From the NCBI GenBank assembly GCA_022773945.1, contig JALFNS010000019.1, positions 1 to 40,637 of the forward strand: 40,637 nt of DNA, in the 5' to 3' direction. Position numbers and translations under genes: made by a program. The stretch's first letter is position 1. Every line of letters begins with the position of its first letter. The notes below the pieces were generated by a model, which worked only from the letters and a program-made list of their open reading frames with translations, had not been told where the DNA came from and did not search any database. Below, piece after piece: positions 1 through 40,637 of the stretch. This DNA is from Clostridiales bacterium. GTDB taxonomy: Bacteria > Bacillota > Clostridia > Peptostreptococcales > Anaerovoracaceae.

Positions 1-830
1 CTAACTACCCTGGTGCTTTTGAGGACAACTTTCTCCTTCTGGTTCGGTTTCTCCTCCTGCATTATTGCAGCTATGGATTCAGGCGTTAGTTTTTCCTCAT
101 TCAAGAGTCTTCTCATCCTTATTGTTTGATCGTGGGATGGAGTACATGCTTCTCTCTCCATGTTCATCAGCAGGGATTTCTGATGTTTCTTTGGAAAGTA
201 GGAGATTTCGACAGCCGGCCTCATGGCAATCTGTCCTTCATCAACCATCTCGAGAATTTCTGGGATGAGTTCTGTGAGGCGGATATAGCGTTGTATCTGA
301 TTTCTGCTTTCTCCAACATCTGCAGCCAAAGCAGCATCTGAACGCAACTTCGTCCCCACTGGGGACAAAGTTAAATCTGTCCTCTCGCCCTGTCTTTTCA
401 TAGCCTCCAGTCTCATCTTATAAGCAAATGCCTTTTCACTAGGAAGAATTGTTGTTCTCTGCAGATTACTGTCACACATCATTATGATGGCGTTGTCTCT
501 ATCCATCTTCACGACTTCTCCTCGAATGGTGTGCAGTCCAAGTAACTCGCAGGCTCTCTTCCTTCTGTGACCGGATATCATTTCAAGCTTTCCACCCGGA
601 AGCTCTCTTACAGTAACAGGAGTAAGGACTCCATTCTCTCTGATGCTTTCAACAAGATTCATCATGTCTTCATCATCCTTAACCTTATATGGATGGTCCG
701 GAAAATCCGCTATCTCCCTTATAGGCAGTTCCCTTATTCTCGGAAGCTTACGCTCATCTCTTATTTCCTGTGTAGTGAAGATATCATCTACACTGTTCAG
801 CTCGAACTTTGGCTTTTTCTCTTTCGGCAT
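1..830 (-). CDS. parB: ParB/RepB/Spo0J-family partition protein, partial (C-terminus off the left edge)
   Basis: Partition or nucleoid-occlusion type DNA-binding protein, expected to bind centromere sites and work with the adjacent ParA. The reading frame from ATG at 830 stays open to base 1, at least 276 codons. Near residues 85-95 it has the ParB box (ISGHRRKRACELLG), followed by a DSNLQR segment typical of ParB N-terminal domains, then a helix-turn-helix-like stretch around AADVGESRNQIQRYIRL. The last visible part is Lys/Glu rich. A strong AAGGAGG lies 10 nt before the ATG, inside the end of parA, so the two genes overlap by 47 nt and are probably translationally coupled. It resembles the ParB homologues of plasmids and conjugative elements more than chromosomal Spo0J, and the A+T-rich composition agrees. 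The call rests on motifs; the true C-terminus is not visible. Confidence 0.85.
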   Translation of the reverse strand, partial: MPKEKKPKFELNSVDDIFTTQEIRDERKLPRIRELPIREIADFPDHPYKVKDDEDMMNLVESIRENGVLTPVTVRELPGGKLEMISGHRRKRACELLGLHTIRGEVVKMDRDNAIIMMCDSNLQRTTILPSEKAFAYKMRLEAMKRQGERTDLTLSPVGTKLRSDAALAADVGESRNQIQRYIRLTELIPEILEMVDEGQIAMRPAVEISYFPKKHQKSLLMNMEREACTPSHDQTIRMRRLLNEEKLTPESIAAIMQEEKPNQKEKVVLKSTRVV

Positions 831-1605
831 CACGAATCACCTCCTTTGCCAGACCTGCATATGCCTTTGCGACATCACTGCCCGGTTCGTATGCGAATAT
901 GCTTACTCCCCTTGCTGCGGTTTCAGCAGCCTTAATTCTCATCGGTATCTGGTTATCATAAATCTTGATGTGTTTGCCGTAACTGGTGCGAATTATCTCA
1001 GGCACCTCTTTCGCAAAGCTTGTTCTGTTGTCAACAAGAGTCATGAGCACACCATCTACCTTAAGGTCAGGATTAACATATCTCTGCACCCTGTTTACGG
1101 TTCTCAGAAGCTGTTCCATGCCTTTAGCCGGAAGATAGTGAGACTGAACCGGGATAATAACACTATCAGCTGCAGACAGTGCATTGATGGTTATCATTCC
1201 AAGAGACGGCATACAGTCAATCACCACAAAGTCGAAATTGTCTTTGACTCTGTCCAGATAGCACTTGAGTATCCGCTCTCTGTTCATGGTGCTTACAAGA
1301 CTCATTTCCATGGCTGAGAGTTCGAGATTCGCCGGAAGAAGAGTGATTCCCTCATCACTCTGAATGAATCCCTCTGCCGGATTGAATCTCTCCTCATTGA
1401 TGGATTTGGTCATCATGGTTGAAACTGTTGTGTCTATCTCATCAGTTCTCCCATAACCAAAACAGGTGCTCAGGTCAGCCTGGGGATCCAGGTCAACAAG
1501 AAGCACCTTCTTTCCTTCCATTGCAAGCGCAACGCCCAGATTGGCTGCGGTAGTCGTTTTGCCTACGCCGCCTTTCTGGTTACATATGGCTATAACCTTA
1601 CTCAT
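784..1605 (-). CDS. parA: ParA-family ATPase (chromosome/plasmid partition)
   Basis: Deviant Walker-type ATPase that drives segregation or positioning of DNA together with ParB. The N-terminus shows the ParA signature: deviant Walker A CNQKGGVGKTTTAANLG about ten residues in, then LLVDLDPQADLST (A'), and VVIDCMPSLGMITINAL (Walker B region). About 273 residues is normal for the family. I chose ATG at 1605; a GTG nine bases upstream (1614) is also possible. The start overlaps the stop of the upstream small gene by 8 nt (ATGAGTAA), and parB begins inside its 3' end, so orf151-parA-parB is one tight operon. It is probably carried by the element integrated next to the tRNA-Leu rather than being the chromosome's own Soj. 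Confidence 0.9.
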   Translation of the reverse strand: MSKVIAICNQKGGVGKTTTAANLGVALAMEGKKVLLVDLDPQADLSTCFGYGRTDEIDTTVSTMMTKSINEERFNPAEGFIQSDEGITLLPANLELSAMEMSLVSTMNRERILKCYLDRVKDNFDFVVIDCMPSLGMITINALSAADSVIIPVQSHYLPAKGMEQLLRTVNRVQRYVNPDLKVDGVLMTLVDNRTSFAKEVPEIIRTSYGKHIKIYDNQIPMRIKAAETAARGVSIFAYEPGSDVAKAYAGLAKEVIRDAEREKAKVRAEQCR

Positions 1606-2053
1606 CGTCAGCACCTGCCTTCATATGTCTGCAACACTCGCAGTCACCGAAGCATGCACCCATGCATCCTCTGCAGTGGTCTTCCTCTTCTTCATCGTCA
1701 AAGAAGAGTTCCTCGGCTGCGCAGGCTGTGAAATGTTCCAGAAATGAATCAATGAATGATTCGTTCTTATCTGCCACATAGAACAGCACTCTTCCGAATG
1801 ACATCTCACCGGCATCAATAAGTCCGGCAAACACAAGGCCCATTGAAAACCATCTTCCTTCGCATCTTGATTCACAGAACTTCTCAAGACAGTATTCGAA
1901 ATCATCCATGGCATCGTCCATTTCAAAGAAATCTCTCCAGCGATTGAATGCTTCTACTGCGAGAATTCTGCTTACTTCATTCTGAATTGCTTCAGGCGTT
2001 ACATACTTCTTTTCCTTCACTATAACTTTCTTTACAACTTTCACTTTTTTCAT
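1598..2053 (-). CDS. Small acidic Cys-rich protein heading the par operon
   Basis: A 151-residue protein I do not recognise. It starts with a Lys/Val-rich segment (MKKVKVVKKVIVKEKKYVTP), continues with an acidic helical middle, and ends with a Cys cluster (CRGCMGACFGDCECCRH), followed by GADDE. Eight closely packed Cys plus a His suggest metal binding, which is inference. The start at 2053 has TAGGAGG 6 nt upstream; a longer in-frame reading to 2323 would cross a terminator and part of the tRNA, so I rejected it. The stop codon overlaps the parA start. Position at the head of a parA-parB operon suggests an accessory or regulatory role in partition. Confidence 0.7.
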   Translation of the reverse strand: MKKVKVVKKVIVKEKKYVTPEAIQNEVSRILAVEAFNRWRDFFEMDDAMDDFEYCLEKFCESRCEGRWFSMGLVFAGLIDAGEMSFGRVLFYVADKNESFIDSFLEHFTACAAEELFFDDEEEEDHCRGCMGACFGDCECCRHMKAGADDE

Positions 2054-2078
2054 GTCATACCTCCTACATATGGAAATC

Positions 2079-2106
2079 AAAAAAGCCATATCCCGATTGA
2101 TATGGC
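2079..2106 (-). terminator. Rho-independent terminator upstream of the par operon
   Basis: GCCATAT and ATATGGC arms (2100-2106 and 2085-2091) with an 8-nt loop, followed on the minus strand by six T. It sits between the tRNA/iteron region and the ribosome binding site of orf151, so it would stop read-through from the tRNA or from an unseen short RNA, or attenuate the par operon. Confidence 0.7.
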
Positions 2107-2172
2107 CATGTATCTTCCATATGTATTCGCACCCTGAAGTCCCTTTTCGATGAGGGACGCAATCGTTTTGAA

Positions 2173-2207
2173 TGCACTCAGGTGCACCTGTATGCACCCA
2201 CCTGCAC
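2173..2207. repeat. Four TGCAC iterons phased at exactly 10 bp
   Basis: TGCAC starts at 2173, 2183, 2193 and 2203, that is, the same word on the same helical face four times. The second copy lies in the perfect palindrome AGGTGCACCT. A further inverted repeat GTCCCT/AGGGAC (2139-2144, 2153-2158) is close by. The array lies 120-150 bp upstream of the orf151-parA-parB operon. Possible roles are a partition-complex operator/centromere or an excision or replication protein site. Confidence 0.6.
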
Positions 2208-2250
2208 TTTTCACAAATCGCCGGAACCATTGGCGTTGCTGACTTCCCGT

Positions 2251-2281
2251 GAAAATAAAGAGACCGGAGCATTTTGCTCCG
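2251..2281 (-). terminator. Terminator downstream of tRNA-Leu
   Basis: CGGAGCA/TGCTCCG stem (2275-2281 and 2265-2271) with a 3-nt loop, followed on the minus strand by a T-rich run ending in TTTATTTT. It lies 12 nt after the tRNA 3' end and is the obvious terminator for it. Confidence 0.65.
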
Positions 2282-2293
2282 ATCTGCAAAGTG

Positions 2294-2376
2294 TGGTGCG
2301 CCTTGAGGGACTTGAACCCCCACGCTCTCGCACTAGAACCTAAATCTAGCGTGTCTGCCAATTCCACCAAAGGCGC
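2294..2376 (-). tRNA. tRNA-Leu (anticodon UAG)
   Basis: Class II tRNA on the minus strand. Acceptor arms GCGCCTT (2370-2376) and AAGGCGC (2298-2304) pair perfectly, followed by discriminator A and an encoded CCA (2294-2296). The D arm reads GGTGGAATTGGCAGAC, the anticodon stem CTAGA/TCTAG encloses TTTAGGT (anticodon TAG), there is a long variable arm, and the T arm has the TTCAAGT loop. The 3' end faces the low-GC par region, the usual geometry for an element integrated at a tRNA 3' end. Confidence 0.95.
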
Positions 2377-2392
2377 GCACTCAAGCCTTTGT

Positions 2393-2421
2393 ATTATAAC
2401 ACAGACAAAGGCTTTTGCGAA
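2393..2421 (-). promoter_or_regulatory. Promoter of tRNA-Leu
   Basis: TATAAT at 2398-2393, preceded by TG one base upstream (extended -10), with TTCGCA 17 bp further upstream as -35. The expected start is about 10 nt before the mature tRNA 5' end. The promoter lies within a 10-bp inverted repeat (AAGCCTTTGT/ACAAAGGCTT, 2383-2414). Confidence 0.6.
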
Positions 2422-2425
2422 TGTT

Positions 2426-4207
2426 TTATTTGATTTTGCAGCCGGAATCGTTCTTGTAGATGCAGTTCTTCCGTCTGTAGCAGGTTCTGCACTCTTTGTT
2501 GCAGGTCGGTTCTCCTTCCTTGTTAAGACGGATCACGTCGGACGGCTTCAGCATGCCCCGGTCTCTCTCCACCGATTCGGCTTCGGCGGCTGCGGCCTTT
2601 GCGTCTTCTATCGCTTCCGCTTCCTCCTCGGTGATGAGGCCGTAGTCCAGCTTGTATGCCGTCATGTCGTAGCCCTGTTCCTCGCACTCGAGAATGTGCT
2701 TGATCATCTCCTCGCGATTGGCGTCCTTCTCGGCCAGCTCCTCGGCAACACCGCGGAGTGCCGCAGGTCCGTCCGCCATTTCCGCCTGTGCGGAGCGAGT
2801 CTTGATTCCCAGCTCGTTCTCCTCCGGCTTGACGAATTTGAATCCCAGGCTCTTCTCAAGAAGCTTGATGGCTCCCTCGCGATGCTTCACGCTGAGCACT
2901 CCCAGAGAGGCCATTATATAGTCGTTGTCAACGGCAATCTGCGCGTGATGCGTCGGGAAAAGCCTCGTTCCCGTCTGGTCGTACTCGCAGATTCTGCCCA
3001 TGATTTCTTTTCTGTGCGGCAGGCGCGTCAGTGCTCCGCCGGTTCCCACTATGTATTTCACCGGGGTCAGGTCCTTGCCTTCTGCCACGGTGCTCCTGCC
3101 GGAAGGTCCGTAAATATATCTGATCTGTCCGGCATGACGTTCGACTGCCTTCATCACGGCTTCCTCCGTGAGAATCTCGACCATCTTGATTTCATCCTCG
3201 TTCTTAGGTATGGCCACGTAGCTCTCCAGAGTTCTGTCCGGATCGAATCCGGCTTCCTCCGCCATCTCTCTGAACTTCTCCTCACCGATTGACTCGATAA
3301 CTTTCATGCGGTTGACGTATACTCCCAGGTCACCTTCAACCGTTCTCTTGGCCTTTGGTTCCGGAGCCGTCAGGATACGTGCCACATTGTCCGATTCGGT
3401 GGCTACCGTGTGCACATCTGTCGTGGCTCCGCCAACGTCAATGACAGTCACATCTCCCAGGCAGTCGTAAAGCAGCTTGGTGCACTGCATTACTGCGCCC
3501 GGTGTTGGGATTATAGGTCCGCTGACCATGTCGCGCACGTGCTCCATCCCCGGCGCCTTGGTGATGTTGTCCTCGAAAGCGTCCTGGATAACACGCCTGC
3601 ACGGTTCCACGTTCATGTCGTCTATCTTCGGGTAAACGTTCTCTACATTATAAAGCGTCTGCCCCGACTCCTCATCAAAGATTAGTTCCATCTCCTCCTG
3701 GTTCTCCACATTACCTGCATAGATTATCGGTGTGTTCAGTCCCAGGCTTCTGATTTTCTCCGCGTTGTCGATGGCGGTATCTCTCTCGCCGTAGTCAACG
3801 CCGCCTGCTATGAGGATAAGGTTCGGGTTTATCTCCTTGATTTTAGCCAGGTCCGTGCGGCGCAGCTTGCCCGCCGTTATATAATGTATGATTCCGCCCG
3901 CACCCAGAGCCGCTTCCTTGGCCGCTCTGGCGGTCATATCGTATACCAGTCCGTGAACCGTCATCTTGAGTCCGCCGGCCGCCGAGGATGTCGCCAGCAT
4001 TTCATCGTACTCAAGGCTGTCGATATTCATTTTCGCGCAAAGATCGTCTATGGCTCCCTGCAGACCCACTCTCACGTCCCCTTCCAGCACGGAGGTCGGC
4101 GCCTGACCCTGGGCCCAGAATATCGGGTTCTCTGTATCTATATCCTTAAATGCGTTGACGACCGTCGTCGTCGAGCCGATTTCGGCTACAAGCACATCTA
4201 CTTTCAT
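2426..4207 (-). CDS. GlmL/MutL-family actin-like ATPase, probable ornithine aminomutase partner
   Basis: Member of the GlmL/MutL family, ASKHA-fold ATPases found beside B12-dependent carbon-skeleton and amino mutases and thought to act as reactivating or chaperone factors. The N-terminus has the phosphate-binding loop (VAEIGSTTTVVNAF); ILIAGGVDYGERDTA and VIDVGGATTDVHTV follow, the latter being the second phosphate motif. At about 593 residues it is longer than classical GlmL (roughly 460). The last 40 residues form a Cys-rich tail (CNKECRTCYRRKNC plus a final Cys) that looks metal-binding. I prefer ATG at 4207 (8 nt after AAGGAG) to the one at 4213. It follows the nuclease-like gene by about 30 nt and closes the ornithine locus, so OraSE is the natural client; that link is inference from context. 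Confidence 0.85.
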   Translation of the reverse strand: MKVDVLVAEIGSTTTVVNAFKDIDTENPIFWAQGQAPTSVLEGDVRVGLQGAIDDLCAKMNIDSLEYDEMLATSSAAGGLKMTVHGLVYDMTARAAKEAALGAGGIIHYITAGKLRRTDLAKIKEINPNLILIAGGVDYGERDTAIDNAEKIRSLGLNTPIIYAGNVENQEEMELIFDEESGQTLYNVENVYPKIDDMNVEPCRRVIQDAFEDNITKAPGMEHVRDMVSGPIIPTPGAVMQCTKLLYDCLGDVTVIDVGGATTDVHTVATESDNVARILTAPEPKAKRTVEGDLGVYVNRMKVIESIGEEKFREMAEEAGFDPDRTLESYVAIPKNEDEIKMVEILTEEAVMKAVERHAGQIRYIYGPSGRSTVAEGKDLTPVKYIVGTGGALTRLPHRKEIMGRICEYDQTGTRLFPTHHAQIAVDNDYIMASLGVLSVKHREGAIKLLEKSLGFKFVKPEENELGIKTRSAQAEMADGPAALRGVAEELAEKDANREEMIKHILECEEQGYDMTAYKLDYGLITEEEAEAIEDAKAAAAEAESVERDRGMLKPSDVIRLNKEGEPTCNKECRTCYRRKNCIYKNDSGCKIK

Positions 4208-4236
4208 CTTCATGTCTCCTTCTTCTGCCTTTGCTC

Positions 4237-5136
4237 CTACTTCAGCAGCAATCGCTTGAGCAGCTTGCCGCGAATCTCCGCTTCCACAATATCCGCGTCG
4301 CAGCTTCCTTCTTCATTATCGTATGTTTCGATATAATTCTTCCACGGGTAAATCCCCACGCTCTCATAAATCCCCTTCTTCCACAGATGCCGCTTCAGAT
4401 ACTCCGGATCCTCCAGCATCCCAGCATGCTCCCAGTAATGCTCCCCGTCAATAACATTCAGGAAGGTGAAATCCGGTGCGAGCACCACGTTTCCGCCCAC
4501 GAACAGAAGCTGTTCATATCTGAAAGGCACGTCGTATTTGTAGAGCAGCTCCGCTATTATCACTTCCGACTTGCTCCTCACCTTGAGTCCCCTGGAAGTT
4601 GTCATCGTCCGCCGCTCCGGATTCCTGTCGCTCATTCTGTATGGCGCCTCCGCCCAGGCTCTCTGTATTTCGCGGATTTCTTCCACCTGTGACGCGGACA
4701 GGGTTTTCGTTTCAATCGCGTGGCGAAGCGTCCGGGAGATCTCCGGGGTTCCGCTCCCGCCGTTTTTCAGCGGCCTTTCGCTCCAGTCCATGTATTCCTC
4801 AGAGATACCCCTAAAGGCAGCCGCCGTCTCCTCCCTCATTGATGCAAAATCATATGCCTCCAGTTTGCCTCCGGCCTTCTCCAGCACGCTGATGTCATTC
4901 TCAAGGTGTGTTTTCTGGATTTCCAGATACTTCTTCCGGGTCAGCGCCCTGATCAGCTCGGGTTTGCGACCGATACCCTGTTTGGATGCGGCGGTTTCAT
5001 GGATATATTTAGTATATTTCCCGCTTTTTTCTTTGCGCAGTCTTCCTTCCGGGCACAGTTCAAGCTCTTTAGTGGTTTTTTGAAGGTTTTCCCTCAAATT
5101 TTCCACTAAATTTTCTACTTTTTCCTTGGTATACAT
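4237..5136 (-). CDS. PD-(D/E)XK nuclease-like protein of unknown function
   Basis: A 299-residue protein of a family seen as uncharacterised genes in many Firmicutes. The N-terminal half (about 1-125) is charged and probably helical/coiled. The C-terminal half shows a PD-(D/E)XK-like order: RSKSE (Glu191) at the start of a helix, APDFTFL (Asp222), and WEHAGM (Glu236-His237), followed by DPEYLKRHLWKKGIYESVGIYPWKN typical of this family. Whether it cuts nucleic acid is unknown. It sits between oraE and the GlmL-like gene, separated from oraE by about 200 bp of A+T-rich DNA with its own likely promoter, and is closely followed by the GlmL gene. No biochemical link to ornithine fermentation is evident. 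Confidence 0.7.
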   Translation of the reverse strand: MYTKEKVENLVENLRENLQKTTKELELCPEGRLRKEKSGKYTKYIHETAASKQGIGRKPELIRALTRKKYLEIQKTHLENDISVLEKAGGKLEAYDFASMREETAAAFRGISEEYMDWSERPLKNGGSGTPEISRTLRHAIETKTLSASQVEEIREIQRAWAEAPYRMSDRNPERRTMTTSRGLKVRSKSEVIIAELLYKYDVPFRYEQLLFVGGNVVLAPDFTFLNVIDGEHYWEHAGMLEDPEYLKRHLWKKGIYESVGIYPWKNYIETYDNEEGSCDADIVEAEIRGKLLKRLLLK

Positions 5137-5290
5137 CGTTTCACCCTCATTTTAGTGGATTTTTGGATTAATATACCTTGATTTTACCACAATTTAATAT
5201 TTTTAGGGGAATTTCTCCATAATTTTACTAAAATGCCCCTAATCCTCCCGGCCGGATTCTCCAGCAGAAGATTTTGCGGTAAATACACAC
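5137..5290 (-). promoter_or_regulatory. A+T-rich leader/promoter region between oraE and the nuclease-like gene
   Basis: Strikingly A+T rich compared with its flanks, with several TATATTA/TAAAAT -10-like words and an inverted repeat TTAGGGG/CCCCTAA (5236-5242 and 5203-5209). No single promoter can be chosen with confidence, but it is the only plausible start region for the nuclease-GlmL pair if transcription of the ornithine operon is reduced after oraE. Confidence 0.35.
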
Positions 5291-5322
5291 ACGCGGGCCG
5301 GAGATTGGACCCCGACCCGCGT
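5291..5322 (-). terminator. Hairpin after oraE
   Basis: ACGCGGG/CCCGCGT arms with a partly paired loop, 16 nt after the oraE stop. The downstream minus-strand sequence is only weakly T-rich (GTGTGTGTATTT), so it may be a leaky terminator or an RNA-stabilising stem. Confidence 0.45.
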
Positions 5323-5337
5323 AATCAGTCTGTAAAA

Positions 5338-7578
5338 TTAGATTTCAGCTTCTACTTCAGGCGGTTCTTCGCCACGTCTTCTCATTGCTTCCTCGCAGAG
5401 GAATGTAGCAACGTCGATTCCGTGGGAATCTCTGCCGAAGCCTTCGTCGATGCCGGTTTCTCTGGCTTCCTCAGGAATTACCTGAGTTCCGCCGGCCGCG
5501 ATGATAACCTTGTCACGGATACCCTTCTCGATAGCAAGCTCATTGATCTTCTTCATGTTCTTGTAGTGAACGTTGTCGTGGGAGATGATCGTGGATGCCA
5601 GTATAGCATTGGCATTCAGCTCAACTGCAGCGTCAACCAGCTTTTCTACAGGAACTGAAGTTCCCAGGTAGTGAACCTTAACGCCCCACTTCTCGATTCC
5701 GCCGTGCTTGATGTTGATGATCTCACGGAGACCTACCGAGTGCTCGTCGTTACCTACTGTACCGCAGACAACTACCATAGGGTGCTCCTCGAATTCCTTG
5801 TAGAGCACTTCATCCGGCTGATGATGCGGTGGAGCAGGAATCTCGAGAGTTGAAGGATCGATGTCGAACGGAACCTTGCCCTTCATTTCGATTCTTGTAC
5901 CCTCAGCGTTCTGGAGGACTTCCTTACTGATAACAACAGGCTCGTCAAGACCCAGCTTGTGGCCGATCTCCAGTGCTACTGCCTCAGCAGCTCTGGCGTG
6001 AGTAGGAATGCACATTGTCAGGAGGATAGTTCCGTCTCCGCACCACTCAACTTCAGGCTTGATAGCCTCGCCGTTGTGGTACTTGGCAACCTTCTCCAGC
6101 CTTCTGTCAACGCAGTCTTCCTCATCCAGCTCGTCGATGTATACGATCTTGCTTCTGTCTTCGAATGTACATCCGCCGATGAGTGCTGCCGGATCCTCAG
6201 GATCTCCGCCGTACTGCTCAACGTTGTTGTTTCCGAAGTGAGCTGTTACAGGAGCCATGTAGTCGTCTTCTCTCTCGAAGATGTAGCCGTAGCCTACGCC
6301 GCCGTCCAGCTTACGAGCGATTCCGTCGCCGTTTCTCTCAGGATACTTGCCTGAGTCAACGAAGAATCCTTCTTCAACAGCCTTGAAGTATCCGCCGACC
6401 TCAACGATCTCTTCCATGAAGAGGAGAGCTCTTTCTTTGATCTCTCTGGCGTTCTCGCGGAGAGGGCCGTCCTTCTTGAGTTCAACCATTTCCATGAGGC
6501 CGTCAAGTCCGATGAGGGTCTGCTTGGCGTTGTCACATGCTTCGATGTTGTAGATGTGCCAAGGAACGTTTCTTCCCTCGTCAGGAGTGATTGTTGACTG
6601 AATGTCAGCACTTGTCAGCTTGGAGATGAGCATATTGAGAACGTGAGTTACTGTTGCTTCTCTGGCTGATGAGCAGATGTACTTGGTGTTCTGCTGTGCT
6701 CTCATCTTGTATCTGTCGCAGATCTCTCTCAGTGCTACAGCATACGGCAGGTCGTAGTATACACAAGGTCCCGGAGTAGCTGTAGGCGGAACTGTCGACA
6801 GTGAAATGTTCTCAGGCTTGATGCCAACCTTCTCTGAGAAGAGGGAGTTGATGGCGTGCTGAACGATGAGCTCAGGCATAACCTTCCATGCATCTCTGGC
6901 TGTAGCGTTGGCGTTGTGCGCTCCGTCGATCTGGAGCATGTCAGCCCACTGCATTACCTTCTTTGACTCGCATGCGTCAACGAAGGATCTGATAGCGTTG
7001 ATGTCTCTGTAGAGAACGTTGTACTGAGGGTCCTGGTGAGCTCCGTTAACGCCTTCTTCAGCGAACATTACAGCTACGTCAGGGCCTGCAACGCCTGATA
7101 CATATGAGTGGTAGTTGATCGGACGACCAACTTCGTCTTCTATGATATCGCAGGCTTTTCTCTGTGCTCTTACCTGCTTACGAGTGATAGGAACACCACC
7201 GATACCCTGAGGTGTACCTTCCATAAGTCCGTCGATATGTGACTGACCCATGTGTCTGATTACCATGAGATGGTCGGCACCGTGCCATGCGCCCATTCTC
7301 ATTCTTCTGATATCGTCCTCGAATCTTCCGGAAGCGATCTCTGTAGTGATTACAGGCATCGGCTGCGGGTCGATGTTCTCGAAGTACTTGGCCGGAGGAA
7401 GACCGATGCTGTTCTTAAGAGGCTTGGAACAGTCGTGATACTCGAAAGGTCCCATCTTAAGTCCCGGTGCAGGTTCTCTCCAGTGCCAGCCTCTTCTTCT
7501 AGGCTCGTACTTGTCAAGATCCTTCAGCAGCTCTTTAATGTTTAACTTTTCATTAGGCTCTAATTTGAAATCTGACAT
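5338..7578 (-). CDS. oraE: D-ornithine 4,5-aminomutase, large subunit (B12 and PLP)
   Basis: Catalytic subunit of ornithine 4,5-aminomutase, which uses adenosylcobalamin and PLP to move the delta-amino group of D-ornithine and give 2,4-diaminopentanoate. 746 residues, as expected. The large N-terminal part is the TIM-barrel region. The C-terminal Rossmann-like B12 domain starts near residue 600 with GNDEHSVGLREI: His613 is the lower cobalt ligand of the DxHxxG motif, and Lys624 (NIKHGG), eleven residues later, matches the His/Lys spacing I recall for the PLP lysine of the Clostridium sticklandii enzyme. Downstream motifs ASTIISHDNVHY and IIAAGGTQVIPEE are typical. It follows oraS by 12 nt. 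Codon use is strongly biased, as for a highly expressed catabolic gene. The enzyme needs D-ornithine, but no racemase gene is in the window. Confidence 0.95.
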   Translation of the reverse strand: MSDFKLEPNEKLNIKELLKDLDKYEPRRRGWHWREPAPGLKMGPFEYHDCSKPLKNSIGLPPAKYFENIDPQPMPVITTEIASGRFEDDIRRMRMGAWHGADHLMVIRHMGQSHIDGLMEGTPQGIGGVPITRKQVRAQRKACDIIEDEVGRPINYHSYVSGVAGPDVAVMFAEEGVNGAHQDPQYNVLYRDINAIRSFVDACESKKVMQWADMLQIDGAHNANATARDAWKVMPELIVQHAINSLFSEKVGIKPENISLSTVPPTATPGPCVYYDLPYAVALREICDRYKMRAQQNTKYICSSAREATVTHVLNMLISKLTSADIQSTITPDEGRNVPWHIYNIEACDNAKQTLIGLDGLMEMVELKKDGPLRENAREIKERALLFMEEIVEVGGYFKAVEEGFFVDSGKYPERNGDGIARKLDGGVGYGYIFEREDDYMAPVTAHFGNNNVEQYGGDPEDPAALIGGCTFEDRSKIVYIDELDEEDCVDRRLEKVAKYHNGEAIKPEVEWCGDGTILLTMCIPTHARAAEAVALEIGHKLGLDEPVVISKEVLQNAEGTRIEMKGKVPFDIDPSTLEIPAPPHHQPDEVLYKEFEEHPMVVVCGTVGNDEHSVGLREIINIKHGGIEKWGVKVHYLGTSVPVEKLVDAAVELNANAILASTIISHDNVHYKNMKKINELAIEKGIRDKVIIAAGGTQVIPEEARETGIDEGFGRDSHGIDVATFLCEEAMRRRGEEPPEVEAEI

Positions 7579-7590
7579 CTTCTTACCTCC

Positions 7591-7944
7591 TTATTTGAAA
7601 CTTGCAACAACTTCGTCCCAGTATTCGCCTGCAACAAGCTTCTCAGCAGCTTCCTTGGCGGAGAGATCGTGTGCCTTCATTACCTTGTAAACAACGTGTC
7701 CTGCACCGTGTCCCATGAGACCTCTGTCCATGCAGCCCTCAACTACCTTCTGAGTGTCCAGTGAGGAGACGCCCATTCTCAGCAGAACGGATCTCTCAAC
7801 TGAAGGAGTTGTATTCTTTCTTCCAAGCTCAAGAAGAGGATCTACAACCTGCTCCGTAAGTTCCCAGAATCTGTTGTAGAGTTCTTCGTCAGTCAGATTA
7901 GCTATATGCTTCCTGCGCTCTTCAAAATCATCTGCTCTTTTCAT
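7591..7944 (-). CDS. oraS: D-ornithine 4,5-aminomutase, small subunit
   Basis: Small partner of OraE, needed for a functional aminomutase. 117 residues, starting MKRADDFEERRKHIANL and containing NTTPSVERSVLLRMG and MDRGLMGHGAGHVVYK, close to what I remember of the C. sticklandii protein. The start at 7944 has AAAAGGAG upstream at good spacing; the in-frame ATG at 7974 adds ten basic residues not expected in the family, so I rejected it. It lies between ortB (40 nt upstream) and oraE (12 nt downstream). Confidence 0.93.
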   Translation of the reverse strand: MKRADDFEERRKHIANLTDEELYNRFWELTEQVVDPLLELGRKNTTPSVERSVLLRMGVSSLDTQKVVEGCMDRGLMGHGAGHVVYKVMKAHDLSAKEAAEKLVAGEYWDEVVASFK

Positions 7945-7984
7945 CCTATTTCTCCTTTTCTGTATTTCATGCAAAGGCTTTTAA

Positions 7985-9394
7985 CTAAAGCAGTCCGTTC
8001 TCTTCCAGTGTCTTAACAACGAACTCTCTGTCTGTCTTTGTCTCCTCAGCCAGGAACTGAAGATCTTCTTCTGTCGGCTTAACGCCTGCTCTCTTAACCG
8101 CTTTCTTGATGAGTGATCTTCTGAAACGGTCAACATCTGCTTCCTTGTACTTGAAGAGTGCAGGGCTTGAAGGGAGAACAACGCTCTTGCCCGGAACCTC
8201 CTCGGCAGGATCTCCGAATCTCACGTCGATTCCGTTCTCCTTAGCGAATGCCAGCTGCGGCTGTACGTGCTTGCCGGCGCCTGTGTACTCAGTCTCGGAA
8301 ACAACCAGCACTGCATCCTCAGGCAGCTCCTGAGCCAGTGAGAATGCCGCTGCCAGTGCAGTCTGTCCTGCAGGTCCTCTCTCGAGACCTTCAAGCTGAG
8401 CCAGCATCTCAGTCATATACATAACCTCGCCCTGAGTTGTCGTAACGTATCTGTCCAGATATCTGAGCGGTCTTGCTGCCGATCTAGGAACGTCACTGTG
8501 GTCAGGATCTGTAGCATAAGGAACTCCGAAGCCTGTGTGGCCTGTAGTGCATGACTTCTTGTTGAAGTCAACGTCGGAAGCCATTGAGAGGCCTGTCAGG
8601 TCGATGGATGCGGCAACGATAGTTGCGTCGCAGCCTGCAGCCTTTGCGCCGCGGGCAGTACCTGTAACCATTCCGCCTCCGGCTGTCGTGCACACGATCA
8701 TATCCGGATCCTTGCCCAGCTTGGTTCTGCACTGCTGCACGATCTCGTATCCGAGAGTGTCGATGCCGGCAATGCCGAACGGTGAGTAGAGTGAAGCGTT
8801 GAAGTAGCCCGTATCCTCAAGGATTGAGAGGAATGAGTAGAAGAGCTCAGGACCTACTGTCAGCTGAACAACCTCTGCTCCCAGAGCTTCGCACTTCCTT
8901 GCCTTCTCAACGATTTCAGGCTGTCCTACGCCATTGGAGTCGTAGCATTCCTGAACGATGATGCACTTGAGCCCCTGCATAGCAGCCTGTGATGCTACTG
9001 CAGCGCCGTAGTTGCCGGAAGTGGCAGCCATAACGCCCTTGTAGCCCAGCTTCTTGGCGTGAGCAACAGCGCATGCGGCTCTTCTGTCCTTGAATGATCC
9101 GGATGCATTGGCAGCCTCGTCCTTAGTGAAGATTCTGGCGCCGTATCCCGGCTTGGCGTATTTTCTTGCCAGCTTGGTGATGTTTCTCAGCTCGAGGAGC
9201 GGAGTGTCACCTACACCGTACTGGCTCTGAATTCTGTTAACCTCTTCCAGGGTGTAGCCTGTGGAAGTCATGAGTTTCTCGTAGTCGAATGAAATAGGGG
9301 ATTTCTCGAATTCCGCATAGTCAAGTCCCAGAGCGTCCTTCTGGATCTCGTTGGAACGTCCCATTACTGATGCATAATCCTTAGCAAGTGCCAT
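7985..9394 (-). CDS. ortB: 2-amino-4-oxopentanoate thiolase, beta subunit (PLP)
   Basis: Large PLP subunit of the thiolase that cleaves 2-amino-4-oxopentanoate with CoA to acetyl-CoA and alanine, the last step of oxidative ornithine fermentation. The 469-residue protein has a threonine-synthase-like fold-type II PLP domain: Lys102 in ASGSFKDRRA is the Schiff-base lysine, AATSGNYGAAVASQAA binds phosphate, and a Gly-rich TTAGGGMVTGTARG loop lies mid-protein. The ATG overlaps the ortA stop (TAATG at 9396-9392), which implies translational coupling of the two subunits. Confidence 0.93.
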   Translation of the reverse strand: MALAKDYASVMGRSNEIQKDALGLDYAEFEKSPISFDYEKLMTSTGYTLEEVNRIQSQYGVGDTPLLELRNITKLARKYAKPGYGARIFTKDEAANASGSFKDRRAACAVAHAKKLGYKGVMAATSGNYGAAVASQAAMQGLKCIIVQECYDSNGVGQPEIVEKARKCEALGAEVVQLTVGPELFYSFLSILEDTGYFNASLYSPFGIAGIDTLGYEIVQQCRTKLGKDPDMIVCTTAGGGMVTGTARGAKAAGCDATIVAASIDLTGLSMASDVDFNKKSCTTGHTGFGVPYATDPDHSDVPRSAARPLRYLDRYVTTTQGEVMYMTEMLAQLEGLERGPAGQTALAAAFSLAQELPEDAVLVVSETEYTGAGKHVQPQLAFAKENGIDVRFGDPAEEVPGKSVVLPSSPALFKYKEADVDRFRRSLIKKAVKRAGVKPTEEDLQFLAEETKTDREFVVKTLEENGLL

Positions 9395-9702
9395 TATTTG
9401 TCACCTCCTATTTCAGCCATTTCTTCTCTCAGCTGCTTGTCGATCTGAATGAGCTCAGGTACGAACACGCCGTAGCTGTGAGTGTAATAAGGGAAGTCAT
9501 CTATCATAGTACCCTTAACGATACGTCCTACTGCTGTCTCTACAGTGACCTCGTCGCCGATCTCGGCGCTGTCCTCCTGCAGGAAGCCCTTTGTCCACTG
9601 TTCAAGGTCGCACTTCTGAGTGTCGTCAGGAAGCTTGGCAGTTCTCTCGTCAGCTTTGAGAACGACACTGTGGATGCGAACCCAGTCGCCTTTCTTTGCC
9701 AT
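9394..9702 (-). CDS. ortA: 2-amino-4-oxopentanoate thiolase, alpha subunit
   Basis: Small (102-residue) partner of OrtB. It begins MAKKGDWVRIHSVVLKADERT and contains KGTMIDDFPYYTHSYG; the size and these words agree with OrtA of ornithine-fermenting clostridia. It follows ord by 18 nt and overlaps the ortB start by one base. On its own the sequence has no catalytic motif that I recognise, so the call depends on family resemblance and the invariant ord-ortA-ortB order. Confidence 0.92.
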   Translation of the reverse strand: MAKKGDWVRIHSVVLKADERTAKLPDDTQKCDLEQWTKGFLQEDSAEIGDEVTVETAVGRIVKGTMIDDFPYYTHSYGVFVPELIQIDKQLREEMAEIGGDK

Positions 9703-9720
9703 TTTATCGGTGTTCCTTTC

Positions 9721-10785
9721 TTATTTTACGATCTTCTTGTCTTCTCTTACCTTGTTTCTCATGTCGCCCATGATAGCGCACGGAATAGGCATTGTGATCA
9801 TAGTCTGCAGTCCCGGCTCAGCGTTGATGATGTTAGGGATGCTGTTGGCGATCATAGCGATAGTTCCCAGTCCGCCTTCAACCTCAGGGCTGTTAACCAT
9901 GTTGATTGCAGGAGTTCCTTCGATGATTACATAGTCGCCTGTGTTGATTCCAACCTGCTCAGGCTCGATCTGCTGAGGGTGCTCCATTCTGATTTCCATA
10001 CCGTTTGACAGCTTGGCATCAGCAACCATGGCAACGCCTGCGCATGAACCTGCTGCTGCGAATCCGTAAGGTGACTTTCTGTCAACGTCAGTGATGATAG
10101 GATCCATATCCTGTGCGAACTCTTCAACTGTGAGTCCCAGACCGTCAGCCATCATTCCTACCGACTCAGCGAATCCAACGTGTCCTGCCATTGAACCGTC
10201 AGCCTTGCGTGCTGCGAATTCCTCAGGGGAGATGCCGATTCCCTGCTCTTCCATTACTGTAGGTCCGAACGGTGAAAGTGAGTTTACTCTCTTGGAGAGG
10301 ATGTGCTCAACGTCAACCATGCAGCCTGTCATAACCAGTACGAGGAGGTCCATGATGTGTCCCGGGTTGATACCTGTTCCCAGAACGGATACGCCGTTTG
10401 CCTTGGCGATTTCGTCCAGCTGCTTAGCCAGTTCAGGTTCCTGAGCTGCAGGATATGCCATCTGCTCTGCTGATGTGATAACGTTCATGCCGTTCTCCAT
10501 AACCAGCTTGAGCTTAGGGAATACGTCCTTAGTGAAGGAGTCAGTGCAAACGATAACAACGTCTGCTGCGCCCGGCTTGATAACGTCTTCAACCGAACCC
10601 ATGATAACGTCTTCTCTGTCGCCTCTCTCAACTTCTATGATAGGAAGATCGAACATTGACTTGCCTACTCTGTCGCCGATTTCAACTGCGCCTACAATGT
10701 CAACGCCCTTCTTCTTGAGAAGCATGTTAGCGATGCCGCCGCCCATAGCGCCGAGACCCCAGATGATTACCTTTACATTTTTCAT
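9721..10785 (-). CDS. ord: 2,4-diaminopentanoate dehydrogenase
   Basis: NAD(P)-dependent oxidative deaminase converting 2,4-diaminopentanoate to 2-amino-4-oxopentanoate. 354 residues. The N-terminal Rossmann motif is VIIWGLGAMGGGIANML (residues 6-22); further motifs are VIVCTDSFTKDVFPKL, VLGTGINPGHIMDLL and FGPTVMEEQGIGI, typical of the Ord/dihydrodipicolinate-reductase-like family. AAAAGGAG precedes the start. It is the first gene of the ornithine operon, and the sigma-54 promoter is only 66-85 bp upstream of its ATG, leaving a leader of roughly 56 nt. Confidence 0.93.
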   Translation of the reverse strand: MKNVKVIIWGLGAMGGGIANMLLKKKGVDIVGAVEIGDRVGKSMFDLPIIEVERGDREDVIMGSVEDVIKPGAADVVIVCTDSFTKDVFPKLKLVMENGMNVITSAEQMAYPAAQEPELAKQLDEIAKANGVSVLGTGINPGHIMDLLVLVMTGCMVDVEHILSKRVNSLSPFGPTVMEEQGIGISPEEFAARKADGSMAGHVGFAESVGMMADGLGLTVEEFAQDMDPIITDVDRKSPYGFAAAGSCAGVAMVADAKLSNGMEIRMEHPQQIEPEQVGINTGDYVIIEGTPAINMVNSPEVEGGLGTIAMIANSIPNIINAEPGLQTMITMPIPCAIMGDMRNKVREDKKIVK

Positions 10786-10850
10786 TTTACGTTCTCCTTT
10801 TCATCAATAATATTAAGTGATTGTTAGCTGTTTGTTATGCCATTATATAG

Positions 10851-10870
10851 TAGCAAGGCGCGTGCCAAGG
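10851..10870 (-). promoter_or_regulatory. Sigma-54 (-24/-12) promoter of the ornithine operon
   Basis: Minus strand reads TTGGCAC, five bases, then TTGCTA. The invariant GG (10866-10865) and GC (10854-10853) are separated by exactly 10 bp, the canonical RpoN spacing. It lies just upstream of ord, and the next gene upstream is an enhancer-binding regulator with the sigma-54 interaction loop, so the match is very unlikely to be chance. Confidence 0.92.
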
Positions 10871-10977
10871 TTTTGAAGAATATTTATTCTTTAAATTGCA
10901 TTTTCAATCTCGCAAAAGCCGTAAAACTCCCCATTCCGGGAGTCATGTACTCACTTCTATACATTTCCCTTCTGGTT

Positions 10978-11019
10978 GTGCAAAAAAAATTGCGGCCGGT
11001 ATGCAAATTTATTTGCATA
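10978..11019. promoter_or_regulatory. Candidate upstream activator sites for the ornithine operon
   Basis: Two TGCAA...TTGCA elements: an imperfect one at 10978-10994 and a near-perfect palindrome TATGCAAAT-tt-ATTTGCATA at 11000-11019, about 120-150 bp upstream of the -24/-12 elements, the usual range for bacterial enhancers. A similar palindrome overlaps the regulator's own promoter. The half-site resembles what I recall for RocR sites in Bacillus; assignment is inference. Confidence 0.55.
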
Positions 11020-11027
11020 CCGGCCGC
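10982..11027 (-). terminator. Terminator of the sigma-54 regulator gene (overlaps the activator palindrome)
   Basis: A 17-bp perfect stem (11011-11027 with 10992-11008) with a G+C-rich base and a 2-nt nominal loop, followed on the minus strand by AA and eight T. It is 14 nt after the regulator stop. Its apex is the TGCAAAT/ATTTGCA palindrome described as an activator site. Confidence 0.85.
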
Positions 11028-11041
11028 CCTGTCGCGCTCCG

Positions 11042-12442
11042 CTACAGATTATACTTCTTTATCTTGTGTTGCAGGTTCTGTCTGACCATGCCCAGCTCGG
11101 ACGCCGTCCGGGACACATTCCCCTTGTTGGCCCGCAGATGCCTGCGTATTATGGACTTCTCTATCTTCTCCATATATGCGGACAGTGATTCCTTCCCCTC
11201 CTCGAAATCGGCAATTTTCTCGGGAGTCTTGTTATAACCGCTGCCCGTGTCGATGTCCTTCTCCTCCAGACAGTCACCGCTGTCCGTCATTGAAACCGCC
11301 GACATCACTATATTCTCCAGCTCCCTCACATTGCCGGGATAGTCGTAATTCATGAGGCGGTCCATAGCCTCCGGCGAAACCCTCTCAATGCGTGTTCCGA
11401 ACCTGTCATTGTATTTCTCCAGAAAACGCTCCACCAGCAGAGGGATGTCGTCCTTTCTCTCTCTGAGAGGCGGTATGGCTATGTTGAGAATCGCCAGCCT
11501 GTAATAGAGGTCGCTTCTCAGCGCCCCCTCCTCTATGAGCTTCTCCGCCGGCTCGTTGATGGTGGCAATTATGCGCACATCTATCGGAATATCCTTGTCT
11601 CCGCCCACACGGCGTATGTACTCCTCCTGAAGCACACGGAGCAGCTTGCCCTGCAGCTCATAAGGCATGGCACTGATCTCATCGAGAAGCAGCGTTCCGC
11701 CGCTGGCCTGCTCGAAGAGCCCCGCTCTGTCAATGGCTCCAGTGAATCCGCCCTTGGCCGTACCGAAGAGCACGCCCTCCAGAAGCGTCTCCGGAATGGC
11801 GGCGCAGTTCTGAGCCAGGAAGGGACCCTTTCTCCTCAACCCGTCGTAGTGAATACTCTGGGCGAAGAGCTCCTTGCCCGTACCCGTCTCCCCGTAAATC
11901 AGCACGGAAACATCGTTTTTCGCGGCCTTTGCGGCCTTGGCCAGAGCCTCTTCGAAATTCGTGTTGCGCCCCTCGATATCCTCGAAAGTGTAGCGGCGTA
12001 TGCCTTTGCTCTCCCGGCTCCGGCTGCCGCCTCCGCCGGCCTCCACGCTTCGCAGATCCAGTATGGTGTCGCTCATGTTCTTGATGTCCGTGATGTCACG
12101 GGCCACCTCCATGGCGGCCACAACCTTCCCGTCCACCACAATAGGCACCGTGCTGTTGACGGTGGTAATCTTCTTGCCGTATATATTCAGATAGGTCTGC
12201 TGCTTCTTGAGCGTCGGCTCGTTCTTCGTGAGCGCCCTGAAGAGGGTGCTCTCCTCCTCGGGTATAAACGAGAAGCTCTCCCTGAAAGGCTTGCCCAGAA
12301 CGTCCTTCACCTTTACCTTCTCCAGCTTGGCCATCTCCTCATTGTAGAGGATTGAAATCCCCTCCGCGTCCACTATGTGCATAGCTCCGCCGAGAACCTC
12401 CGAGGCCGCCTGGAGGATTGCCTGATAATCCTTAACTCTCAT
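11042..12442 (-). CDS. RocR-like sigma-54-dependent enhancer-binding regulator with PAS domain
   Basis: Likely activator of ord-ortAB-oraSE in response to ornithine or a related amino acid. 466 residues, matching RocR-type regulators. Order: PAS-like sensor (about 5-120), Gly/Ser linker, AAA+ domain with Walker A GETGTGKE (184-191), sigma-54 contact loop GGFTGA (231-236, Gly for the usual Ala of GAFTGA, a common clostridial variant), Walker B GGTLLLDEIS (Asp254-Glu255), arginine-finger region RSDLYYRL, and C-terminal Fis-type helix-turn-helix NKGNVSRTASELGMVRQNLQ. No receiver domain is present, so the PAS part is presumably the ligand sensor. It has its own sigma-A promoter placed so close to the ATG that the mRNA may be leaderless, and is divergent from the SGNH gene. 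Confidence 0.9.
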   Translation of the reverse strand: MRVKDYQAILQAASEVLGGAMHIVDAEGISILYNEEMAKLEKVKVKDVLGKPFRESFSFIPEEESTLFRALTKNEPTLKKQQTYLNIYGKKITTVNSTVPIVVDGKVVAAMEVARDITDIKNMSDTILDLRSVEAGGGGSRSRESKGIRRYTFEDIEGRNTNFEEALAKAAKAAKNDVSVLIYGETGTGKELFAQSIHYDGLRRKGPFLAQNCAAIPETLLEGVLFGTAKGGFTGAIDRAGLFEQASGGTLLLDEISAMPYELQGKLLRVLQEEYIRRVGGDKDIPIDVRIIATINEPAEKLIEEGALRSDLYYRLAILNIAIPPLRERKDDIPLLVERFLEKYNDRFGTRIERVSPEAMDRLMNYDYPGNVRELENIVMSAVSMTDSGDCLEEKDIDTGSGYNKTPEKIADFEEGKESLSAYMEKIEKSIIRRHLRANKGNVSRTASELGMVRQNLQHKIKKYNL

Positions 12443-12448
12443 AGATTA

Positions 12449-12477
12449 AGAATACCACAGCAGCGGCGCCGGTGCAA
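12449..12477 (-). promoter_or_regulatory. Sigma-A promoter of the RocR-like regulator
   Basis: TTGCAC (12477-12472), 17 bp, TATTCT (12454-12449) preceded by TGG (extended -10). Only 6 bp separate the -10 from the ATG, so the start point would fall on or next to the initiation codon. Confidence 0.65.
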
Positions 12478-12489
12478 ATATTTTTGCAC
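12472..12489. promoter_or_regulatory. Palindrome GTGCAAA-tatt-TTTGCAC over the regulator promoter
   Basis: A 7-bp inverted repeat covering the regulator's -35 box and lying just upstream of the SGNH gene promoter. It shares the TGCAAAT/ATTTGCA core with the site upstream of ord, which suggests that the regulator represses or adjusts its own transcription. Confidence 0.5.
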
Positions 12490-12508
12490 GCGATACACAG
12501 GGCTTTTG

Positions 12509-12517
12509 TGGTACAAT
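12509..12517 (+). promoter_or_regulatory. Extended -10 promoter of the SGNH hydrolase gene
   Basis: TGGTACAAT ends 7 bp before the ATG at 12525; a start at the normal distance would give a leaderless mRNA. No convincing -35 at proper spacing and no Shine-Dalgarno sequence precede the ATG. Confidence 0.55.
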
Positions 12518-12524
12518 AATTGCC

Positions 12525-13130
12525 ATGAAGAAAAAAGCAGTATTTATAGGAAACAGCATTGTAGCCGGCTATCCCTGGAGCCGGAGCAAAAGCTTCGTCA
12601 GCCTGCTCCGCAGGGAGCCGGATTTCAACATAATAAACAAAGGCGTCAACGGCGACACCACGGCGGGTATTCTCGCCCGCTTTCCCGAGGATGTGATTTC
12701 GGCCGCGCCCGATGCGGTATTCATCATGTCGGGAACCAACGACTTCGTCTACAGAGACGCCACCCCGCAGGAGGCCTTCGGGAATCTGGAGAAGATGGCC
12801 CGCATGTGCCGGGAGGCCGGCGCGGAACCCGTATTCATCACGCCTCTGCCCGTGGACACCACCATGGCCGAGTCAATGTGGCTCGTGGGAATGGGCGTAT
12901 CCTATGCCGCCGTCAACAGGGATCTGGAGACTCTCTCGCAGCTGATCCGCGACAGCGGAGAAGCCTTCGTGGATATGAACAGGCGCTTCGCCGAGTACAG
13001 AGATTCCGTCGGCGACCCGGAGCTCGTCTATGTGGACGGACTTCATCCTATGCCTGAGGGACACAGCTTCATCGCAGGATGCGTGAAGAAATTTATGGAA
13101 GAACACTTTTTAGCTGATAAGAAAGGTTGA
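12525..13130 (+). CDS. SGNH/GDSL-family hydrolase
   Basis: Small cytoplasmic esterase/lipase-like hydrolase, 201 residues. The four SGNH blocks are present: block I FIGNSIVAG (Ser11; GNS instead of GDS), block II KGVNGDTT (Gly), block III SGTND (Asn72), and block V VDGLHP (Asp171, His174). No signal peptide. Substrate is unknown; such enzymes can deacylate lipids, sugars or thioesters. It forms an operon with the ArsR-type regulator 4 nt downstream. There is no ribosome binding site, consistent with leaderless translation. Confidence 0.88.
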   Translation: MKKKAVFIGNSIVAGYPWSRSKSFVSLLRREPDFNIINKGVNGDTTAGILARFPEDVISAAPDAVFIMSGTNDFVYRDATPQEAFGNLEKMARMCREAGAEPVFITPLPVDTTMAESMWLVGMGVSYAAVNRDLETLSQLIRDSGEAFVDMNRRFAEYRDSVGDPELVYVDGLHPMPEGHSFIAGCVKKFMEEHFLADKKG

Positions 13131-13134
13131 CTCA

Positions 13135-13458
13135 ATGAGACTGAGAAAAGAAATAGATGAAATGCAGGAAAAGGATATTCTGCTGATAGCCAGAATTTCG
13201 GATGCTCTGGCCCATCCCGCCAGAATCAAGATATTCAGATTCATTATGGCCTGCAATAAAAAACGGCAGCCTGTCTGCAACAAGGATATAGTCGAGGAAT
13301 TCGACTACGCTCAGGCCACCATATCCCAGCACGTGAAGAAGCTCACCCAGGCCGGTCTGCTTCAGGTTAAGAAGCAGGACAGATACTCCTACTACTACGT
13401 GCACCTGGGCACGCTTCAGGAGTACATCAACGCCACACGCAAATTCGAAAACATGTAG
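13135..13458 (+). CDS. ArsR-family winged-helix transcriptional regulator
   Basis: 107-residue DNA-binding protein. The N-terminal helix ISDALAHPARIKIFRFIM is the classic ArsR start, and IVEEFDYAQATISQHVKKLTQAGLLQVKKQDRYSYYYV is the helix-turn-helix and wing. There is no CxC metal-sensing motif in the recognition helix, so it is probably a metal-independent member. AAAGG upstream and only 4 nt after the SGNH stop: the two are co-transcribed, and the regulator may control this operon. The 3' end converges with the RNase HI gene, with 3 bp between stop codons. Confidence 0.85.
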   Translation: MRLRKEIDEMQEKDILLIARISDALAHPARIKIFRFIMACNKKRQPVCNKDIVEEFDYAQATISQHVKKLTQAGLLQVKKQDRYSYYYVHLGTLQEYINATRKFENM

Positions 13459-13461
13459 CTC

Positions 13462-14013
13462 TCACCTTAGCTCGTCTATGCCCACATTGGCAAGTTCATC
13501 ACATCTGTTGTTTCTCTCCGTTATGTAGAGAAATTCATCGTATGAGAATCCGTCTCCGTTCCAGAGGCGGAATTTTTCGTACAGCTTTCTCAGAGCCGCT
13601 TCACTGTCATTCAGATTCACGTGCCCCTTAACCCTGAAGAAGCTTATGCGGTGGCGCTCCTCGTAGGGAAGAAGCTCCATCCAGAGATCCTGATTCTCCA
13701 CCGGCTTCTTCTGGGAAGTCTTCCACCCGTTCTTCTGCCAGTTCACGTACCACTTCTTCCTGAAGCAGTCCATGAGATAGCTGCTGTCGGAGAACACCTC
13801 TATAATCTGATTCTCCTTCTTGATGGCGCGAAAAGCCTCCAGGAGAGCCGTCATCTCCATTCTGTTGTTTGTCGTGTTCCTCTCGCTGCCGTAAAGCTCC
13901 TTCACGGCGCCCCCGTACTCAAGCACGGCACCCCAGCCGCCCAGGTTCTCATCGCTCTGATTCCCTGCGCAGCCTCCGTCGGTATATATTCTCAGGACTC
14001 TGTCCTCTCTCAT
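13462..14013 (-). CDS. rnhA: Ribonuclease HI
   Basis: Removes RNA from RNA-DNA hybrids. 183 residues. The catalytic carboxylates are visible: Asp12 (YTDGGCAGN), Glu53 (NNRMEMTALLEA), Asp76 (FSDSSY) and Asp172 (NNRCDELANVG), plus His131 in RVKGHVN. Between His131 and the last Asp there is an insertion of about 30 residues compared with E. coli RNase HI, which I have seen in other clostridial members. No N-terminal hybrid-binding domain. AGGAGG overlaps the rlmH stop, and the gene is the last of the ydcF-walJ-rlmH-rnhA operon. Confidence 0.9.
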   Translation of the reverse strand: MREDRVLRIYTDGGCAGNQSDENLGGWGAVLEYGGAVKELYGSERNTTNNRMEMTALLEAFRAIKKENQIIEVFSDSSYLMDCFRKKWYVNWQKNGWKTSQKKPVENQDLWMELLPYEERHRISFFRVKGHVNLNDSEAALRKLYEKFRLWNGDGFSYDEFLYITERNNRCDELANVGIDELR

Positions 14014-14028
14014 CCCTGCCTCCTGCTT

Positions 14029-14508
14029 CTATTTATGATATGTCTCGTTCCGGTTTATCTTGAAACTCCTGTATATCTGCTCCAGAAGTATGACCCTCAT
14101 CATCTGATGAGGGAAGGTCATCGGCGAAAACGACAGCTTCATGTTCGCTCTGGCGCTCACCTCCCGGGACAGCCCCAGGGATCCGCCGATTATAAATACG
14201 ATGTCGCTCCGCCCTTCTATGGCCAGCTTGTCCAGCTTCTCCGCCAGCGCCTCGGAGCTCAGCTCCTTGCCCTTTATCTCCAGGGTTATGACGTAGTCAC
14301 TGTCTTTCAGCGCCGCGAGAAGCTCCCGGCCTTCCGCCGCCTTCACCGCTTCCTCCTCCGCCGGTGAAGCCTTCTTGGGGATAGGAACGTCCTTAATCTC
14401 TCTGATGCGCAGACTGCAGTACGCCCCCAGCCGTCTGGCATACTCCTCCGTCGCGTCGCGCCAGTATTTCTCCTTAAGCCTGCCCACTGCAAGCACGGTT
14501 ATATTCAT
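14029..14508 (-). CDS. rlmH: 23S rRNA (pseudouridine1915-N3)-methyltransferase RlmH
   Basis: SPOUT methyltransferase that methylates pseudouridine 1915 of helix 69 in the 70S ribosome. 159 residues, the usual size. N-terminus MNITVLAVGRLKEKYW, then YVITLEIKGKELSSEALA, FIIGGSLGLS (knot/SAM loop) and the C-terminal LSFSPMTFPHQMMRVILLEQIYRSF, which is diagnostic. I chose ATG at 14508; a GTG at 14514 would give a GTGA overlap with walJ. Often found next to walJ-type genes in Firmicutes, as here. Confidence 0.95.
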   Translation of the reverse strand: MNITVLAVGRLKEKYWRDATEEYARRLGAYCSLRIREIKDVPIPKKASPAEEEAVKAAEGRELLAALKDSDYVITLEIKGKELSSEALAEKLDKLAIEGRSDIVFIIGGSLGLSREVSARANMKLSFSPMTFPHQMMRVILLEQIYRSFKINRNETYHK

Positions 14509-14510
14509 AG

Positions 14511-15305
14511 TCACACCTCATAGACCGGGCTTCTGCTCTCCCGGCCCGCAATCTCCACCAGCAGATCGCCGCCCACGAAGATTTCCTCTTCCTCCAGGGT
14601 GTTGATCACCGCCTGCATGGCCATCTCCGGCGTGTTGTTCTCCCGGCTCATGTGTCCCAGAAGCACCCGCCGCTTCTTCGGCTTCTCCTTCACGATTCTG
14701 CAAAGGCATCTGCCCGCGGTCAGATTCGACAGATGTCCTCTGTCCCCGAGAATCCTCTGTTTGAGCGAGTAGGGATATCTGCCGAAGAGAAGAAGCTCCT
14801 TCTCGTGGTTGGCCTCCAAAAGCAAGAGATCCGCCTCCGAAATCTCCCTTATTATGCTTTCGCTGACACAGCCGGAATCCGTGAGAAGACTTATCTGCTT
14901 CTCACCTTCATAGATGCTGAATCCCACCGGCTCCGCGGCATCGTGTGATATAGGGAAGGGCTTAACCCTCATGCCGCCGATCTCGAAGGGAACATCGGTG
15001 ACGAAAAGCCTTTGCCTGTCCTCGGCTACCGGGCGGCTTATCTCCCGCCACGTGTTCTCGTTGGCATAAACAGCTGCATGGGGCAGCTTTTTCGTGAGTA
15101 CAGGCAGGCTCTTCACGTGATCGATATGCTCGTGTGTCACCAGTATTCCGCAGACAGACTCCAATGGAGTTCCCGTCTCCTCAAGACCCTGAAGAATTCG
15201 CTTCCCCGATATTCCCGCATCGATGAGTATGGCCCGGCTGCCGTTTCTTATCATGTAACAGTTGCCGCTGCTACCGCTGGCGAAGGAACAGAATTCCAGA
15301 CTCAT
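14511..15305 (-). CDS. walJ: Metallo-beta-lactamase-fold hydrolase of the WalJ/YycJ type
   Basis: 264-residue MBL-fold nuclease/hydrolase. The start MSLEFCSFASGSSGNCYMI is the hallmark of the YycJ/WalJ group; the metal site is THEHIDH (57-63), with further ligands in LLTDSG and LGHMSRENNTPEMA. In Bacillus the gene sits in the walKR operon, and a role in DNA metabolism or cell division has been proposed; walKR is not in this window. It overlaps ydcF by ATGA and is followed immediately by rlmH. Confidence 0.85.
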   Translation of the reverse strand: MSLEFCSFASGSSGNCYMIRNGSRAILIDAGISGKRILQGLEETGTPLESVCGILVTHEHIDHVKSLPVLTKKLPHAAVYANENTWREISRPVAEDRQRLFVTDVPFEIGGMRVKPFPISHDAAEPVGFSIYEGEKQISLLTDSGCVSESIIREISEADLLLLEANHEKELLLFGRYPYSLKQRILGDRGHLSNLTAGRCLCRIVKEKPKKRRVLLGHMSRENNTPEMAMQAVINTLEEEEIFVGGDLLVEIAGRESRSPVYEV

Positions 15306-15967
15306 AGCGTTCCCTCACTTCCTTCCTCACAGATAGGGATCTTGTCGCCCAGATACTTCGGCTCCGGCTTCACTATCCACATGCCGAAGTCCTTGACTCT
15401 GGCGAAGACCTCTCTCAAATCGCGCATTCCGTCGCCGGCATCTCCGCCCATATCGGCCGCAGCAACGCCCCCGGCCTCGATTCCCATTTTCTCGCAGCCG
15501 TAGAGCGCCCTGTACAGATGGTACTTCTGGGTCACCACTATAGCGCTGTCAACGCAGAATATCTCCCGGGCTCTGTATACGGACTCATATGTCGAGAATC
15601 CGGCGTGGTCCAGGTAGATTGCCTCCTCCGGAATCCCCCTGTCGAGGAGGTACTGCCTCATGACCGCCACCTCGTTGTACTCCTGCTGGCCATTGTCTCC
15701 CGAGAGAAGTATTCTCGACGAAGCCCCCGCCTCATACAGGGATGCGGCCGCATCCAGCCTGTTCCTGAGTATAGGTGAAGGCGATCCGTCGGGTCTCACG
15801 GATGCCCCGAGCACCAGAATACAGTCGGGCTTCTCCGTTGCAGAGATGTCCGCTCCGATTTCGTCGCTTGTCGTCACTATCATGTATATGTTTATGCCGG
15901 CAATCACGAGTGCAACCACTACGGCCAGCTTGATTATCTTGAAAATGAATTTTAATAATTTAAACAT
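15302..15967 (-). CDS. YdcF/SanA-family (DUF218) membrane-anchored protein
   Basis: 221 residues. An N-terminal membrane segment (FIFKIIKLAVVVALVIAGINIYM) is followed by the DUF218 core: DCILVLGASVRPDGSPSPILRNRLDAAASLY, ILLSGDNGQQEYNE, VTQKYHLYRALY. Family members (SanA, ElyC, YdcF) act in the envelope, with links to vancomycin resistance and lipid-carrier metabolism; the reaction is not known. I placed the start at 15967, where the membrane segment begins, not 198 bases upstream. An extended -10 (TGTTATAAT) ends 6 bp before this ATG and no Shine-Dalgarno is present, suggesting a leaderless message. First gene of the operon to rnhA. Confidence 0.82.
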   Translation of the reverse strand: MFKLLKFIFKIIKLAVVVALVIAGINIYMIVTTSDEIGADISATEKPDCILVLGASVRPDGSPSPILRNRLDAAASLYEAGASSRILLSGDNGQQEYNEVAVMRQYLLDRGIPEEAIYLDHAGFSTYESVYRAREIFCVDSAIVVTQKYHLYRALYGCEKMGIEAGGVAAADMGGDAGDGMRDLREVFARVKDFGMWIVKPEPKYLGDKIPICEEGSEGTL

Positions 15968-15968
15968 G

Positions 15969-15997
15969 TTGCCATTATAACACAACTGTGGTACACT
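15969..15997. promoter_or_regulatory. Overlapping divergent promoters of rpmE and ydcF
   Basis: Plus strand: TTGCCA (15969-15974), 17 bp, TACACT (15992-15997) with TGG before the -10, for rpmE. Minus strand: TGT plus TATAAT (15982-15974) for ydcF. The two promoters occupy the same 30 bp, so simultaneous use is sterically unlikely and expression may be mutually exclusive. Confidence 0.55.
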
Positions 15998-16003
15998 TAT
16001 AAG

Positions 16004-16061
16004 GCTTGAGAGCAAAATTATGCTGGGATCGACGATCCGGGCAGGAAAGAGGTGAATAAGC
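16004..16061 (+). promoter_or_regulatory. rpmE 5' leader with a small hairpin
   Basis: About 58 nt of leader with GGATC-gac-GATCC (16026-16038) just before GAAAGAGGTG, the ribosome binding site. L31 genes can be autoregulated through leader structures; this is a weak candidate. Confidence 0.3.
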
Positions 16062-16262
16062 ATGAAAAAAGGAATCCATCCTGAGTACAAGGAATGTAAA
16101 GTAACTTGCGCATGCGGAAATACGTTCATGACCAGATCAACTGAGTCTGAGATCAGAACTGACATCTGTTCAGCTTGCCATCCGTTCTTTACAGGACAGC
16201 AGAAGTTCGCTCACAGAGGCGGCCGTGTTGAGAAGTTCAAGAACAAGTACGGCCTGGAATAG
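16062..16262 (+). CDS. rpmE: 50S ribosomal protein L31 (zinc-type)
   Basis: 66-residue large-subunit protein. [22 protein letters not shown] and [15 protein letters not shown] carry the Cys residues of the zinc-binding C+ form. In most Firmicutes rpmE lies in the same direction as rho, yqhQ and prmC; here it stands alone on the opposite strand, convergent with prmC and with its own promoter and terminator. Confidence 0.97.
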
Positions 16263-16273
16263 TTCTGCTAGAC

Positions 16274-16297
16274 AAAAAGCGCCACGCGGCGCTTTTT
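16274..16297. terminator. Bidirectional terminator between rpmE and prmC
   Basis: AAAAAGCGCC/GGCGCTTTTT stem with a 4-nt loop, followed by T on the plus strand and by TTTTT on the minus strand; serves rpmE and the HD-rho-prmC operon. Confidence 0.9.
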
Positions 16298-16305
16298 TTA
16301 TTTCC

Positions 16306-17190
16306 TTATACCAGCCGGCATTTGACGACCCGATCCCTGCCGGGCAGGTCTTTGAGGACCTCTGCCGGCCGGTAGGCCCCTGAATCCTTCAGCATTTTGC
16401 GCAGGATTTCGCCCTGATCGTATCCAATCTCCATGATGAGGTAGCCTTCGGGCCGCAGATAGCGTGCAGCCCGGGCTACGATGGTCCTGTAGTAATCCAG
16501 TCCGTCGCGGCCGCCGTCCAGCGCCATCACGGGTTCATGCTCCTTGACCTCCTCCTGGAGGAGAGCTATCATATTCGTTCTGATATAGGGCGGGTTGGTG
16601 ACTATCATGTCGAACTTGCGGCCTTTGACCGGTTCGAACATATCGCCCTGAAATATTTCAACACCGGCCCTGAGGGAATCCGCGTTTTCGCGGGCGATTT
16701 CCAGGGCTTTGTCACTGATGTCCGTCATGGTGACGGCGGCATTGTCGCATATCTTGGCCAGAGAGATTCCGATGGCGCCGCTGCCGCAGCACAGATCGAG
16801 AACCTTCCACTCCCTGTCGCCGCGAATCCGCCTGAAGAAAGAAGGCTCCGCCCTCCGCTCCTCTCTGATGATGCGCGCCGCTTCAGTCACGAGAATCTCT
16901 GTATCCTGGCGCGGCACGAGGACGTCCGGGCTCACCTTGAATTTGTATCCCATGAACTCCTGCACGCCCGTTATGTGCTGCAGCGGAATGCGCTGCGCAC
17001 GCCTCTCTATAAGTTCCATATATTGTTCTTCCGTCTCTTTGTCGACTTCCTCCTGAGCCCTGAGAAAAATCCCCACTCGGTCCAGGCCCGTGAGAAAGCA
17101 GAAGAGTTCCTCCGCGTCCAGCTTGGCATCCATACAGCCGGCTCTGGACAGCCGGTACTCTCCCTCCTTAATGAGAATCCGCATTTTCAA
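16306..17190 (-). CDS. prmC: Release factor glutamine methyltransferase PrmC
   Basis: Methylates the glutamine of the GGQ motif of release factors RF1/RF2. 294 residues. The N-terminal helical domain ends with FMGYKFKVSPDVLVPRQDTE; the SAM site is VLDLCCGSGAIGISLA (130-145) and the catalytic motif NPPY is at 199-202. The start is TTG at 17190 (AAGGAG 10 nt upstream, inside the end of yqhQ) or ATG at 17184. Last gene of the rho operon. The usual downstream partner prfA is not next to it. Confidence 0.93.
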   Translation of the reverse strand: MKMRILIKEGEYRLSRAGCMDAKLDAEELFCFLTGLDRVGIFLRAQEEVDKETEEQYMELIERRAQRIPLQHITGVQEFMGYKFKVSPDVLVPRQDTEILVTEAARIIREERRAEPSFFRRIRGDREWKVLDLCCGSGAIGISLAKICDNAAVTMTDISDKALEIARENADSLRAGVEIFQGDMFEPVKGRKFDMIVTNPPYIRTNMIALLQEEVKEHEPVMALDGGRDGLDYYRTIVARAARYLRPEGYLIMEIGYDQGEILRKMLKDSGAYRPAEVLKDLPGRDRVVKCRLV

Positions 17191-17191
17191 A

Positions 17192-18223
17192 TCAGTTCAT
17201 CTCCTTGTCAGCTCCGGGATTAATATCCCATACATGTGGATACTCGTAATTCGTCTCTGCCGCACGGGTTATCGTATACTTCCCGACCGGCTTGTCATCA
17301 AGCACGGCACTCACAGCCGCTATGGCAACCTCCAGCATGGAGTCATCCGGTTCCTTCGTCGTTATCTTCTGCAAAAGCAGTCCGGGCAGACTCAGAATCT
17401 TCACCAGCCAGTTGTCGCTCCGCCCCGCCCACTTTAGGAGCTCGTAGGAAAGCCCTGCGATTACAGGCAGAAGCAGCAGTCTGGAGAGAATTCTCAGCCA
17501 GAGTGACGGCCATCCAAGCAGGAAGTGAAGCGCAAAGGCTATAATAAACACGAACATGAGGAAGCTGGTTCCGCACCGCGGGTGAAGTGTCGGGAAGGCG
17601 GCGCAGTTTGCCGGTGTCAGCTCCAGGCCGTTCTCGAAAGCGTGAATGGTCTTGTGCTCAGCTCCGTGATACCGGAATACGCGTCTTATGTCCGGCATGA
17701 AGGATATGGCCCATACGTAGGCCACGAAGAGAGCAATACGGAACACGCCCTCGACGAAATTCAGCCAGAACACGCTGTCCGTGAAGAGCTTCATTATGCT
17801 CACCGCTCCCGTAGGCAGAATGATGAACACTCCCACTGTGAATGCCAGTGCCATTATCACGGAAAGCGCTATCATGAGGTTCCACAGCTTCTTGGCTCCG
17901 AATTTATTCTCGAACCATATTTCGAAGCGCCCCTTCTCGTATTCCTCGTCATCGTTGTCCTCGAGAATCTCCGCCGAGTCCATAAGCGTTCCCACACCGT
18001 AAATCAGGGAGTCCACGAAGGCTACGACACCTCTGACGATAGGAATTTTCATCCATTTCCCGTAGGTTTTGGTTTTTTTCGTCTCTATTTCAATGTCGCC
18101 GTTAGGGAGTCTCACGGCCAGAGCCGTCTTCTTCTCCCCTTTCATCATTATTCCTTCCATGACGGCCTGTCCGCCCATCTTCGTCGGGCATGCGTCATGT
18201 ATGAATATCTTCTTTAAATCCAT
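17192..18223 (-). CDS. YqhQ-like DUF1385 integral membrane protein
   Basis: 343 residues, family DUF1385, usually located between rho/rpmE and prmC in Firmicutes. The N-terminus GGQAVMEGIMMKGEKKTALAVR is diagnostic. Several membrane helices (about 113-140, 150-175, 205-255) flank the conserved FRYHGAEHKTIHAFENG and LHPRCGTSFLMFV motifs, whose His/Glu/Cys residues suggest a metal-dependent activity. Biochemical function is unknown. It overlaps the prmC ribosome binding site and is 16 nt from rho. Confidence 0.9.
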   Translation of the reverse strand: MDLKKIFIHDACPTKMGGQAVMEGIMMKGEKKTALAVRLPNGDIEIETKKTKTYGKWMKIPIVRGVVAFVDSLIYGVGTLMDSAEILEDNDDEEYEKGRFEIWFENKFGAKKLWNLMIALSVIMALAFTVGVFIILPTGAVSIMKLFTDSVFWLNFVEGVFRIALFVAYVWAISFMPDIRRVFRYHGAEHKTIHAFENGLELTPANCAAFPTLHPRCGTSFLMFVFIIAFALHFLLGWPSLWLRILSRLLLLPVIAGLSYELLKWAGRSDNWLVKILSLPGLLLQKITTKEPDDSMLEVAIAAVSAVLDDKPVGKYTITRAAETNYEYPHVWDINPGADKEMN

Positions 18224-18239
18224 CTGCAGTATCCTTATA

Positions 18240-19616
18240 TCAGAATCTGGTCTTCTGTATTATCTCTATAAAAGCGCTGTTGTCTCTCGTGGTGGCGAGA
18301 GTATCCAGTATCGTCTCAGTGACATCCTGAACATCCCTGCTTCCCAGGGCTCTCCTGATGGCCCAGACCGCCTGAAGCTCATGCTGGTCCATGAGAAGCT
18401 CCTCTCTTCTCGTTCCCGATTTGTTGATATCAATTGCCGGGAAGATTCTCTTCTCGCTCAGCTTCCTGTCGAGGTGGAGCTCCATGTTGCCTGTGCCCTT
18501 GAACTCCTCGTAGATGAGGTCATCCATACGGCTTCCCGTCTCAACGAGGGCTGTGGCCATTATGGTTATGCTTCCGCCCTCCTCGATGTTTCTGGCGGCT
18601 CCGAAAAACTTCTTAGGCTTATGGAGCGCTCCCGGGTCGAAGCCTCCGCTGAGGGTTTTGCCCGAGGAAGGAACCACCAGGTTGTAGGCACGAGCCAGTC
18701 TGGTGATACTGTCGAGGAAGACAACAACATCCTTGCCCTGTTCCGCCAGTCTCTGGGCTCTGGCCAGAACCATCTCGGCCACCTTCACGTGGTGCTGAGG
18801 CAGTTCGTCGAAGGTGGAATATATAACCTCGCTCTTGCTGTTTATAAGGCTCCTCTTGAAGTCGGTAACCTCCTCCGGTCTCTCGTCCACCAGGAGAACT
18901 ATGAGCTCAACCTCAGGGTATTTTCTCTCCACGGCATTGGCCATCTTCTTGAGCAGAACCGTCTTGCCCGCTTTAGGCGGCGCCACGATCAGCCCTCTCT
19001 GGCCTTTGCCCACGGGCGCGATAAGGTCTATAAGTCTCAGAGACAGATCGCGTCTGTCCTCGAGAACGAATTTCTCGTTAGGGAATATCGGTGTGAGACT
19101 CTCGAAATCCGGCCTTCTGACAGCCGCCCCCGGATCCTCTCCGTTGACTGCGACCACATAGAGGAGCGCTCCGAATCGCGCATTGCCTTTTGGCGGTCTG
19201 CAGATTCCCTTCACCTTGTCGCCCGTCTTGAGGTGGAATCGTCTGACCTGAGCCGGCGCCACATAGATGTCCTTGTCGCTGGTCAGGAAATTGTTGAAAC
19301 GGAGAAATCCGAAGCCCTCATCGGACATGTCCAGTATTCCCTCCGCTTCATAGCGGTCGTCCTTGTCGGGAACCACCTTCTTCGGTTCCTTCGCCTTACC
19401 GGGTTTTTCAGGCTTCTCCGGCGTCTCCGGCTTCTCGGCTCCGGCAGGTTCCTCCGGCTCCGCAGTTTCGGCCGGCTCCGGGTCCTTCATGAGCGCCTCG
19501 ATGAGCTCGCTCTTTTTCATTCTCGCATATCCGGGCACCTTAAAAGCACCCGCAATCTCTTTAAGTTCGGCCACCTTCTTGGTCTTGAGAGTGGCCTCGT
19601 CCATTGTTTTCCACAT
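18240..19616 (-). CDS. rho: Transcription termination factor Rho
   Basis: Hexameric RNA helicase/translocase that terminates transcription. 458 residues. The N-terminal Rho-N helical domain (about 5-45) is followed by a Pro/Glu/Lys-rich linker (46-85), the cold-shock-like RNA-binding domain with RNP1 GFGFLRF (101-107), and the ATPase core with Walker A APPKAGKT (212-219), [13 protein letters not shown], the Q-loop and [10 protein letters not shown], and the R-loop region [36 protein letters not shown] segment. The linker is unlike E. coli Rho but common in Gram-positives. AAAGGAAA precedes the ATG. 24 nt after the ferredoxin-like gene. Confidence 0.97.
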
Positions 19617-19640
19617 GGGGTTTCCTTTCTGAAGATAAGT

Positions 19641-20399
19641 TTATCTGATGAAGGCGCATGGCGAGCCTGTGATGCATTTACCGCACACCTCGCTCCCCGC
19701 AGCGCCGTATGAGCTTCCGAAGTCTCTGAACCGCTCCGCATTCTTCGTGCAAAGTCCATAACACTTCTTTCTGTCATATCCTGATGGGGTTATCGCTCCG
19801 ACCGGACAGTTGTCCATACAGATGCCGCAGCCGCCGGTCCTCTTGAAAATACACAGCTCCTCTGTTCGCGGCTTGCCGTACCTGAACTGCCTGTCAGTGA
19901 TTACGGAGCTGTATCTGCCGCAGCAGCCCTTCTCCGTAATGAGCATGTTGTTCATGCCGAAGGTTCCCAGTCCCGCCGCATAGGCAATGTGCCTCTGAGA
20001 CCAGTCACTTATAAGCTTCTCTCTGTCGAAAGCCGATGCTCCGGAGGATGTGGCTCCCTTGTATCCTTCGGCTTCCAGAGCCTCGCAGATTCTGACGTTC
20101 AGCTCCGCGATGAGGGCATTGAGCTCCTCGTAGGCTCTGGCCCACTGAGGGGAGGCAGTTTCTCCGCCGGCATTGGTTCGCGCCAGCTCCTTCGTGAAGG
20201 GGATGTAGTAGCATATTACGGATTTTGCTTCCGGCATTACATCCCGGGGCATGTGATGCTCCCCGCTCACCAGCTTCTTGAGAGCCAGTATATAGGGATG
20301 CGCCGCATCGGCATAGGCCACAACGGGCTCGCCGAAGGCTGTGGCGACATCTTCCCGTTTCTCGTACTCTCTGACAAAGTCGCTAATCAGCTTCTCCAT
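19641..20399 (-). CDS. 4Fe-4S double-cluster protein related to epoxyqueuosine reductase
   Basis: 252 residues. The C-terminal half carries a ferredoxin-type cluster motif, GGCGICMDNCPVGAI (C-x2-C-x2-C-x3-CP spacing), then CYGLC and a second set CGKC...SPC, the pattern of the QueG-type double-cluster domain. It is shorter than true QueG (about 370), lacks the C-terminal HEAT-like extension, and I do not see a convincing cobalamin site, so it should not be named queG. Start overlaps the stop of the HD gene by one base (TAATG). A redox role is inferred; substrate unknown. Confidence 0.75.
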   Translation of the reverse strand: MEKLISDFVREYEKREDVATAFGEPVVAYADAAHPYILALKKLVSGEHHMPRDVMPEAKSVICYYIPFTKELARTNAGGETASPQWARAYEELNALIAELNVRICEALEAEGYKGATSSGASAFDREKLISDWSQRHIAYAAGLGTFGMNNMLITEKGCCGRYSSVITDRQFRYGKPRTEELCIFKRTGGCGICMDNCPVGAITPSGYDRKKCYGLCTKNAERFRDFGSSYGAAGSEVCGKCITGSPCAFIR

Positions 20400-20986
20400 T
20401 ATTCGTATTCCTTCATGACCTCCGCTACGGAATCCTCACACTCTCTCATTGCCATGAGTGTATCCTCCAGAAGCTCGTTCAGCTCCCAGCCCAGCATCCC
20501 GGCTCCCTGCTCGATAACCTCTCTGGAGCAGCCTGCCGCGAAGCCTTTGCTCTTGTACTTCTTCCTGAGGGATTTGAGCTCCATATCCTTGGTGCTCTTC
20601 GACGGGCGCATGAGCGCCGCAGCCCAGATGATTCCCGTAAGCTCGTCCGTGGCGAAGAGAATCTTCTCCATGATATGTTCCGGCTTGACGATAGTATCCG
20701 TCAGACCGTAGCCGTGGCTGCAGACGGAACGAATCATATCCTCGGATACGCCGCCCTCTCTCAGCAGCTCCGGAGCCTTGATGCAGTGCTCCTCCGGGTA
20801 CTCCTCGAAATCTATGTCGTGGAGAAGTCCCACTATTCCCCAGTACTCTTCGTCCTCTTCGAAGCCCAGCTTGCGGGCGAAGTATTTCATTACTCCTTCA
20901 ACCGTCAGTGCATGCTGAATATGAAAAGCCTCCTTATTGTGCTTCTTCAGAAGCTCCATGGCTTTATCTCTTGTTATCTCGCTCAT
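20399..20986 (-). CDS. HD-domain phosphohydrolase
   Basis: 195 residues of an HDIG-type metal-dependent hydrolase. HALTVEGVMKYFAR supplies the first His, GIVGLLHDIDFEEYPEEH the HD pair, SVCSHGYG another His and LFATDELTG the terminal Asp. Such proteins act on nucleotides or other phosphate esters; the substrate cannot be read from sequence. First gene of the HD-FeS-rho-yqhQ-prmC operon; TATAAT with TGC before it (21034-21026) is the likely promoter, located inside the region following the hbd terminator. Confidence 0.85.
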   Translation of the reverse strand: MSEITRDKAMELLKKHNKEAFHIQHALTVEGVMKYFARKLGFEEDEEYWGIVGLLHDIDFEEYPEEHCIKAPELLREGGVSEDMIRSVCSHGYGLTDTIVKPEHIMEKILFATDELTGIIWAAALMRPSKSTKDMELKSLRKKYKSKGFAAGCSREVIEQGAGMLGWELNELLEDTLMAMRECEDSVAEVMKEYE

Positions 20987-21025
20987 TTACGCGTGCCTCT
21001 TTTCTCTTAGTATTCTATGCTCTCA

Positions 21026-21034
21026 ATTATAGCA
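21026..21034 (-). promoter_or_regulatory. Extended -10 promoter of the HD-rho-prmC operon
   Basis: TGC-TATAAT, 40 bp upstream of the HD gene and directly after the T-run of the hbd terminator. No clear -35. Confidence 0.55.
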
Positions 21035-21035
21035 T

Positions 21036-21083
21036 AAAAAAAGGGACTGCGACATCGGTTCTGTTCCAACCGGCCGCAATCCC
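21036..21083 (-). terminator. Terminator of hbd
   Basis: Long stem pairing GGGATTGCGGC-CGGTT with AACCG-GTCGCAGTCCC (two interruptions), 7-nt loop, then seven T on the minus strand. Confidence 0.8.
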
Positions 21084-21145
21084 CGTAATATCAGTTGTAA
21101 TCAGTCAGCTGCAAAGGCTGTCAGCTGCTCTTCCTGCTGATTTTC

Positions 21146-21994
21146 TTATTTGCTGTAATCGAAGAATCCGATTCCTGTCTTTCTTCCCAGCTTGTTGGCT
21201 CTTACCATCTTCCTGAGGAGCGGATGAGGTCTGTACTTAGGATCGCCGTACTCGCTGTAGAGAGTCTCCATGATAGCCAGGCATACGTCCAGTCCGATAA
21301 GGTCGCCCAGTGCGAGAGGTCCCATCGGGTGGTTTGCTCCGAGCTTCATAGCTGTGTCGATGCCTTCTGCATCGGCAACGCCGTCAGCCAGGATTCCGAT
21401 ACCTTCGTTGATCATAGGAATGAGGATTCTGTTAACAACGAATCCCGGAGCTTCCTCAACGTCTACAGCAGTCTTGCCCAGCTTCCCGCAGAGATCAACG
21501 ATAGTAGCTCTTGTCTCTTCGGAAGTGGCGAGTCCCTTAACGATTTCAACCAGCTTCATAGCAGGAACAGGATTAAAGAAGTGCATTCCTATAATCTTGT
21601 CAGCTCTGTTTGTAGCTGCAGCGATCTCTGTAATGGAGAGAGCCGATGTGTTAGTTGCGATGATAGCTTCAGGCTTGCAGAGCTCGTCCAGTTCCTGGAA
21701 GAGAGCCTTCTTGGCTTCCATGTTCTCTGTAGCTGCTTCGATTACCAGATCTGCATCCTTGATGATGGAGATGTCAGTTGAGCCCTTGATTCTGCCCATA
21801 ACAGCAGCCTTGTCCTCTTCTGTGATCTTCTCCTTCTTAACCAGCTTGCTCAGGTTCTTCTCAACCGTAGCAATACCGTTGTCTACAGAAGTCTGTCTTC
21901 TTGCTCTGAGAACCACATCATATCCTGCCTGTGCGCAGACCTGAATGATTCCTGCTCCCATTGTACCTGTTCCCAGTACGCCGATCGTTTTCAT
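21146..21994 (-). CDS. hbd: 3-hydroxybutyryl-CoA dehydrogenase
   Basis: NAD(P)H-dependent interconversion of acetoacetyl-CoA and 3-hydroxybutyryl-CoA in the butyrate/crotonyl-CoA pathway. 282 residues, full length. Rossmann motif [15 protein letters not shown] at the N-terminus; the family signature [15 protein letters not shown]; catalytic region TPGFVVNR-like [14 protein letters not shown]; and [16 protein letters not shown]. It is monocistronic here, separated from any crt, bcd or thl gene. Strongly biased codon use and a near-consensus promoter suggest high expression. Acetyl-CoA from ornithine thiolysis could feed it. Confidence 0.96.
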
Positions 21995-22060
21995 ATTTTT
22001 TCCTCCTTAATAATTAGCAATCAAGTGGTTGTTAAATAATTAACTTACTTTTTCACGGTT

Positions 22061-22089
22061 ATTATATACCCTCAAATGCCGCATGTAAA
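22061..22089 (-). promoter_or_regulatory. Sigma-A promoter of hbd
   Basis: TTTACA (22089-22084), 17 bp, TATAAT (22066-22061); a leader of about 60 nt follows, ending with AAGGAGG before the ATG. Confidence 0.8.
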
Positions 22090-22118
22090 GGCTTTTCGGC
22101 CATTTTTTCGGGAAAAAG

Positions 22119-23345
22119 TTATTTTTTTAACAATTTCCGCATTTCCGCCTTATATGCCTCCACTCCCGGCTGGTTAAACGGATTGACACCTTCCAGCATT
22201 GCCGTTATGGCACAGGTCGTCTCCAGGAAATAGAGCAGCTGTCCGTAGTAGCGAGGCGTCAGTTCGGGCAGGTTTATCCTGACAACGGATATCCCCGACT
22301 CCCCGTGTGCCTCCGTCACCGCGTCGGCCATAATCCTGTTCATTTCGCATATGCTCCGTCCCTGCAGGTCTCCCGCCGGAATCACTGTATCTCTGTAAGG
22401 CTCATCCACCATTATCATGGTCTCGAATATGCCTCCCGGGCCTTGCTGCAGATACTGCCCCATTGAGTGCAGATCTCTGGAGAGCATCATCACCGAAGGG
22501 AAAAGGCCCTTGCCTTCCTTGCCTTCGCTCTCTCCGTAGAGCTGACGTATCCACTGTCCCAGAAACTCCAGGCGCGAGTGGCACATTTCCAGAGCTTCTA
22601 TGTGACAGCCCTTCCTGCGCAGCAGCTCTCTTATTATAGCATAATCCGTGCCGTCTTTGTCCCAGTCGGGTGACGATGACATCTCCACGGCACCTCTGAT
22701 GAGCTCCCGGATGTCAATTCCGCTGACGGCCATAGGCAACAGCCCCGCCGGTGTAAATACGGAGTAGCGTCCGCCTATGTCAGGCGGTATGTCGAAGGTG
22801 GTATAGCCCTTCTCCTCCGCTTCCTTTCTCAGATCTCCTTCACGGGGATCCGTTATGGCTATTATCCTCCGAGCCGCATCTCTCTCGCTGCCGTACTTCT
22901 CAGCCATGAGCGGCTTGATGGTCTCGAAGGCCGCCTTGATCTCCGTTGTGCGTCCCGACTTGGATATGACGCAGAGAATGGTCTTCTTCTCCTTCACCAG
23001 CTCCATGGTCTCCAGGTAGTCATCTGCGCAAAATCCCGTGCCGAAAAATCTCACCGGGATGCCCCTTTCCGCCTTCGGCAGAGCGTCTATTGCGGCCTTT
23101 GCGCCCAGATAGGAGCCTCCGATCCCCAGAACCAGGAAGAGCTCCGCTTCCTCTCGCACCACGTCGGCCGCGTTCAGTATCTCCTCAATCTCCGGCTCAT
23201 GCAGGTGAAGAGGCGCCTGCACCCAGCCGGTCATTTCCTCCCGGCCGGACCACAGTCTGTCCAGAGCCTCTCCCGCGCGGGGTCTCAGCTCCAGAATCTC
23301 TTCTCTGTCGATTAAAACTTTATCTGTATTTACTCTGATATCCAT
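22119..23345 (-). CDS. pgi: Glucose-6-phosphate isomerase
   Basis: Interconverts glucose-6-phosphate and fructose-6-phosphate. 408 residues, somewhat shorter than the 450 of Bacillus Pgi. Motifs: LGIGGSYLGAKA near residue 73, phosphate loop VISKSGRTTE, DIGGRYSVFTPAGLLP, GQYLQQGPGGIFETMI and C-terminal GVNPFNQPGVEAYK. Starts 4 nt after DUF1846, with no strong ribosome binding site of its own, so translation is probably coupled. It is the last gene of the DUF1934-small peptide-DUF1846-pgi operon. Confidence 0.95.
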   Translation of the reverse strand: MDIRVNTDKVLIDREEILELRPRAGEALDRLWSGREEMTGWVQAPLHLHEPEIEEILNAADVVREEAELFLVLGIGGSYLGAKAAIDALPKAERGIPVRFFGTGFCADDYLETMELVKEKKTILCVISKSGRTTEIKAAFETIKPLMAEKYGSERDAARRIIAITDPREGDLRKEAEEKGYTTFDIPPDIGGRYSVFTPAGLLPMAVSGIDIRELIRGAVEMSSSPDWDKDGTDYAIIRELLRRKGCHIEALEMCHSRLEFLGQWIRQLYGESEGKEGKGLFPSVMMLSRDLHSMGQYLQQGPGGIFETMIMVDEPYRDTVIPAGDLQGRSICEMNRIMADAVTEAHGESGISVVRINLPELTPRYYGQLLYFLETTCAITAMLEGVNPFNQPGVEAYKAEMRKLLKK

Positions 23346-23349
23346 AATT

Positions 23350-24867
23350 CTAGCTGTAATAAAGGTTGTTCGTTATGTATTCCGGATCGCTGGTAACGTC
23401 GATTCCCAGTGATTTGAGCGTGTTCTCATCCTTGTCGCTGAGGATGGCGGTGCAGTGAGCTCTGCAGCCTCTCAGGCACTTGAGCTTCTCGGCGGCAACC
23501 TGTGCCGACGGATTGGTGGCTCCCGAAATCGTCAGTGCCGTAAGAACCTCCTCACAGTTGAGTGAGGCTTTCTCGCTCTGGAGAACGTCCGTCTTCAGCT
23601 TCTGTATCTCCGCGAGAATGTTAGGCGATATGAGGTGGATGCCGTCCGCGATGCCGCTCAGATGCTTGATGGCATTGAGCACTGCCGCTGCAGCCGCAAC
23701 CATTCTTCTCGAACTCCTGCCCGTGATGACAGTTCCGTCATCAAGCTCCAGAGCCAGTACCACCACGTTGTTGTATCTCTCGTTCTCCTGACGCTTTTTT
23801 TCAGCGTAGTCCCTGGCGACTGTGACAACCTTCCTGTCCTCAACCTTCAGGTTCATCTCGTCCATGAGGAGCTTGGCTCTCTCCATGACGTCCTCGCTGA
23901 TTTTGCCCTTCTTGTAATCGCACTCGGCGATTATGTACCTTCTTATTATCTCCTGATTGGCAGCTTCTCTGCAGACCTCGTCATCGATTATGCCGAAGCC
24001 GGCTCTGTTGACTCCCATATCCGTAGGGGATTTGTATTCGGACTCCTCGCCCGTAATCTTCTCTATGATTCTCTTGACAACAGGGAACACTTCCAGGTCT
24101 CTGTTGTAGTTGACGGCCATTTCGCCGTAGGCTTCCAGGTGGAATGAGTCTATAAGGTTCACATCCTTCAGGTCCGCAGTGGCCGCTTCATATGCCACGT
24201 TGACAGGATGCTTGAGAGGAATGTTCCAGATCGGGAATGTTTCGAACTTGGCGTAGCGCGCCTTTCTTCCTCTGATGTTCTCGTGATAGAGCTGGGACAG
24301 GCTGGTGGCCAGCTTGCCGCTGCCGCCTCCCGGACCGGTTACGACAACCAGCGGTTTGGTAACCTCTATATACGGGTTGGCACCGTATCCCTCAGGGCTT
24401 ACGATGGTGTCCACGTCCGTCGGGTATCCCTTGGTGAATCTGTGCTTGTAGGTTTTAATGCCTCTTCTCTCCAGCCGGTTGAGGAATTTCTCCACTGCCG
24501 GGGATGTTCCGTCGTATCTTGTGACAACGACGCTGTTGATTGACAGATCATACTGTCTGAAAACGTCAATGAGTCTGAGCACCTCCAAATCGTAGGTGAT
24601 TCCGAAATCCTGCCGTGTCTTGCTGGTGGCAATATCTCCCGAGTAAACGCAGATGATTATCTCCGCCTGATCCTTCATCTTCTGCAAAAGCTTAATCTTC
24701 GCATTTTCGTCGAATCCGGGAAGCACTCTCATGGCGTGCTTGTCCTGAACCAGCTTGCCGCCGAACTCCAGATAGAGCCGCTCTCCTCCTCCGCTCTCAA
24801 TTCTCTCCAGTATGTACTTCGTCTGCTCCTCAATGTACTTCTGCGCACTAAAACCTATCTTAGACAT
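23350..24867 (-). CDS. DUF1846 family protein
   Basis: 505-residue cytoplasmic protein of family DUF1846, widespread in Firmicutes. Typical segments: [22 protein letters not shown] at the start, [55 protein letters not shown] (Gly-rich, P-loop-like without being a canonical Walker A), [16 protein letters not shown]. Structures of the family exist, but the reaction is not established as far as I know. GATAGGAGG lies upstream. It lies between a 30-residue membrane peptide and pgi. Confidence 0.9.
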
Positions 24868-24879
24868 TTTCCCTCCTAT

Positions 24880-24972
24880 CTACAGTATATATACAACCGC
24901 CATAGAGAAGGTGGTTACCACCATTATGACGGCTAAAACGATTGCTATGATTCTCGCTGTGTTTCTCTTCAT
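24880..24972 (-). CDS. 30-residue single-pass membrane peptide
   Basis: Small gene with GTAGGAGGAGAG directly before ATG at 24972 and stop TAG at 24880. The peptide has a basic N-terminus (MKRNTARI) and then a hydrophobic helix (IAIVLAVIMVVTTFSMAVVYIL) to the end. It fits in the 112 bp between DUF1934 (stop 9 nt upstream of the start) and DUF1846 (start 12 nt after the stop), so it is clearly part of the operon. Short peptides with this layout occur beside similar genes in other clostridia, as I recall; function unknown. Confidence 0.75.
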   Translation of the reverse strand: MKRNTARIIAIVLAVIMVVTTFSMAVVYIL

Positions 24973-24980
24973 CTCTCCTC

Positions 24981-25433
24981 CTACTGCAAAGGCTCAAGCT
25001 TCCCCGATTCAGCGAAGCTGATGCTGATTCTGTTCCTGCCTTCCAGAAGCCCCTTGAGACAGATATCGTAATCTATGTCTATAGAGCCGTGTCCCTCCGG
25101 AGACACCCTGCTCTTCAGATCGTTGGTGAGGACCTCCATTTCTATGGCGCCGAAGGGCGTCTCATAGCGACCGCTGAAGCGCTTGCCCTTCTCGAAGAGA
25201 ATCTCGCTTCCATCGCCCACTGAATCGCCAAAGCGCTTCAGCTGAACCTCCGGTCCTCTCATGCGCAGTCTGGTCCTGCAGCCCGGCACTCCGCTCAGGC
25301 CGCTCTCGTCATATATAAGATAGAGGGCTCCGTTTCTCTCATAGAGACGGGCCTCCGTTATAAATTCCATATTGTCGTCTCCGGTCTGCTCGCTTGACTG
25401 CAAACCGGTGATTCTGAGCATTACATCCTTCAT
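24981..25433 (-). CDS. DUF1934 (YwiB-like) beta-barrel protein
   Basis: 150-residue protein of the DUF1934 family, predicted calycin-like beta-barrel. Recognised from the start VMLRITGLQ, the middle FITEARLYERNGALYLIYDES, and GRYETPFGAIEMEVLTNDLKSRVSPEGHGSIDIDYDICLKG. No known reaction. First gene of the operon leading to pgi; TGT-TACAAT (25478-25470) is a likely extended -10 about 37 bp upstream of the ATG. Confidence 0.88.
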   Translation of the reverse strand: MKDVMLRITGLQSSEQTGDDNMEFITEARLYERNGALYLIYDESGLSGVPGCRTRLRMRGPEVQLKRFGDSVGDGSEILFEKGKRFSGRYETPFGAIEMEVLTNDLKSRVSPEGHGSIDIDYDICLKGLLEGRNRISISFAESGKLEPLQ

Positions 25434-25469
25434 GATTTTTCTTCCTGCTGTGATTTAAATACACAAAGT

Positions 25470-25478
25470 ATTGTAACA
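25470..25478 (-). promoter_or_regulatory. Extended -10 promoter of the DUF1934-pgi operon
   Basis: TGT-TACAAT; the region between the divergent DUF1934 and htrA genes is only 141 bp. An A+T-rich stretch with TATATTATAG around 25531-25540 is the likely htrA promoter on the other strand. Confidence 0.5.
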
Positions 25479-25574
25479 CAAGCTCTAGCAAATTAACAGT
25501 TAATCATCACAGAATTGCCATAATGGAGGGGTATATTATAGACAAAGAGGTAGACGCTTCATGAGAGGTGAAAG

Positions 25575-26879
25575 ATGAACAATGACAACGAATACAATAA
25601 CAGGGAAAGAAACTATCAGGAATGGGAGCCGGAGGGGCTTTACAGAGACCCTCGGGAGAGGTTTCAAAGCAGCCGTGGCTATGAAGGAGTCAATGGCGGC
25701 CCTGGCGGCCAGAATGGAGGCGGCCGAGCCACATGGCACAAAGGGGAAACAAAAGTAAAGAAGCCTTCCCCTCCTGTCAACCTGACACGCAGGAGCCTGG
25801 CCGTAATAATCGCGGCATGTCTGGTGCTCTCGTGCCTTTGCGGTCTGGGCGGCGCATGGATCGGGCTTCATGCTTCCGACAGCGACACGCCTGCATCGAC
25901 CGAAAGCGGCACTTCATCGGTTTCGAAAAGCTATACGCTGGAGGATGCCACGGGAAGCGGCATGACCGTTCAGGAGGTTACCGAGCTCACTCAGGATTCG
26001 GTTGTGGAGATTACGACTGAAAGCGTGCAGACTGACTCCTGGCTCCAGTCCTATGTAACCGAGGGTGCAGGCAGCGGTGTCATAATCAGCAAGGACGGCT
26101 ACATTATGACGAACAATCACGTGATCGACGGTGCTTCCAAGGTTACAGTCACCACCCGCGGCGGCAAATCCTATGAAGCCGAAATCGTAGGTGCCGATTC
26201 CACAAATGATGTGGCCGTTATCAAGGTCGACGCATCGGATTTAACCGCGGCAACCTACGGCAACAGCGATCAGATTAAGGTGGGCGACATGGCAGTGGCC
26301 ATAGGAAACCCTCTGGGCGAGCTGGGCGGCACGGTAACCGCCGGCATCATCAGCGCCAAGGACAGAGAGCTTACAATCGACGGGGCAACCATGAATCTTA
26401 TACAGACGGACAGCTCAATCAACCCGGGAAATTCCGGCGGCGGACTCTTCAACGATGAAGGTCAGCTCATAGGCCTGGTTGTAGCAAAGTCCTCCGGCTC
26501 CGATGTTGAGGGCCTGGGCTTCGCAATTCCTATCAACACGGCAGCCGATGTGGCAGAGCAGCTTATGGACAAGGGGTACGTAAGCGGGCAGCCTATGACG
26601 GGCATGACCTATACCGAAGGAAGCAGCGGAATAGAGTCCATGTTCGGCTCCAGCTCCGGCTCCGTATACATTTACTCCGTGGATACCGCCAAAGCCAGGC
26701 TGGCGGGATTCCGGGCAGGAGATATCGTCTTCGCCATTAACGGGGAACAGATAACTTCGATAGATGATGTCTCAGCCATCGTAACCGCACACAAGGTCGG
26801 CGACAAGCTGAAGTACACCATCGTCCGCGACGGCAAGACTAAGGATCTGACGATAACGCTGCAGGAGAAAAAGAACTAA
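25575..26879 (+). CDS. htrA: HtrA/DegP-type membrane-anchored serine protease with PDZ domain
   Basis: Quality-control protease acting outside the membrane. 434 residues: a hydrophilic Asn/Gly-rich cytoplasmic segment (1-70), one transmembrane helix (about 73-98, RSLAVIIAACLVLSCLCGLG), a Ser/Thr linker, the trypsin-like domain with His182 (TNNHVIDGA), Asp212 (TNDVAVIKVD) and Ser287 (NPGNSGGGLF), then one PDZ domain (about 345-430, AGFRAGDIVFAINGEQITS). All catalytic residues are intact. AGAGGTG precedes the ATG. Monocistronic as far as can be seen. Confidence 0.95.
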   Translation: MNNDNEYNNRERNYQEWEPEGLYRDPRERFQSSRGYEGVNGGPGGQNGGGRATWHKGETKVKKPSPPVNLTRRSLAVIIAACLVLSCLCGLGGAWIGLHASDSDTPASTESGTSSVSKSYTLEDATGSGMTVQEVTELTQDSVVEITTESVQTDSWLQSYVTEGAGSGVIISKDGYIMTNNHVIDGASKVTVTTRGGKSYEAEIVGADSTNDVAVIKVDASDLTAATYGNSDQIKVGDMAVAIGNPLGELGGTVTAGIISAKDRELTIDGATMNLIQTDSSINPGNSGGGLFNDEGQLIGLVVAKSSGSDVEGLGFAIPINTAADVAEQLMDKGYVSGQPMTGMTYTEGSSGIESMFGSSSGSVYIYSVDTAKARLAGFRAGDIVFAINGEQITSIDDVSAIVTAHKVGDKLKYTIVRDGKTKDLTITLQEKKN

Positions 26880-26880
26880 C

Positions 26881-26993
26881 AACACAGACGCACAGCGCAG
26901 CCGCAAACTCTCTCTGCCGATGCACTCATGCTTGCTGCTCGATTAACATAGATTGTCCCTGCGGAAATGCCGCTGTCACTGTGTGTCTGTGTT
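26881..26993 (+). repeat. Long imperfect inverted repeat after htrA
   Basis: Arms at 26881-26904 and 26969-26993 are near reverse complements (AACACAGACGCACAGCG... against AACACAGACACACAGTG...), giving a stem of about 22 pairs with one wobble, one mismatch and a bulge around a 64-nt loop. A short T4 run follows. It starts two bases after the htrA stop codon and could act as a terminator or mRNA-stabilising structure. Confidence 0.5.
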
Positions 26994-27007
26994 TTATAAA
27001 CGTTGAT

Positions 27008-27288
27008 TTCTGACAAAACCCCTGCTCTCACAAATATTTTGTCAGAAACCTTGACTAAGCTAAGGGATTTTCTGACAAGAATCGTGTAATTGCTATATAC
27101 TTTGTCAGAAAATCCAACCTGAAGAAGTGTTAAAAGATAAATCACGGGCAAGTTATGAGGGCTCTGTCTTGCCACCCTCCGCCATTCTGACAACGCACCC
27201 CCTTATCAGCAGAATCTTGTCAGAATTCAGCGGAACATAGTTCGGCGCTCTGACAAGAAGGGCGTCGATTTTATGGTTTTTGTCAGAG
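27008..27288. repeat. Array of eight alternating 9-bp boxes (TTCTGACAA / TTGTCAGAA)
   Basis: Boxes start at 27008, 27039, 27070, 27102, then 27185, 27217, 27248, 27280. Orientation alternates strictly; six copies are perfect and the last two match 8 of 9. Spacing is 31, 31, 32, (83), 32, 31, 32 bp, close to three helical turns each, in two groups of four. The array fills the space between htrA and the iclR promoter (last box 11 bp before the -35). No open reading frame of interest crosses it. It is best explained as an operator array for an oligomeric regulator. Confidence 0.8.
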
Positions 27289-27299
27289 ACCGGCTGCAT

Positions 27300-27328
27300 T
27301 TGGTATTTCCATTCATTTATTGTATAAT
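27300..27328 (+). promoter_or_regulatory. Sigma-A promoter of iclR
   Basis: TTGGTA (27300-27305), 17 bp, TATAAT (27323-27328). Expected start near 27335, about 32 nt before the ATG; GGGAGA serves as ribosome binding site. Confidence 0.7.
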
Positions 27329-27366
27329 GAAGATGTATCGGGTTTGCTGGTAATGGGAGAAAAAAC

Positions 27367-28149
27367 ATGAATAACGACGGTAATCTGAAGAATCCATCGG
27401 GAGTGCAGTCTGTCGAACGTTCGCTGGATATAATTGAGACAATTGCAACTGAACCTCACGGCATGGGGGTAAGCAGCATAAGTGAAGCAACCGGAATGTC
27501 AAAGAGCACTGTTCACAGGCTTCTGGCTACTCTTCTTGAACGGGGTTATGTTGAGAAAACGGAAGACAGTATCTACAAGGTCGGATTGAAATTGATCGAG
27601 GTTGCCAGCCTTTACCTGAACAGCCTGGAGCTTCACACAGAGGCTCGACCGTATATCTCTAAGATTACAAGAGATCTGGGGCTCACAGCTCATCTTGGAA
27701 TTCTGGAGGACGATCAGGTTGTATATCTTGAAAAAATGGACATCCTTTCCAGCGTGCAGCTTTACAGACAGATAGGCTTGCGAGTACCGGCATACATTTC
27801 ATCTCTCGGCAAGTGCCTTCTGATGCGCTACAGTCACGATGAACTCGAATCTGTTCTGAAAAACTGCAGTTTTCAAAAGCTGACAGACAATACCATTACA
27901 TCTATGGAAGAGTTTCATAATGAAATGAACATCGTCCGTCAGAATGGCTGGGCTATAGATGATGAAGAAAGTGCTATGGACTACAGATGCATAGGTGCGC
28001 CGATATACGACTACAGAGGCGACATCATCGCGGCAATAAGTGCAAGCGGAAATTTATCACTTATTCCGGATGAGCGAATAGAATTTGTCGCAAATTACAT
28101 AAAGGATACAGCCCTTGAAATATCAAGGGGTATGGGCTATTCAGAATGA
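27367..28149 (+). CDS. IclR-family transcriptional regulator
   Basis: 260 residues. The N-terminal winged helix (about 10-75) contains SVERSLDIIETI and GVSSISEATGMSKSTVHRLLATLLERGYVEK, standard for IclR; the C-terminal effector domain has HLGILEDDQVVYLEKM, SSLGKCLLM, NGWAIDDEESAMDYRCIGAPIYDY and IIAAISASG. Members usually sense a small carboxylate or aromatic metabolite. It probably controls the FIST and aldehyde dehydrogenase genes that follow and possibly itself, through the palindrome at its 3' end and/or the eight-box array upstream. Confidence 0.93.
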   Translation: MNNDGNLKNPSGVQSVERSLDIIETIATEPHGMGVSSISEATGMSKSTVHRLLATLLERGYVEKTEDSIYKVGLKLIEVASLYLNSLELHTEARPYISKITRDLGLTAHLGILEDDQVVYLEKMDILSSVQLYRQIGLRVPAYISSLGKCLLMRYSHDELESVLKNCSFQKLTDNTITSMEEFHNEMNIVRQNGWAIDDEESAMDYRCIGAPIYDYRGDIIAAISASGNLSLIPDERIEFVANYIKDTALEISRGMGYSE

Positions 28150-28169
28150 GACGGCTAATGCAGAAGGCA

Positions 28170-28200
28170 GGCTGTTCCACGATGTGGAACAGCCGTTTTT
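28170..28200 (+). terminator. Terminator of iclR, also a candidate operator
   Basis: Perfect stem GGCTGTTCCAC-gat-GTGGAACAGCC followed by GTTTTTT. The DNA palindrome TGTTCCAC-3-GTGGAACA also has the shape of an IclR-family operator, and one arm is repeated 21 bp downstream (28205-28216). Confidence 0.85.
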
Positions 28201-28204
28201 TATT

Positions 28205-28248
28205 GTGGAACAGCCGAGATTGACAGGTTCTCTGAGGAGTTATACATT
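28205..28248 (+). promoter_or_regulatory. Half-site repeat and promoter of the FIST-aldehyde dehydrogenase genes
   Basis: GTGGAACAGCCG (28205-28216) repeats the terminator arm two helical turns away and ends 3 bp before TTGACA (28220-28225), which is 17 bp from TACATT (28243-28248). Confidence 0.5.
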
Positions 28249-28292
28249 GTAGGTAAGAAATGTTCAGAAAATTAAAAAAGGGAGGTATTCAA

Positions 28293-29459
28293 ATGGCAAT
28301 TTACAAAACAGGAAACAGCGTAAATCCGGCTGCTGCAGAGGCAGGAAGAGAAATCGCAGCAGCACTCGGCGAAGTAGCGGACATCAAAATGGCATTCGTT
28401 TACAGCGGTGTGCAGTATGATCAGAAAGTCCTTCTAGAAGCTGTAAAAAAGGAAATGCCCGGAATTCCTCTGATTGGTAACACATCCTTCACAGGTGTAA
28501 TTACCCCGGACGGCTACATTTCATCGGATGATGGGTTCGCCGGAATCATGGCAGTTGCAGGTGATGATGTGACGATAGGTGTTGCCGGCATGCCGAAGGC
28601 CGGGGACGCGCGCTCAACGGGACATGCCGTTGCCGAGAAGGCACTGGCGGCGGCCGGCAGAGATGATGCACCTGACTACTTTTACATGGTAGCTCCTCCG
28701 GGAGAGGAAGAGCTCTATCTTAAAGGCATCTCGGAAGTAATCGGGAGAGTGCCTTTCTTCGGAGGCAGTGCTGCGGATAATGCCATTGCCGGCGAATGGC
28801 TGCTGTTTACAGACGAAATGGTAACAGCTGACGGTGTTGCTGTGGCTTTCTTCTACACAGATAAAGCCTTTGCGAACAAGTTCACAGGTGCGTACAGAGA
28901 AACAGCCAACGTTGGAGTTATCACAGAAATTGAAGGGTTGAGAAATCTTAAGAAGATCAATGGCATTCCGGCTGTGGAGCAGTATCGCCGGTGGACAGGC
29001 GCATCAGCCGAAGACTGCAGCGGAGGCAACCTGCTCGCGTACTCAGTATGCGCACCGCTGGGTGTTAAGGATCCGTTGGGCGATCTGATTGCAATCCGCC
29101 ATCCAATGAACGGTAACGATGCAGACGGATCCATTGATGTGGGCAACAATCTGGCTGTAGGAACAGCTATCATTCAGATGGATGGTTCCGTTGATGAACT
29201 TATCGCTTCAGTGGGGGCTACCCTTGAAGAACTGAAAGCTAAAATCGGCGGGCCTATCGCGGGGCTGCATCTGGTACACTGCGGCGGCAGAAGAGCCGGG
29301 ATCGACAGCCGAATAGAAGAGGTATACGACCAGATTAAGAGAAGTGTGGGAGATATTCCGTTCATCACGGAGTTTACCTTCGGCGAATACGGCTATGAAG
29401 ATGACGGCAGAAATACATGCGGCGGTCTGATGCTATCATTTACCGCATTCGGAGCATAA
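28293..29459 (+). CDS. Stand-alone FIST-domain sensor-like protein
   Basis: 388 residues made only of the FIST-N/FIST-C pair, a domain proposed to bind small ligands such as amino acids and usually fused to or encoded near signalling proteins. Seen here: KMAFVYSGVQYDQKVLLEAV, IPLIGNTSFTGVITPDG and DDGFAGIMAVAGDDVTIGVAG in FIST-N, GRVPFFGGSAADNA in the middle, and FIST-C with LVHCGGRRAGIDSR and ITEFTFGEYGYEDDGRNTCGG. I chose ATG at 28293, which has GGGAGG 7 nt upstream, over the in-frame ATG at 28260. No output domain is attached, so it may be an enzyme accessory or ligand-binding protein for the adjacent dehydrogenase; that is inference. Confidence 0.85.
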   Translation: MAIYKTGNSVNPAAAEAGREIAAALGEVADIKMAFVYSGVQYDQKVLLEAVKKEMPGIPLIGNTSFTGVITPDGYISSDDGFAGIMAVAGDDVTIGVAGMPKAGDARSTGHAVAEKALAAAGRDDAPDYFYMVAPPGEEELYLKGISEVIGRVPFFGGSAADNAIAGEWLLFTDEMVTADGVAVAFFYTDKAFANKFTGAYRETANVGVITEIEGLRNLKKINGIPAVEQYRRWTGASAEDCSGGNLLAYSVCAPLGVKDPLGDLIAIRHPMNGNDADGSIDVGNNLAVGTAIIQMDGSVDELIASVGATLEELKAKIGGPIAGLHLVHCGGRRAGIDSRIEEVYDQIKRSVGDIPFITEFTFGEYGYEDDGRNTCGGLMLSFTAFGA

Positions 29460-29511
29460 TCGAAATCTGAGCATAATCGAAACAGGATAATCAGCGAAAG
29501 GAGACATGACT

Positions 29512-30945
29512 ATGAAAATGTTTATTAACGGCAAGCCCTGCGACAGCGTAAGCGGAGCAACCTTCGACGTTGTAGCACCGGCAACAGGCAAGGTTATAGA
29601 TACAGTTCCCAGAGCAACAGCAGAGGATATAGACATAGCGGTTACTGCTGCATACGAAGCCCAGAAGGAATGGGCCAAGGTTCCGGTGTCCTCACGAGTT
29701 GAGATACTGAAGAAGTTTCTGGATATTGTCGATGAGAATAAGGAATCTCTGGCTCAGACGTTATCTGCAGAAAACGGCAAACCTATCAATGAGGCCCGCG
29801 CAGAAATCGGCAACATCCCGATCGGGTTTTCAGGATTCATGGAACATGCCAAGCACTATTACGGATCAATTCTTCCTCAGGGCGGAGAAGCCGGGCAGGA
29901 TAAGCATGTTCAGATGGTAACAAGAGAACCTATAGGAGTTATAGCATGTATCATTCCATTTAACTTCCCTTGCGATTTATTCGATCAGAAGGTTGCACCT
30001 GCGCTGCTGATGGGTAATGCCGCCATAGTGCTTCCTTCATCGGATAATCCGCTTACACTTATGAGGCTGACAGAAATGCTGGGTCAGGCAGGTGTCCCTG
30101 CAGGTATCGTTCAGTGTCTGACAGCTCCGGGAGCAGTGAAGAGTGCTGCAGTTACAGATCCGAGAGTTCATCTGGTAACTCTCACAGGAAGTACGGAGGT
30201 CGGCATTGACACGGCCAGGCTGGCAGCGGAAGACCTGACTCATACCGCTCTGGAACTCGGTGGCAATGATGCGTTCATCGTACTTGAAGACGGTGATGTG
30301 GACCTGGCTGTCGAAGAAATGATATGGGGCAGAATGTACAATACAGGTCAGGTATGCTGCGCCAGCAAGAGATTCCTGATACACAATTCACTGAAGGAGG
30401 AATTCGCCGCAAAGGCCGTAGAAAGAATTAAGAAACTCAACTACGGAGACCCTGCCGATGAAGAAACTCAGATTGCCTGCCTCATCAGTGAGAAAGCGGC
30501 AATCAAGGTCGAAGAACAAGTAAACCTGACAGTGAAGCAGGGAGGAAAGATTATTCTGGGAGGCAAGAGAAATGGCGCATTCTATGATCCGACGGTAATC
30601 GTCGATGTTCCCGCACATGCAGATGTTGCAATCGATATGGAAATATTCGGACCGGTTGTTCCTATAATAGGATTCGATACGGACGAAGAGGCCATCGCAA
30701 TCGCGAACAGATCCAAGTTCGGCCTTTCAAGCTGTGTATTCTCTAAGGATATGAAGCGCGCTTACAAGGTTGCTCAGGCCATGGAAGCCGGCGGCGCGGT
30801 TATTAACGGAGCAAGCTTCTTCCGTTCCTTTGAAATGCCTTTCGGCGGCTGGAAATACAGCGGCATAGGAACAGAAGGCGTAATGTCCACATTTGACGAA
30901 ATGACCAGAGTGAAGACCATCGTCCTCAAGAACATAATTGAATAG
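29512..30945 (+). CDS. NAD(P)-dependent aldehyde dehydrogenase (ALDH superfamily)
   Basis: Oxidises an aldehyde to the acid; the best guess is a semialdehyde or amino-acid-derived aldehyde. 477 residues from ATG 29512 (AAGGAG 9 nt upstream; an ATG at 29506 is also in frame). Motifs, in 29506-based numbering: ACIIPFNFPCDLFDQKVAPAL, TLTGSTEVG, Glu250 in LELGGNDAF and Cys284 in YNTGQVCCASKR, and the C-terminal PFGGWKYSGIGTEG. The usual VxKPSE lysine that contacts the cofactor ribose is replaced: this protein has IVLPSSD, Leu in the Lys position. Follows the FIST gene by 46-52 nt, so likely the same transcript. Confidence 0.92.
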   Translation: MKMFINGKPCDSVSGATFDVVAPATGKVIDTVPRATAEDIDIAVTAAYEAQKEWAKVPVSSRVEILKKFLDIVDENKESLAQTLSAENGKPINEARAEIGNIPIGFSGFMEHAKHYYGSILPQGGEAGQDKHVQMVTREPIGVIACIIPFNFPCDLFDQKVAPALLMGNAAIVLPSSDNPLTLMRLTEMLGQAGVPAGIVQCLTAPGAVKSAAVTDPRVHLVTLTGSTEVGIDTARLAAEDLTHTALELGGNDAFIVLEDGDVDLAVEEMIWGRMYNTGQVCCASKRFLIHNSLKEEFAAKAVERIKKLNYGDPADEETQIACLISEKAAIKVEEQVNLTVKQGGKIILGGKRNGAFYDPTVIVDVPAHADVAIDMEIFGPVVPIIGFDTDEEAIAIANRSKFGLSSCVFSKDMKRAYKVAQAMEAGGAVINGASFFRSFEMPFGGWKYSGIGTEGVMSTFDEMTRVKTIVLKNIIE

Positions 30946-30966
30946 AAATCAGAACCCCTACTCCGA

Positions 30967-31009
30967 ACCCCCTGTGCTGCATGTATCCATGACATGCGGC
31001 GCGGGGGGT
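30967..31009 (+). terminator. Terminator after the aldehyde dehydrogenase
   Basis: 18-bp stem (ACCCCCTGTGCTGCATGT against its partner, with three G-U pairs) and 7-nt loop, followed by CTTCTATCTTGTCTT. Strong stem, modest T-run. Confidence 0.7.
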
Positions 31010-31029
31010 CTTCTATCTTGTCTTACTCC

Positions 31030-31059
31030 TTGAAATGCACCCCCCGGTAATGTTAGAAT
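31030..31059 (+). promoter_or_regulatory. Sigma-A promoter of aroB
   Basis: TTGAAA (31030-31035), 18 bp, TAGAAT (31054-31059) with TGT before it. About 15 nt of leader, with AAGGAG before the ATG. Confidence 0.65.
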
Positions 31060-31080
31060 TTATCTCAGCAAGGAGTTAAC

Positions 31081-32202
31081 ATGATAAACATTGAAATCAA
31101 CACATCTTCAAGATACGAGGTTCTCATGGGAGAGGGCCTTCTGGAGAGCTCGGGGGACATTGTCTGCCGGGCGCTGGGGCTCAGCTCGGGTGAGGGTACG
31201 CGTCTGGGTATTATTTCCGACGAGAACGTGACCCGGATCTACGGGGGCGATGACAGCATTCTCGCCGGCAGTCTGCGCGATGCAGGCTTCTCCGTTCACT
31301 GCTTTTCCTTCCCCGGAGGGGAGCATAACAAGAATCTCGACACCGTATCTAATATAACGGATTTTCTCTGCGAGAATCATTTCACCAGATCCGATGCCCT
31401 CGTGGCATTCGGCGGCGGCATTACCGGTGACATTACGGGCTTTGCCGCTTCAATCTACATGCGGGGAATCCCTTTCATTCAGGTGCCTTCGACGCTCCTT
31501 TCGGCGGTGGATTCATCCGTCGGGGGCAAGACAGGCGTCAACAACAGCTACGGCAAAAACCTCATCGGGGCATTTCATCAGCCGGAGGCTGTAATCTTCG
31601 ACCCGACACTTCTGAAAACTCTCAGCCGGGACCTTCTCCTGGACGGCATGGCGGAGATGCTCAAGGCCGGCTTTATCGGCGACATGAGCATAGTATCCGA
31701 GGCTGTCGACTTCGGAGAAAGACTGCTGTCCGATGGTGAGAATCTCACCCGACTGGCCGCAAAGGCCGTAGCCGTGAAGCGCGACATCGTCGCAGAGGAC
31801 GAAAAGGAGAAAGGCAATCGCCGTCTTCTCAATCTGGGCCACACCATAGCCCACTCCATCGAAACACTCAGTGACTTCAGCATCAGCCACGGACACGCTG
31901 TGGCAATGGGCATGAGAATTATAGCTAGAGCAGCTGCTGCGCAGGGCTGGACCGACCCCGCCGCAGGGGATATGCCGCAGATAACGGATGAGGTTCTGAA
32001 CGCCTTCGCCTTCCCGGAAATTCCGGACTTCAGCGCGGAGGATCTGACCCGCATAGCACTTCACGACAAGAAGGCTCACGGAGGCAGTGTAAGTATCGTC
32101 TACCCTTACCGCCCCGGCGAATGCAGGATAATAGATGTAGAAAACAATCGCCTGGAGGCGGTCATCGCTTCCGGACTTTGCACATATGGGAAGGAACGCT
32201 AA
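31081..32202 (+). CDS. aroB: 3-dehydroquinate synthase
   Basis: Second step of the shikimate pathway: DAHP to 3-dehydroquinate, NAD- and metal-dependent. 373 residues. Motifs: FPGGEHNKNLDTV, ALVAFGGGITGDITGFAASIYMRGIPFIQVPSTLLSAVDSSVGGKTGVN (given in part: GGGITGD, VPSTLLS, GGKTGVN), KNLIGAFHQPEAV, and the metal ligands in LLNLGHTIAHSIE and ISHGHAVAMGM. Followed after 3 nt by the aroC-E-K fusion, so the two genes together encode four of the seven shikimate-pathway activities. Confidence 0.95.
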   Translation: MINIEINTSSRYEVLMGEGLLESSGDIVCRALGLSSGEGTRLGIISDENVTRIYGGDDSILAGSLRDAGFSVHCFSFPGGEHNKNLDTVSNITDFLCENHFTRSDALVAFGGGITGDITGFAASIYMRGIPFIQVPSTLLSAVDSSVGGKTGVNNSYGKNLIGAFHQPEAVIFDPTLLKTLSRDLLLDGMAEMLKAGFIGDMSIVSEAVDFGERLLSDGENLTRLAAKAVAVKRDIVAEDEKEKGNRRLLNLGHTIAHSIETLSDFSISHGHAVAMGMRIIARAAAAQGWTDPAAGDMPQITDEVLNAFAFPEIPDFSAEDLTRIALHDKKAHGGSVSIVYPYRPGECRIIDVENNRLEAVIASGLCTYGKER

Positions 32203-32205
32203 TTT

Positions 32206-34533
32206 ATGAAATCAACTTTCGGGAACAGACTCAAGGTCTCCGTATGGGGAGGCTCGCACGAACCTTGCATCGGAGCGGACATCACCGGGCTGCCGGCCGG
32301 TTTCGCCATTGACATGAACCGGCTGAAGGCTTTCATGAAGCTGCGCGCGCCGGGAAACAGCCCTTTCACCACGAAACGAAAGGAGCCGGACATTCCCGTG
32401 CCGACGGCAGGTTTCAAACGCACCGATGATGCGACTATAGTAACGACAGGGGAAACCCTTTCTTTTATAATTGAGAACAAGGATGCCCGCAGCCGGGACT
32501 ACAGCCTGTTTCAGAACATGCCGCGGCCGGGCCATGCGGACTATACCGCGCGCCTGCGTTACGGTGACGAACTGAACATGAGCGGCGGCGGACCTTTTAG
32601 CGGCAGAATGACCGCACCCCTCTGCATTGCCGGAGGTGTGGCGCTCCAGCTGCTGGAAACCTTCGGAATCAGGATTTCTTCACGCATTGATTCTATAGCG
32701 GGAGTCGAAAACGATTCCGATTCCGCAGGCGCAGATGTGAGCGACGATATAGCAATGACAATATTGGATGCTCAGCGCCGGGGCGATACAGTGGGCGGAA
32801 TCGTGGAATGCACCGCTGAAGGCGTGCCTGCAGGTATAGGCGGCACCATGTACGACGGCCTGGAAAGCCGTCTGTCCGAGATTTTCTTCGGTATTCCCGC
32901 CGTTAAGGGCGTGGAGTTCGGTGCAGGCTTCAGGGCAGCTTCTCTCCACGGTTCGGAAAACAATGACGTATTCTATCTGGCAGGCAGTGAGATTAAAACC
33001 GAATCCAACAACGCCGGCGGAATTCTAGGCGGTATTTCCGACGGAATGCCTATCGTAGCCCGGGTTGCTTTCAAACCGGCTCCTTCCGTGTCCATGCCGC
33101 AGAAGACTCTGAACCTGGCTTCGGGAAACCAGGAGTGGCTGCGGATTCCGGGCAGACACGATCCTTGTATCGTAATACGTGCCGTCCCGGTGGTATCGGC
33201 TGCCATGGCGCTGGGACTTCTGGACAGCATTCTTCTGATAAACAGCGATGTCCCTGAGGACAGGAGACTATTCGGACTGGTGGGTCACCCGCTGACTCAC
33301 AGCTTTTCCAAGGAGATTCATGAGGCCCTCGGAGAGTACAATTACAGCCTGCTCAGCGTGAAGCCTTCACAGCTCAGCGCTCTTCTGGAGAAGCGCTTCT
33401 TCTCCGGACTCAACGTTACTATCCCGTATAAGCAGGATGTTATGGCATTTTGCGACAGGATAACTCCGCAGGCGGAGGCTATCGGTGCGGTGAACACTCT
33501 CTACCGTGAGGAAGTCACCAATCCGGACGGCAGGACGGAGAAGCTGGTGGTCGGCCACAACACTGACTACGACGGCTTCCTCTACGCTGCAGACAGAGCG
33601 GGCATCGACTTCACGGGCCGCTGCGTTCTCGTTCTCGGCAGCGGCGGTACATCGCGCACCGTTCGCAAAGCCCTCGCTGACAGGCAGGCCGCCCGTGTAT
33701 ACGTGGCTTCCCGTCATGTTCCCGAGGCCGATCTCGCCATCGATACAGGTTTCGTCTCCTACGAGGACCTGCCGGGGCTGGCTGATGAAATCGAGATAAT
33801 AGTGAACACGACTCCTGTGGGCACCTATCCGGATACGGGCAGATCCGTCGTTTCTCTCGACGACTTCCCTGCCTGCAAAGGCGTGTTCGATGTGATATAC
33901 AATCCGTTCAGAACGCCTCTGGTGGCTCAGGCTGAGGCTCGCGGCATTCCTGCCACTAACGGGCTGCCTATGCTGGTGGCTCAGGCCACAGCGGCCGCCG
34001 GTTACTTCCTGGGAACTCCGGGCGCTTATGAAGACAGAAACGAGGAGATTATCGAGCTCCTCCGCCATAAGATGGGCAACATCGTTCTCATCGGAATGCC
34101 GGGCTGCGGCAAAACCACTGCCGGCAAGGCTCTGGCCCGGGTAACCGGTCTGAAATTCAAAGATCTCGACGACGAAATCGCAGCCGGACACGAAAGCGGC
34201 AGCATTCCTGAAATCTTCGCCCTCGAAGGAGAATCAGGCTTCCGCGACAGAGAATCCTCCGTCGCAGCCGCCTTCGGCAAAGAGCACGGACAGGTTATCG
34301 CCACAGGCGGCGGTGTAATTCTCAGGGAGGAGAATATGCAGGCCCTCCGCCAGAACGGCACGATTATATGGATTCGCCGCCCTCTCGAGGAGCTGGCAAC
34401 TCAGGGCCGTCCCCTCTCCACCGGAGAGGATGCACTTCGTGAAATGTACGAAGAGCGCCGCCCTCTCTATGAGAAGTATGCCGATATGGTATTCGACAGC
34501 ACCCAGCTTCTGGGACTGCTTTCGGTGCTGTAG
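32206..34533 (+). CDS. Trifunctional AroC-AroE-AroK fusion: chorismate synthase, shikimate dehydrogenase, shikimate kinase
   Basis: 775-residue single frame with three catalytic modules. Residues 1-350: chorismate synthase (VWGGSHEPCIGADITG; RAPGNSPFTTKRKEPDIP; RPGHADYT; MSGGGPFSGRMTA; GRHDPCIVIRAVPV). Residues 354-612: shikimate dehydrogenase (GHPLTHSFSK; NVTIPYKQD with catalytic Lys409; GAVNTLY; HNTDYDGF with Asp454; LGSGGTSRTV; NTTPVGTYPDTG; NGLPMLVAQA). Residues 622-775: shikimate kinase (P-loop GMPGCGKTTAGKALA 630-644; DLDDEIAAG; FRDRES; TGGGVI; QGRPLS). Each active-site motif is present. The kinase is about 150 residues and lacks the usual last helix. The order of modules is not the order of reactions. 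There is no internal stop, linker repeat or frameshift, so the fusion looks genuine. AroE-AroK fusions are known; I do not recall this triple arrangement. Confidence 0.93.
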   Translation: MKSTFGNRLKVSVWGGSHEPCIGADITGLPAGFAIDMNRLKAFMKLRAPGNSPFTTKRKEPDIPVPTAGFKRTDDATIVTTGETLSFIIENKDARSRDYSLFQNMPRPGHADYTARLRYGDELNMSGGGPFSGRMTAPLCIAGGVALQLLETFGIRISSRIDSIAGVENDSDSAGADVSDDIAMTILDAQRRGDTVGGIVECTAEGVPAGIGGTMYDGLESRLSEIFFGIPAVKGVEFGAGFRAASLHGSENNDVFYLAGSEIKTESNNAGGILGGISDGMPIVARVAFKPAPSVSMPQKTLNLASGNQEWLRIPGRHDPCIVIRAVPVVSAAMALGLLDSILLINSDVPEDRRLFGLVGHPLTHSFSKEIHEALGEYNYSLLSVKPSQLSALLEKRFFSGLNVTIPYKQDVMAFCDRITPQAEAIGAVNTLYREEVTNPDGRTEKLVVGHNTDYDGFLYAADRAGIDFTGRCVLVLGSGGTSRTVRKALADRQAARVYVASRHVPEADLAIDTGFVSYEDLPGLADEIEIIVNTTPVGTYPDTGRSVVSLDDFPACKGVFDVIYNPFRTPLVAQAEARGIPATNGLPMLVAQATAAAGYFLGTPGAYEDRNEEIIELLRHKMGNIVLIGMPGCGKTTAGKALARVTGLKFKDLDDEIAAGHESGSIPEIFALEGESGFRDRESSVAAAFGKEHGQVIATGGGVILREENMQALRQNGTIIWIRRPLEELATQGRPLSTGEDALREMYEERRPLYEKYADMVFDSTQLLGLLSVL

Positions 34534-34538
34534 GAAAT

Positions 34539-34575
34539 AAAATAGAGGTGCATCTCAACATGCAACCTCTATTTT
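34539..34575. terminator. Bidirectional terminator between the aro fusion and tatD
   Basis: AAATAGAGGT/ACCTCTATTT stem extended by GCA/TGC pairs around a short loop, with seven T on the plus strand and TATTTTATTT on the minus strand. Confidence 0.85.
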
Positions 34576-34582
34576 TTTGACA

Positions 34583-35398
34583 TTATATTCCGAAGAATCG
34601 TTCCGCGTTGGCTTTGGTCGCGGCGGCGGCTTCCTCTTCGCTGATGCCTTTGATGAGGGCTATGCGCCTGACCGTGTGCTCTATGTATGGCGACTTGTTA
34701 GGCTTGCCTCTGTGAGGCACGGGCGTCAGATATGGCGCGTCCGTCTCGGCCAGGAGATACTCCATCGGCACCGCTTCAACAACGGCCACGGTTTTCTTGT
34801 TGTTCTTGTAGGTAACCGGGCCGGCCACACTGATGGTGGCGCCTTTTTTAATGTATTCCAGGGCCAGCTCCTTGCTTCCGCTGAAGCAGTGAAGCAGAAC
34901 TCTAGCATCGCCCTCGCCCTTCGGTCCGGGCGGGAAGCAGGCTTTTCTCTCGTCTGAGAAGGCACCTTCCTCCGTCAGTATATCCATGACCTCACCATCC
35001 GCCTCGCGGGCGTGAATGACTATTGGCTTTTGTAGGTCGAGGGCCAGGCGGATCTGCCTGCGGAACCACTCCCGCTGCACGTCTCGGGGACTTATGTCGT
35101 AATGAAAGTCCAGCCCGATTTCGCCTATGGCGACGACCTTGTCCTCGCCGACCATTTCCCTAATCTCGAGAAGCTTCTCCTCGGTCATCTCCTGAGCGTC
35201 GTGAGGGTGGCAGCCCACGGCGGCGTAGCACCAGCTGTATTTGCGGGCGTGGTCCACGGCCATCCGTGAGCTCTCAATATCGAATCCTATATCCACCACC
35301 TCGTCCACCGGTGAAGCCTCAATCTCTCTGATGAGCGCCTCCCGCTCCTCGCGGCTGTAATCCTCGTTGTTTATATGTGTGTGTGAATCAAAATACAT
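34583..35398 (-). CDS. tatD: TatD-family metal-dependent DNase/hydrolase
   Basis: 271-residue TIM-barrel hydrolase of the TatD/YcfH type. Metal ligands are visible in FDSHTHIN at the start, GEIGLDFHYD, VIHAREADGE, LLHCFSGSKELA and ETDAPYLTP. Family members have 3'-5' exonuclease or D-aminoacyl-tRNA-related activities; which applies here cannot be said. ACAGGAGG precedes the ATG and an extended -10 TGG-TAGAAT (35426-35418) lies just upstream, within the short gap after the repeat protein gene. Confidence 0.93.
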   Translation of the reverse strand: MYFDSHTHINNEDYSREEREALIREIEASPVDEVVDIGFDIESSRMAVDHARKYSWCYAAVGCHPHDAQEMTEEKLLEIREMVGEDKVVAIGEIGLDFHYDISPRDVQREWFRRQIRLALDLQKPIVIHAREADGEVMDILTEEGAFSDERKACFPPGPKGEGDARVLLHCFSGSKELALEYIKKGATISVAGPVTYKNNKKTVAVVEAVPMEYLLAETDAPYLTPVPHRGKPNKSPYIEHTVRRIALIKGISEEEAAAATKANAERFFGI

Positions 35399-35417
35399 TT
35401 GGTTTCCTCCTGTACTG

Positions 35418-35426
35418 ATTCTACCA
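35418..35426 (-). promoter_or_regulatory. Extended -10 promoter of tatD
   Basis: TGG-TAGAAT, 20 bp before the ATG; possible weak -35 TAACAA 16 bp further up. Confidence 0.5.
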
Positions 35427-35442
35427 CATTGACGGCTGTTTG

Positions 35443-37533
35443 TTATCTGGTTTTAACTGTTTTAACCTTGCTCCAGCCGGAGAAATACTTGACTCCGGAA
35501 ACCGTCTTGTATGTTCTCACCTGAACGTAGTACTTTTTCTTGGACTTGAGCTTCTTCACCGTCTTTGATGTTGTCTTGTAGCCCTTGGCCATCCTGTACT
35601 TGGCACCGGTCATCTTAGGAGATGTTGAGTACCTGATCTGATATCCGGTAACCTGCTTGGTTCTCTTCTTCCACTTCACTTTGAAGCTCTTCTTGCCCTT
35701 GGTAAGCTTGGTTATCGGTGTCATGTTCGGATTGATCTTGAACTCGCAAGTCTTCGTGCCAGTGTAGTCACCCTTGAAGGTTACCGTCACCTTGTACTTG
35801 CCTACATTCTTCCTGCCGGAGGAATATGAAACGGTATAATCCTTGTCCTTCACAAGATTGTTGCCGGCGGCATCCTTCACTGTAACAGCCGGAGTCTTCA
35901 CCGTGCCTCTGTATGCGTATGACGTTGCCGCGAGGCTGACACTGCTGATGGCAGGAATCTCCTTAGCCTCCATCTCGTAGTCGCAGACACTACACTTCTT
36001 CACTGCCTTACCAGCCTTGTTGAGTCCGGCCGCTTCGTTAACCTGCCAGTCGCCGGCATGCTCATGAACCGGACATCCGCAAACCGTACAGACGCCATCC
36101 ACCATGCTGTGTTTACATTTCTGTGTTTTCTCACAGCCCGGAGTCGTGCAGGTTCTGCTGTGGTATCTGGCATTCTGATATTTCCACTCCGAATAGCTGT
36201 GAATGTGCGTTCCCTCTCCCATGTATTTATGGCATACATCGCAGAAGTCATCGCCATTGGTATCCTTATGTTCTCCCACATCTGATATTTTAACTATGCA
36301 GCCGGGCTCCAGGCAGTACTTAAAGTGGCATCCCGGCGCCAGCTCGTCATACATGTCAAAATCGTTGGTTGAATAATAGTAATTTGTTGACCACTTATGT
36401 ACGTGAGGAGTAGTTGCCTCTCCGCTCTCATCTTCATAGCCGCATATTCTACATTTCTCACCGGCCTCATCGTATTCATGAGCTTCGCACTTGCACTCTC
36501 CACATTCGCTGCATTCATAATAATGCTTACCGTAAGCATACTCATATGGCAATTCTAAATCACTGAGACTTGCGGCATCTACCAATTGCCAGTTATGACC
36601 GCCTTCCTTAGCACCACACACTGTACATGTTCCTTTTTCGTATGTGTGTGCAGCCTCGCTTCCCGGCTTCGGCTCCGCGCAGTACCAGTCCTCATCCTCA
36701 TCATAGCAGTACTGGCACACGAGATAATGCTCTTCACAGTTCCAGCCGTATTTGCCGGATTCCCAGATATGTTCATGAGGTTCATCAACATACTCAAAGC
36801 ATTTATCACACTCTCCGTCTTTATCTGCATCTACATGCTTCTCGATATCATACTCTTCCCCACATACCGAACATACCTTGCTATGGTTTTCGTCATCGTA
36901 ATAATACCATTCTATATTTCCATCTACATCTGTATAAGGAATATGCTCCTTGTGAATGCTTGGATCTACATATCCACAGAGATCGCAGAGTCCGTTTTCG
37001 TCAAAGTCATGATTCTCCAAACCCTTAATCTCGCCGCAATCAACATCTTCGCAATACCACCAGTGCTGTGTAGCATCATAATCGAAGCCTGCCCATGAGT
37101 GTACGTGACCGCTACCGTTCGGATTGTATTCTTCGTCGCACTTGTCACAGTAGCCGTCTCCGTTATCATCTACATGATTCTCGATGTCATATTCTTCATA
37201 GCATTTCGGACATACTTTACAGTGACGTTTCGAGTCCAAATAAAACCAATCCGAATCCCCGTGTGTATGCGTCGGACCTACATATTCACAGCTTTCACAA
37301 ATCCCGTCATCATTGAATTCGTGCTCTCCTTCATCCGTTATCGCATCACATCCTTCATCTTCGCAAGCCCTCCAGTGCTTAGTATCGTCATACTCATACA
37401 AGACAGACCACTCATGTTCGGCTTCGTCTCCATCATCAGCATCAACTGTTTCTTTAACAGTTATTGCTTCGCTGCTTTCATTCTGTTCCGTCGCGTCATC
37501 CGCCGCAAAGGCTATCATAGGCGTCATAGTCAC
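35443..37533 (-). CDS. Secreted His/Cys-module protein with Ig-like and FnIII-like C-terminus (start codon problem)
   Basis: 696 residues from the first available start (GTG 37533). About nine modules of 50-65 residues (roughly 40-520) each carry HxH or HxW plus CxxC pairs, such as GYCDKCDEEY, GLCDLCGYVDP, GECDKCFEYV and DFCDVCHKYM; some include Ca-loop-like DDNGDGYCD. They look zinc- and/or calcium-binding. Next comes an Ig-like repeat (DKDYTVSYSSGRKNVGKYKV) and a Lys-rich FnIII-like tail ending KVKTVKTR, without a sorting signal. The hydrophobic part of a signal peptide (LFAFFLSLAVAVTMTPMIAFAADD) is in frame but begins upstream of any good start codon; a stop lies 48 bases upstream of the GTG. 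See findings: it may be a frameshifted or decaying gene. Function unknown; probably surface-associated. Confidence 0.65.
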   Translation of the reverse strand: MTMTPMIAFAADDATEQNESSEAITVKETVDADDGDEAEHEWSVLYEYDDTKHWRACEDEGCDAITDEGEHEFNDDGICESCEYVGPTHTHGDSDWFYLDSKRHCKVCPKCYEEYDIENHVDDNGDGYCDKCDEEYNPNGSGHVHSWAGFDYDATQHWWYCEDVDCGEIKGLENHDFDENGLCDLCGYVDPSIHKEHIPYTDVDGNIEWYYYDDENHSKVCSVCGEEYDIEKHVDADKDGECDKCFEYVDEPHEHIWESGKYGWNCEEHYLVCQYCYDEDEDWYCAEPKPGSEAAHTYEKGTCTVCGAKEGGHNWQLVDAASLSDLELPYEYAYGKHYYECSECGECKCEAHEYDEAGEKCRICGYEDESGEATTPHVHKWSTNYYYSTNDFDMYDELAPGCHFKYCLEPGCIVKISDVGEHKDTNGDDFCDVCHKYMGEGTHIHSYSEWKYQNARYHSRTCTTPGCEKTQKCKHSMVDGVCTVCGCPVHEHAGDWQVNEAAGLNKAGKAVKKCSVCDYEMEAKEIPAISSVSLAATSYAYRGTVKTPAVTVKDAAGNNLVKDKDYTVSYSSGRKNVGKYKVTVTFKGDYTGTKTCEFKINPNMTPITKLTKGKKSFKVKWKKRTKQVTGYQIRYSTSPKMTGAKYRMAKGYKTTSKTVKKLKSKKKYYVQVRTYKTVSGVKYFSGWSKVKTVKTR

Positions 37534-37584
37534 GGCTACGGCCAGGCTCAGGAAGAAAGCAAACAGGGGATTCCCTTTTTATGC

Positions 37585-37615
37585 AAAAAAAAACGGGCCT
37601 GGTTTCAAGCCCGTT
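37585..37615 (-). terminator. Terminator of the adhesin gene
   Basis: AACGGGC/GCCCGTT stem (37609-37615, 37592-37598) with a 10-nt loop and nine T on the minus strand. The following gene begins within a few bases of the T-run. Confidence 0.88.
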
Positions 37616-37635
37616 TTCTATCATTTATATAACTT

Positions 37636-40257
37636 CTATTTCTCGTATCTTCTTCTTCCTAATGTGAGGGTCAGGATTGCTGCCAGAAGTGTGGCCAGAC
37701 ACATGCCTATGAGCAAAGGCAGTCTAGTGTTGTCTCCTGTCTGAGCGTTGTCATCGGTGCCGCCTTCAGGCTTTGGTTCTACAAACTTCACTGTCTGATC
37801 CTGATTGTCGATTTCCTGGTGGCTGCCTACCAGCACCGGATTTTGCGGGTTGGTGATGTCATAAAGCACCTCGTAGGTTACCAGCGTTTTGCCTGCCAGG
37901 TCGTTGGCGTTGAATGTGAAGTCCAGGGTAATCTCCATGTTCTCGCTGTCGGCGGTGAACTTCTTGGTGACTTCCACCGGAGTGCCACCTACCGTGAGGA
38001 TTTCGCCGGTCTCCTTGTCAACCTGCCAGCCGCGGAGCTCGTACTCTGTTCCCGGTGTCAGCCCGGTGAGAAGAACCTTGTCGCTGATGGTTGCCTCGTT
38101 GTCGGCTGTCAGCTGCTTGTCGCCGTCCTCCTTATCCGTTGCTGTGGTGTGGAGGTCGACCTTGTAGTCGTTGTTTATGGTGCCTAGGTTCAGCGTCTTG
38201 CCGTTGTCCTCTGCTGAAATCGCGAACTCGATAGGCTTGATGAGCTTCATGCCCGCGTTGGCATCGCACTCCTTCTCAACCAGCTTGTACGAACCGTACG
38301 GGAGAGCTCCCGTCTCACCGGCCTTTGCTGTGGTGAAGTGTCCCTTCGTATCGGCAACGACTTCCATCTTGAAGTTCGGGTCGCTTACTCCCTGAATTTC
38401 GAAGGTTACGTTGGCAAGCGGCGTGTCGGTTCCTTCAATCACCTTGGTACCCTCAACGTTACCGAGGATTACCTGGTTGGCAAAGGCCAAGTCGCTTCCA
38501 TTATTCTCATTAGAAACTGATACTATCTTATTGTCTTCAGTTATGCTGAAGGTTTTGCCCTCGTCGTTGCCCAGGAGGTATCCGGTCGGCGCTGCGGTTT
38601 CCTTAATCAGATACTCGCCGTAAGGCAACTCGTTGATGTCTGTTGATGCTGTTCCGTCTGCGCCTGTAACGATTTTATTAACCGCTTCTTCTGAAAACTG
38701 GCCTGTTGAGGCGTCTTTAGCGTATATTGAGAACTCCGTTCCCATCAGAGTTGCGCCGCCCTGAGCATTGCTGCCGGTGTCCTTGTCAGTTTTCTTAACG
38801 GCTACACCGCCTTTGATAACGGTGTCTGTTACGGTAATCTGTGTGTTAACCGGTTCCTCGGACTGAGCAAGCGTGTTGGCATCAGCCTCGCTATCGTCTG
38901 TTCCGTATATATCTTCTATTCCGTTCTCACCAATATTGGCAATATATTTTGATCCCAGAACCTGATTGCCTTTGTACATAACGGGATCGTTATTGTAGCC
39001 TTCCGGAGCTGTTTTCTCTTCTACGGTTATTGTTCCCATAGGAAGATATATCTTACCGTCCTTCATAAGAGGATCATCGCCTTCTACTGAAGATGATACA
39101 ATGTGTGCCGCATCCAGTCTGGTTGAGTATCTGATGCTGTCTCCATCCTTATCAACTGTCGTCTTGGTTACCCATGTACGTGTCGGCTCCACGCCATTCA
39201 GCGAAGACGCATTCGGATAGTTACCTGCATAGTACTTCCATATGAACTGAGTGTTCTCCAGGGATGCCTCTCCCTGAGCAGTCGTTCCCGTGGATGCATC
39301 CTGTTTGTTGAAGCTTAAGGCCGGATCCGCCAGAACAGGTTCGTCGGAAACATGGATAATGTTAACCTTCTCATTTAACTCTGCCGCTTTAACTTCTATT
39401 ACTTCATCGTTTAATTCAAATCCCTGCGGCGGGGTTACTTCCTTTATATAGAATACCTTGCCGGGTATTTCCATCGGCAACGATTCTCCTTCTACATAAT
39501 CATCACCGTTTTCCTCTTTGTTACCTGTGCTGATTATTGCAACCTGGTTTTCCTCATTGCAGTCAGCATTTTTATATATGCTGTATTCTGCGTTGTCGAG
39601 ACTGTAATAAGAGTTACCGTCCGTTACTTCCGGCAATGTTGATTCCTTCTTGATTTTTATTTCTTTCTTCTCTGCCCAGAATCTGGCGACATCCTGAGAT
39701 TTACTTATCCCATCGGAATATACATAACCGTAGCAGAGATAGAGATCTTTATTTTCCTTTGCAAAAGTCTTTGCCGCTGCATAGACCTTTTCTTGTGTAT
39801 CCTTGGAAATATAATCATAACCAACATGTATGTCGCTGGCGCCCTGACCTGCTCCGCATTCCTCGAGAGTATTCCATACGATGCTTTGTTTCATATAGTA
39901 TTTCTGATTTGAATCTAAGTCTTTTACTTCTTTGTCGACATATTCTAATCGCAGAGCTATTTCGCTTAGTGTATCTCCACCATATTTACTAGCAGCGTTC
40001 TCCCTTTTCTTAACTGATGGTTGAAAATTATCTGCAATCTGCACACAATATGCCGTCTCGCCTTCTGCCAGCATCCAGCTCTCTTTATTGTAATTATGGG
40101 ATTTTCCGTCATGGTAGAACGAAACGGGAGCACCCACTCCATCTTTTGTTCCTGTAGAATACAAAGTCTCGTCCGCCGATACGAAGTCTGCCGGGATGGC
40201 ACTAAAAAAGGCCGCAACAAGTACCGCCATTAAAACTACCCTTAATTTTCTTCTCAT
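37636..40257 (-). CDS. Sortase-anchored thioester-domain adhesin with Cna-B/SpaA repeats
   Basis: 873-residue surface protein. Signal peptide 1-28 (MRRKLRVVLMAVLVAAFFSA, cleavage near VSA-DE). The N-terminal domain has a Cys-x-Gln-type segment, AYCVQIADNF (Cys71), and KQSIVWN (Gln124), the two halves of the internal thioester of TQXA/TED adhesins that can bond covalently to host amines. Several Cna-B/SpaA-like domains follow (KEVTPPQGFELND, VEEKTAPEGYNNDP, IKETAAPTGYLLGN), which often carry isopeptide bonds, then a VaFE-type repeat (DKEDGDKQL...TYEVLYDI). It ends in NAQTGDN, a hydrophobic helix and RRRYEK: a sorting signal of the NxQTG kind rather than LPXTG. No sortase gene is in view. AGGAAGG precedes the ATG. 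Confidence 0.9.
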   Translation of the reverse strand: MRRKLRVVLMAVLVAAFFSAIPADFVSADETLYSTGTKDGVGAPVSFYHDGKSHNYNKESWMLAEGETAYCVQIADNFQPSVKKRENAASKYGGDTLSEIALRLEYVDKEVKDLDSNQKYYMKQSIVWNTLEECGAGQGASDIHVGYDYISKDTQEKVYAAAKTFAKENKDLYLCYGYVYSDGISKSQDVARFWAEKKEIKIKKESTLPEVTDGNSYYSLDNAEYSIYKNADCNEENQVAIISTGNKEENGDDYVEGESLPMEIPGKVFYIKEVTPPQGFELNDEVIEVKAAELNEKVNIIHVSDEPVLADPALSFNKQDASTGTTAQGEASLENTQFIWKYYAGNYPNASSLNGVEPTRTWVTKTTVDKDGDSIRYSTRLDAAHIVSSSVEGDDPLMKDGKIYLPMGTITVEEKTAPEGYNNDPVMYKGNQVLGSKYIANIGENGIEDIYGTDDSEADANTLAQSEEPVNTQITVTDTVIKGGVAVKKTDKDTGSNAQGGATLMGTEFSIYAKDASTGQFSEEAVNKIVTGADGTASTDINELPYGEYLIKETAAPTGYLLGNDEGKTFSITEDNKIVSVSNENNGSDLAFANQVILGNVEGTKVIEGTDTPLANVTFEIQGVSDPNFKMEVVADTKGHFTTAKAGETGALPYGSYKLVEKECDANAGMKLIKPIEFAISAEDNGKTLNLGTINNDYKVDLHTTATDKEDGDKQLTADNEATISDKVLLTGLTPGTEYELRGWQVDKETGEILTVGGTPVEVTKKFTADSENMEITLDFTFNANDLAGKTLVTYEVLYDITNPQNPVLVGSHQEIDNQDQTVKFVEPKPEGGTDDNAQTGDNTRLPLLIGMCLATLLAAILTLTLGRRRYEK

Positions 40258-40496
40258 ATCTGCACCTTCCTATATCGATTAGTCCAACACCCCCTGAACA
40301 TTCAATGTATATACATTAATATTAACCCCCCCTGTTTGTACATGTACAGGTATAATATGGAAGTTCTTAAGTTTTTTTGGGATTTTACTCTAGAAACGTG
40401 AAACAGTCAGATATGTTGATAAAACACATAGAACCGGCTTATCCTGCCGGTTGAAGATTCGCTCCGAAATGCATATTCTATTATTGTAGTTCTATA
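40258..40496. promoter_or_regulatory. Upstream region of the adhesin gene with two palindromes and a G7 tract
   Basis: AATGTATATACATT (40304-40317) and TGTACATGTACA (40337-40348) are perfect palindromes 32 bp centre to centre, with a C7 run (40326-40332; G7 on the coding strand) between them. A hairpin AACCGGC/GCCGGTT lies at about 40412-40452 (imprecise). I could not fix a promoter. No gene is seen here. Confidence 0.5.
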
Positions 40497-40530
40497 GTAA
40501 GCGGTAAAACCTATGTACCTTGACAAAAAT

Positions 40531-40550
40531 CGCCCCGCGTGAGCGGGGCG
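40531..40550. terminator. Terminator inside the IS66 end
   Basis: CGCCCCGC-gtga-GCGGGGCG, followed on the minus strand by ATTTTTG and on the plus strand by TTACTTTT; 19 nt after the transposase stop. Confidence 0.8.
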
Positions 40551-40568
40551 TTACTTTTATCAAGGGTT

Positions 40569-40637
40569 TCAGCTTCTACAGCTGTCAGGAAGAGTGTCAG
40601 ACCAGGGCAGTAAATCATCCAGAAATGTCAAATCAGT
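40569..40637 (-). CDS. IS66-family transposase, C-terminal 22 residues (partial)
   Basis: The minus-strand frame entering from the right edge encodes TDLTFLDDLLPWSDTLPDSC followed by RS and stop at 40569. The LPWS...LPxSCR pattern is the usual C-terminal element of IS66 transposases. Most of the gene is outside the window. Confidence 0.7.
   Translation of the reverse strand, partial: TDLTFLDDLLPWSDTLPDSCRS

Follow-up and report, generated by a model that had tools for sequence, protein, structure and literature searches.

The array of eight alternating boxes at 27008–27288 of the window (the whole 40,637-nucleotide stretch of Clostridiales bacterium DNA that was analysed) is one copy of a multicopy family in which the cores of the complete copies are invariant, the helical phase is conserved and the neighbouring genes are unrelated. 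The array is absent upstream of five iclR genes of the same genus, and parallel families with other boxes were found. It is probably not a switch of its neighbouring gene, but a dispersed docking array for a putative DNA-binding protein. The explanation that we prefer, and whose probability we place at about the midpoint of the scale, is that four dyad sites form an array, dispersed in intergenic DNA, at which a putative trans-acting dimeric protein, joined into a higher-order complex, would bend or loop the element.

Re-measurement of the array placed eight alternating copies of TTCTGACAA (F) and TTGTCAGAA (R) at 27008 (F), 27039 (R), 27070 (F), 27102 (R), 27185 (F), 27217 (R), 27248 (F) and 27280 (R), as described in the initial annotation. 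The start-to-start distances of 31, 31, 32, 83, 32, 31 and 32 bp agreed with the spacing given there, as did the count of six perfect 9-mers among the eight boxes; the two remaining boxes carried one outer-base change each (CTCTGACAA and TTGTCAGAG). The 11 bp gap between the last box and the TTGGTA-17-TATAAT sequence from 27300 was likewise found as annotated, this sequence being a consensus match only. Similarity to most type A copies, as measured by blast, started at about 27005 and ended at 27287. The features are listed below; types A and B are the two spacing types of complete copies and are defined in the following section of text.

27005–27288, + strand: eight-box element, one of 10 type A copies and one of 15 complete copies; limits from similarity and alignment
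27008–27047, no strand: dyad unit 1 (F1 27008–27016, R1 27039–27047)
27070–27110, no strand: dyad unit 2 (F2 27070–27078, R2 27102–27110)
27111–27184, no strand: central spacer from R2 to F3, about ten bases (one helical turn) shorter in type B
27185–27225, no strand: dyad unit 3 (F3 27185–27193, R3 27217–27225)
27248–27288, no strand: dyad unit 4 (F4 27248–27256, CTCTGACAA; R4 27280–27288, TTGTCAGAG)
27300–27328, + strand: promoter-like TTGGTA-17-TATAAT before iclR, outside the element; consensus match only
27367–28149, + strand: iclR, a neighbour gene not shown to belong to the array (PF01614, 1.1e-45; PF09339, 2.8e-19)
25575–26879, + strand: htrA-like protease gene, the neighbour on the other side (PF13365, 4.3e-35; PF13180, 1.1e-12)

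The sequence before the array, at 26900–26990, is a dispersed repeat that is partly common to contigs C11, C18, C6 and C16, and a 15-nt inverted repeat lies at 26881–26895/26979–26993. Box matches with at most one mismatch numbered 20 in the window, compared with a mean of 10.1 and a largest value of 19 in 100 shuffles. No array of at least three units was found in 2-mer-shuffled DNA (sets of three, three and one shuffles). A chance origin of the array was rejected, the clustering of the boxes rather than their number being the improbable part.

The genome that contains the window (G000) is a draft of 1,833,293 bases (1.83 Mb) in 50 contigs, for which simple open reading frames served as gene calls. 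A search of it for exact chains of three 7-bp cores in the order F-R-F gave 31 forward and 31 reverse matches, the forward matches corresponding to 15 complete eight-box arrays (two each) and one half array of four boxes at C2:85718 (one). The array copies were also recovered by blast using the window region. Ten complete copies have a distance of 85 or 86 between the core starts of R2 and F3 (type A), and the other five a distance of 75 or 76 (type B). Eight further loci contain only two F-R pairs each, 157–178 bp apart (type C; L118:5981, L119:6046, L122:238, L128:3367, L129:6075, L130:5857, L132:5871 and L133:5493); two of these elements have changed cores, and some inner segments seemingly extend the palindrome. 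A single F-R pair on C33, with one changed core and similar to unit 4, is likely to be a remnant.

The genes flanking 14 of the 15 complete copies were codirectional in eight cases, converging in four and diverging in two, as classified from the simple ORF map with family-less ORFs of up to 170 aa ignored; the C13 copy, near a contig end, was left unclassified. On C34 the last box and the end of the glycerate kinase ORF share six bases. Pfam matches at E <= 0.001 were obtained for 23 of the 30 neighbouring ORFs scanned, and their functions are unrelated. They include htrA/iclR, HSP90/HTH, DUF5714, GNAT/glycerate kinase, DUF1836/amino-acid permease, an ABC protein, saccharopine dehydrogenase/LeuA, argininosuccinate synthase/lyase, a GdpP-like protein, a BspA-like protein, AdoHcyase/class I tRNA synthetase and thiolase/aminotransferase.

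The initial annotation had read the array as an operator upstream of iclR. As the operator of the adjacent IclR regulator it would control iclR-FIST-ALDH. The position of the array fits this reading, with 78 bp between its end and the iclR start and 11 bp to the promoter-like match, but the same layout occurs 15 times in the genome beside unrelated genes. The proposal also implied that the array would track with iclR in related genomes. An iclR match at E <= 1e-30 was present in six of the 48 other genus genomes, and five of these loci include upstream DNA, the sixth being cut by a contig end. None of the five carries an array upstream of iclR, either by exact cores or by a word-free scan. FIST is kept next to iclR in two of these array-less loci, and it adjoins the closest iclR relative, which is 75% identical and belongs to genome G019. 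Absence of the boxes upstream of orthologous iclR genes and their scatter through the genome were the two computational outcomes that the initial annotation had named as speaking against its proposal, and both were observed.

The IclR-family sites set out in PMC8222616 resemble the array in having inverted half-sites, and in some groups three alternating boxes. The half-sites described there are about 1–6 bp apart, with the consensus GKTYCRYW3-4RYGRAMC or TGRAACAN1-2TGTTYCA, whereas the boxes of the array are 22–23 bp apart and by eye resemble neither consensus. The operators of that source also have two or three boxes, compared with eight here, and the array, although upstream of an iclR gene in the window, is not linked to iclR in other genomes. 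Given the 15 dispersed copies, the absence from all five iclR upstream regions and the wrong half-site distance, the IclR operator was rejected, and we regard it as highly improbable.

All 120 boxes of the 15 complete copies contain a perfect CTGACAA or TTGTCAG core. An alignment of the 15 copies, which were gathered by box searches and blast, a procedure that bears on the core invariance, had 56 of 56 core columns invariant compared with nine of the 236 other columns, as counted from the column list. Mean identity outside the cores was 75% within type A (66–91%), 43% within type B (30–53%) and 45% between the two types. Among the matches listed for R-N24-F with at most three mismatches, 27 of 57 were perfect, three had one mismatch and 27 had two or three, compared with eight having two or three mismatches in the reversed-pattern control. 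The corresponding numbers among the matches listed for F-N23-R were 37 of 57 perfect, seven with one mismatch and 13 with two or three, compared with five in the control. These imperfect pairs are in part type C elements and chance matches, and decayed copies may be among them. Apart from the half copy, no type A copies with lost cores were found by blast at E <= 1.

The distances between core starts in the complete copies are 29–31 bp from F to R and 32–33 bp from R to F. Successive F boxes are separated by 61–64 bp within a half, equivalent to six helical turns, and by 105–106 or 115–116 bp across the centre, equivalent to ten or eleven turns. The central gap thus has two sizes, one helical turn apart, which distinguish types A and B. 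The best common period of all box positions in the 15 complete copies was 10.45 bp, and no clear phase was seen in the type C pair distances (157–178 bp). The initial annotation had deduced from the strict alternation and constant phase that a protein contacts one face of the DNA. This part of its interpretation fits the data, because all 15 complete copies retain the geometry and the steps of other box families, described below, lie near multiples of 10.5 bp; the contact would not be that of an operator of this iclR.

Further arrays were sought by word-free scans for alternating inverted words, which covered stretches of G000 and of other genomes. The TGTATCT family of G000 has 18 exact F-R pairs in eight arrays, five of which contain five units with steps of 62–64 and 82–84 bp; the units were hand-picked from a list that also held shifted and mismatched alternatives, and the boxes are less perfect than the TTCTGACAA boxes of complete copies. 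The same genome contains one five-unit array of TGTACACG with steps of 74–75 bp. A TACGATA family forms two three-unit arrays in each of the genomes G019 and G030, with steps of 82–83 and 71–72 bp. Both TACGATA arrays of G019 adjoin a three-unit TCGATGA array with equal steps. They are joined at 61–62 bp unit to unit (L263:2922–3330 and L260:4692–5099), in opposite orientation at the two loci, giving one six-unit element with two box words. G019 also contains a four-unit TTCTATA array (F-R 41, steps of 72, 61 and 72) and a three-unit array with 73-bp steps that resembles plain tandem repeats. Arrays with other layouts were seen in G033 (53-bp steps) and G080 (86-bp steps). No arrays were found in the stretches read from G017, G044, G032, G024, G008, G025 and G028, and single matches of family words in G008, G028, G036 and G044 look like chance.

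The step lengths, sorted into sixteen classes that represent five box families, cluster at 10.5 bp (R 0.89), and none of 20,000 random sets was as good; the classes were hand-chosen with one value per homologous step, and the 53, 73, 74–75 and 86 bp steps were left out. A GATTT/AAATC motif occurs inside 39 of 136 units, compared with about 10 expected, when summed over several families; since the motif is not general, nothing was built on it. On contig C29 (L134:6017–11557) a leu gene run lies between two array families, with TTCTGACAA before leuA and TGTATCT after leuB; LeuA was identified by Pfam, and leuC, leuD and leuB were recognised by eye. On contig C1 of G000 (L255:4581–7194) two TGTATCT arrays lie about 1.5 kb apart with the TGTACACG array between them. 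Behind the second lie two ORFs with PF12784 matches, which are pieces of an Rpn-type nuclease gene with one stop inside, and behind the first an ORF without a Pfam match that resembles the nuclease end only by eye; this ORF and the nuclease pieces are apparently a duplication.

The Rpn-type nuclease (PF12784) was tried as a general cognate factor and failed: two matches were obtained in G000 but none in G019 or G030, although both of these genomes contain arrays. None of the five words tested forms an array beside the other PF12784 gene (L264). The search gave no cognate protein for the arrays. Taken together, the families could be examples of a new and general kind of chromosomal element, in which three to six dyad sites form an intergenic array with a common architecture (boxes about 30 bp apart, units at whole helical turns) and the box word differs by family and lineage. 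Each word would then behave as if it had its own reader among the members of a rapidly evolving DNA-binding protein family, which would assemble a wrapped or bridged complex at many chromosomal positions. Both parts of this proposal are put forward together and tentatively, at clearly less than even probability.

Another reading of the paired boxes is that the array is a hairpin element of the REP/BIME kind, acting as RNA or single-stranded DNA, in which F-R pairs form stems that affect termination or mRNA stability. Three of the four partner pairs in the window array have complementarity extending to 12–14 bp, shuffled sequences fold less well than either strand (z -4.57 and -4.03), and one terminator-like site lies inside the array at 27242–27268. 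The RNAalifold covariation term was only -0.48, however, and no core pair covaries in the 15-copy alignment since the core pairs never vary; invariant pairs alone speak neither for nor against RNA structure. A single compensated sequence was seen in each of three pairs that lie outside the cores. Within a unit, the bases beside the boxes were not clearly more complementary than in random same-family pairing (136 units, seven groups). Because flank complementarity does not exceed that of random pairing and the cores do not covary, the sequence rather than the pairing seems to be recognised. The inner segments of 21–24 nt also argue against hairpins, and an RNA needs neither a helical register nor a one-turn change of the central gap. 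Rfam gave only two weak listings, both far below gathering scores, and a known RNA family was rejected. Since any F box of an array is able to pair with any of its R boxes, pairing with several partners might likewise keep the boxes invariant within one array. The invariant, sharp-edged cores and the helical register favour sequence-specific recognition over pairing, and the hairpin reading is considered unlikely.

In distribution and alternation the array nevertheless resembles REP and BIME elements. As described in PMC3733652 and PMC2817692, these are small palindromic units, alternating in BIMEs, which lie in intergenic DNA and mostly between unidirectional or convergent genes; some REP families are species-specific and several types may occur in one genome, a distribution (PMC3733652) that would favour the hairpin reading. 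The array shares the intergenic position, the alternating units and the species specificity of the RAYT-associated GTAG and CGTC families. It differs in having no GTAG or CGTC tag beyond chance, the 8-bp unit flanks containing GTAG/CTAC in five of 136 units and CGTC/GACG in eight of 136, where chance is about 0.075 per unit. The box of 7–9 bp fits the REP stem of 5–13 bp given in Table 1 of PMC3733652, but the inner segment of 21–24 nt, and that of 34 nt in the TTCTATA array, exceed the loop of 2–20 nt listed there. Further differences are the fixed unit number, the helically phased spacing and the invariant core of the complete copies.

The CTGACA of F1–F4 is used by four of the six promoter-like matches in 26850–27450, which raised the reading that the array is a promoter cluster with each F box as a -35 element. 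Inspection by eye showed no conservation of the -10 positions from copy to copy, four copies lie between converging genes, and other families have boxes (TGTATCT, TACGATA) that are not -35-like. We therefore give this reading very little credence.

Exact F-R pairs of the full box were found in one of 49 genus genomes and one of 197 family genomes, in both cases the genome of the window, and the 7-bp three-box chain in one of 49 genus genomes. Scanning genome contigs gave one stretch, JALFXR010000152.1 (L046; MAG Bacillota bacterium SUG1106), which is 100% identical to C23 over 3,283 bp and contains all F-R pairs of its assembly in this one array. Because of this identity it is very probably DNA of the same organism, and one of the two bins (SUG1106 or G000) probably includes misassigned DNA. 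The flanks of the C31B and C39B copies align to stretches of G019; no array is present at those stretches, and no clean empty site was defined.

No blastn match to the window array was obtained in plasmids or phages, no record similar to the TGTACACG array in plasmids and none similar to the TACGATA/TCGATGA arrays in phages. No viral contig contained the 8-bp three-box pattern; five contained the 7-bp pattern in different layouts, and looser words of other families occurred in 22, 6 and 2 viral contigs. A rescan of these viral stretches and the earlier five gave only one chain (L268), which is built from an unrelated word at 42-bp steps. Two viral stretches (L111:6556–6704 and L113:9893–9993) contain TTGTCAG/CTGACAA repeats at mostly 21-bp steps, which are iteron-like and unrelated in layout. 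As no similar records were found, a phage or plasmid origin was rejected. Among the listed titles and abstract openings of the open-access literature searched, none described this layout.

The confinement of this multicopy, intergenic family to one genome of the genus would also fit a non-autonomous, MITE-like mobile element, in which the boxes are transposase binding sites without a host role and only intact elements move. Similarity between copies ends at the outer boxes, which form inverted repeats at the element ends; several box families are patchily distributed among congeners; and, on C1, a TGTATCT array is followed by the remains of a PF12784 ('nuclease family transposase') gene. The 15 copies gave no clear target-site duplication signal, however, with no clear excess over mismatched pairs for offsets of -12 to +15 per side and lengths of 2–11. 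Pfam scanning of the TTCTGACAA array neighbours gave one transposon-named domain only, HTH_Tnp_2, in a protein next to the C1 copy. This candidate was rejected; it lies in front of a LytTR response regulator and so looks like part of a regulatory operon. No transposase-bearing relative of the TTCTGACAA family was seen in about 355 kb of genome read. Every core is kept in all 15 copies despite the far-diverged type B spacers, which would not be expected of old, dead copies, and four internal dyad sites exceed what a terminal repeat needs. ERIC, Correia, RUP, RPE and MITEs are described in PMC2229807 as dispersed short intergenic elements without genes, and in these features they resemble the array; the array differs in having four internal dyad sites instead of one terminal inverted-repeat pair, and in the lack of a detected target duplication. 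On balance the mobile-element reading is judged rather doubtful.

The preferred explanation, a phased protein-binding array, has an architectural parallel elsewhere. Plasmid centromeres are phased multi-site protein arrays in which repeated boxes lie on one helical face and the architecture is kept while the box differs between systems, and the array resembles them in each of these respects. It differs in being present as 15 dispersed chromosomal copies, and no partition gene was found among the Pfam-scanned array neighbours. The element is thus a dispersed palindromic repeat that may work like a phased protein-binding array.

Under the preferred explanation each element would consist of four two-fold symmetric sites, each made up of the box CTGACAA, 22–23 bp and the inverted box. 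Since the sites are at helical multiples, boxes of the same orientation would lie on one face of about 270 bp. A putative DNA-binding protein would bind each F-R site as a dimer through the boxes, and the four bound dimers could then associate, forming a single higher-order complex by which these 270 bp are bent or looped. The copies would have spread between genes in the manner of REP/BIME or miniature elements, the boxes would be kept by selection for binding, and the role may lie in chromosome organisation, silencing or the element's own spread. From the patterns in the DNA we infer recognition by protein and not by RNA, the dimers, the joined complex and selection at each copy. The less regular relatives, namely the type C loci, the C33 unit and the half copy, count against this explanation.

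Small intergenic repeats are usually regarded as hairpin or transposon debris. In this family something seems to read the sites, because all 120 cores are intact, the rest of the element has a mean identity of 43–75% and the spacing is in register. The presence in one genus of several families with different boxes and a common geometry suggests that the word read by the recognition system changes from lineage to lineage. Identification of the reader protein would reveal either dispersed looped arrays that organise or silence DNA, or a mobile element of unusual structure.
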